Part shown: positions 1 through 37,415 of the stretch, one piece after another
How positions within the stretch are numbered: the first letter of the stretch is position 1
Layout: each line of letters begins with the position of its first letter
Assembly (NCBI GenBank): GCA_945868875.1
Contig: CAMBMW010000004.1
Coordinates: 1 to 37,415 of the forward strand
DNA: 37,415 bases
From: an uncultured Treponema sp.
Lineage (GTDB): Bacteria; Spirochaetota; Spirochaetia; Treponematales; Treponemataceae
Reading direction: 5' to 3'
Notes under the pieces: generated by a model
Databases searched by the model: none
Told to the model about the DNA's origin: nothing
The model's input: only the letters and a program-made list of their open reading frames with translations
Translations under genes and position numbers: made by a program

Positions 1-119
1 CTGTCTTTTTCTGACAGCTGCAAAACATTAAAAGAATGAATGAAATTAATGCAAGGTTTTGAAGATTAACTGAAAATTGTGAAAAAGTTTTTTTTTGTTT
101 TTGTAGGTTAGCTTTTGAA
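1..119. other. Left-edge intergenic stretch, no gene seen
   Basis: AT-rich sequence with no credible coding region. It opens with a small inverted repeat, CTGTC and GACAG at 1-5 and 13-17, which may be the tail of a terminator or repeat belonging to the gene left of the window. A T-rich run near 88-103 precedes the dispersed repeat that starts at 120. Confidence 0.4.
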
Positions 120-235
120 TTTAAACTGTGGCAAGGATTGTAAGGGCTGGCGAAGCCAGTTCCGAAGCGTAGCGAAGGAATGAAGCGATAGCGTAACCCT
201 GAAAAGCCTGATTTTTGCGAAGCAAAAAGCCACCC
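120..235 (+). repeat. Dispersed modular hairpin repeat, left copy
   Basis: Positions 120-185 match 36796-36861 at 65 of 66 bases, in the same orientation; later blocks (AACCCTGAAAAGCCTG at 195-210 and the GCAAAAAGCCACCC end) also recur there. The copy is a chain of small stem-loops: CTGGC-GAA-GCCAG at 148-160, TTCC...GGAA at 160-180, and TTTTTGC-GAA-GCAAAAA at 212-228. GCGAAGC is known as an unusually stable DNA mini-hairpin. The sequence between conserved blocks differs between copies, as expected of a modular non-coding element. No transposase is present nearby. It could be a REP-like or MITE-like family. Confidence 0.8.
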
Positions 236-288
236 AAAGAATAAAAATTTAAAACATGACATTTGTTCCGACAGTTTTTTATTTTGAA

Positions 289-975
289 TCATTTTTCGCA
301 TCCCCATTGTGCATAGTATTCATCGAGCTGAGTTTTAATTTCCGGTGTAATGATTTTTTTGTCACCGTTTGTATACAGAGCATCGATTACATCATCCATT
401 GTGACTATGGCGCAAGTTTTAAATCCATAAGTTTCTGATATAACTTGTAAAGCGGATTTTGTAGTGTCAGGGGCACGTTCCATGCGATTTAAACTTACTA
501 TTTCTCCAACGATTTTAATTGAATCTTTTTGTGTTTCTTGCGATTTGATTTTTGGAAAAACTTCTTCGATTGATTTTCCAGAAGTTGTTACATCTTCGAT
601 TATTACTACTCTGTCTCCATCTTTAATCTTGTATCCCAAAAATCCACCTTTATCTGCTCCGTGGTCTTTTTCTTCTTTTCTGTCGCAGCAATATTTTACT
701 TCTTTTCCATAAATTTCACTGTAGGCAATTGCTGTAGTTACTGCCAATGGGATACCTTTATATGCAGGACCAAAAAATACGTCAAAATCATCACCAAAAT
801 TGTCATGAATTGCGTGCGCATAAAATTCGCCAAGACGTTTTAGTTGAGAACCAGTGATGTAAGCTCCAGCATTCATGAAAAACGGAGACTGGCGTCCGCT
901 TTTAAGTGTAAACGAACCGAATTTCAAAACCTGAGCTTCTACCATGAAATCAATAAACTGTTTTTTGTAATCCAT
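289..975 (-). CDS. pyrE: Orotate phosphoribosyltransferase
   Basis: A 228-residue cytosolic enzyme that joins orotate and PRPP to make orotidine 5'-phosphate in pyrimidine synthesis. The type I phosphoribosyltransferase PRPP loop is clear (VVIIEDVTTSGKS, about residues 123-135), and the flexible catalytic loop is seen in RKEEKDHG (about residues 100-107). Length is typical of bacterial PyrE. The chosen ATG follows a GGAG box. It is transcribed away from purD across a repeat-filled gap; one GGGACAGACC motif lies only about 35 bases upstream of its start. No other pyrimidine gene is adjacent, so it appears to be a stand-alone unit. Confidence 0.95.
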   Translation of the reverse strand: MDYKKQFIDFMVEAQVLKFGSFTLKSGRQSPFFMNAGAYITGSQLKRLGEFYAHAIHDNFGDDFDVFFGPAYKGIPLAVTTAIAYSEIYGKEVKYCCDRKEEKDHGADKGGFLGYKIKDGDRVVIIEDVTTSGKSIEEVFPKIKSQETQKDSIKIVGEIVSLNRMERAPDTTKSALQVISETYGFKTCAIVTMDDVIDALYTNGDKKIITPEIKTQLDEYYAQWGCEK

Positions 976-1007
976 ATTTTTACTCCAATAAAAAATTAAT
1001 ATTTAAA

Positions 1008-1170
1008 CAGGGACAGACCTCGTTTTAAACTAAATCAAACCCGAGTTTTGGCAGAAGTTTAATTTCATTTTAAAAAAGGTGAAATAAAATGCTAAAACTC
1101 ACGGCTCGTGATAACAAAATTTACGTTGGCGTGCAAGCGCAAAACACGAGCCAGGGACAGACCTCGTTTT
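1008..1170 (+). repeat. GGGACAGACC-bounded repeat, copy A
   Basis: The unit begins and ends with the same 15-base sequence CAGGGACAGACCTCG followed by TTTT (1008-1026 and 1152-1170). Inside are an AAACCCGAG block, a TCACG-gct-CGTGA hairpin at about 1099-1111, and a GCAA-rich block. The whole unit is repeated, with changes, at 1225-1396. No reading frame is supported. The short motif with internal hairpins resembles non-autonomous elements mobilised by REP-associated tyrosine transposases, but none is in the window, so that link is inference. Confidence 0.7.
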
Positions 1171-1224
1171 TAATCAAACCAATTCCGATTATATAGAAAA
1201 AAAAATGGATTTTCAATGAAAAAA

Positions 1225-1396
1225 CAGGGACACACCTCGTTTTAAACTAAACCAAACCCGAGTTTTGTCAGAAATGAAACTCACCTTACAAAAGAGAAAA
1301 AAGTTGCCAAAACTCACGTCTCGTGATAACAAAATTTGCATTGTTGTGCAACCGCAAATCACGAAACAGGCACGAAACAGGGACAGACCTCGTTTT
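1225..1396 (+). repeat. GGGACAGACC-bounded repeat, copy B
   Basis: Diverged direct repeat of the unit at 1008-1170. It keeps the boundary motif at both ends (one base changed at the left end, GGGACACACC), the TTTTAAACTAAA-CAAACCCGAGTTTTG block, and the TCACG-tct-CGTGA hairpin. It ends about 50 bases before purD and therefore supplies the upstream DNA of that gene. A reading frame that runs through it into purD is a by-product of the repeat and not a real extension. Confidence 0.7.
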
Positions 1397-1449
1397 TTAT
1401 TACCACGCCTTACTTCCATTTTTGCAGTTTTTATTGTAAAATATTTTTT

Positions 1450-2796
1450 ATGAATATAATTGTAGTGGGCAGTGGTGGTCGTGAGCACACTATCTGCTGG
1501 AAATTGGCTCAAAGTTCTATTGTTGATAAAGTGATTGTAGTACCTGGAAACGGTGGCACTGCAAATGAAGCAAAATGTGTTAATATTAATCCTTCTGAAT
1601 GTGATTATATTAAAGACGGTGAAAATCCTTTTGTAGCTATTGCAAAACAAGAAAACTGTAAGATGGCTGTAATCGGACCAGAAGACCCTTTGGCTGAAGG
1701 AATCGCAGATGCTTTTTGGGATGCAAATATTCCTTGTGTTGGTCCCAAAAAAGCTGGAGCTCAGCTAGAAGCAAGCAAAGACCTTTCCAAAAATTTCATG
1801 AAAAAATATGGGGTTGCTTGTCCTGCCAGTGAAACTTTTACAAATAAAGATGAAGCTATTAATTATATAAATAAACATGGTGCCCCAATTGTTGTAAAAG
1901 CAGATGGACTTGCTGCAGGAAAAGGTGTTGTTGTTGCTGCAACTGTTGACCAGGCTATCGATGCAGTTAACGAGATGATGGATGGTGGAAAAGTTGGAAA
2001 TGCAGGCAAAAAACTTGTAATTGAAGATTATTTGGAAGGTGTTGAAATTTCTGTTTTGGCGGCTGTTTCTGTTACTCCAGAATATGCTGTTTCTGGAAGT
2101 GCTTCGATTATTCCTTTTTTACCGGCACGTGATCATAAACGCTTGCTTGACGGAGCAAAAGGTCCAAATACCGGTGGAATGGGAGCCGTTTGTCCCCTTG
2201 ATGATGTTTCTGACAAAATGATGGAACAATTTAATTCAGATATTTTACAGCCAACTTTGCAGGGATTAATAAAAGAAAAATTTGATTACCGTGGTTTTAT
2301 TTTCTTTGGAGTAATGCTTACTGCTAAAGGACCTAAGCTTCTCGAATATAATGTTCGACTTGGCGATCCAGAAACACAGGCAGTTCTTCCTTTGATGGAT
2401 TTTGATTTTGCTGCAATGTGCACCGCCATTTTGAATGGAAAATTAAAAGAATTTGAATTCAAATGGAAAAAAGGATATCAGGTTGCTCCTGTTGTAGTGA
2501 GCGGAGGTTATCCTGAAAAATATAAAAAAGGCTGCGAAATTACTGTTAATGAAGAGTTATTGAAAGCAAGTTCTGCAAAAATCTTCATTGCCGGCGCTGT
2601 ATGTGGAAAACGTGGCAATAAAGATAACCTTCTTACAAGTGGTGGTCGTGTCTTGGCTTGCAGTGCTTTTGGACACTCTTTCAAAGAAGCATGGGGAAAA
2701 GCATATCAGGGAATTGCTGCTGTAAAATTTGAGGATTCTTTCTATAGAAAAGATATCGGCTTGCCAGGAGCAGCAGAAAGCGGAAAAATATCGTAA
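1450..2796 (+). CDS. purD: Phosphoribosylamine-glycine ligase (GAR synthetase)
   Basis: A 448-residue ATP-grasp enzyme that condenses 5-phosphoribosylamine with glycine, the second step of purine synthesis. The N-terminal domain opens with MNIIVVGSGGREH, the family signature. The ATP-grasp region includes VVKADGLAAGKGVVVA and the late LLEYNVRLGDPETQ metal and ATP site. I start at 1450 because the N-terminal signature begins there; an in-frame ATG 114 bases upstream would translate repeat DNA. No Shine-Dalgarno box precedes the start, while TAAAAT lies at 1437-1442, so the message may be leaderless. A terminator follows within 25 bases, so the gene is probably monocistronic. Confidence 0.95.
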   Translation: MNIIVVGSGGREHTICWKLAQSSIVDKVIVVPGNGGTANEAKCVNINPSECDYIKDGENPFVAIAKQENCKMAVIGPEDPLAEGIADAFWDANIPCVGPKKAGAQLEASKDLSKNFMKKYGVACPASETFTNKDEAINYINKHGAPIVVKADGLAAGKGVVVAATVDQAIDAVNEMMDGGKVGNAGKKLVIEDYLEGVEISVLAAVSVTPEYAVSGSASIIPFLPARDHKRLLDGAKGPNTGGMGAVCPLDDVSDKMMEQFNSDILQPTLQGLIKEKFDYRGFIFFGVMLTAKGPKLLEYNVRLGDPETQAVLPLMDFDFAAMCTAILNGKLKEFEFKWKKGYQVAPVVVSGGYPEKYKKGCEITVNEELLKASSAKIFIAGAVCGKRGNKDNLLTSGGRVLACSAFGHSFKEAWGKAYQGIAAVKFEDSFYRKDIGLPGAAESGKIS

Positions 2797-2816
2797 AAAA
2801 TACTTTTTCATAATAC

Positions 2817-2839
2817 AGGGGGATTTTCCCCCTTTTTTT
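2817..2839 (+). terminator. Rho-independent terminator of purD
   Basis: GGGGGA at 2818-2823 pairs with TCCCCC at 2827-2832 around a TTT loop, followed by seven T residues. It lies 20 bases past the purD stop codon. Confidence 0.9.
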
Positions 2840-2840
2840 A

Positions 2841-2907
2841 TTGAGGGGGTAGTACAACCCCCTCAAAACGGCGAAGTCAAGGCTTTAAGCGTTAGCGTGC
2901 CTTGACT
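2841..2907. repeat. Two consecutive palindromic units
   Basis: TTGAGGGGGT at 2841-2850 pairs perfectly with ACCCCCTCAA at 2857-2866. Directly after it AGTCAAGGC at 2875-2883 pairs with GCCTTGACT at 2899-2907 around an AAGCGTTAGCG loop, which resembles the AAGCGATAGCG block of the left-end repeat (about 183-193). Neither is followed by a T run, so these look like repeat-family modules and not terminators. Confidence 0.6.
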
Positions 2908-2926
2908 CGACGTATTTTAAATAATC

Positions 2927-2988
2927 GGGGACAGACCTTGATTTAAAACTAAACTAACATCAGCACGAATCAGGGACAGACCTTATTT
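2927..2988 (+). repeat. Short paired GGGACAGACCTT motif unit
   Basis: Two copies of GGGACAGACCTT (2928-2939 and 2973-2984) flank a spacer containing TTTAAAACTAAACTAA, close to the spacer of the larger repeats before purD. It is probably a short or degraded member of the same family. It lies between the purD terminator and the promoter of the Crp-like gene. Confidence 0.6.
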
Positions 2989-3082
2989 ACACACCAACAG
3001 TTTTCTCTTCCATAAAATATTGATAATTCCCATAAAATAGACTTTTTATGAACAAATTTGCTTGCAAATCAGCGAAGTTTTC

Positions 3083-3137
3083 AAGTAAATGTAAGTAATT
3101 GTAAGTGATTGACAAATTAATTTTCTAAAATTATACT
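3083..3137 (+). promoter_or_regulatory. Sigma70-type promoter with three phased 10-bp repeats
   Basis: TTGACA at 3109-3114 and TATACT at 3132-3137 are 17 bases apart, close to consensus. Directly upstream and running into the -35 box are three contiguous 10-base repeats: AAGTAAATGT (3083-3092), AAGTAATTGT (3093-3102) and AAGTGATTGA (3103-3112). One repeat per helical turn is a common layout for an operator bound by an oligomeric regulator. The predicted start is near 3144, giving a leader of about 56 bases before the TTG at 3200. Confidence 0.75.
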
Positions 3138-3199
3138 ATAATGATAGTGATTTTTTAACAAACTGAAGTTCTTTTCTATCAAATCACAAGGAGAAAGCA

Positions 3200-4381
3200 T
3201 TGTTACAGTTACAGATGCTCAGTTACAAAAAAGGTACTTACTTACTCGTCGAAGATAAATCTGATAATTACTTTTTCTTCATAATTCAACAAGGAAATAT
3301 TCAATATACAAAAATCACTGAAAACGGCAATTCTACTTTAAAGTATGGACCAGGAGATTTTCTTGGAGTAGTTCCATGTATGGCGGGAAAACCACAAATG
3401 GCTACTGCAATTGCACTCACAGATGTTATTGTAATTTCTGTAAAACGAGAACAATATCCTGAATTGATTGCAAATAATACACCTGTAGCATTAAAAATCA
3501 TCAAAAACTTCTCAAACCGAATGCGCATGATGAATGAACAACTTTCAAAAACAGCATTAAATTCTGTTGCAAAAGAAAATCACGAACAAATTTTTAATGT
3601 TGCATATTTCTACGAAAAAAAAGGAAAATCAGACATATCGGCTTTTGCTTATTATCAATTTTTAAAAACAAAACCAATAGGAAAAGCTGCTGAATACGCA
3701 AAAAGAAAATTCATTTCTTTAAAACCAACAACAAAAGCAGTTTATTTTGAGCCAACAGCTGAATTAACTAGAAAATATCCTCAAGATACAATGATTTTTT
3801 CAGAATCGCAGAATGGTGCAGAAATGTTCATAATTCAAAGCGGCGAAATTGAAATTTCAAAAGTTGTACAGGGAAATGAAGTTACACTTGCTGTTCTCAA
3901 AAAAGGTGATATGTTTGGTGAAATGGCTCTGCTTGAAAACAAACCTCGTTCAGCTAGTGCAATAGCTCGTACTGACTGCGTTTTGATGGTAATTAATCGT
4001 TCAAACTTTAATCAAATGGTTTCAACACAACCACAACTGATTTTCAAACTCACAATAACTTTTGCCGAAAGAATCTGGTCAATGTATCGCCAGATTGAAA
4101 ATGCAAGTCTTTCAGATCCAGTTACAAAAATGATTGATATGCTCTCTCTTCAACTTGAAAAACAAAAAGTTGATTTAAATTCTCGTTCGTTTCAGACAGA
4201 TTTTACGCCACAAGACCTTGTAAATATGTGTGCTCTCACTGAAACTGTTGCTCCAAAAGCAATATACGATTTTCAAGGGTATCAAAACATTAAAATTCTT
4301 GGTGGAAAGATTCTCATTAAAGATGTACAGGAATTGTTTAAACAAGCATCTTTTTATCGCAAACAAAATAAACAAAAATAA
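3200..4381 (+). CDS. Crp/Fnr-like protein with two cyclic-nucleotide-binding domains
   Basis: 393 residues. It starts with TTG, chosen because AAGGAG lies six bases before it; the next ATG, five codons on, has no comparable box. Domain 1 spans about residues 7-115 and domain 2 about 175-290, both cyclic-nucleotide-binding folds. Domain 2 has an intact phosphate cassette (F239-G-E-M-A-L-L with P249-R250), whereas domain 1 reads FLGVV...KPQ at 54-66, so the usual Glu and Arg are replaced by Val and Gln. The C-terminal 85 residues resemble a winged-helix Crp domain (TPQDLVNMCALTETVAPKAI). The likely role is a ligand-responsive transcription factor, though DNA binding is inferred. Confidence 0.8.
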   Translation: MLQLQMLSYKKGTYLLVEDKSDNYFFFIIQQGNIQYTKITENGNSTLKYGPGDFLGVVPCMAGKPQMATAIALTDVIVISVKREQYPELIANNTPVALKIIKNFSNRMRMMNEQLSKTALNSVAKENHEQIFNVAYFYEKKGKSDISAFAYYQFLKTKPIGKAAEYAKRKFISLKPTTKAVYFEPTAELTRKYPQDTMIFSESQNGAEMFIIQSGEIEISKVVQGNEVTLAVLKKGDMFGEMALLENKPRSASAIARTDCVLMVINRSNFNQMVSTQPQLIFKLTITFAERIWSMYRQIENASLSDPVTKMIDMLSLQLEKQKVDLNSRSFQTDFTPQDLVNMCALTETVAPKAIYDFQGYQNIKILGGKILIKDVQELFKQASFYRKQNKQK

Positions 4382-4505
4382 TTTTTTTTATTCTTATTCC
4401 ACACAATTTTCTTTTTATGATTTATAATTCTTTAAAGATAATTGTAAATCATTTATTAAGTATAAAGAATATTCAGGAAATTTCTATTTCTACCGATAAT
4501 AAAGT

Positions 4506-5054
4506 ATGCTTAAGTCAAAATCTTTTTTTATTTCTTTTTTCTTATTTTGTTCAATTCATTTTTTCTCTTTTTCGCAAGATTATCCAAAAGGATATAAAAA
4601 TATTTTACTTGGCATGACTTTTGAAGATACAAAAATTGCATTACTCAAAGATTCTGATTTCGGTTATCATGGAGAACGAGATGTCTCTCTCATTCCTGGA
4701 ACTAATAAAACATTAATCGAAACAGATGCACAATACGGACACGGTTCTAATTTTCTTGAACGCTGCTGGTTTCAATTCACAAATGATTCTCTTTACATCA
4801 TCACAATAAATGTAAATCAAGAAAAAATCGATTACTACACTATATTCACCACACTATGCAACAAATACGGAAATCCAACCGATTTTAATCCTCAAAAAGC
4901 TACATGGAAATCAGATGAAGTAACTTTTACTCTGGAAAAACCACTAACTTTAAAATATATCGATAACAAGATTTTTGATTCAACTCAAAACTATTCAAAT
5001 ATACAAGATTCTCCTGTAGAAATCACACAAAAAATGTTTTTGGATGAATTATGA
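4506..5054 (+). CDS. Secreted protein of unknown function
   Basis: 182 residues. The first 24 form a Sec-type signal peptide: lysines at 3 and 5, then a Phe-rich hydrophobic stretch ending near SFSQ. The mature part is a small mixed alpha/beta domain with a YPKGYKNILLGMTFEDTK start, reminiscent of periplasmic domains that begin with a GMT-type turn, but I cannot name a family. No good Shine-Dalgarno box precedes the ATG; the signal peptide decides the start. Its stop overlaps the start of the DUF192 gene by four bases, so the two are probably translationally coupled. It lies 124 bases after the Crp-like gene without a visible terminator and may share its transcript. Confidence 0.7.
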   Translation: MLKSKSFFISFFLFCSIHFFSFSQDYPKGYKNILLGMTFEDTKIALLKDSDFGYHGERDVSLIPGTNKTLIETDAQYGHGSNFLERCWFQFTNDSLYIITINVNQEKIDYYTIFTTLCNKYGNPTDFNPQKATWKSDEVTFTLEKPLTLKYIDNKIFDSTQNYSNIQDSPVEITQKMFLDEL

Positions 5055-5497
5055 TAAAAAAACAATTTAGCCTATTATTTTTAATATTCACCTTCTCAAC
5101 AGTTTTCATTTCTTGTTCTCAAAAAAAACTTAAAACTGAAAAATTAATGATTACAACAAAAGAGGGACAGACCTTCTATGTTGATGCAGAAATTGCACGC
5201 ACTCAAGAAGAAAGAAACTTTGGTTTCATGGAAAGAAAAAAAATCCCAGATGGGACAGGCATGCTTTTTATTTTTGAGTTTGACCAAAAACTTTCATTCT
5301 GGATGAAAAACACACCTCATCCTCTGTCAATTGCATACATAGACTCTAATGGAATAATTCGCGAAATTTATGACATGACCCCGTTCAGCCTTTCCTCAAT
5401 AGAAAGCACAGTTTCAGTTCGCTACGCACTAGAAGTACCACAAGGTTGGTTTCTAAAAAACAATATAACACCAGGAGATAAAATTTCTCTCCCCTAG
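5051..5497 (+). CDS. DUF192 family lipoprotein
   Basis: 148 residues. The N-terminus is a lipoprotein signal with a spirochaete-style lipobox FISC, so Cys22 would be lipidated and the protein anchored to a membrane. The rest matches the DUF192 fold: EIARTQEERNFGFMERKKIPDGTGMLFIF, then FWMKNTPHPLSIAYID, a conserved core of this family. The biochemical role of DUF192 proteins is not established. The gene overlaps its upstream neighbour by ATGA and ends three bases before the converging TPR gene. An exact GGGACAGACCTT, the intergenic repeat motif, occurs within it at 5164-5175, coding for part of EGQTF. Confidence 0.85.
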   Translation: MIKKQFSLLFLIFTFSTVFISCSQKKLKTEKLMITTKEGQTFYVDAEIARTQEERNFGFMERKKIPDGTGMLFIFEFDQKLSFWMKNTPHPLSIAYIDSNGIIREIYDMTPFSLSSIESTVSVRYALEVPQGWFLKNNITPGDKISLP

Positions 5498-5500
5498 ATT

Positions 5501-6649
5501 CTATTCTTTTTCCAGTTTCAAAAGTTCGTTTGCAGCAATTTTATCTTTCGAATCAAATTCAAGAACTGCAGTAAAATAATTTCTAGCCTGCTGTTTATCT
5601 CCTTGAGCCAATGCCAGAAATCCAAGATTTGAAATTATTTTTGTATTTTCACTGTCCATTTCAAAAGCTTTTAGAAGACATTTTTTAGCTTCATCAAAAT
5701 TCTTTTCCTGAATATAACAAAGAGAAAGTTCATTATAAGTATCAGGATTTTCATTTCCACCACATTTCAATGCTTCTTCGAATGCAAGTTTAGCATCAGA
5801 AAAACGCTGGAGCCGACGTAATCCCCACCCAAGCATAAACCAGGCATTCCATACCTTTGAATTGTTAACCAAAAACTTTCTGATTTGTTCAATTCCTTTT
5901 TCTTCTTCACCTTTGGAAATCAAATCATAAGCTCGCATAAATGCTTCATCATCAATATTCTGATTTGTGATATTATTAACAATTTCTTGTGCACGCTCTT
6001 TTTTATAAACTCCGCTTTCACCCAAATCTTCATCACTCAAATCACAAGTCAATGCAATATATGTTTCAAACGCATCCTTTGCATCCCGATATTTGTGTTG
6101 TTTCATATAAAAAAAGCCGGCATTAAAAAAAGCATCAGCTAAAGGAGGATCAGCTTCCATTGCCTCAGTATAATAACCTAGCGCATCAGAATCATAGGCA
6201 TCTGCTTCTTCAATCAATCCTGCATTCCTAAAAGAATCAGCTCGCTGGTCTAAAAACAAAGCCATATTCAAAGTGATTGCAACATCCTCAGGATCAAGTC
6301 CCTTCAACGCTAAAAAGATTTCTTCTGCCAAATCAAAATCTTCATTTTTTGTTTTTAAAATAGCAGCTTCACATAATTCTTTTTTAATATTCGGTTTTAC
6401 TTTTAAAATGATAGAACGATAATAATCCAAATTCTCATTTTTTTTGTCATAAGCCAAAACTGTTAAAATTCCAGCCAAAATCTGTTCAGTCGTGATTTCA
6501 CTTGGATTAAAATTTCCAGGTGCCTCATTCACTTTTTTTTGAACCGGCAGTTTTATTGAAGTATCAATCTTAAAAGCATCCTCTGACTGAATAAAATTTT
6601 CAGGAATAGTAATAAAATAAATTGATTCTAAAGGATTTTGTGAGCTCAT
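5501..6649 (-). CDS. Tetratricopeptide-repeat protein
   Basis: 382 residues with no signal peptide or membrane segment, so probably cytoplasmic. From about residue 90 to the end it consists of TPR-like helical pairs; the clearest are ADAFFNAGFFYMKQHKYRDAKDAF (about 164-187), WNAWFMLGWGLRRLQRFSDAKLAFEEAL, TYNELSLCYIQEKNFDEAKKCLLKAF and ISNLGFLALAQGDKQQARNYF. The first 55 residues are less ordered and contain a KLPVQKK segment. TPR arrays act as protein-protein scaffolds. The start overlaps the end of the PilZ-like gene by four bases, so the two are probably made together and may act in one pathway. Specific partners are unknown. Confidence 0.85.
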   Translation of the reverse strand: MSSQNPLESIYFITIPENFIQSEDAFKIDTSIKLPVQKKVNEAPGNFNPSEITTEQILAGILTVLAYDKKNENLDYYRSIILKVKPNIKKELCEAAILKTKNEDFDLAEEIFLALKGLDPEDVAITLNMALFLDQRADSFRNAGLIEEADAYDSDALGYYTEAMEADPPLADAFFNAGFFYMKQHKYRDAKDAFETYIALTCDLSDEDLGESGVYKKERAQEIVNNITNQNIDDEAFMRAYDLISKGEEEKGIEQIRKFLVNNSKVWNAWFMLGWGLRRLQRFSDAKLAFEEALKCGGNENPDTYNELSLCYIQEKNFDEAKKCLLKAFEMDSENTKIISNLGFLALAQGDKQQARNYFTAVLEFDSKDKIAANELLKLEKE

Positions 6650-7686
6650 TTTTCCTCTGTTTTTTTATTATCTTTTTCAGTTTTAATTTCTTTTACTTTT
6701 TCATATACTTTTTCAATTTTTTTATTTACGATTTCTGATACTTTTTCAACTTTTTCAGAAACCTTTTCTGCTATATTTTCTGCAACTTCAGTTGTTTTTT
6801 TAACAATGCCATCTTTTTTATTAATTCCATCAAAAATACTTGAATTACTTTCTTGTGAATTTTTATTCTCATTTTGTTTTTGAATACGTTTATTACTTGA
6901 AGAGGTCAAATAACTGTTAATATGGAATTTATAATTCATTGGCACCTGTTCTTGAATATATACTATTTCTACTATTGAAATATCTTTTCTTCCAGGCATA
7001 AATTCTGCATTTTCAATAATCCCTTTTAATGCTACTTGTTCATTTGAATCTGAAAACAAAAGTCGTAACTCTACTTCTTTCTTTTCTAAAAACTTTGGAA
7101 TGCCGACCAATAAAAGTGTAACACCTCCAAAAGAAATATCTTTTAAAATACACTTTCTAGGAACACTCTGAATATATACATAAGTTTCTTCTTTCGGTAT
7201 TGATAAGAGTCTCAAATTTTCTTGATTAATAAGGATTTTTTGTTTATTCTGAAACTTAAAATTCTCATTTACTTCAATAAATTCCCCAAGTTTTAAAATC
7301 AAATCGTCAGGGGGTCTCTGATTAAAGGCTAACGTAATTAATGCTAAATCTGCCTTATCTTGATATTTCTCTATATTAATCACATTACAAGTAACAAAAA
7401 ACTGAAACTTTTCGTTCTGTTCATAAAAACCATATCTTAAACTTATATTCACATCTTTTTTCTTGCGTAGAATTTCAAAAATTCCACATGATGTTCCTAT
7501 AATTATTTTTGCCTGTTGTAATGATGATGAATTAATAATGCATGGCCAATGCCCACCATTACATTTAATATATATCTCACGAGGATCTAATTTTAAATAT
7601 TTTATATTTGCTTTCGAAAATATTACTTCTTTATCTCTATAATAATCGTAATATTGCGAAGTTTTTAAACTTGTTGCGACACTCAT
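6646..7686 (-). CDS. PilZ-like domain protein with charged C-terminal tail
   Basis: 346 residues. The N-terminal 150 residues look like a beta-rich PilZ-associated domain. Residues about 155-262 resemble a PilZ domain: D183-I-S-F-G-G188 fits the (D/N)xSxxG part of the cyclic-di-GMP motif, preceded by R159 and R177. A full RxxxR pair is not evident, so ligand binding is uncertain. Residues about 290-346 are a Lys/Glu/Val-rich amphipathic tail with repeated EKV-type units, probably a long helix or coiled coil. It forms a two-gene unit with the TPR gene. A promoter lies so close to the ATG that the message may be leaderless; there is no Shine-Dalgarno box. Confidence 0.7.
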   Translation of the reverse strand: MSVATSLKTSQYYDYYRDKEVIFSKANIKYLKLDPREIYIKCNGGHWPCIINSSSLQQAKIIIGTSCGIFEILRKKKDVNISLRYGFYEQNEKFQFFVTCNVINIEKYQDKADLALITLAFNQRPPDDLILKLGEFIEVNENFKFQNKQKILINQENLRLLSIPKEETYVYIQSVPRKCILKDISFGGVTLLLVGIPKFLEKKEVELRLLFSDSNEQVALKGIIENAEFMPGRKDISIVEIVYIQEQVPMNYKFHINSYLTSSSNKRIQKQNENKNSQESNSSIFDGINKKDGIVKKTTEVAENIAEKVSEKVEKVSEIVNKKIEKVYEKVKEIKTEKDNKKTEEK

Positions 7687-7694
7687 TAAAATTA

Positions 7695-7723
7695 ATTGTA
7701 ACCTATAAAATGAAATCTAGCAA
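7695..7723 (-). promoter_or_regulatory. Predicted promoter of the PilZ-TPR pair
   Basis: On the minus strand TTGCTA (7718-7723) and TACAAT (7695-7700) are 17 bases apart. The -10 box ends eight bases before the ATG at 7686, which leaves room for almost no leader. Confidence 0.6.
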
Positions 7724-7765
7724 TAATAAAAAATAATTATTGTAACAATAATTTAAAATTAATTT

Positions 7766-7812
7766 GGGACTGTCATTTATTTTGATTAATCCTCAAAATA
7801 AAGAACAGTCCC
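7766..7812. repeat. Long hairpin after the ribosomal block (REP-like or terminator)
   Basis: GGGACTGT at 7766-7773 pairs with ACAGTCCC at 7805-7812, and TTTATTTTGA at 7776-7785 pairs with TCAAAATAAA at 7793-7802, with one 2x2 internal loop and a 7-base loop. It sits 27 bases past the last gene of the minus-strand block and could stop transcription, although only a weak T-rich run follows. The GGGACTGT arm resembles the GGGACAGACC repeat motif. Confidence 0.7.
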
Positions 7813-7839
7813 TTACGATTGATAATACTATAAAGCCTG

Positions 7840-8064
7840 TTATTCAGTTGCAGCTTCTGTTGCTGGAGCTGCTTCTGTTGCAGGAACAGCTTTTCTAGCT
7901 TTATTCTTTAAATTTGCATTACAATATTTACAAACATTTACAGTCTGACCATTAATTTCCTTTTCCCAAAGAACTTTAATATTTGTTTTTCCACAAATTG
8001 CACAAGTTCCTCTTCCATGAGCAGGTAATGATCTAATACCAGATCCACGATGGTTTTTTGACAT
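7840..8064 (-). CDS. Small zinc-ribbon protein at the end of the alpha operon
   Basis: 74 residues. It has a basic N-terminus (MSKNHRGSGIRSLPAHGRG), two CxxC knuckles (C21/C24 and C45/C48) that should bind one zinc ion, and a low-complexity tail with two PATEA repeats. ATAAGGAGAAC precedes the ATG, and the gene lies 18 bases after rplQ, so it is almost certainly co-transcribed with rpsD-rpoA-rplQ. Size, charge and position suggest a ribosome-associated or RNA-binding protein. I do not recognise it as any standard ribosomal protein: L28, L31, L32, L33, L36 and S14 do not fit. Function is unknown. Confidence 0.75.
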   Translation of the reverse strand: MSKNHRGSGIRSLPAHGRGTCAICGKTNIKVLWEKEINGQTVNVCKYCNANLKNKARKAVPATEAAPATEAATE

Positions 8065-8082
8065 ATCGTTCTCCTTATCCGC

Positions 8083-8553
8083 TTAGTTAGCTGATTCTTC
8101 TGTAGCAACTTTTTTAGCTTTTGTTGATTTCTTAGCTTTTGGTTCGCTTGAATCTGCTTTCTTAGAAGATTTTTCTTCTTTTGTTTCATTATCAAGTTTG
8201 TAATCAACCAATTCAAGAATTACAACATCAGCAGCATCACCCTGACGATATCCCAATTTAAGAACGCGTGTATATCCACCATTTCTTTCTTTCATACGTG
8301 GACTAATCTCAGTAAAAAGTTTATTCAAGATTTTTTCATCAGCAATAAACTTTGCTACTTCACGTCTATTGTGAACAGTATCTTCTTTAGCTCTAGTAAT
8401 AAGTTTTTCAGCTGACTTTCTTACTTCAAGAGCTTTTGATTTAGTTGTAGTAATTCGCTCATATCTAAAAAGCGATGTTACCATATTGCGTGACATAGCA
8501 CGACGATGTGCTGTTGTACGTGAAAGCGGATTAAAACCATTCTTATGATTCAT
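8083..8553 (-). CDS. rplQ: 50S ribosomal protein L17
   Basis: 156 residues; the conserved N-terminus [39 protein letters not shown] identifies bL17, which sits near the exit tunnel of the large subunit. The core ends near residue 120 and is followed by a Lys/Ser/Ala-rich tail of about 35 residues that most L17 proteins lack. The start overlaps the end of rpoA by 11 bases, as in a tightly coupled alpha operon. Confidence 0.97.
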
Positions 8554-9598
8554 CTTTCTCTTCCTTCTGCTTTGTTAAGTTGGCAGCATTCTTAAGATGA
8601 CTATAATCAGTCATTCCAAGAGTAAGATTCCATTCCTGGAGTTTCTCTTTAATTTCCTGGAGACTCTTTTTTCCAAAGTTTCTTGTCTTTGTAATGTCAT
8701 CTTCAGTCTTTTTTGTTAATTCGCCGATTGTACGAATATTTGCATTCTTTAAACAATTTGATGAACGAACAGAAAGTTCTAGTTCTTCAACTGGTGTATT
8801 CAACCAATTAATAATACTTTCATCGCCTTCATCACTATCATCTGTTCCAATTTCATCTTTATCATTAAAGTTAATAAATACAGCAAAATGTTCTTTTGCA
8901 ATTTTTGCAGCTTCTGATAAAGCATTGTCTGGAGTAATTGTTCCATCAGTCCAAACTTCAAGAACTAACTTATCATAGTCATTTCTTTGTCCAACACGGC
9001 ATGGTTCAATAGAATATTTTACTTTTGGAACAGGAGTGAAAATGGCATCCATAGGAATTGTTCCTACAACTTCTATGTAATGTTCATTAGTTTCCGCTGG
9101 TACATATCCTCTACCCAGATCCACTTGAATTTCAATATCAAGATGAGCACCTTCCATCATAGTGAAAACTACTTTATCTTGAGTCATGACTTCAAGCTGA
9201 CCTTCCTTTGCAAAGTCATCACTCTTAACTACACCTGGACCTTTGAATTCAAACTGAATAGTGTTTTGTTCTTCTTCATCTGGTAATCGTACCCTCATCA
9301 TTTTAAGAGTATTAATAATCTCTAATGTATCTTCAGCAACATTTGGAATTGCTTCAAATTCGCTTGAGATTACATGAGATATTCCATTCTCATCATAAGA
9401 TGTAATACGAATAGATGTAATCGCATATCCTTGAATAGACGACAACAATACTCTTCTCAAAGTATTACCAACTGTTGTACCAAACCCAGTTTCAAAGGGA
9501 TATGCAGTAAATTTTCCGTAGTTCGGATTTGTACTAACGTGTTCAAATGAAATGCCTTTAGGTCTTTTAAAACCTTTAAGCAAGTTTTTACGAGCCAT
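8543..9598 (-). CDS. rpoA: DNA-directed RNA polymerase subunit alpha
   Basis: 351 residues. The N-terminal assembly domain (about 1-240) shows [25 protein letters not shown], the dimer and beta-contacting motif. A linker rich in Asp and Glu (about 250-265) leads to the C-terminal domain with [25 protein letters not shown] and the [13 protein letters not shown] helix-hairpin-helix, which binds UP elements and activators. Length is slightly above average because of extensions at both ends. It lies 15 bases after rpsD. Confidence 0.98.
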
Positions 9599-9613
9599 CT
9601 GAACTCCTTTCTA

Positions 9614-10195
9614 CTATTTAGAATAATATTCAACGATAAGGTTTTCCTGAACTGCATAATCAATATCTGATTTTGTAGCCAAGCTAACAACCTTTCCAGT
9701 AAAATTATCTTTGTCTGCTTCAAGCCATCCTGGAACAACTACATCATTGTTAGCAACGATAAGTTTTTTAATTCCTGAATTTTCTTTAACAGTGATAACG
9801 TCTCCAACTTTTACAAGATAAGAAGGGATAGATACCTTTGCACCATTCAAAAGAATGTGACCATGGTTTACCATCTGTCTTGCCTGTTTACGAGTTTTAG
9901 CAAATCCTAAACGATATACTACATTATCAAGTCTTGATTCCAGAATTTGAAGAAGCATTTCTCCAGTAATTCCATCTTTTTTTGTAGCCATAATATAGTA
10001 TTTATGGAACTGTTTTTCCATCACACCATAAATAAAGCGTACCTTCTGTTTTTCAGCAAGATGAACACCGTATTCAGACTTCTTTTTTCTTACATCTTTC
10101 TGATGTCTTTTAGTTTCCTTTGTATATCCCATTACAACTGGATTAATACCCAAAGACTTACATCGTTTTAAAAGTGGTTGTGTACTTTTTCCCAT
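9614..10195 (-). CDS. rpsD: 30S ribosomal protein S4
   Basis: 193 residues. The C-terminal half is an S4 RNA-binding domain (LDNVVYRLGFAKTRKQARQMVNHGHILLNG). S4 starts small-subunit assembly, and in many bacteria it represses its own alpha operon. The N-terminus lacks the four-cysteine zinc knuckle of the C+ form, having one cysteine near residue 12. It is slightly shorter than the usual 200-205 residues. Confidence 0.97.
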   Translation of the reverse strand: MGKSTQPLLKRCKSLGINPVVMGYTKETKRHQKDVRKKKSEYGVHLAEKQKVRFIYGVMEKQFHKYYIMATKKDGITGEMLLQILESRLDNVVYRLGFAKTRKQARQMVNHGHILLNGAKVSIPSYLVKVGDVITVKENSGIKKLIVANNDVVVPGWLEADKDNFTGKVVSLATKSDIDYAVQENLIVEYYSK

Positions 10196-10216
10196 AATAG
10201 ATCTCCTCTACAATAA

Positions 10217-10597
10217 TTACATACGTCGTGTTTTACGTGGACGACAGCCATTATGAGGAATTGGAGTTACATCAGAAATAGATTTAACTTTTAATCCCAT
10301 AGCACCAATAGAACGGATAGCGTTTTCACGTCCCATTCCAGGTCCTTTTACATATACATGAACTTCACGTAATCCATAACTTGCAGCTTTCTGCAAAGCA
10401 GTTTCTGCTACAGACTGAGCGGCAAATGGAGTTGATTTTTTTGCTCCACGGAAACCAAGTCCACCAGAAGATGCCCATGACAAAGCATTTCCTTTCATAT
10501 CTGTTACAGTTACGATAGTATTGTTGAACGTAGCCTGAATATAAATATTTCCTTCGTATACGCTCTTTTTTTCCTTTCGTTTCTTAACGGTAGCCAT
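10217..10597 (-). CDS. rpsK: 30S ribosomal protein S11
   Basis: 126 residues with the family sequence [33 protein letters not shown] and the C-terminal [19 protein letters not shown]11 forms part of the platform that lines the E site of the small subunit. It lies between rpsM and rpsD with short gaps on both sides. Confidence 0.98.
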
Positions 10598-10612
10598 TAT
10601 TTATCCTCCGCC

Positions 10613-10981
10613 TTATGCTTTCTTCTTATTAGCAACAGTCTTCTTTTTACCCTTTCGAGTACGTGCATTTGTACGAGTTCTCTGACCGCGTACAGGAAGA
10701 CCTCTCTTATGACGAAGACCACGATAGCAACCAATATCCATCAAACGCTTCAAGTTAAGACCAATTTCTGAACGTAAACGTCCTTCTGTCTTATAATTTG
10801 CGTCGATGATTTCACGAATTTTTGCCAATTCATCCTGTGTAAGATCGTTTGCCATTTTCATTGGATCAATCTTAGCATCTTCACAGATTTTTGCAGCTGA
10901 TGAACGACCGATACCATAAATATAAGTTAATGCGGTACCTACATGTTTGTTTGGGATATCTACACCCGCAATTCGAGCCAT
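10613..10981 (-). CDS. rpsM: 30S ribosomal protein S13
   Basis: 122 residues. [27 protein letters not shown] and the basic tail [23 protein letters not shown] are diagnostic. S13 sits in the head of the small subunit and contacts L5 and the P-site tRNA. It follows rpmJ by 17 bases. Confidence 0.98.
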
Positions 10982-10998
10982 CTGTTTCTCCTTAAGCC

Positions 10999-11112
10999 TT
11001 AGCCCTGTCTCTGTTTATGTTTTGGGTTTGTACAAATGATACGGATAATACCATTTCTTTTAATAACCTTACATTTATCACAGATAGGTTTTACACTGGT
11101 TCGTACTTTCAT
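10999..11112 (-). CDS. rpmJ: 50S ribosomal protein L36
   Basis: 37 residues, easily missed because it is so short. The sequence begins [19 protein letters not shown] and carries the zinc ligands C11, C14, C27 and H32 of the C+ form. A GGGGG stretch lies a few bases before the ATG. It heads the alpha operon (rpmJ-rpsM-rpsK-rpsD-rpoA-rplQ), the usual order, but infA is absent. Confidence 0.97.
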
Positions 11113-11134
11113 AAAAAGCCCCCATGAGAATATT

Positions 11135-11188
11135 CACTGAACTCTAGCACCTCGCAATGAGAGCAGTTCAGTGGCTAATATAATAGCA
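11135..11188 (-). promoter_or_regulatory. Candidate alpha-operon promoter and leader hairpin
   Basis: Between secY and rpmJ the minus strand carries TGCTATTAT (11180-11188), which fits an extended -10 box. About seven bases on begins a stem of CACTGAACT and AGTTCAGTG (11165-11173 with 11135-11143) around a 21-base loop. A promoter whose transcript opens with a hairpin could be a feedback site, for example for S4, but the pairing is all that is seen. Confidence 0.4.
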
Positions 11189-11227
11189 TATATTCCCATA
11201 TCTTTTCTACTACTAATTCACAAAATT

Positions 11228-12562
11228 TTACAAATTTCGTGATCTAATTTTGCCCTTTTTTGTCAATCCTTCATGATGATGCATTTTCAAAAGAGCTTCA
11301 ACCTGACTCATTGTATCAAGTGCAACACCAACCATAATGATTAACGATGTTCCACCCATTAACTGACTAATAGACTGTGGGAATCCAAACAACTGTTGAA
11401 TAATTGTAGGAATTACAGCAATAAAAGCCAGGAATAATGAACCTGGTAATATAAGTCTATTTAATATTTTTGTCAGATATTCTTCTGTTTTATCTGAACG
11501 AACACCCGGAATGGAGCCGCCGTTTTCACGAATGTTCTTAGCAATTTCTGTAGGGTTCAGGGTTACCTGAGTGTAGAAGTATGCAAAGAAGATAATAAGA
11601 ATAACCAACAATATATTGTACCAAATACCATTTGGAGTCAAAAATCTAGAAAGTGAAGTAATCCATTTAGCAGAATTTTGACCTTGCGCAAATGAAGATG
11701 CAATTGTTAAAGGTAATGTTAAAATTGAAGATGCAAAAATCAAAGGAATTACATTTGAAGGATTAACCTTAAATGGAATGTAAGTACTTTGTCCACCATA
11801 CATTTTTCTTCCAACTACACGTTTTGCATAATGAACTGGAATTTTTCTCTGACCAGCTTCTTCAAAAATTACTAATGCAATAATAGCAATAAACATTATT
11901 ACAACGAGAATTACAAATACAAGCTGAATTTCGCCAGCTGCTACTTTTTGAGCAAGCTCAACAATAGCATTTGGCAAGCGCGCAACGATACCTGCAAAAA
12001 TCATCATTGAAATACCATTACCAATTCCACGAGCTGTAATCTGATCACCTAACCAAACAGTAACCATAGAACCAGTTGTAACTGTTAGCATAAACAAAAT
12101 TCTGAAAAGAACTTTATTCTGCAACACGATACAACCAGGAATACTGTTAGCATAAACTGACATACCCCAAGCTTGAATCAAACAAACAACAATTGTACCA
12201 ACACGTGTGTATTGTGCAATTTTTCTCTGTCCTCCATCTTCCTGGGATATACGTTTTAATGATGGAAAAATAATCACAGCAAGCTGCATAATAATCTGCA
12301 TAGAAATATAAGGCATTACACCAAGCATTAAGATAGAAAAGTTAGAGAAAGCTCCTCCAACAAAGAAATCCATATAGCTTGCGAATGCATTCTTATTCTG
12401 AGCAGCTAAATCGTCAAAGTATTTAAGAAGCACATTTGCATCAATTCCTGGAACAGTAAGTACACTTCCTAAGCGGAATACTGCTAAAATCAAGAATGTA
12501 AAAAACAAACGTTCTCTGATTTCTTTAACTTTAAACATATTTACAATTGGGTTGCTTGCCAT
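11228..12562 (-). CDS. secY: Protein translocase subunit SecY
   Basis: 444 residues with about ten hydrophobic membrane segments; together with SecE (also in this window) and SecG it forms the channel for exported and membrane proteins. Family sequences include NIFKVKEIRERL-like N-terminus (NMFKVKEIRERLFFTF), GIDANVLL, ITARGIGNGISM and the cytoplasmic loop VHYAKRVVGRKMYGGQSTYIPFKVN needed for SecA and ribosome contact. It follows rplO by 15 bases. adk and map, which often follow secY, are not present; a regulatory-looking gap leads to rpmJ instead. Confidence 0.98.
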   Translation of the reverse strand: MASNPIVNMFKVKEIRERLFFTFLILAVFRLGSVLTVPGIDANVLLKYFDDLAAQNKNAFASYMDFFVGGAFSNFSILMLGVMPYISMQIIMQLAVIIFPSLKRISQEDGGQRKIAQYTRVGTIVVCLIQAWGMSVYANSIPGCIVLQNKVLFRILFMLTVTTGSMVTVWLGDQITARGIGNGISMMIFAGIVARLPNAIVELAQKVAAGEIQLVFVILVVIMFIAIIALVIFEEAGQRKIPVHYAKRVVGRKMYGGQSTYIPFKVNPSNVIPLIFASSILTLPLTIASSFAQGQNSAKWITSLSRFLTPNGIWYNILLVILIIFFAYFYTQVTLNPTEIAKNIRENGGSIPGVRSDKTEEYLTKILNRLILPGSLFLAFIAVIPTIIQQLFGFPQSISQLMGGTSLIIMVGVALDTMSQVEALLKMHHHEGLTKKGKIRSRNL

Positions 12563-12577
12563 GTTCTACTCCGCTTT

Positions 12578-13048
12578 TTATTCAGCTTTTGATTCAGCAG
12601 TTTTAACTGAACCACCTGCTTTTTCAATTTTTTCTTTTGCTGAAGCAGAAACTTTATCAACTTCTACTGTCAATTTCTTTGTAATTTCTCCATTACCAAG
12701 AACTTTTACCATAGAATTTGATTTAGATGAAATGAATCCTTTTTCAATCAAAGAAGCTTTATTTACAGTTTCACCATCGTTAAATTTAGTTTCTAACAAT
12801 TCAACATTAATACAAACATATTCTTTTTTGAAAGGATAATTTGAAAATCCTTTTCTAGCAATACGTCTGTAAAGAGGCATCTGTCCACCTTCAAAACCTA
12901 CATAAGTTTTTCCGCCTGAACGAGACTGTTGACCTTTATTACCTTTACCAGCAGTTGTACCAAGTCCTGAAGAAGAACCACGACCAACACGCTTTGGTTT
13001 TTTATTAGCACCCTGAGGAGCACTAAGAATTGGATTATATTCTGCCAT
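12578..13048 (-). CDS. rplO: 50S ribosomal protein L15
   Basis: 156 residues from the ATG at 13048 (MAEYNPILSAPQGANKKPK). This start has GAGGAG eight bases upstream and begins two bases after the rpmD stop codon; an in-frame TTG five codons earlier would overlap rpmD and is less likely. The Gly/Arg-rich region VGRGSSSGLGTTAGKGNKGQ is characteristic of uL15, which helps assemble the large subunit. Confidence 0.97.
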   Translation of the reverse strand: MAEYNPILSAPQGANKKPKRVGRGSSSGLGTTAGKGNKGQQSRSGGKTYVGFEGGQMPLYRRIARKGFSNYPFKKEYVCINVELLETKFNDGETVNKASLIEKGFISSKSNSMVKVLGNGEITKKLTVEVDKVSASAKEKIEKAGGSVKTAESKAE

Positions 13049-13049
13049 T

Positions 13050-13238
13050 TTAGATCTCCTCAACTTTAACTAAATGTGAAACAGAAGCAACCATTCCGCG
13101 AATACATGCATCATCTGGAAGAACGTTTGATGAACTAATCTTCTTCAATCCAAGACTGCGAACAGTTGCAACCTTATCTGGCTTCTGTCCAATTGTACTT
13201 CTAATTAATGTAACTTTTAACTGTTTTGTCTTAGCCAT
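13050..13238 (-). CDS. rpmD: 50S ribosomal protein L30
   Basis: 62 residues. KVTLIRSTIGQKPDKVATVRSLGLKKI is the L30 signature: a short strand, then the helix that binds 23S rRNA. It lies three bases from rpsE and one base from rplO, as in a compact spc operon. Confidence 0.97.
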   Translation of the reverse strand: MAKTKQLKVTLIRSTIGQKPDKVATVRSLGLKKISSSNVLPDDACIRGMVASVSHLVKVEEI

Positions 13239-13241
13239 ACA

Positions 13242-13757
13242 TTAACCCCACAACTCATCAAGAGTTTTACCTCTGTTTGCTGCAACTTTCTTTGCGTCCA
13301 TCAATTTAGAAATAGCATCAAATGTTGCACGAACAACATTCACAGCTGAGTTTGAACCCAAAGACTTAGACTGAACGTCTGTTGTACCAGCAGATTCCAT
13401 GATAGCACGTACTGTACCACCAGCGATAATTCCAGTACCGGAACAAGCTGGTTTCAGCAATACTTCTGAACTCTTATATTTTCCAATTATTTCATGTGGA
13501 ATAGTACCATTTTTCAAAGGCACAACAATAAGATTTCTTTTTGCTTTATCAATACTCTTTTTAATAGCTTCAGATACGTCATTAGCTTTTCCAAGACCAT
13601 ATCCTACGCGACCTTTTCCATCACCTACAACTGTAAGAGCAGAGAACGACATACGACGTCCACCTTTTACAGTCTTACAAGTTCTGTTAAGAGTTACGAG
13701 TTTTTCTACAAACTCTTTCTCTTTTGGTTCTTTATCAAAGTTCTTCTGATGTTCCAT
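13242..13757 (-). CDS. rpsE: 30S ribosomal protein S5
   Basis: 171 residues. The N-terminal double-stranded RNA-binding fold has TCKTVKGGRRMSFSALTVVGDGKGRVGYGLGKA, and the C-terminal domain has GTGIIAGGTVRAIMESAGTTDVQSKSLGS. S5 supports decoding accuracy and mRNA entry. The KGGRR loop, where spectinomycin-resistance changes arise in other bacteria, looks normal. Confidence 0.98.
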   Translation of the reverse strand: MEHQKNFDKEPKEKEFVEKLVTLNRTCKTVKGGRRMSFSALTVVGDGKGRVGYGLGKANDVSEAIKKSIDKAKRNLIVVPLKNGTIPHEIIGKYKSSEVLLKPACSGTGIIAGGTVRAIMESAGTTDVQSKSLGSNSAVNVVRATFDAISKLMDAKKVAANRGKTLDELWG

Positions 13758-13765
13758 AATAACTC

Positions 13766-14128
13766 CTAGAATTCTATACCAGCTTTACGGGCACCATCAG
13801 CGAAAGCTTTAACAACACCATGGTACAAGTAACCATTTCTATCAAATACAACCTTATTGATATTTTTATCTTTAAGGCGTGCACCCAAAGCTTCACCAAG
13901 TTTTGCAGCACCTTCAACAGTAGGTTTAATTGCAGCAAATTCTTTTTCCAAAGTTGAGATAGAAGCTAAAGTTTTTCCTTCATTATCATCAATTACCTGA
14001 ACTGAAAGATTTTTGTTACTTCTTGTAATTGTCATTCTTGGTCTTTCTGCAGTTCCAAAAATAGACTTACGAATATGAATCTTTCTGTGCAAGCGTTTTC
14101 TGTTTTTATCGTTCATTTTCTTAAACAT
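13766..14128 (-). CDS. rplR: 50S ribosomal protein L18
   Basis: 120 residues. [37 protein letters not shown] and the ending [17 protein letters not shown] are typical of uL18, which binds 5S rRNA together with L5. It follows rplF by 11 bases. Confidence 0.97.
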
Positions 14129-14139
14129 ATAGCTTCACC

Positions 14140-14679
14140 TTATTTAACACCAGTTTTACCGACTTTACGTCTGATAACTTCGTTGTCATAACGAATACCT
14201 TTTCCTTTATAAGGTTCAGGTTTTCGTAACTTACGGATTTGTGAACTGAATTCACCAACCAGCTGTTTATTAATTCCAGAAATAGAAAGTTTTCCATCTG
14301 GAGTTGCAACAACAGTCAAACCATCAGGAATAATAGCAATATAATCACTTGAATATCCAAGGTTCATTACCAATTCCTTTCCTTTTACTTCAGCACGATA
14401 ACCAACACCAGTGATAATCAAAGTTTTTGTAAAACCTTCTGTTACACCTTTTACCATGTTAGCAATCAAGCTTCTGTAAAGTCCATGATAAGCATTTGTC
14501 TGCTTTTCATTATTTTTAGTTGTAAGAATGATTTCAGTTCCTTCAACTTTAATATCAATTGCTTCATTGTAATCCTGTTTAAGTTCACCTTTTGGACCTT
14601 TTACAGTAATCACACCATCAGCAACATTGATTGTTACACCTGCTGGAAGAGCAACAGGAAGTTTACCTACTTTAGACAT
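14140..14679 (-). CDS. rplF: 50S ribosomal protein L6
   Basis: 179 residues with two L6 repeats. [15 protein letters not shown] opens the first; the C-terminal signature [24 protein letters not shown] marks the rRNA-binding region near the factor-binding site. Confidence 0.98.
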
Positions 14680-14694
14680 ACTTTCTGCCCCCTA

Positions 14695-15093
14695 TTACCA
14701 GATTGTACAAACTAATTCGCCACCAACCATTTTTTCAGCTGCTTTCTTACCAGTTGTAACACCAGAAGAAGTTGAAACAATGATTGTACCATATCCGTTA
14801 TATACACGTGGCAAATCTTTGTAACCAGAATAAACACGACGACCTGGTGTTGAAATCTTTTTAACACCATGGATTACAGGATTATTCTCTTCATCATATT
14901 TCAAGAAAATACGGATTGTGTTTTTTCCATCTTCCTGAACTTTTTTAAAGTTTTTGATGTAACCTTCAGTCTTCATAATTTTAATGATTTCTAACTTCAA
15001 TTTTGAAGCAGGTACATCTACTTTTTCATGGCGGGCCATAGCCGCATTACGAACCTTTGTGAGCATATCTGCTACTGGATCTGATGCACTCAT
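14695..15093 (-). CDS. rpsH: 30S ribosomal protein S8
   Basis: 132 residues. [32 protein letters not shown] and the C-terminal [28 protein letters not shown] are diagnostic. S8 binds the central domain of 16S rRNA and, in well-studied bacteria, represses the spc operon by binding mRNA near rplE; no such site was identified here by eye. Confidence 0.98.
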
Positions 15094-15102
15094 TTCTATC
15101 TC

Positions 15103-15288
15103 CTACCAACTTGATTTTGTAACGCCAGGAAGCTGGCCTTCACTTGCCAATTTACGGAAGCAAAGACGACACATCTTAAACTTTCGCAAATATCCGCGTG
15201 GTCGTCCGCAAATCTGACAACGATTGTATTCTCTAGTCGCATACTTCTGTTTGCGGGCTGCTTTAATAATCATCGATTTCTTAGCCAT
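15103..15288 (-). CDS. rpsN: 30S ribosomal protein S14, zinc-binding type
   Basis: 61 residues, the short C+ form. The zinc ligands are C24, C27, C40 and C43 in [20 protein letters not shown]. No zinc-free paralogue is in the window. It lies between rplE and rpsH, the usual position. Confidence 0.98.
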
Positions 15289-15295
15289 ACTTCAC

Positions 15296-15847
15296 CTACT
15301 TACGGAATGGCATATTGAACTTAGCAAGAAGTGCTTTTGCTTCAGCATCTGTAGCAGCACTTGTTACAAAAGTAATATTCATACCAGCAATCTTTGTTAC
15401 TTTATCAAAGTCAATTTCTGGGAATATTAACTGTTCAGTAATACCAACAGAGAAATTTCCATGTCCATCAAAACCTGTAGCTTTAATTCCACGGAAATCC
15501 TTAATACGTGGGAATGCAACATTAATAAGACGATCAAGGAATTCATACATGATGTCTCCGCGCAATGTTACCATTGCACCCACTTCATTACCCTCACGCA
15601 ATTTGAAGTTAGCAATACTCTTTTTAGCTTTAGTTTTAACAGCCTTCTGACCAGTAATCTGAGTCAAGTCTGCAACTGCGGCATCAAGGAGTTTCTTATT
15701 TGTGAGAGCTTCACCAACACCCATACTTACAACAATCTTTTTAATTACAGGAATCTGCATTGGAGTTGTGTAGTTGAACTCTTTAACAAGAGCTGGGGCG
15801 ATTTCGTCTTTATAGACTTTCTTAAGCCGAGGTACGTAATTTGCCAT
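15296..15847 (-). CDS. rplE: 50S ribosomal protein L5
   Basis: 183 residues from the ATG at 15847 ([18 protein letters not shown]). That ATG shares its A with the last base of the rplX stop codon (TAATG), implying re-initiation; a longer reading frame would begin inside rplX. The family region [22 protein letters not shown] is clear, as is [21 protein letters not shown]5 binds 5S rRNA and bridges to S13. Confidence 0.97.
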
Positions 15848-16161
15848 TACAGAACATCTCCACATTTGCGGCAAACGCGAATTTTCTTGTCGCCGTCGAT
15901 TTTATAACCGATTTTTGTAGGACCGCATTTTTTACATACGATTGCTACATTTGAAATATTAAGAGGAGCTTCAATCTCAGCGATACCGCCTTGATCCTGC
16001 TGACTCTTCTTTTTCATTGCCTTTTTAACAATGTTTACACCAGATACAATAACTGCTTCTTTTTTAAGGAGAACACTTACAACTGTTCCGCGTTTTCCTT
16101 TATCTTTTCCTGCAATTACTTCAACTGTATCGTTCTTGCGGATTTTTGATTTTTTTAACAT
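15847..16161 (-). CDS. rplX: 50S ribosomal protein L24 with extra zinc ribbon
   Basis: 104 residues. An N-terminal KOW motif ([21 protein letters not shown]) gives the assembly-initiating L24 fold. Cysteines C76, C79, C97 and C100 (CKKCG and CRKCG) form a zinc-ribbon pattern at the C-terminus. This C+ form is known in some bacteria but lacking in the E. coli type. Confidence 0.96.
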
Positions 16162-16172
16162 TTCATTACTCC

Positions 16173-16541
16173 TTAAAGAACTTCCGGAGCCAAAGATATG
16201 ATTTTCATAAAATCCATATCACGAAGCTCACGAGCTACAGGTCCAAAAATACGTTTACCTTTAGGATTTTTACTATCATCTACGATAACGCATGCATTAT
16301 CATCAAAACGAATGTAAGTTCCATCTGGACGTCTATATTCTTTTGCCTGACGTACGATTACAGCCTTTTCGATTGTACCCTTTTTAATTGTTGATGTAGG
16401 AATAGCATCTTTAATTGCTACAACTACGATATCACCAATACCAGCATATCTGCGATGTGAACCACCGATAACTTTAATACACTGAGCAATTTTAGCTCCA
16501 GAGTTATCAGCAACAGTCATACAAGATTGCATCTGAATCAT
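16173..16541 (-). CDS. rplN: 50S ribosomal protein L14
   Basis: 122 residues: [28 protein letters not shown] at the start and [23 protein letters not shown] at the end, both strongly conserved in uL14. It contacts 16S rRNA helix 14 across the subunit interface. Confidence 0.98.
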
Positions 16542-16558
16542 AATTTCAACTCCTTCGC

Positions 16559-16834
16559 TTATTTAGCACGCTCAACGATTTCAGCAAGACGCCAGCATTT
16601 ATTTTTGCTTAAAGGTCTGCATTCAACGATACGCACTGTATCACCTACATGTGCATCATTATTTTCATCATGAGCCATGTACTTCTTTGTTCTAGTAACA
16701 TATTTCTTGTAAAGACGATCCATTTTTTTTGTTGCAATAGTTACAACAATTGTTTTGTCCATTTTATCGCTTGTTACAAGACCAACAAATGAACGTTTTG
16801 AAGGCTTTACAGTCTGAACAGCATTCTCTTCCAC
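16559..16834 (-). CDS. rpsQ: 30S ribosomal protein S17
   Basis: 91 residues. The OB-fold core reads [16 protein letters not shown]...[39 protein letters not shown]. It binds the 5' domain of 16S rRNA. About ten residues before the core are an extension ([10 protein letters not shown]). Confidence 0.97.
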
Positions 16835-16844
16835 AGTTCAGCTC

Positions 16845-17057
16845 CTATTTGTTTTCGCCAGCGATTTCTTTCTGGCGAATAAACGTATTCAAACGTGCAA
16901 TTTCACGACGAAGTGTACGTTTCTGCATTGGGTTATCTACATGAGAAACTACCATTTTAAAACGGAGATCCATGTATTCCTTTTTAAGCTCGTCACGTTT
17001 AGCTACGAGTTCTTTATAAGACAGTTCTTTGTCATTCTTTTTCTTTGAATCAGCCAT
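16845..17057 (-). CDS. rpmC: 50S ribosomal protein L29
   Basis: 70 residues; two helices with the L29 pattern (LSYKELVAKRDELKKEYMDLRFKM and NPMQKRTLRREIARLNT). L29 sits by the exit tunnel and helps dock trigger factor and SRP. The first ten residues are a Lys/Asp-rich extension. Confidence 0.97.
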   Translation of the reverse strand: MADSKKKNDKELSYKELVAKRDELKKEYMDLRFKMVVSHVDNPMQKRTLRREIARLNTFIRQKEIAGENK

Positions 17058-17068
17058 CTTATTTCCTC

Positions 17069-17488
17069 CTAGTCGCGTGTTGGCTTATAAACGATTTTTG
17101 TAAGAACTGGAAGTTTGTCACCTGCAAGCTCAAGAGCTCTGTGAGCAACTTTTAAATCAACTCCACCAATTTCAAACAAAATCATACCAGGTTTGATAAC
17201 AGCTGCCCAATGATCTGGAGCACCTTTACCCTTACCCATTCGAACTTCAGCTGGCTTTTTAGTAATTGGTTTATCAGGGAAGATACGAATCCATACATTT
17301 CCCTTTCTTTCAAGCTTACGGTTGATAGCAACACGGGCAGCTTCAATTACTCTAGCATCCAACCAAGTTGGTTCCATAGCTACAAGAGCGATGTCACCAA
17401 AATCAATATTATTATCACGAGTTGCGAAACCTTTTTCGCGACCACGCTGCACCTTACGGTGAATTACTCTTTTTGGACTTAATGGCAT
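17069..17488 (-). CDS. rplP: 50S ribosomal protein L16
   Basis: 139 residues. MPLSPKRVIHRKVQRGREKG and VRMGKGKGAPDHWAAVIKPGMILFEI are L16 hallmarks. L16 helps place the A-site tRNA. It lies three bases after rpsC, implying coupled translation. Confidence 0.98.
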   Translation of the reverse strand: MPLSPKRVIHRKVQRGREKGFATRDNNIDFGDIALVAMEPTWLDARVIEAARVAINRKLERKGNVWIRIFPDKPITKKPAEVRMGKGKGAPDHWAAVIKPGMILFEIGGVDLKVAHRALELAGDKLPVLTKIVYKPTRD

Positions 17489-17491
17489 ATA

Positions 17492-18235
17492 CTAACTCCT
17501 TGCCTTTTTAGCAGGTTCAGCACCATCTGCCTTTTCAGCACTCTGACGAGCTGGACGTCTTGGTTTTTTAACGAGCTGACCAGCATCTTCATTGTGATCG
17601 ATACCATAGTTCATACCATTGTATACCCATACTTTAATACCGATTTTTCCGTATGTAGTAAGAGCTGCATATGTTCCATAGTCAATATCAGCACGAAGAG
17701 TATGTAAAGGAACTCGTCCTTCTTTGTGTTCTTCAGTACGTGACATATCAGCACCACCGAGACGACCACTAAGACGAACTTTTACACCCTGAGCACCAGC
17801 ACGCATTGCATTACTAACAGCCTGTTTCATAGCCTTGCGGAATGAACCACGACCTACAAGTTGACGACCAATATTCTGAGCAATCAAAGTAGCATTCAAA
17901 TCACCACGTTTGATTTCTTTAATCTTAATCTGAACCTTTTTAGTAAGTTGCTTCTGGATATCTGCACTAATTTTTTCAATTGTAGCACCTTTAGCACCAA
18001 TAATTACACCAGGCTTTGCTGTATGAATTACGATTGTAACGCGCTGTGGATGACGAACAATTTCAATTTCTGCTATATCTGCATTTTTACATTCTGGAAG
18101 TTCAGAAACCATTTTACGAATCTTAATATCTTCAAGAACTAAATCTGCATATTCACGTGGATCTGCATACCAGCGTGACTGCCATGTTTTGTTTACACCT
18201 AAACGTAAACCAATAGGATTAACTTTCTGACCCAC
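17492..18235 (-). CDS. rpsC: 30S ribosomal protein S3
   Basis: 247 residues from a GTG start at 18235, chosen because the conserved N-terminus ([21 protein letters not shown]) begins with the next codon and GGGGG lies just upstream. The GTG begins two bases after the rplV stop; an ATG 24 bases earlier would overlap rplV. The KH domain is at [19 protein letters not shown], and the C-terminal domain follows. A tail of about 25 residues rich in Ala, Lys and Arg extends beyond the core. S3 is part of the mRNA-entry helicase site. Confidence 0.95.
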
Positions 18236-18236
18236 T

Positions 18237-18593
18237 TTATTCCCCCGCCTTCTCGTCAACGATGACGGTAATATGACACATACGTTTTAAAAGCTGATCA
18301 GCACGACCTCGTGCACGGAACCAAACTCTCTTTAGTCTAGGACCTTCATCAACTCTAATTTCTTTTACGTAAAGCATATCTTCATCCAACTTACTATTCT
18401 GGTTAAGTGCATTTGATGCAGCAGATTTCAAAGTAGCACTGATTAATGTTGCACCTTTCTGTGGCATATTTGCCAAGATAGCCATAGCTTCAGTATAGGA
18501 TTTCTGATTAATTACATGAGCAACAGGGCGAACCTTTGTTGGTGATGCAATCAGGAATTTCGAAGTGGCTACATAACCTTTTTTCTCAGCCAT
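18237..18593 (-). CDS. rplV: 50S ribosomal protein L22
   Basis: 118 residues from the ATG at 18593 ([20 protein letters not shown]), with AGGTGG five bases upstream. A GTG three codons earlier is possible but would use that box as codons. The loop that lines the exit tunnel is seen near [19 protein letters not shown]. Changes in this loop give macrolide resistance in other bacteria; nothing unusual is evident. Confidence 0.96.
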
Positions 18594-18605
18594 AATACCC
18601 ACCTA

Positions 18606-18890
18606 TTATTTGCCTTTTCCGGCAGTTTTATCTGTTCCACCATGTCCCTTGTAAGTACGAGTTGGAGCAAATTCTCCAAGTTTGTGACCAACAAGGTTTT
18701 CTGTAATATATACAGGAATCCATGATTTTCCATTATACACAGAAATAGTATTACCTACCATTTCTGGAATTATTGTAGAGCAGCGAGAATATGTTTTAAT
18801 CATTTTCTTGTCTGCTTCTTTATTCATCAACTGAACCTTTTTGTAAAGTGATTTTTCTACAAAAGGTCCTTTTTTAACAGATCTTGACAC
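18606..18890 (-). CDS. rpsS: 30S ribosomal protein S19
   Basis: 94 residues: [19 protein letters not shown], then [46 protein letters not shown]19 is in the head of the small subunit and works with S13. Confidence 0.98.
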
Positions 18891-18907
18891 GATTATCTCC
18901 TCGCCAA

Positions 18908-19732
18908 CTACTTCTTACGACGGCTAACAATGAAGTTGCTAGATGTCTTTCTTTTGTTGCGTGTCTGGTAACCTTTACAAGGCTGTCCCCAAGGAGTAAC
19001 AGGATTACGTCCTTTACCAGCACCTTCACCACCACCAAGTGGATGATCAACAGGGTTCATAGCCATACCACGAACTGTAGGACGAATACCCATCCAACGT
19101 TTATGACCTGCTTTACCAAGTTTAACGTTCATGTGTTCTTCATTTCCTACAACACCGATTGTTGCATAGCATTTTCCGTTAATCTTTCTCATTTCACTTG
19201 AAGGTAAGCGAACGATAACATAATCACCTTCGCGACCTGCAATCATTGCACTAGCACCAGCAGAACGAACAAGCTGTCCACCCTGACCAAGTGTCAATTC
19301 AATGTTGTGAATAGTAAAACCAACTGGAATTGCATTCAGAGGAAGTGCATTTCCAACTGTCGGAGTTGCATTATCACCAGACATAATTTTCTGACCAACC
19401 TGCAATCCTTTTGGAGCGATGATATAACGTTTATCACCGTCTGCATAATAAATCAAAGCGATATTAGCACTTCTGTTTGGATCATATTCAATTGTTTTTA
19501 CAGTTCCAGGAATTCCGTGCTTATCACGCTTGAAATCTATATCACGATAACGTCTCTTGTGACCGCCACCCTGATGACGTACAGAAATACGACCACCAGC
19601 TCCGCGTCCTGCATGAGACTTACGACCTGACACCAAAGTTTTCTCGGGTCTATCAGTTGTCAGTTCGTCACGACGCAAGTCTACACGTCCACGTGTACCT
19701 GCTGTCATTGGCTTAAATACTTTAAGAGCCAT
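18908..19732 (-). CDS. rplB: 50S ribosomal protein L2
   Basis: 274 residues. The C-terminal signature [25 protein letters not shown] contains the conserved histidine next to the peptidyl-transferase centre. The N-terminal RNA-binding fold has [26 protein letters not shown]. It is the largest protein of the S10-spc cluster here and is of normal length. Confidence 0.98.
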
Positions 19733-19759
19733 TTTATATCCCCTTAATTTCTACCAGAC

Positions 19760-20044
19760 TTACACACCTTCAAAAGCAGCAATTGTTTCGCCTTCAGCGA
19801 TACGTACAATAGCTTTTTTGTAAGATGCTGTACGACCTGGTTTACCACGAAGTCGTTTCATTTTACCAAGCACATTCATTGTTGTGCAGTCAACTACTTT
19901 TACTTTGAACAAGCGAGCAACAGCTTCTTTAATCTGTGTCTTTGTTGCATCTGGATGAACAATAAATACATATTTATTCTGTTCACGCAACATACTTGCT
20001 TTTTCAGAAACAACAGGCCTAATAAGAATATCTTCGTAATTCAT
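19760..20044 (-). CDS. rplW: 50S ribosomal protein L23
   Basis: 94 residues: DILIRPVVSEKASMLREQNKYVFIVHPDATKTQIKEAV is diagnostic. L23 is the docking point for trigger factor and SRP at the exit tunnel. Its ATG overlaps the rplD stop by one base (TAATG). Confidence 0.97.
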   Translation of the reverse strand: MNYEDILIRPVVSEKASMLREQNKYVFIVHPDATKTQIKEAVARLFKVKVVDCTTMNVLGKMKRLRGKPGRTASYKKAIVRIAEGETIAAFEGV

Positions 20045-20682
20045 TATTTAGCCTCCTTATCTTCAGCATAGAACTCAGAAAGATTTTTTACTGCAGATTC
20101 AAGAATAATTATCTTGCGTCCATAGTACAAATCATGTGCTTCAAGACGATTATATGCAAGGAAAGTAAGATTTGGAATATTTCTAGCTGCCTGTTTAATC
20201 TTTGCATCATCATCTTTAAGAATTAATACAGTTCTTTCGTCTTTAGCAAAATTATTAAGAATTGTTACTAAATCCTTTGTTTTACCGCTTTCAACAGTAA
20301 AATCTTCAACAACTGTAAGTCTTTCACCCTGAGCATGAGCACTCAAGATTGACTTCATAGCAAGTCTCTTTGCTTTCTTAGGAATTGAGTAACTGAAATC
20401 TCTTGGTTTAGGTCCAAAAATTGTACCACCACCAACCATAATTGGAGATTTTTTGTCACCACGACGTGCATTACCAGTTCCCTTCTGTTTATATGGTTTT
20501 GCATTTGAACCATGTACTTCGGAACGAGTTTTTGTACAAGCTGTACCAACACGTCTGTTTGCTAATTCATTTGTAATAGCATAGTAAATAACATCGTCGT
20601 TAACTGGAAGACCGAATACTTTATCATCAAGTGTGATTGTACGCAATTCTTTTCCAGAAGTTGAATATACTTTCTTTTCCAT
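20044..20682 (-). CDS. rplD: 50S ribosomal protein L4
   Basis: 212 residues. The tunnel-facing loop includes RSEVHGSNAKPYKQKGTGNARRGDKKSPIMVGGGTIFGPKPRDFSY. In E. coli L4 also represses its own S10 operon, and the structured gap upstream of rplC in this window is a candidate site for such control, which is inference. Confidence 0.97.
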   Translation of the reverse strand: MEKKVYSTSGKELRTITLDDKVFGLPVNDDVIYYAITNELANRRVGTACTKTRSEVHGSNAKPYKQKGTGNARRGDKKSPIMVGGGTIFGPKPRDFSYSIPKKAKRLAMKSILSAHAQGERLTVVEDFTVESGKTKDLVTILNNFAKDERTVLILKDDDAKIKQAARNIPNLTFLAYNRLEAHDLYYGRKIIILESAVKNLSEFYAEDKEAK

Positions 20683-20692
20683 ATTCTATCTC

Positions 20693-21313
20693 CTATTTCT
20701 TAACTGCGGCTTTCACAATGAGAGTACAGTTCTTGTTTCCAGGAACAGCACCACGAACCATAATTACTTTCAAATCTGGTTCTACTTTTACGATCTTCAA
20801 ATTTTGCACAGTAACTCTTTTGAAACCCATATGTCCAGGTAATTTGATATTCTTGAATGAGTGACCTGGTGTTGTACATTCTCCTGTACCACCTGGCTCA
20901 CGATGGAATTTTGAACCATGAGTAGCACGTCCACCATGGAATCCCCATCTTTTCATAACACCCTGGAAACCTTTACCTTTTGAAGTTGCTGTAACATCTA
21001 AGAAACGTGTTCCTTCAAAAAGTTCAAGACCAACAACATCACCAACATTTACATCCTTTTCAAAATCACGGAATTCTTTCAAGTGACGTTTTGGATTGAT
21101 ACTTTCTGGAAATTGTCCGGCATAAGCTTTGTTTGCTCTAGAAGCTTTAATATCTTCTAAACCAAGAACAACTGCATTGTAACCGCAATTTTCCTTTTCT
21201 TTTTTGGCAATAACAACATTAGGCTCGACCTGGATTACGGTTACTGGAGTCAGATTACCGCTTTCATCGAATATCTGTGTCATGCCAACTTTTTTTGCAA
21301 TCAGACCTTTCAT
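20693..21313 (-). CDS. rplC: 50S ribosomal protein L3
   Basis: 206 residues. MKGLIAKKVGMTQIFDESGNLTPVTVIQ opens the family fold, and the extended loop near the peptidyl-transferase centre reads GKGFQGVMKRWGFHGGRATHGSKFHREPGGTG, with the glutamine methylation site region present. A GGAGATATC box precedes the ATG. It is separated from rpsJ by 171 bases, which is unusual for neighbours that normally lie close together. Confidence 0.97.
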   Translation of the reverse strand: MKGLIAKKVGMTQIFDESGNLTPVTVIQVEPNVVIAKKEKENCGYNAVVLGLEDIKASRANKAYAGQFPESINPKRHLKEFRDFEKDVNVGDVVGLELFEGTRFLDVTATSKGKGFQGVMKRWGFHGGRATHGSKFHREPGGTGECTTPGHSFKNIKLPGHMGFKRVTVQNLKIVKVEPDLKVIMVRGAVPGNKNCTLIVKAAVKK

Positions 21314-21330
21314 TCTGATATCTCCTTTGG

Positions 21331-21434
21331 GATTTTGTTACTATCTTTCGCAAAACTCCCTTTAATCTTAGGCCGCCATCCCGAATCCAGAGGGACCGTA
21401 CCATTTTTTTTTGATTATCTAGACTAGATAATCA
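21331..21434 (-). promoter_or_regulatory. Structured leader upstream of rplC
   Basis: On the transcribed strand a perfect palindrome (21412-21434, arms TGATTATCTAG and CTAGATAATCA) is followed by an A run, a GGTCCC...GGGAT stem with a GC-rich GGCGGCC, and a stem of GGGA-TTTTG and CAAAATCCC with one bulged G just before the rplC ribosome site. No T run follows the palindrome, so it is not a simple terminator. It may hold a feedback site for L3 or L4. Confidence 0.4.
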
Positions 21435-21446
21435 GAAATATTTCAC

Positions 21447-21503
21447 TACTAGTGTGATAATTACACCCTCGTGTAACAACTACACTATTGTGTAATAACT
21501 ACA
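21447..21503 (-). repeat. 19-bp triplication including the rpsJ stop codon
   Basis: Three contiguous 19-base units at 21447-21465, 21466-21484 and 21485-21503. Each ends on the plus strand in a variant of GTGTAAYAACTACA, and each contains a small TACAC/GTGTA inverted repeat. The third unit is the last six codons and stop of rpsJ, so the other two look like out-of-gene duplicates. Because 19 is not a multiple of three, they do not extend the protein. Confidence 0.75.
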
Positions 21504-21793
21504 TCGACACCGGCAGGAAGTTCAAGTTTCATCAAAGAATCCATAACATCTTGTGATGGGTTCATAATGTCAATAAGACGTTTATGTGTTCTCATTTCAA
21601 ACTGTTCACGTGATTTTTTATTTACGTGTGGAGAACGCAAAACAGTCATTTTATTGATTCTTGTAGGAAGCGGGATAGGTCCTGAAACCTTTGCACCAGC
21701 TTTCTGTACTGTCTGCACGATGGCTTTAGCACTCTGGTCGATCAGCTCTACATCAAATGCACGAAGTCTGACACGAATTTTTCCATTAGCCAT
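21485..21793 (-). CDS. rpsJ: 30S ribosomal protein S10 / NusE
   Basis: 102 residues. [40 protein letters not shown] is the uS10 core; it ends normally with [11 protein letters not shown]10 also serves as NusE in antitermination with NusG, which is encoded in this window too. Its last codons form one unit of a 19-base tandem repeat. AAAAAAAGGAG precedes the ATG, next to a hairpin in the gap to tuf. Confidence 0.98.
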
Positions 21794-21818
21794 TTAATTT
21801 TACTCCTTTTTTTCACAA

Positions 21819-21840
21819 CAGCAGGAAATTAATCCTGCTG
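21819..21840. promoter_or_regulatory. Hairpin between tuf and rpsJ
   Basis: CAGCAGGA at 21819-21826 pairs with TCCTGCTG at 21833-21840 around AATTAA. On the transcribed strand it is followed by TTGTGAAAAAAAGGAG, not T residues, so an RNA-processing or translation-control role for the rpsJ ribosome site is more likely than termination. Confidence 0.5.
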
Positions 21841-21867
21841 CTTGAAAAAAATTATTTACTCAATAAA

Positions 21868-23052
21868 CTATTCAATAATTTTTACAACCTGTCCAGAAGC
21901 GATTGTGTGACCGCCTTCACGGATAGCAAGCTTAAGACCTTCGTCCATAGCGATTGGGTGAATAAGTTCACCAATAACTTTTACGTTATCGCCTGGTTTT
22001 ACCATGTCTGTACCAGCTTCGAGTTCGATTGTACCAGTAATATCTGTAGTTCTGAAGTAGAACTGTGGACGATATCCTGTGAAGAATGGAGAGTGACGTC
22101 CACCTTCTTCTTTTGAAAGAACGTAAATCTGAGCTTCGAATTTTGTGTGTGGAGTAATTGAATTTGGCTTTGCCAAAACCTGACCACGAACAACATCTTT
22201 CTTTTCAACACCACGGAGCAAGATACCAACGTTATCACCAGCCATACCCTGATCAAGAGTTTTCTGGAACATTTCGATACCTGTTACAGTTGTGTCAGCT
22301 GTTGGACGAATACCTACAATCTGTACTGGATCGTTCATATTAACAACACCACGTTCGATTTTTCCTGTTACTACAGTACCACGTCCTGAAATTGTAAAGA
22401 TGTCTTCAATTGGCATCAAGAATGGTTTTTCATCATCACGAACTGGATCATCAAACCATGTATCCATAGCTGTCAAAAGTTCTTCGATACAAGCTGTGTT
22501 TTCTGGAGTTGGTTCGTTCAAAGCTTTGAATGCAGAACCTTTAATAATTGGTGTATCAGCTGAGAATCCATATTCCTGAAGAGTATCTTTTACTTCTTCT
22601 ACTACGAGTTCAAGAAGATCAGGATCATCAACCTGGTCAACTTTATTCAAGAATACGATAATCTTTGGTACACCTACCTGACGTGCGAGCAACAAGTGTT
22701 CACGTGTCTGTGGCATAACTGAATCTGGAGCTGAAACAACGAGGATAGAACCATCCATCTGAGCTGCACCAGTAATCATGTTTTTAATGTAGTCAGCATG
22801 TCCTGGACAGTCGATATGAGCATAGTGTCTCTTGTCTGACTGATATTCCAAGTGACGAGTATTGATTGTAATACCACGTTCCTTCTCTTCTGGAGCGTTA
22901 TCAATTTCATCGTACTTAAGAACTTTATCACCATATTTGTTTCCACAATATGTAGTGATAGCTGCTGAAAGTGTAGTCTTACCATGGTCTACGTGACCAA
23001 TAGTACCAACGTTCATGTGAGGTTTAGTTCTAACGAACTTCTCCTTTGCCAT
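21868..23052 (-). CDS. tuf: Elongation factor Tu
   Basis: 394 residues from the ATG at 23052 ([16 protein letters not shown]), with AAGGAG upstream; an in-frame ATG ten codons earlier lies before that box. The GTPase motifs are all present: G19-HVDHGKT26, the RGITINT switch I, DCPGHADY and NKVD. Domain 3 has [17 protein letters not shown]-Tu carries aminoacyl-tRNA to the ribosome. It is the first gene of the S10 run here, with no fusA before it. A second tuf gene elsewhere cannot be excluded. Confidence 0.98.
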
Positions 23053-23573
23053 GTTTTTCTCCTTGCCAGAAATTTCTTTCATCCGGCATTAATATTTTTA
23101 TGTGTTGCACTTTAAGCCAGAATATAACACACCTTTTACCAAGGAATTGTTACATTCGCAGACACAATTTTTGATGATTTATAAAATAATAAAGGTAGGA
23201 TCGGATAATAATTTTTCAAAATATTTCATCTATTCGAAATATTGTAACCCGGAACCACCATCATTATCAAAATCAATCTGACAACTGGTTTGGTTTTTCG
23301 AGTTTTAGTCATATAGACCATCAGAAACCCAAAATCAGTCGTCTTTATATTTATTACCAACGGTAACAATAACCACATTTAGGGTCGTATCCACCTGAAA
23401 ACCTGCTATATCAATGATATTAATAGAAGATTAACTTTACGGTGATACCAATTTTTGCTCAGTTAGAACAAAATTGCCTGACTCTCAAAGAACCCATTTA
23501 CTGCAAATAAACAGACTAGCCTAATATTTATACTATTTATATAAAAAATAATCAATAGGAAAAATCCCAAAAT
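23053..23573. other. Long gap between rpsG and tuf
   Basis: About 520 bases without a credible gene, where many bacteria carry fusA. It holds the tuf promoter at its left end, an AATATTTC/GAAATATT hairpin (23220-23243) and a short TTACC/GGTAA hairpin near 23370. Otherwise I see no conserved signal. Confidence 0.5.
23121..23129 (-). promoter_or_regulatory. Extended -10 promoter of tuf
   Basis: TGTTATATT on the minus strand fits TGnTATAAT. There is no good -35 box at 17 bases, as is common for extended -10 promoters. The start would be near 23114, giving a leader of about 60 bases to the tuf ATG. Confidence 0.5.
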
Positions 23574-23613
23574 GACAAAAAAAATGGAAGATACCAAAAA
23601 GTACCTCCCATTT
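23574..23613 (-). terminator. Terminator after rpsG
   Basis: On the minus strand AAATGGGAGGTAC pairs with GTATCTTCCATTT (13 pairs, two of them G-U) around a 6-base loop, followed by a run of T residues. It starts about 11 bases past rpsG and separates the str genes from tuf. Confidence 0.9.
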
Positions 23614-23623
23614 GAAAATTAAA

Positions 23624-24094
23624 CTACCATCTGTAGTGAGCAAAAGCTTTGTTAGCTTCAGCCATTTTATGAACATCTTCACGTTTCTTGTATGCAGAAC
23701 CTGTATTGTTGTAAGCATCAAGAAGTTCAGCTGCAAGTGTATCAGCCATACCGTGTCCACTTCTGTTACGAGCTGCCTCAATAATCCATCTCATAGCAAG
23801 TGCTTCACGACGTGTTTCTCTAATTTCCATTGGAACCTGGTAAGTCGCACCACCAACACGGCGAGATTTAACTTCAACCATTGGTTTTACATTTTCAAGA
23901 GCCTTTAAAAGAACTTCCAAAGGATCTTTATCTGTTTTTGCTTTAAGATTATCCATTGCCTGGTAAATAATCTTTGTACAAATGTCTTTCTTTCCGTCCA
24001 ACATCATACGACATACGAACTTAGAAACAACTTTTGAATTATATTTTACATCCGGCATTAATGGACGCTCGATTGATTTCTTATGTCTTCCCAT
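23624..24094 (-). CDS. rpsG: 30S ribosomal protein S7
   Basis: 156 residues. [46 protein letters not shown] and the C-terminal arm [20 protein letters not shown] identify uS7, which starts assembly of the small-subunit head and lies at the E site. It follows rpsL by 16 bases and is then terminated. Confidence 0.98.
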
Positions 24095-24110
24095 CTTAGT
24101 CCTCCATTAA

Positions 24111-24485
24111 TTAAGCCTTAGGTCTCTTAGCACCATATTTTGAACGACCACGTTTTCTGTCTTCAACGCCAAGAGTATCTTTTGTACCACGAATAATGTG
24201 ATAACGTACACCAGGAAGGTCTTTTACACGACCACCACGAACTAATACAACTGAGTGTTCCTGCAAGTTATGTCCAATACCTGGAATATAAGCAGTAACT
24301 TCAATACCATTTGATAAACGAACACGGGCAATTTTACGAAGAGCCGAGTTTGGTTTCTTTGGTGTCTGAGTCATAACACGTGTACATACACCGCGTTTCT
24401 GTGGACAAGAATCAAGTGCGGGAGCCTTAGTTCTATTTGCCGCAGTTTTACGACCCTGACGAATTAATTGATTTATTGTAGGCAT
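24111..24485 (-). CDS. rpsL: 30S ribosomal protein S12
   Basis: 124 residues. [12 protein letters not shown] and the decoding-site loops [11 protein letters not shown] (K43, K44) and [13 protein letters not shown] (K88, D89) are intact, so the positions where streptomycin-resistance changes arise have the usual lysines. S12 monitors codon-anticodon fit. It is first in a two-gene unit with its own promoter. Confidence 0.98.
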
Positions 24486-24541
24486 CGCCTAATCTCCTAT
24501 TTTATTCCGGTCAGCACCCCGGAAGATTTTCTCATCAATCC

Positions 24542-24594
24542 ACCTATACAAAAATAGGTTTAAACATTTTAATAAATTGTTTAAATGAATTCAA
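24542..24594 (-). promoter_or_regulatory. Promoter and leader hairpin of rpsL-rpsG
   Basis: TTGAAT (24589-24594) and TAAAAT (24566-24571) are 17 bases apart on the minus strand. The predicted transcript opens with ACCTAT...ATAGGT (24542-24559), and a second stem TTCCGG...CCGGAA lies nearer rpsL at about 24502-24522. These could be attenuation or S7/S12 feedback elements. Confidence 0.65.
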
Positions 24595-24649
24595 GCGGAA
24601 TTTTACAATAGTAAAAAAAATATTTTCCTACTTTTTTTGTAAAATCCGC
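24595..24649. terminator. Large inverted repeat after rpoC
   Basis: GCGGAATTTTACA (24595-24607) pairs with TGTAAAATCCGC (24638-24649), with one bulge. The loop itself has A-run/T-run complementarity. It is about 60 bases past rpoC and directly upstream of the rpsL -35 box. There is no T run after it on the minus strand, so it may be a partial terminator or a block to readthrough. Confidence 0.45.
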
Positions 24650-24707
24650 ATTTTTCAGATTTAAAAAAACTTTTCATCATCATGATTACTCAGTTTTTTT
24701 TAAAATT

Positions 24708-27700
24708 TCAATCTAAATCATCAGTTTCGAAACTTGGTTCTTCTAATTGAGATTGCATCTGTTCCTGCTGACGACGACTTTCCAGAATTTCATTCATCTG
24801 AATATCCAGGTCTTTATCAGAATCATCAAAAAGTTTTATGCCTTTGTAATTCTTTATACCTGTACCAGCTGGAATCATATGACCGATTGCAACGTTCTCT
24901 TTGATACCATGCAAACCGTCAACAGCACCTGCAATTGCAGCATTTGTAAGAACCCTTGTAGTTTCCTGGAATGAAGCTGCTGAAATAAACGAATCAACAC
25001 CCAAAGAAGCTTTTGTGATACCCTGGAACATTGGACGACCAATTGCAGGCTGTCCACCTTCTTCGATAACACGTTTATTTTCTTCGTGGAATTTGTATTT
25101 ATCAACCTGCTGACCAAAGATGAATTTTGTATCTCCAACTGACACAATTTCAACTTTACGAAGCATCTGTCGAACGATAATTCCGATATGTTTATCATTG
25201 ATATCTACGCCCTGTGCCCGGTAAACTGCCTGAATTTCATCCATAAGATAATTCTGCAGTGCATTTTCACCAAGAATAGCAAGAACTTCCTGTGGATTTG
25301 GAGAACCTGCACAAAGTGGTTCACCGGCTTCAACTTTATCTCCATCACGAACGATAAGACGTTTTGTTAATGGAACAAGATGTTCAAATTCTTTACCAAA
25401 CTCATCTTTTACAATGATAACACGTTTACCTTTTGAAATGTCTTTGAACTCAACAGTACCTGAAATCTGTGCTAAAACACTTGGATTTTTTGGTTTACGA
25501 GCTTCGAACAATTCAGATACACGAGGAAGACCACCAGTAATATCGTTTGTTTTCATAGCTTCTTTTGGCATTTTAGCTAAAATTGTTCCAGCCTGAACAG
25601 GTTTTTTATCATCAACCAAAAGAAGAGCACCAGCTGGAAGATAATAGTTACCCTGAGGATTTCCAGCTTCGTCTGTAATAACGATACGTGGAGATTTTAC
25701 ATCAAGATGTAAGTCTGAAATATAGCGTTCAGTTGCACCTGTCTGCAAATCAACTTTTTCTTCAAGTGTAGAACCTTCAATAATATCTTCAAAATGAATG
25801 TATCCAGAACTTTCTGCAATGATAGGTTCAGAGAACTGGTCAAATTCACCAATTGCTTCACCTTTCTTTACATAATCGCCAGCTTTCGCATAGATTGTAG
25901 AACCATTGGCAATTTCAATTTTCTGTTCCTTACTTGTAAGATAGATAATGCCATCTTTTATGATTACACTTCCGTTTGCAGATGCGAGAATTTCTTTTCC
26001 AGCTTTTTTCAAAAGTGGAGTTCCTCTCATCAATTTTTCACCGTCAGAAACAAGAATTTCATCGTTTGATTCAACTTTAATCTCATCAAGAATACGGATA
26101 ACTGTCATATAACCTTTTCGAGTAAAGAGCCATTTTCCGTCTTCTTTTTCAACGTGAGTTCCTGCTACATCTTTCATGAAAGCATTGAATTTCAAAACAA
26201 TTCTGTTATCATCTGTAGACATTTCTGCCGCACCACCAGAGTGGAATGTTCGAAGTGTCAACTGTGTACCAGGCTGACCGATTGACTGAGCGGCAATAAT
26301 TCCAACTGCCTCACCGATTTCAACGATTTTGTTTCTGGCAAGGTTTTTACCATAACATTTTACACAAATACCATGTTTTGCTTCGCAAGTAAGAACTGTT
26401 CTGAGTTTTACTTTTTCAACACCAGCTGCCTCGATTGCTTCTGCCATTGCATCATCAATATACTGATTAACATCACAAATGAGTTCTCCAGTGATTGGAT
26501 GAACAACACGTTCAATTGTGTAATGACCGACAATTCGTTCAGCAAGATGCACTTTAATATCATCACCATCTTTAATTGCTGCATAATCAATACCATTAAT
26601 TGTACAGCAATCTTCTTCGTTTACAACAACATCCTGTGCAACATCAACAAGGCGGCGAGTCATATATCCGGCATCAGCTGTTTTAAGAGCTGTATCCGAA
26701 AGACCTTTACGAGCAGCGTTTGTTGAAATAAAGTATTCGATAACGGAAAGACCTTCCTTGAAGTTTGACTTGATTGGAAGTTCAATAATATCACCATTTG
26801 GTTTAGTCATCAAACCTCGCATTGCTGCAAGCTGAGAAATCTGACCACGAGAACCGCGGGCACCAGACTTAGCCATCATCCAAATTGTGTTGAATCCATC
26901 TTTATCTTTTTCAAGATTTTCCATCATCGTTTTTGTAAGACTGTCATTTGTTCGAGCCCAAACCTGACATACTTTATTGTATCTTTCTTCGGCTGTTACG
27001 ACACCTTTACTATACTGACCGATAATTTCATTAACTTCTTTGTTTGCCTTTTCAACCATGTCGGCTTTAATCTCAGGTACAAGAATATCATCAATACAAA
27101 GAGTTGCACCGTAGAATGTGGCATTTTTATAACCAACATCTTTGATAGCATCGTGCATTTGAATTGTCATCCAAGAACCTTTATTATGGAAGACATATTC
27201 AATCATCTTTTTGAGTGATTTATCGAACATCTGACGATTAACGTATTCAATTCCTTCTGGCATTGCTTCGTTGAATGCAAGACGTCCAGCTGAAGTTTCA
27301 ATCAATTCACCTTCTTTAAAGTCCTGAGTTCCTGAAATAAATCCTTCATCGCCTTTAACTTTCAAAGCTTTTGAATTGAATGAATCTTTTGGAGCTGGAA
27401 CTTTGATTAAAGCCTGCCATTCGATATTTCCCAATTCTGCAGCCATGCGCACTTCATCAGGAGTACTGAAACGTTTTCCTGTACCTTTTGCATTTGGCTT
27501 AATTGCAGTCATATAGTAAATACCAAGAACCATGTCCTGAGATGGAGCAACGATTGTATTACCGTTTGCAGGGTCAAGAAGGTTTCTTGCAGAGAGCATC
27601 AATGTCCAGCATTCCATTTGAGCAGCCTGTGTCAAAGGAACGTGAATAGCCATCTGGTCACCATCGAAGTCGGCGTTGAAAGCTTTACAAGCCAGAGGAT

Positions 27701-29018
27701 GAAGTTTAAGTGCTTTTCCTTCTACTAAAACTGGTTCAAAAGCCTGAATACCAAGTCTGTGAAGTGTAGGAGCGCGGTTTAACATAACTGGATGTTCTTT
27801 TACAACTTCGTCCAAAATTGCATATACTTCTGGTGATTCAGATTCAACGAGCATTTTTGCTTTTTTGATATTGAAAACTACGTCTTTATCAACAAGTTTT
27901 TTCATCAAGAATGGTTTGAAAAGTTCCAAAGCCATTTTTGTAGGAAGACCGCACTGCCAGAGTTTTAATTCAGGTCCAACTACAATTACCGAACGACCAG
28001 AATAGTCAACACGTTTACCAAGAAGATTCAAACGGAAACGTCCCTGTTTACCTTTGAGCAAGTCAGAAATCGATTTAAGAGGACGATTCGAAGCACCTTT
28101 TACTGCACGCTTTCGTTTTGTATTATCAAACAAGGCATCAACAGCTTCCTGAAGCATTCGTTTTTCATTTCTGATGATAATGTCTGGAGCTGAAAGCTGC
28201 TGTAATCTCTTGAGACGATTATTTCTATTAATAACGCGACGATACAAATCATTCAAATCTGATGTAGCAAAACGTCCACCATCAAGCTGAACCATTGGTC
28301 GAAGCTCAGGCGGAATAACTGGAATTACATCCAAAATCATCCATGAAACTTTATTACCTGATGAACGGAAATTTTCTACGATTTCAATACGGCGCAACAA
28401 TCTCTTGTCTGATTTTGCACCTTTTTCAATCATTTTTGCACGAAGTTCAGCAGCCAGAGCATCCAAATCAAGGCGTTCGAGCATAGTTTTGATTGCTTCT
28501 GCACCCATATCAGCTGTAAATGCAGAACCTGCGTAATGTTCCAAAGCATCCTGATATTCTTCTTCTGACAAAAGCTGACCTTTTTTCAAATCTGTATCGC
28601 CCGGATCAATTACAATATATTTTTCGTAATACAAAACGGAACGCAAAGCTGCAACCTGAAGATCCAAAAGAAGTCCCATGCGGCTTGGAACAGAACGGTA
28701 ATACCAAATGTGACTTACTGGAGCTGCAAGTTCAATATGACCAGTTCTCTCACGGCGAACTTTAAAATGAGTAACTTCAACACCACAACGGTCACAAATC
28801 ACACCTTTATAACGGATAGATTTGAATTTTCCACAATAACATTCCCATTCTTTTGTAGTACCGAAGATTTTTTCACAGAAAAGACCATCCCTCTCTGGAC
28901 GAAGAGTACGATAGTTAATTGTTTCTGGTTTTTTAACTTCACCATAAGACCAAGATCTGATTGTTTCAGGTGAAGCCAATTTTATTTTAAGACTGTCGAA
29001 ATCCTGTACATCACGCAT
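24708..29018 (-). CDS. rpoC: DNA-directed RNA polymerase subunit beta'
   Basis: 1436 residues from the ATG at 29018 ([19 protein letters not shown]), which has AAGGAGG six bases upstream and overlaps the rpoB end by eight bases; earlier in-frame ATGs lack such a site. Zinc site 1 is C60, C62, C75 and C78. The active-site NADFDGD is at residues 448-454 (27657-27677), holding the catalytic magnesium. The bridge-helix and trigger-loop region follows [42 protein letters not shown] second zinc cluster is near [13 protein letters not shown]. All key motifs are intact. Confidence 0.98.
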
Positions 29019-32000
29019 TTGCATCCTCCTTATCAAAACCGGAAGCATTTTTGTCGATTAATTCCTGATCACGTTCTGTAAGAGCAATCTGCTTACCCTT
29101 TTCATCATAAATTGTGAAATCAAGAGCCAAACCACGAAGTTCCTGAACCATTACATTGAAAGCTTCTGGAATTCCAATTGGAGATGATGGATCGCCTTTT
29201 ACAATTGATTCGTAGATTTTTGAACGTCCATTCATATCGTCTGATTTGATTGTCATCATTTCCTGAAGACAGTTTGCTGCACCATAAGCTTCAAGAGCCC
29301 AAACTTCCATTTCTCCAAGACGCTGACCACCAAATTGTGCTTTACCACCAAGAGGCTGCTGTGTAACAAGAGAATATGGACCTGTTGAACGAGCGTGCAT
29401 TTTGTCATCAACAAGATGATGAAGTTTCATATAATAGATAACACCAACGAAAATCGGGTTAACAAAAGGTTCACCAGTCTGACCGCTGTGAACAATCTGC
29501 TTACAACTGCGAGGAAGTCCAGCTTCTTCAAGTTTGTCTGCAATCTGTTCCTGAGAAGGAGACTGGAAAACTGGAGATTCAAAGAACTGATTCAAATATT
29601 TACCTGCAATACCAAGTTCTGATTCAAGAATCTGACCAATGTTCATTCGCGAAGGTACACCAAGAGGATTCAAACAAACATCAAGTGGAGTTCCATCTTC
29701 AAGGAATGGCATATCTTCAACAGGAAGAATTCTAGAAACAACACCTTTGTTTCCGTGACGACCAGCCATCTTATCACCTTCACGAAGTTTTCGTTTATTT
29801 GCGATAAGAACTTTTACTACTTTATCAACACCTGGAAGCAAATCATCGCCTTCAAGACGGCTCATCTGCTGGATATCGATTACGACACCTTCAATTCCAT
29901 GAGGAACACGAAGTGAAGAATCACGAACTTCTTTTGCTTTTTCACCGAAAATCGAGTTCAAGAGTTTAAACTCTGGTGTAGTTTCTGTTTCAGATTTTGG
30001 TGTAACTTTTCCAACAAGAATATCACCAGAACGAACTTTTGCACCGATTCTGATAATACCTTCTGAATCAAGATTTGCAAGAGCTTTTTCTGCAGTATTT
30101 GGAATATCTCGTGTAATACGTTCTGGACCAAGTTTTGTTTCGCGGATTTCAACCTGGAATTCTTTGATATGAATAGAAGTATACATATCTTCGCGAACAA
30201 CTCTCTGAGAGATTAATACAGCGTCTTCATAGTTGTAACCATTCCATGGAACGAATCCTACAAGAATATTACGTCCAAGTGCCATTTCTCCATTGAAAGT
30301 TGCAGGACCGTCAGCAATTACAGAACCTGGCTGCACTTTTTCACCAACTTCAACAGTAGGTCTCTGATGGTTACAAGTATCATTATTTGTTCGCTGATAT
30401 TTCAACAATGGATATTCATCAATTACATCAGAACCATCCACTTTTACCTTAATCATTGTGCTTGAAACATAAACAACTTCACCAGCGTGTTTTGCTTTTA
30501 CAAGAACTCCTGAATCGTAAGCTGATTTTCTTTCCATACCAGTTCCAACATGAGGAGGTTCTGGGAACAAAAGAGGAACTGCCTGACGCTGCATGTTACA
30601 ACCCATGAGTGCACGGTTAGCATCGTCGTGTTCAAGGAATGGAATCATAGAAGCTGAAACAGAAATTACCTGACGTGGAGATACGTCGATATACTGAACA
30701 TCTTTTGGATTTCTCTGAGTATAGTTACCACGGTTTCTACAAGAAATTGTTTCTGTTGGGAACGAACCGTCTGCCTTAATTCCTTCAACAACCTGACCGA
30801 TGTAATATTTATCTTCATCCATAGCTGAAAGATATTCAATTTTATCAGTTACTTTTCCATTTTCAACTTTGCGGAATGGTGCTTCAAGGAATCCATAATC
30901 ATTAATGCGAGTATACATTGCCAATGAAACAATAAGACCAATGTTTGGACCTTCAGGAGTTTCAATTGGACACATTCGGCCATAATGAGAATAATGAACG
31001 TCTCGAACTTCAAATCCTGCACGGTCACGAGAAAGACCACCAGGACCTAAAGCGTTCAAACGTCGTTTATGAGTAAGTTCAGCAAGAGGGTTAATCTGAT
31101 CCATGAATTGAGAAAGCTGAGATGAACCAAAGAATTCTTTGATAGCTGCAACAATAGGTTTGATAGAAATCAAATCCTGAGGTTTCATTGTGTCAGTTTC
31201 TTTTAAACTCATTCTTTCTTTTGCAATTCTTTCCATGCGTGCAAAAGCAGATTTGAGCTGATTTGTCATCAATTCACCAACTGAACGAATACGTCGATTA
31301 CCCAAATGGTCAATATCATCAATATGCTCATCACCAACATAAACTTTGATTAGGTATTTCATAGTATTGATGATATCATCTTTAACAAGCGTAAAATCCT
31401 TTACGTCATCTTGGTAGTCAAATTTTTTGTTCAACTTATAGCGACCTACACGACCAAGATCATAACGGCGTTCAGAGAAGAAAAGAGAATTCAAATCTTT
31501 TTCAGCCTGCTCAACTGTCATTGGTTCGCCTGGTTGCAAAATTGCATAAACGGCAGCAAGACAATCTTCTTTTGTAGGTTCATTATCAACAGAACCTTCT
31601 TTGACAAATTTAACTTCCTCGCGTTCAAAACAATTTATAATCATCTGAGAATCGAGTGATGTATTTTTGTCATCTGGATTTTTTCTAGTATCAAATGCTA
31701 TAACACAGATACTTGAAATATTGTTTGCAACTAAATCATCGATATCATGAGGATGAAGTTTTGTTCCTGCATTGAAAAGACGTTTTTCTTCGCCATTTTC
31801 ATCTTTAATGATAACAGCAGATGCTAAAACTTTGTTTATCAAACTTTCCTTTGAAGCAGTGTCAGTTTTTACTTCAATGTCTTCAACATCATAGAAACAA
31901 CGGATGATTTCTTCACGTGTAGAATATCCTAACGCGCGAAGGAAGATTGTACCCAAAATCTTCTTTTTGCGGTCAATTTTAGCAAAAATAAGTTCTTTTT

Positions 32001-32547
32001 TCTGGTCAATTTCAAATTCAAGCCATGAACCACGATATGGAATAATGCGGCTAGAATAAACACCTTTATCATGACAGAAAATAACACCTGGTGAACGGTG
32101 TATCTGAGAAACAACAACGCGTTCTGCACCATTGATGACGAAAGTACCTCTGTCTGTCATCAATGGAATGTCTCCCATATAAATATCTTTCTGGAGAATT
32201 GCTCCAGTCTGAAGGAAATTCAAATTAATTCGTGCTTTTAAAGGAACAGAATAAGTCAATCCCTTTTGTTTGCACTCAAGCTCAGAAAATTTAAGATTTT
32301 CCCAGTCCAATGTATAAAATTCGTATTCAAGTGACATATCTCCATTTGGACTTTCAATTGGGAAAGTAGAATTAAAAACATCTTGAAGCCCACAAGGTAA
32401 AAGAGCTTCTCCTTTATTCAATCTATCCGACTGCAAAAAGCTTTCATAAGATGATGTTTGGATTTCAATAAGATTTGGAACATCCATAAAACTCTGGATG
32501 TCTTTACCAATGTATTGACGGTTGATTGTTCGAGTCTTTGCGAACAT
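29011..32547 (-). CDS. rpoB: DNA-directed RNA polymerase subunit beta
   Basis: 1178 residues from the ATG at 32547 ([16 protein letters not shown]), preceded by AGGGGGAA; an ATG five codons earlier has no ribosome site. Rifampicin cluster I is present as [18 protein letters not shown] and [14 protein letters not shown]. The residue matching E. coli Ser531 is Asn498 (codon at 31054-31056), a change known to make spirochaetes naturally rifampicin resistant. The catalytic-side NGYNYEDA and the C-terminal [24 protein letters not shown] are normal. Confidence 0.98.
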
Positions 32548-32569
32548 CAGTTCCCCCTGCATAGTAAGT

Positions 32570-32652
32570 TCAGATTTTTTCTGCTACATACTAGAAACTC
32601 TGTACAGCACAGAAAAATCTGATTTGTAATGCCGTTCAACTTTTTTTGACAA
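32570..32652 (-). promoter_or_regulatory. Possible rpoB promoter and leader hairpin
   Basis: TTGTCA (32647-32652) and TACAAA (32623-32628) are 18 bases apart on the minus strand. Downstream, TCAGATTTTTCTG and CAGAAAAAATCTGA (32610-32622 and 32570-32583) pair as a long stem that ends just before the rpoB ribosome site. The -10 match is weak; the hairpin is strong. Confidence 0.45.
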
Positions 32653-32656
32653 CATC

Positions 32657-32683
32657 ATAATCCCCCGTGGGATTATTTTTTTA
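32657..32683 (+). terminator. Terminator-shaped hairpin on the opposite strand
   Basis: ATAATCCC (32657-32664) pairs with GGGATTAT (32669-32676) and is followed by a run of T residues on the plus strand. All genes here run on the minus strand, so this would stop antisense transcription entering from within rpoB. For sense transcripts it is just a hairpin preceded by A residues. Confidence 0.6.
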
Positions 32684-32703
32684 CAATTCTAAAAGACGAC
32701 TAA

Positions 32704-32748
32704 AGGGGATACCTAATATTTTTGCGCAAAAAACATCAAGCATCCCCT
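32704..32748 (-). terminator. Hairpin after rplL, candidate attenuator
   Basis: AGGGGAT (32704-32710) pairs with ATCCCCT (32742-32748); inside lies the perfect palindrome TTTTTGCGCAAAAA (32719-32732). It sits about 30 bases past rplL. E. coli has an attenuator and an RNase III site in the same gap, which lowers rpoBC relative to L7/L12; a similar job is plausible. Confidence 0.55.
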
Positions 32749-32779
32749 AAGATAGACATTAGTTTCTGTATAAAACTAA

Positions 32780-33157
32780 TTATTTTTTGCTAGCTTTACC
32801 ACCAGCTTCTTCAATCTTCTTAACGATTTCATCAGCATCAGCTTTGCTTACACCTTCTTTGAGAGGTTTTGGAGCACCTTCAACCAAAGCTTTAGCTTCA
32901 CCAAGTCCAAGACCAGTAATTTCACGAACTGCCTTGATAACTGGGATTTTTTTAGCTGCATCGAAAGATTCGAGAGTAACTGTAAATTCAGTCTGTTCTT
33001 CTGCTGCTGGAGCTGCACCTGCTGCAGGACCTGCTGCAACTGCTACTGCTGCTGTTACACCGAATTTTTCTTCCATTGCTTTTACGAGTTCTGATACTTC
33101 AAGAACTGACATAGATGCGATTGCATCAAGAATCTGATCATTTGTGAGAGCTGCCAT
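32780..33157 (-). CDS. rplL: 50S ribosomal protein L7/L12
   Basis: 125 residues: an N-terminal dimer helix pair ([19 protein letters not shown]), an Ala/Pro hinge ([14 protein letters not shown]), and the C-terminal factor-binding domain with [42 protein letters not shown]. It forms the flexible stalk that recruits EF-Tu and EF-G. It has its own long gaps on both sides, probably to set its higher copy number. Confidence 0.98.
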
Positions 33158-33243
33158 ATTGTCTTCTCCACTATAAAAAATATTCTATTCCACTTATAGC
33201 AAGTGGCTGCAGATATTACCTCACAAGAGGATTTACTGCATTT

Positions 33244-33334
33244 AACACAGACAGTCGACAGCTATGAAGCCTGACTGTGTTTTGATTGTAATTTTACCCT
33301 GTAACTTGTTGTTGCAGGAATCGAACCTTTACAG
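33244..33334 (-). promoter_or_regulatory. Structured rplJ-rplL spacer
   Basis: The 189-base gap holds a stem of AACAC/GTGTT with AGTC/GACT (33244-33281) and a CTGTAA/TTACAG pairing (33299-33334) enclosing AGGTTCGATTCCT, which looks like a tRNA T-arm. Nearer rplL are CCACTT/AAGTGG and CCTC/GAGG hairpins. This may control the L12 to L10 ratio; no promoter is obvious. Confidence 0.35.
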
Positions 33335-33346
33335 AACGGACAAAAA

Positions 33347-33862
33347 TTAGTTTGCACCTTCTGCTGATTTTTTGTCTGCATAAGCCTGCAAAGTTGCTGC
33401 AAGTTTCTGAACAGGACCGTTCATTGCAGACATAAGCATAGCGTAAAGCTGTTTCTTTCCAGGTACTTTTGAATAAGCTTCGATTTTTGCCTGGTCGTAA
33501 ATTTCATTCGCAATGCTAGCACCTTTTACAACAAGTGTTGGTGCATCTTTTGAAAAGTCGAAAAGAACTTTTGCTACTTCATTAGAATCTTCTTTTGCCA
33601 TAGCAATAACAGTAGGTCCTTTGAGGTATTCAGCAACATTTTCAACTTTCATATCTTCAAATGCAATTCTAGCAAAATTGTTTTTAACAACTTTAAGAAC
33701 AGCATTTTTTTCACGGAGTTTATCACGGAGAGCTGTAATTTTTTCTACAGTAAGTCCACGATAATCAGCGAAAATAAAATCACTATAGTCAGCAAATGCT
33801 TTTTTTGCATTTTCAATAGCTTCTGCTTTAGCAGGCTGGATTTTTTTTGCTCTTACTGCCAT
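33347..33862 (-). CDS. rplJ: 50S ribosomal protein L10
   Basis: 171 residues. The N-terminal rRNA-binding domain contains FADYRGLTVEKITALRDKLREKNAVLKVVKNNFARIA; the C-terminal helix (about 140-171) carries the L7/L12 dimers. Its ATG overlaps the rplA stop (TAATG), so it is translated by coupling with rplA. L10 often represses rplJL by binding an mRNA leader; no leader is possible upstream here because rplA abuts it. Confidence 0.97.
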   Translation of the reverse strand: MAVRAKKIQPAKAEAIENAKKAFADYSDFIFADYRGLTVEKITALRDKLREKNAVLKVVKNNFARIAFEDMKVENVAEYLKGPTVIAMAKEDSNEVAKVLFDFSKDAPTLVVKGASIANEIYDQAKIEAYSKVPGKKQLYAMLMSAMNGPVQKLAATLQAYADKKSAEGAN

Positions 33863-34539
33863 TATTCACCTTCCTTATAATCAACCCAAACACCAGGTCC
33901 CATAGAAGAACTGATAGAAACAGACTGAACAAATCCTGCAGCTGATCCAACAGGTTTCTTTCTATTTACTTCAGAAAGAAGTGTACTGATGTTAGCGATT
34001 ACTTTATCAGCGTCCATAGAACATTTACCAACAGCAATGTGTACGATACCACCTTTGTCTGCACGATATTCTGTACGTCCCTTTTTGAGTTCTGCAACTG
34101 CATTTGCAACATCTGGTGTTACAGTACCAGTTTTTGGGTTAGGCATTAAACCTTTGCGTCCCAAAACCATACCAAGACGACCTACATCTTTCATCATATC
34201 AGGAGTAGCAACTGCAACATCAAAGTCAAGCCAACCACCCTTTACTTTTTCGATGTATTCTTCACCAGCGTAAGCTGCACCAGCATCCAAAGCTTCTTTT
34301 ACTTTGTCACCTTTACAGAATACCAAAACTTTCTTTTCACCACGGAACTGATTTGGGAATACCAATGTATCACGAACAGTAGCATTTTTTTCCAGACGAA
34401 GTGAAACATGTGCTTCGATTGTTTCATCGAAGTTAGCAAATTTCATATCCTGAACCATTTTACAAGCTGAAGCTAAATCATATTTTTTTGAAAGGTCATA
34501 TTTGGCAACAGCTGCTCTATATTTCTTTCCATGTTTCAT
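33862..34539 (-). CDS. rplA: 50S ribosomal protein L1
   Basis: 225 residues. [29 protein letters not shown] is the L1 signature. L1 forms the mobile stalk that helps move deacylated tRNA out of the E site. In many bacteria it represses rplK-rplA by binding mRNA that mimics its rRNA site. It lies one base after rplK. Confidence 0.98.
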
Positions 34540-34540
34540 A

Positions 34541-34972
34541 TTACTGCTCCACCTCTACACCCATACTGCGTGCAGTACCGGCAATGATTTTTTTTGCTGC
34601 TTCAATATCATTTGCATTGATATCTGGCATTTTTGTTTTTGCGATTTCTTCCAAATCCTTTGCAGACAACTTTGCAACTTTATCACGAAGAGGATTTCCA
34701 GAACCCTTATCGAGTTTGCAAGCCTTTTTGATAAGAACTGCTGCAGGAGGAGTTTTAAGAATGAATGTGTAAGATTTGTCCTGATAAACTGTAATTACTA
34801 CAGGGATAACAAGACCTTTTTCCATTGACTTTGTTCGATCATTAAATTCCTGAACAAATTTTGGAGCTGAAACACCGTGAGGTCCAAGAGCAGGTCCAAT
34901 TGGTGGAGCTGGAGTAGCAGCTCCTGCAGGACATTGCAACTTGATAACAGCGGATACTTTTTTTGTAGCCAT
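34541..34972 (-). CDS. rplK: 50S ribosomal protein L11
   Basis: 143 residues from the ATG at 34972 ([21 protein letters not shown]), with GGGAG eight bases upstream; a TTG five codons earlier would consume that box. The N-terminal domain has [15 protein letters not shown], where thiostrepton-resistance changes occur, in its normal form. L11 is needed for RelA activation and release-factor function. It is preceded by a structured leader. Confidence 0.97.
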
Positions 34973-34996
34973 TTTAGTTTCTCCCAATATTGGTGT

Positions 34997-35054
34997 GTAA
35001 GAATCATAAGATTTCTTACTAACGAAATGCCTATGTCCAACGGACGTGCATTTC
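34997..35054 (-). promoter_or_regulatory. rplK-rplA leader, candidate L1 site
   Basis: GAAATGC (35024-35030) pairs with GCATTTC (35048-35054), and inside it GTCC pairs with GGAC around AAC, separated by an asymmetric loop. Next to it GTAAGAA pairs with TTCTTAC (34997-35019). A two-part stem with an internal loop ahead of rplK is where L1 binds mRNA in E. coli and others. TTGGGAGAAA occurs twice in this leader. Confidence 0.45.
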
Positions 35055-35127
35055 TCCCAAAAACAGGATTAAACGGTTTGCATTTGGGATACAAACCCCT
35101 GAATTTGCAAAGAACATTTAAAACAAC

Positions 35128-35156
35128 AAAAGACCTTTTTTTTAGCAAGGCCTTTT
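35128..35156 (-). terminator. Weak terminator or attenuator after nusG
   Basis: AAAAGGCCTT and AAGGTCTTTT (10 pairs, one G-U) with an A-rich loop, followed by TTTTGTTGTTTT overlapping the stem end. It lies about 11 bases past nusG and could lower readthrough into rplK. Confidence 0.55.
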
Positions 35157-35167
35157 ATTTATATTGA

Positions 35168-35728
35168 TTAAACTTTTTCAACCTGAAGAAAATTAACTTC
35201 CACAGGAGTTGAACGTCCAAAAATTTGAACTTCAACACGCAATTTTTCTCTTTCTAAATCAATTTCTTTGATAGTTCCAGAGAAGGAAGCAAAAGGACCT
35301 TCCGAAATTTTTACAACATCACCAACATTGAATGACTGACGCACATGAACCTGTTTATCACCTTTGATAACACCAGATTTCTGAAGCAGATTCATAGCTT
35401 CGTCTTTTGTAATTGGCATTGGCCTTTTTGTTCTATTGATATTTCCAACGAACCCCGTTACACCCTGAATGCGATACAATTTTGCACAAGTATCTTTCCA
35501 GCCAAGTTCAGGTAAATCCATTTCAAGCATAATATAGCCAGGCAAAAATTTATTTAAACGACTCTTCTTTTTGCCATCTTTGATTTCAACCACTTCTTCC
35601 ATTGGAACTTTTACATCTAACATAACATTAGAATCTATTTCCTGTTTTTCCAACAAAGATTTGATTGTACGCTCTACTTTACCTTCGTAACCTGTGTAAA
35701 CGTTAAGAATATACCAACTTCTAGACAT
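35168..35728 (-). CDS. nusG: Transcription antitermination factor NusG
   Basis: 186 residues. The NGN domain starts WYILNVYTGYEGKVERTI and includes the FLPGYIMLEMDL strand; the KOW domain is near FNVGDVVKISEGPFASFSGTIKEID (about 133-160). NusG keeps RNA polymerase moving and links it to the ribosome through S10 or to Rho. It follows secE by ten bases. Confidence 0.97.
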   Translation of the reverse strand: MSRSWYILNVYTGYEGKVERTIKSLLEKQEIDSNVMLDVKVPMEEVVEIKDGKKKSRLNKFLPGYIMLEMDLPELGWKDTCAKLYRIQGVTGFVGNINRTKRPMPITKDEAMNLLQKSGVIKGDKQVHVRQSFNVGDVVKISEGPFASFSGTIKEIDLEREKLRVEVQIFGRSTPVEVNFLQVEKV

Positions 35729-35738
35729 TTTTCCGTTC

Positions 35739-35921
35739 CTATTTCATTATTAAGCGGAATAACTCAGAGAATCCTAAATCCAAAGCACCTAAAACAACGG
35801 CTACAACAATTGTAGAAATGATTACAACTTTGATAGAAGAAAACACATCTTCTTTTGTTGGCCATACTACTTTTTTTAATTCTGCTTTGCTTTCTTTGAT
35901 AAACTGAACAACTTTAGCCAT
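35739..35921 (-). CDS. secE: Protein translocase subunit SecE
   Basis: 60 residues: an amphipathic helix (KESKAELKKVVWPTKEDVFSS) followed by a single membrane segment (VVIISTIVVAVVLGALDLGF). KKVVWPTKEE-like sequence is the family signature. SecE clamps the SecY halves together. Confidence 0.97.
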   Translation of the reverse strand: MAKVVQFIKESKAELKKVVWPTKEDVFSSIKVVIISTIVVAVVLGALDLGFSELFRLIMK

Positions 35922-35937
35922 AATTTTTCCTTAAAAT

Positions 35938-36010
35938 CAGGGCAGGCAGGATTTGAACCCACGACAGGCGGTTTTGGAGACCGCTGCTCTACCAGCTGAA
36001 CTACTGCCCT
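35938..36010 (-). tRNA. tRNA-Trp (CCA)
   Basis: A 73-base cloverleaf with acceptor AGGGCAG/CTGCCCT, anticodon stem GCGGT/ACCGC with loop CTCCAAA (anticodon CCA), T-loop TTCAAAT and discriminator G. The 3' CCA is not encoded. It lies between rpmG and secE, a common spot for tRNA-Trp. Confidence 0.97.
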
Positions 36011-36064
36011 ATATATCAAATTACTGCAAGTTTTTGCTCACAATAATTAAATATCAAATTTTGA

Positions 36065-36241
36065 TTATTTTGCTTTTGTTTCTTTATGCAAAACACTTTT
36101 TTTGCACCATGGACAATATTTATTTTTTTCTAATTTGCCAGTGATGTTTTTTCTGTTTTTGTAAGTAGTGTAATTCTTTCTTTTACATTCAGTACACTGC
36201 AAAGCGATGATTTCAACAGCACCTTTTTTCTTGCTTCCCAT
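36065..36241 (-). CDS. rpmG: 50S ribosomal protein L33
   Basis: 58 residues, short enough to be overlooked. It has zinc ligands C16, C19, C43 and C46 (CTEC and CPWC) and the [20 protein letters not shown] core. AGGAGATAAAT precedes the ATG. It lies between the two tRNA genes. Confidence 0.95.
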
Positions 36242-36281
36242 ATTTATCTCCTAGGTAAAATCACTATTAAAAGTTTTCTAA

Positions 36282-36354
36282 AGCCCATGTGCAGGATCGA
36301 ACTGCAGACCTCCACATTACCGATGTGGTGCTCTACCAACTGAGCTACAGGGGC
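36282..36354 (-). tRNA. tRNA-Thr (GGT)
   Basis: A 73-base cloverleaf with anticodon stem CCACA/TGTGG and loop TCGGTAA (anticodon GGT), D-arm GCTC...GAGC and T-arm TGCAG-TTCGATC-CTGCA. The acceptor stem GCCCCTG/CATGGGC has one mismatch, C5 opposite U68. Discriminator is U and CCA is not encoded. It is the first gene of the block. Confidence 0.95.
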
Positions 36355-36397
36355 AAGTCCGTTGTCCACACTTACTTACGAAAACGTGCGTCTAAAC

Positions 36398-36426
36398 AAT
36401 ATAAAATATGTTTTAAATTTAGTCAA
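36398..36426 (-). promoter_or_regulatory. Promoter of the tRNA-Thr-rpmG-secE-nusG unit
   Basis: TTGACT (36421-36426) and TATATT (36398-36403) are 17 bases apart on the minus strand. The predicted start is near 36391, about 37 bases before the mature tRNA-Thr. Confidence 0.8.
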
Positions 36427-36545
36427 TAATAAACCAGTATTTTTTTGAGAAAAACGTAAAAAATCATTAATAAATATTTGATTTTAACCTTTTTAATTAT
36501 CTGAATTTATTATATTATAATTGAAAGATTCAGGAGTTTCAACTT

Positions 36546-36581
36546 ATGCAAAGCAGGTCTGTCAGGGCAAACGCATTATAA
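36546..36581 (+). other. Orphan translation start running into a repeat
   Basis: TATAAT-like sequence near 36516-36521 and a CAGGAG box precede an ATG, but the frame stops after 11 codons because it enters the inverted-repeat element at 36564. It may be the start of a gene broken by the insertion or a chance match. Confidence 0.3.
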
Positions 36582-36778
36582 AAAATATTTTCATAAAAGT
36601 TGGCGCGAGGGAGTGAGACACAGGGCAAAAAGACTTTTTTTGGGGCTGCCGCGAGAGCGGCATTATAATAGTTTCTATACCCCAAAAAACGTCTAGCGCA
36701 TTATTGCGCGTTTTTGACCTGTGAATCACGACCGGGAGCCAGATATTACAACTAATCATTTTATAATGCGTTTGCCCT
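36564..36778. mobile_element. MITE-like element with perfect 20-bp inverted ends
   Basis: AGGGCAAACGCATTATAAAA at 36564-36583 is exactly inverted at 36759-36778. The 215-base interior has no gene and is itself folded: AGAC-TTTTTTTGGGG faces CCCCAAAAAA-GTCT, with small GCCGC-gaga-GCGGC and GCGCA/TGCGC stems. AGGTCTGTC occurs on both sides (36555-36563 directly adjacent; 36782-36790 three bases out), which fits a 9-base target duplication. It lies in a GGGACAGACC motif. Without a transposase it would be non-autonomous. Confidence 0.75.
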
Positions 36779-36795
36779 ACAAGGTCTGTCCCTGT

Positions 36796-36993
36796 TTTAA
36801 ACTGTGGCAAGGATTGTAAGGGCTGGCGAAGCCAGTTCCGAAGCGCAGCGAAGGAATGAAGGCGCTTTGACGCCGGAACCCTGAAAAGCCTGTTTTTGCT
36901 TGCTGTAGTTGCTGAGAGTTGGTTTCTGAGTAGAGTCATTATGGATGGTTCTTGAGCTGAGTTGAGATAAATAAAAACGAGCAAAAGCCACCC
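36796..36993 (+). repeat. Dispersed modular hairpin repeat, right copy
   Basis: Second copy of the repeat at 120-235 in the same orientation. It keeps the first 66 bases, AACCCTGAAAAGCCTG (36877-36892) and the GCAAAAGCCACCC end (36981-36993). It differs by GCGC-ttt-GACGCC where the left copy has CGATAGCG, and by about 80 extra bases inside the last hairpin loop (36900-36980). Confidence 0.85.
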
Positions 36994-37042
36994 TGAAAAA
37001 AATAAAATTTTATGAAAAATTCTTTTATTTTTGGAGAAATAT

Positions 37043-37415
37043 ATGAATATTGATATGTTGATTGATGGAATTTTGGATTCTTATGACCGATACGGATTAA
37101 TTAATAGAAAAAATGCGGAAAATTTTCCTAACCGTCAGAATGTTGTGGAAGTTTTGAGCGATTTGCAGTCTTTGATTTTCCCTGGATTTCGAGTTGCGGA
37201 GGAAATTGACCCTTCAAATATTCGTTATATTACGGGTCAGCGTGTGAATAATATCATTGCTAAACTGACTAGGGAAATTGAAAAAGCGCTGATTTACACG
37301 AAACAGATGTGTAATAAGGACGAAAGTGAACAGGACTCAAAATTTAACATTTCCCAATCTCATTGTTTTAAACTTGCAGAGAAGGTTGCGGTTTGTTTGA
37401 TTGAAGAAATTCCTG
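37043..37415 (+). CDS. Serine O-acetyltransferase, N-terminal part
   Basis: The window ends after 124 complete codons, so the gene is incomplete at its 3' end. The visible part is the helical N-terminal domain of serine acetyltransferases, with LSDLQSLIFPGFR, ITGQRVNNIIAKLTREIEKAL and LAEKVAVCLIEEIP. The enzyme makes O-acetylserine from serine and acetyl-CoA for cysteine synthesis; the catalytic left-handed beta-helix lies beyond the window. GGAG lies six bases before the ATG. No promoter is visible close by because repeat DNA fills the upstream region. Confidence 0.7.
   Translation, partial: MNIDMLIDGILDSYDRYGLINRKNAENFPNRQNVVEVLSDLQSLIFPGFRVAEEIDPSNIRYITGQRVNNIIAKLTREIEKALIYTKQMCNKDESEQDSKFNISQSHCFKLAEKVAVCLIEEIP

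Follow-up and report, generated by a model that had tools for sequence, protein, structure and literature searches.

A short repeated tag, two-hairpin units and long Y1 transposase genes in an uncultured Treponema

The IS200/IS605 architecture consists of two hairpins with a short site at each end, and the target site is retained. Cleavage between C and T has been reported for the TnpA_REP enzymes of E. coli and S. maltophilia, and the mechanism by which small repeats are amplified is said to be still to be elucidated in the accessible part of the same article (PMC8266576). The name TIRYTs was introduced by Di Nocera et al. (2013; PMC3733652), who described flanking repeats that in part fit GGGGWSAS and in part make up moderately abundant families; the available portion of that paper reports no obvious correlation of tyrosine transposase genes with REP or TIR families. 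According to the sections at hand of a later classification, 20 of 26 described TIRYTs and 291 of 292 RAYT group 1 sequences fall in subclass 2.1, the second largest subclass of TnpA_REP enzymes and the probable counterpart of the TIRYTs (Quentin et al., 2018; PMC6006769). As far as those sections go, no REP-like sequences turned up next to subclass 2.1 genes, whether they were looked for automatically or by hand (Quentin et al., 2018).

The open-licence literature held no paper joining tyrosine transposases, Treponema and repetitive DNA and, among the titles listed there, no account of the repeat described below, which is weak evidence of absence. One article containing the motif string (PMC4853749) was rejected as a report of this repeat, since the string in the part available belongs to a primer.

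The repeat is a short motif, GGGACAGACC, hereafter the tag. The window, that is the whole stretch of 37,415 nucleotides that was analysed, is part of contig C4 of the genome of an uncultured Treponema (G000; 2.18 Mb, 204 contigs, 85% complete). It is likely that GGGACAGACC is the form taken in this genome by the recognition tag of its long (~250 aa) HUH transposases (TIRYT/RAYT group 1/subclass 2.1), enzymes that would move the tags and the units they bound.

Tags and units in the window and in a sister species

Eight matches to the tag at up to one mismatch occur in the window, against 0.51 expected, and none of 100 dinucleotide shuffles reached eight. Exact copies lie on the forward strand at 1010..1019 (M1), 1154..1163 (M2), 1380..1389 (M4), 2928..2937, 2973..2982 and 5164..5173, and on the reverse strand at 36783..36792; the remaining copy, GGGACACACC, at 1227, has one mismatch. 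The copy at 2928 is a solo tag downstream of purD, and the one at 2973 follows it 45 bp on in direct orientation. The copy at 5164, missing from the list in a first-pass annotation, lies within an ORF (5051-5497) that has no NCBIfam match, and may be ordinary coding sequence.

Two units lie between pyrE (289-975, minus strand) and purD (ORF end 2796, in-frame ATG at 1450); NCBIfam confirms the identity of both genes. Unit 1 (1010..1163, forward strand) is a gene-free cassette of 154 bp, 144 bp from start to start, with two hairpins between direct tags, M1 at its left end and M2 at its right. It matches the covariance model described below (C4:1007-1163, E 2.1e-33) as a member of the training set. 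The arms of the first hairpin, H1, were placed by the unit alignment at 1040..1053 (CCCGAGTTTTGGCA) and 1090..1100 (TGCTAAAACTC). Those of the second, H2, at 1103..1110 (GGCTCGTG) and 1145..1152 (CACGAGCC), are supported by compensatory changes in the helix, and the right arm ends one base before the right tag. Unit 2 (1227..1389, forward strand; 163 bp, 153 bp from start to start) is a cassette of the same type, with the one-mismatch tag on its left and M4 on its right, and its match to the model (C4:1224-1378) is likewise that of a training-set member. The unit alignment places its H1 arms at 1257..1270 (CCCGAGTTTTGTCA) and 1305..1315 (TGCCAAAACTC), and its H2 arms at 1318..1325 (GTCTCGTG) and 1360..1367 (CACGAAAC), the last being imperfect, with a second CACGAAAC at 1371.

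Part of the first-pass annotation is borne out here. Its motif copies at 2928, 2973 and, inverted, at 36783 are present and exact, and the placement of the units between pyrE and purD is correct. The two units bounded by direct motifs are real, the left motif of unit 2 having one mismatch, and at 154 and 163 bp they fall slightly short of the roughly 165-170 bases given for them. The hairpin TCACG-NCT-CGTGA, described there as conserved, is present in both window units but in only 2 of 41 aligned units; it runs from the last part of H1 into the first part of H2, and is not supported as a feature of the family.

The alignment of 41 units was hand-picked from G000, its sister species G006, G010 and G021, and was made by sequence, without fitting to structure. 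Nine nearly complete matches (two in L040, L045 18613, L195 468, two in L197, L203 365 and two in L205) and partial matches were left out. Direct tag pairs spaced by 90-200 bp numbered 22; 16 enclose a unit, and the six without one were dropped. The layout across the 41 units is a tag, about 25 nt, H1, three bases, H2 and a tag. Family-wide, H1 has the form GAGTTTT...AAAACTC with a variable insert, and H2 the form GGCTCGTG...CACGAGCC, an 8-bp helix with a loop of about 35 nt that has conserved stretches and a CATTGG-like part. H2 shows changes on both sides at five of its eight pairs in the 41 units, and the helix is supported by these compensatory changes. Over both hairpins 98.2% of cells pair, and 30 cells carry both-sided changes against a shuffled mean of 7.3; none of 500 shuffles reached either value. 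When the partners of H1 and H2 are shifted, pairing drops to 13-52%. Further pair types in H1 and H2, one of five whole-structure measures, did not exceed the shuffles (10 vs. 8.8, reached by 104 of 500). The pairs of H1 hardly vary (six of seven never do), so that covariation is uninformative on this hairpin.

Five places were compared between G000 and G006, of which three were readable. At L040 a single tag in G006 corresponds to tag-unit-unit-tag in G000, between colinear flanks of 79-88% identity, and a further difference of about 33 bp lies right next to the occupied site. The unpolarised difference in tags and units fits either insertion at a tag or deletion between two direct tags. At L045 one unit in G006 stands against four in G000, arranged A-B-A-B, with flanks 95-97% identical; this unpolarised difference fits recombination between copies as well as transposition. 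The pyrE flank of G006 has solo tags and no unit, with purD on another contig. The spacer that follows M2 in the window (1164..1226, forward strand) has its counterpart there, window 1154-1218 being an 82% match to G006 (L201) that begins at the tag. No colinear flanks with G006 were found for L043 (C22), and in the C30 stretch the two species are too divergent between genes to be read. L050 as a query against G006 gave scattered matches and a MITE.

This MITE also accounts for the inverted motif that the first-pass annotation had placed at 36554, which proves to be a partial motif at the far end of the element rather than a full copy. Motif match and element alignment show the tag at 36783..36792 to be split by the 217-bp MITE (36563..36779, minus strand), whose end, CAGGGCAAACGCATTATAAA, is inverted at the other end, with T as first base here; the ends were read by eye. 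The partial tag (36553-36562) equals the tag at 36783 in 8 of 10 bases and looks like a target duplication of about 10 bp. Judged by eye, the duplication is exact in L050 and L269 and 8/10 in the window, and none was seen at L268, L270 and L271. Copies 98-100% identical to that in L050 (3048-3264) are found in the window and in C34, C82, C46 and C27 of G006; G000 C113 has a 57-bp piece, and G010 a relative at 74%. Across the two species the MITE is 98-100% identical, while the larger colinear stretches compared are 88-97% identical, and it has inserted in a GGGACAGACC tag twice, each time with a duplication of about 10 bp. A separate repeat of about 90 bp occurs at 117-208 and 36793-36890 of the window and at L045 2713-2807, with further BLAST matches at more than 10 places in G006.

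Tag abundance and its association with Y1 genes

Genome-wide, G000 holds 273 exact tags (135 forward and 138 reverse), and the reversed-pattern control holds none. The first-pass annotation had proposed a family of repeats whose short end is fixed and whose interior varies, a reading that depends on the motif being enriched outside the window; the genome-wide count supports it. The true copy number is probably higher, since contigs break at tags or units: C3, C27, C28, C31, C46, C69, C120 and C142 all start or stop in or beside one.

Placement and spacing were assessed on 110 of the 273 exact tags, from the window and from stretches that had been picked for motif matches, so that tag clusters are over-represented in the spacing figures. 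Outside ORFs of at least 100 aa lie 91 of the 110, and 19 lie inside, in 133 kb of which such ORFs make up 80%. Counting sites with no more than one mismatch (141), 18 have no neighbour within 250 bp. The 89 neighbouring pairs within 250 bp comprise 67 direct and 22 inverted ones; the direct spacings are mostly 24-46, 117-119 and 142-153 bp, and some inverted pairs, such as that at L045 2937-2978, make long palindromes that include runs of T. In 94 exact copies the conserved block barely exceeds the motif: A predominates at -5, -4 and -1, as does T at +15 and, in 93 of 94 copies, at +10. The base preceding GGGACAG is A in 69 of the 94 and G in 24.

A hairpin of the tag's own, AAAACAGG-GACAGA-CCTCGTTTT, was considered and rejected, column shuffles on 86 copies giving no convincing covariation. 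In the same comparison the best z for any stem across the tag was 2.8, at -5/+15, with neighbouring pairs mostly about 0 or below, and a stem across the tag was therefore dropped for G000. Three exact tags, of which a pair 39 bp apart lies in near-identical repeats, occur within one ORF at L042 1360-1582 and may there contribute an in-frame repeated peptide. A palindrome-rich repeat of about 160 bp lies outside the tag, with copies 92-96% identical at L043 1206-1368, at L034 3651-3821 and in C15, C107, C119 and C128 of G006.

A genome-wide profile search found three Y1_Tnp (HUH, single-tyrosine) genes in G000, with open frames of 250, 258 and 263 codons. The tag, at up to one mismatch, lies on both sides of all three within about 160 bp, inverted at the C69 and C142 genes and direct at the C120 gene, and each of the three contigs ends just beyond the downstream tag. 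Two of the three proteins were scanned. They score 65.6 and 60.8 bits with PF01797 (cut-off 23), fall below the cut-off of NCBIfam REP_Tyr_transpos (59 and 57.2 vs. 80 bits) and gave no helix-turn-helix match at E ≤ 0.001. Hand-picked alignments of 34 and 40 homologues were used for comparison: His62 and His64 (HUH) and Tyr121 are invariant in all 34, and HTH_23 is matched at E ≤ 0.1 by 10 of the 40. Among the best 80 of 220 homologous stretches, the closest named ones come from Spirochaetia and Treponema MAGs and are 80% and 78% identical to the G000 transposase. One protein 80% identical to a G000 protein (L083) has an AF2 model with a mean pLDDT of 92, in which the C-terminal part is predicted with high confidence to be helical; the protein itself has no HTH_23 match. 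The best PDB fold for this model is 4er8, TnpA_REP on a REP hairpin, which is also the best by sequence (E 0.0013).

The association that the first-pass annotation had thought worth checking, with a REP-associated tyrosine transposase gene, is thus found: the tag flanks the three Y1 genes of G000, and its copy number tracks the gene from one genome to the next. In the genus, for which 59 genomes were compared, the eight with the long Y1 gene hold 26-276 tags and the other 51 hold 0-19 (median 2). Genomes with short, IS200-like Y1 genes alone have few (one in G018, none in G037, one in G038 and six in G058), and G007 has 19 tags and no Y1 hit. Among 97 genomes of the order, a Y1 hit was obtained in 23 of 25 with at least 20 copies of GGGACAGACC or GGGACAGAGC, against 14 of 72 others. 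Some of those 14 hits are IS200-like, and the two tag-rich genomes without a Y1 hit are G075 and G086. The thresholds used in the Fisher tests (20 copies; long frame) were chosen after the counts had been seen, and the tests ignore kinship. In G079, G093 and G096 the Y1_Tnp matches are expanded to 28, 21 and 13, several being short or close to the end of a contig, and this expansion is unmatched by GGGACAGACC copies in G093 (two) and G096 (three).

What follows GGGACAG differs by lineage. Beside the Y1 genes of the order the suffix is ACCT in G000, ACCCC in G025 and G056, and AGC in G061, G066, G067, G070 and G078. The motif GGGACAGAGC, derived from such Y1 flanks, is enriched genome-wide, with 199 copies in G061, 148 in G067, 137 in G078 and 120 in G070, and at most 11 in genomes of the genus.

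The core heptamer is also found beside homologous genes elsewhere. A scan with one protein gave 220 encoding stretches, of which the best 80 yielded 79 loci, two of them spirochaetal and the rest from Bacillota as far as record titles tell. GGGACAG lies within 500 bp of 47 of the 79 genes, nearly all from Bacillota, and 35 have it on both sides. The near flanks, 76.6 kb in all, contain 146 copies, compared with 58 in 140.3 kb at 1-2 kb. Across 105 permutations of the heptamer the median is 6 loci; those that come next (46 and 36 loci) overlap the GGGACAG sequence in a shifted frame. The loci have 253 heptamer sites, and in 71 the heptamer stands in the loop of a perfect stem of at least 6 bp; a control in which the 3' flanks were dealt anew gave 26.4 on average and 34 at most. 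The stems vary by lineage (GGGACA/TGTCCC, GAGTCA/TGACTC, GAAACA/TGTTTC and GTGCCA/TGGCAC). In 24 genomes holding homologue loci, GGGACAGGT reaches at least twice the reversed control in 14. Of the ten below this level, three entered through loci without a near heptamer (L147, L149 and L157), and seven have the heptamer near the gene all the same (G097, G098, G100, G105, G109, G110 and G117). These results indicate that the heptamer is shared, that amplification is not universal, and that suffix and stem vary by lineage.

The units are distributed more narrowly. With the covariance model at E ≤ 1e-4, six of 97 genomes have matches, training units included: at least 31 in G000, at least 31 in G006, 16 in G010 and one each in G001, G021 and G048. 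Scoring was applied to 31 candidates per genome under stricter filters, and zeros may hide weak copies. The model detected no unit in five members of the genus that have both gene and tags (G014, G025, G031, G034 and G056), and G001, G021 and G048 have one match each, yet no Y1 hit. The link between unit and enzyme is therefore weaker than that between tag and enzyme. No unit was found close to the three Y1 genes of G000, whose contigs end just past the downstream tag; the nearest is about 3.6 kb upstream (L035).

Proposed mechanism and rival explanations

The transposase probably spreads or maintains the tag. By analogy, the Y1 enzyme would cut single-stranded DNA at the tag, perhaps at CC/T (the slash marking the cut), a position proposed because the E. 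coli and S. maltophilia enzymes cleave between C and T and because T follows the tag in 93 of 94 copies. Joining of the cut ends by the same enzyme would then multiply the tags and tag-bounded segments. Under this scheme the units of the window would be gene-free passengers, with two hairpins between direct tags. A unit that inserted at an existing tag would leave a tag on each side, giving rise to tag-unit-tag-unit-tag arrays, whose length could change further through recombination between copies. Recognition of the tag by the enzyme, cutting near CC/T and movement of units as single strands are inferred. More tentatively, and with some doubt, the tag may be a sequence-specific landing and release site, at which a group-1 HUH transposase reads the GGGACAG core and the lineage suffix and moves two-hairpin cassettes in and out, so as to form modular gene-less arrays.

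Tags might be host regulatory or terminator sites, for example bidirectional ones where they face each other, that are kept by selection and serve the transposase as targets only. The preference for DNA outside long ORFs is what such sites would show, as are the inverted pairs, about a quarter of neighbours (22 of 89), some of them in long palindromes with T runs. We consider this very unlikely: the other 67 adjacent pairs are direct repeats, tags are few or absent in members of the genus that lack the long gene, and the same site has one tag in G006 and two tags with two units in G000. Homologous recombination and replication slippage, with the Y1 gene as merely another carrier of the repeat, would explain differences between the two species, the A-B-A-B array of four units against a single unit in G006 being the expected product of unequal crossing-over and the difference at L040 a possible deletion between direct tags. 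The seeding of tags at new sites is left unexplained by recombination, however; gene and tag separate cleanly at 20 copies in the 59 genomes of the genus, a threshold chosen afterwards; and GGGACAG also flanks homologous genes in another phylum. As the main route of spread for tags and units, recombination and slippage appear improbable.

The compensatory changes in H2, together with the conserved stretches in its loop, are also what might be seen if the two-hairpin unit were a transcribed structured RNA, regulatory or processed, that was duplicated incidentally. Rfam searches gave matches far below the gathering scores, and the copies, which stand between tags in arrays that vary in length, are missing at matching sites of the sister species, so that this explanation too finds little favour. 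Recognition of the tag by the long HUH transposases remains the preferred reading.

If the GGGACAG tags are the substrate, subclass 2.1 gains a testable DNA target across two phyla, and natural variation in suffix and stem can be set against the protein sequences of the subclass. The gain or loss of hairpin units from tag to tag would also provide a natural assay for the way in which domesticated HUH transposases amplify small repeats.

Comparison with known systems

REP/REPIN systems with RAYTs of groups 2 and 3 share with G000 an HUH Y1 enzyme and many short intergenic repeats in arrays of both orientations, as described in the accessible part of PMC8266576. The tag consensus of 94 copies has no GTAG/GTGG 5' foot, and no palindromic stem was found in 86 copies from G000; the relatives in Bacillota do have stems. 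A classical REP was accordingly rejected for the tag, which has neither the GTAG foot nor a stem across it.

The layout of the units resembles that of IS200/IS605 ends without the gene, and may be comparable to that of non-autonomous elements of that group, H1 and H2 lying between tags. It differs in that the usual site has four or five bases, fewer than the tag, and in that no parental IS with these hairpins was noticed, incidentally, in the stretches examined.

With TnpA_REP subclass 2.1/RAYT group 1, the G000 enzymes share a Y1 core and a C-terminal helix-turn-helix extension, as that subclass is characterised in the available sections of Quentin et al. (2018; PMC6006769); the difference is that in G000 repeats are abundant both in the gene flanks and genome-wide. 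The features of TIRYTs can be recognised one by one. The Y1_Tnp core, which has the HUH pair and one catalytic Tyr, is present in three of three genes by the genome search. The C-terminal helix-turn-helix is assigned from the helical L083 model and the HTH_23 matches in 10 of 40 homologues, the two G000 proteins scanned and L083 itself being without a hit. Inverted flanking repeats of the GGGGWSAS type are found at three of three G000 genes and at 35 of 79 homologues, allowing for the direct orientation at C120 and for a preceding base that is mostly A. As in the TIRtrons, so far as the portion consulted of PMC3733652 describes them, a RAYT-like gene is flanked by GGGGWSAS-type repeats, copies of which occur elsewhere as dimers and clusters. 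The G000 system differs from these in its hundreds of copies, its spirochaete host, the lineage suffix after GGGACAG, and the gene-free structured units between direct tags. It is filed here under the TIRYT systems, as one in which the tags are unusually abundant and accompanied by an undescribed passenger.
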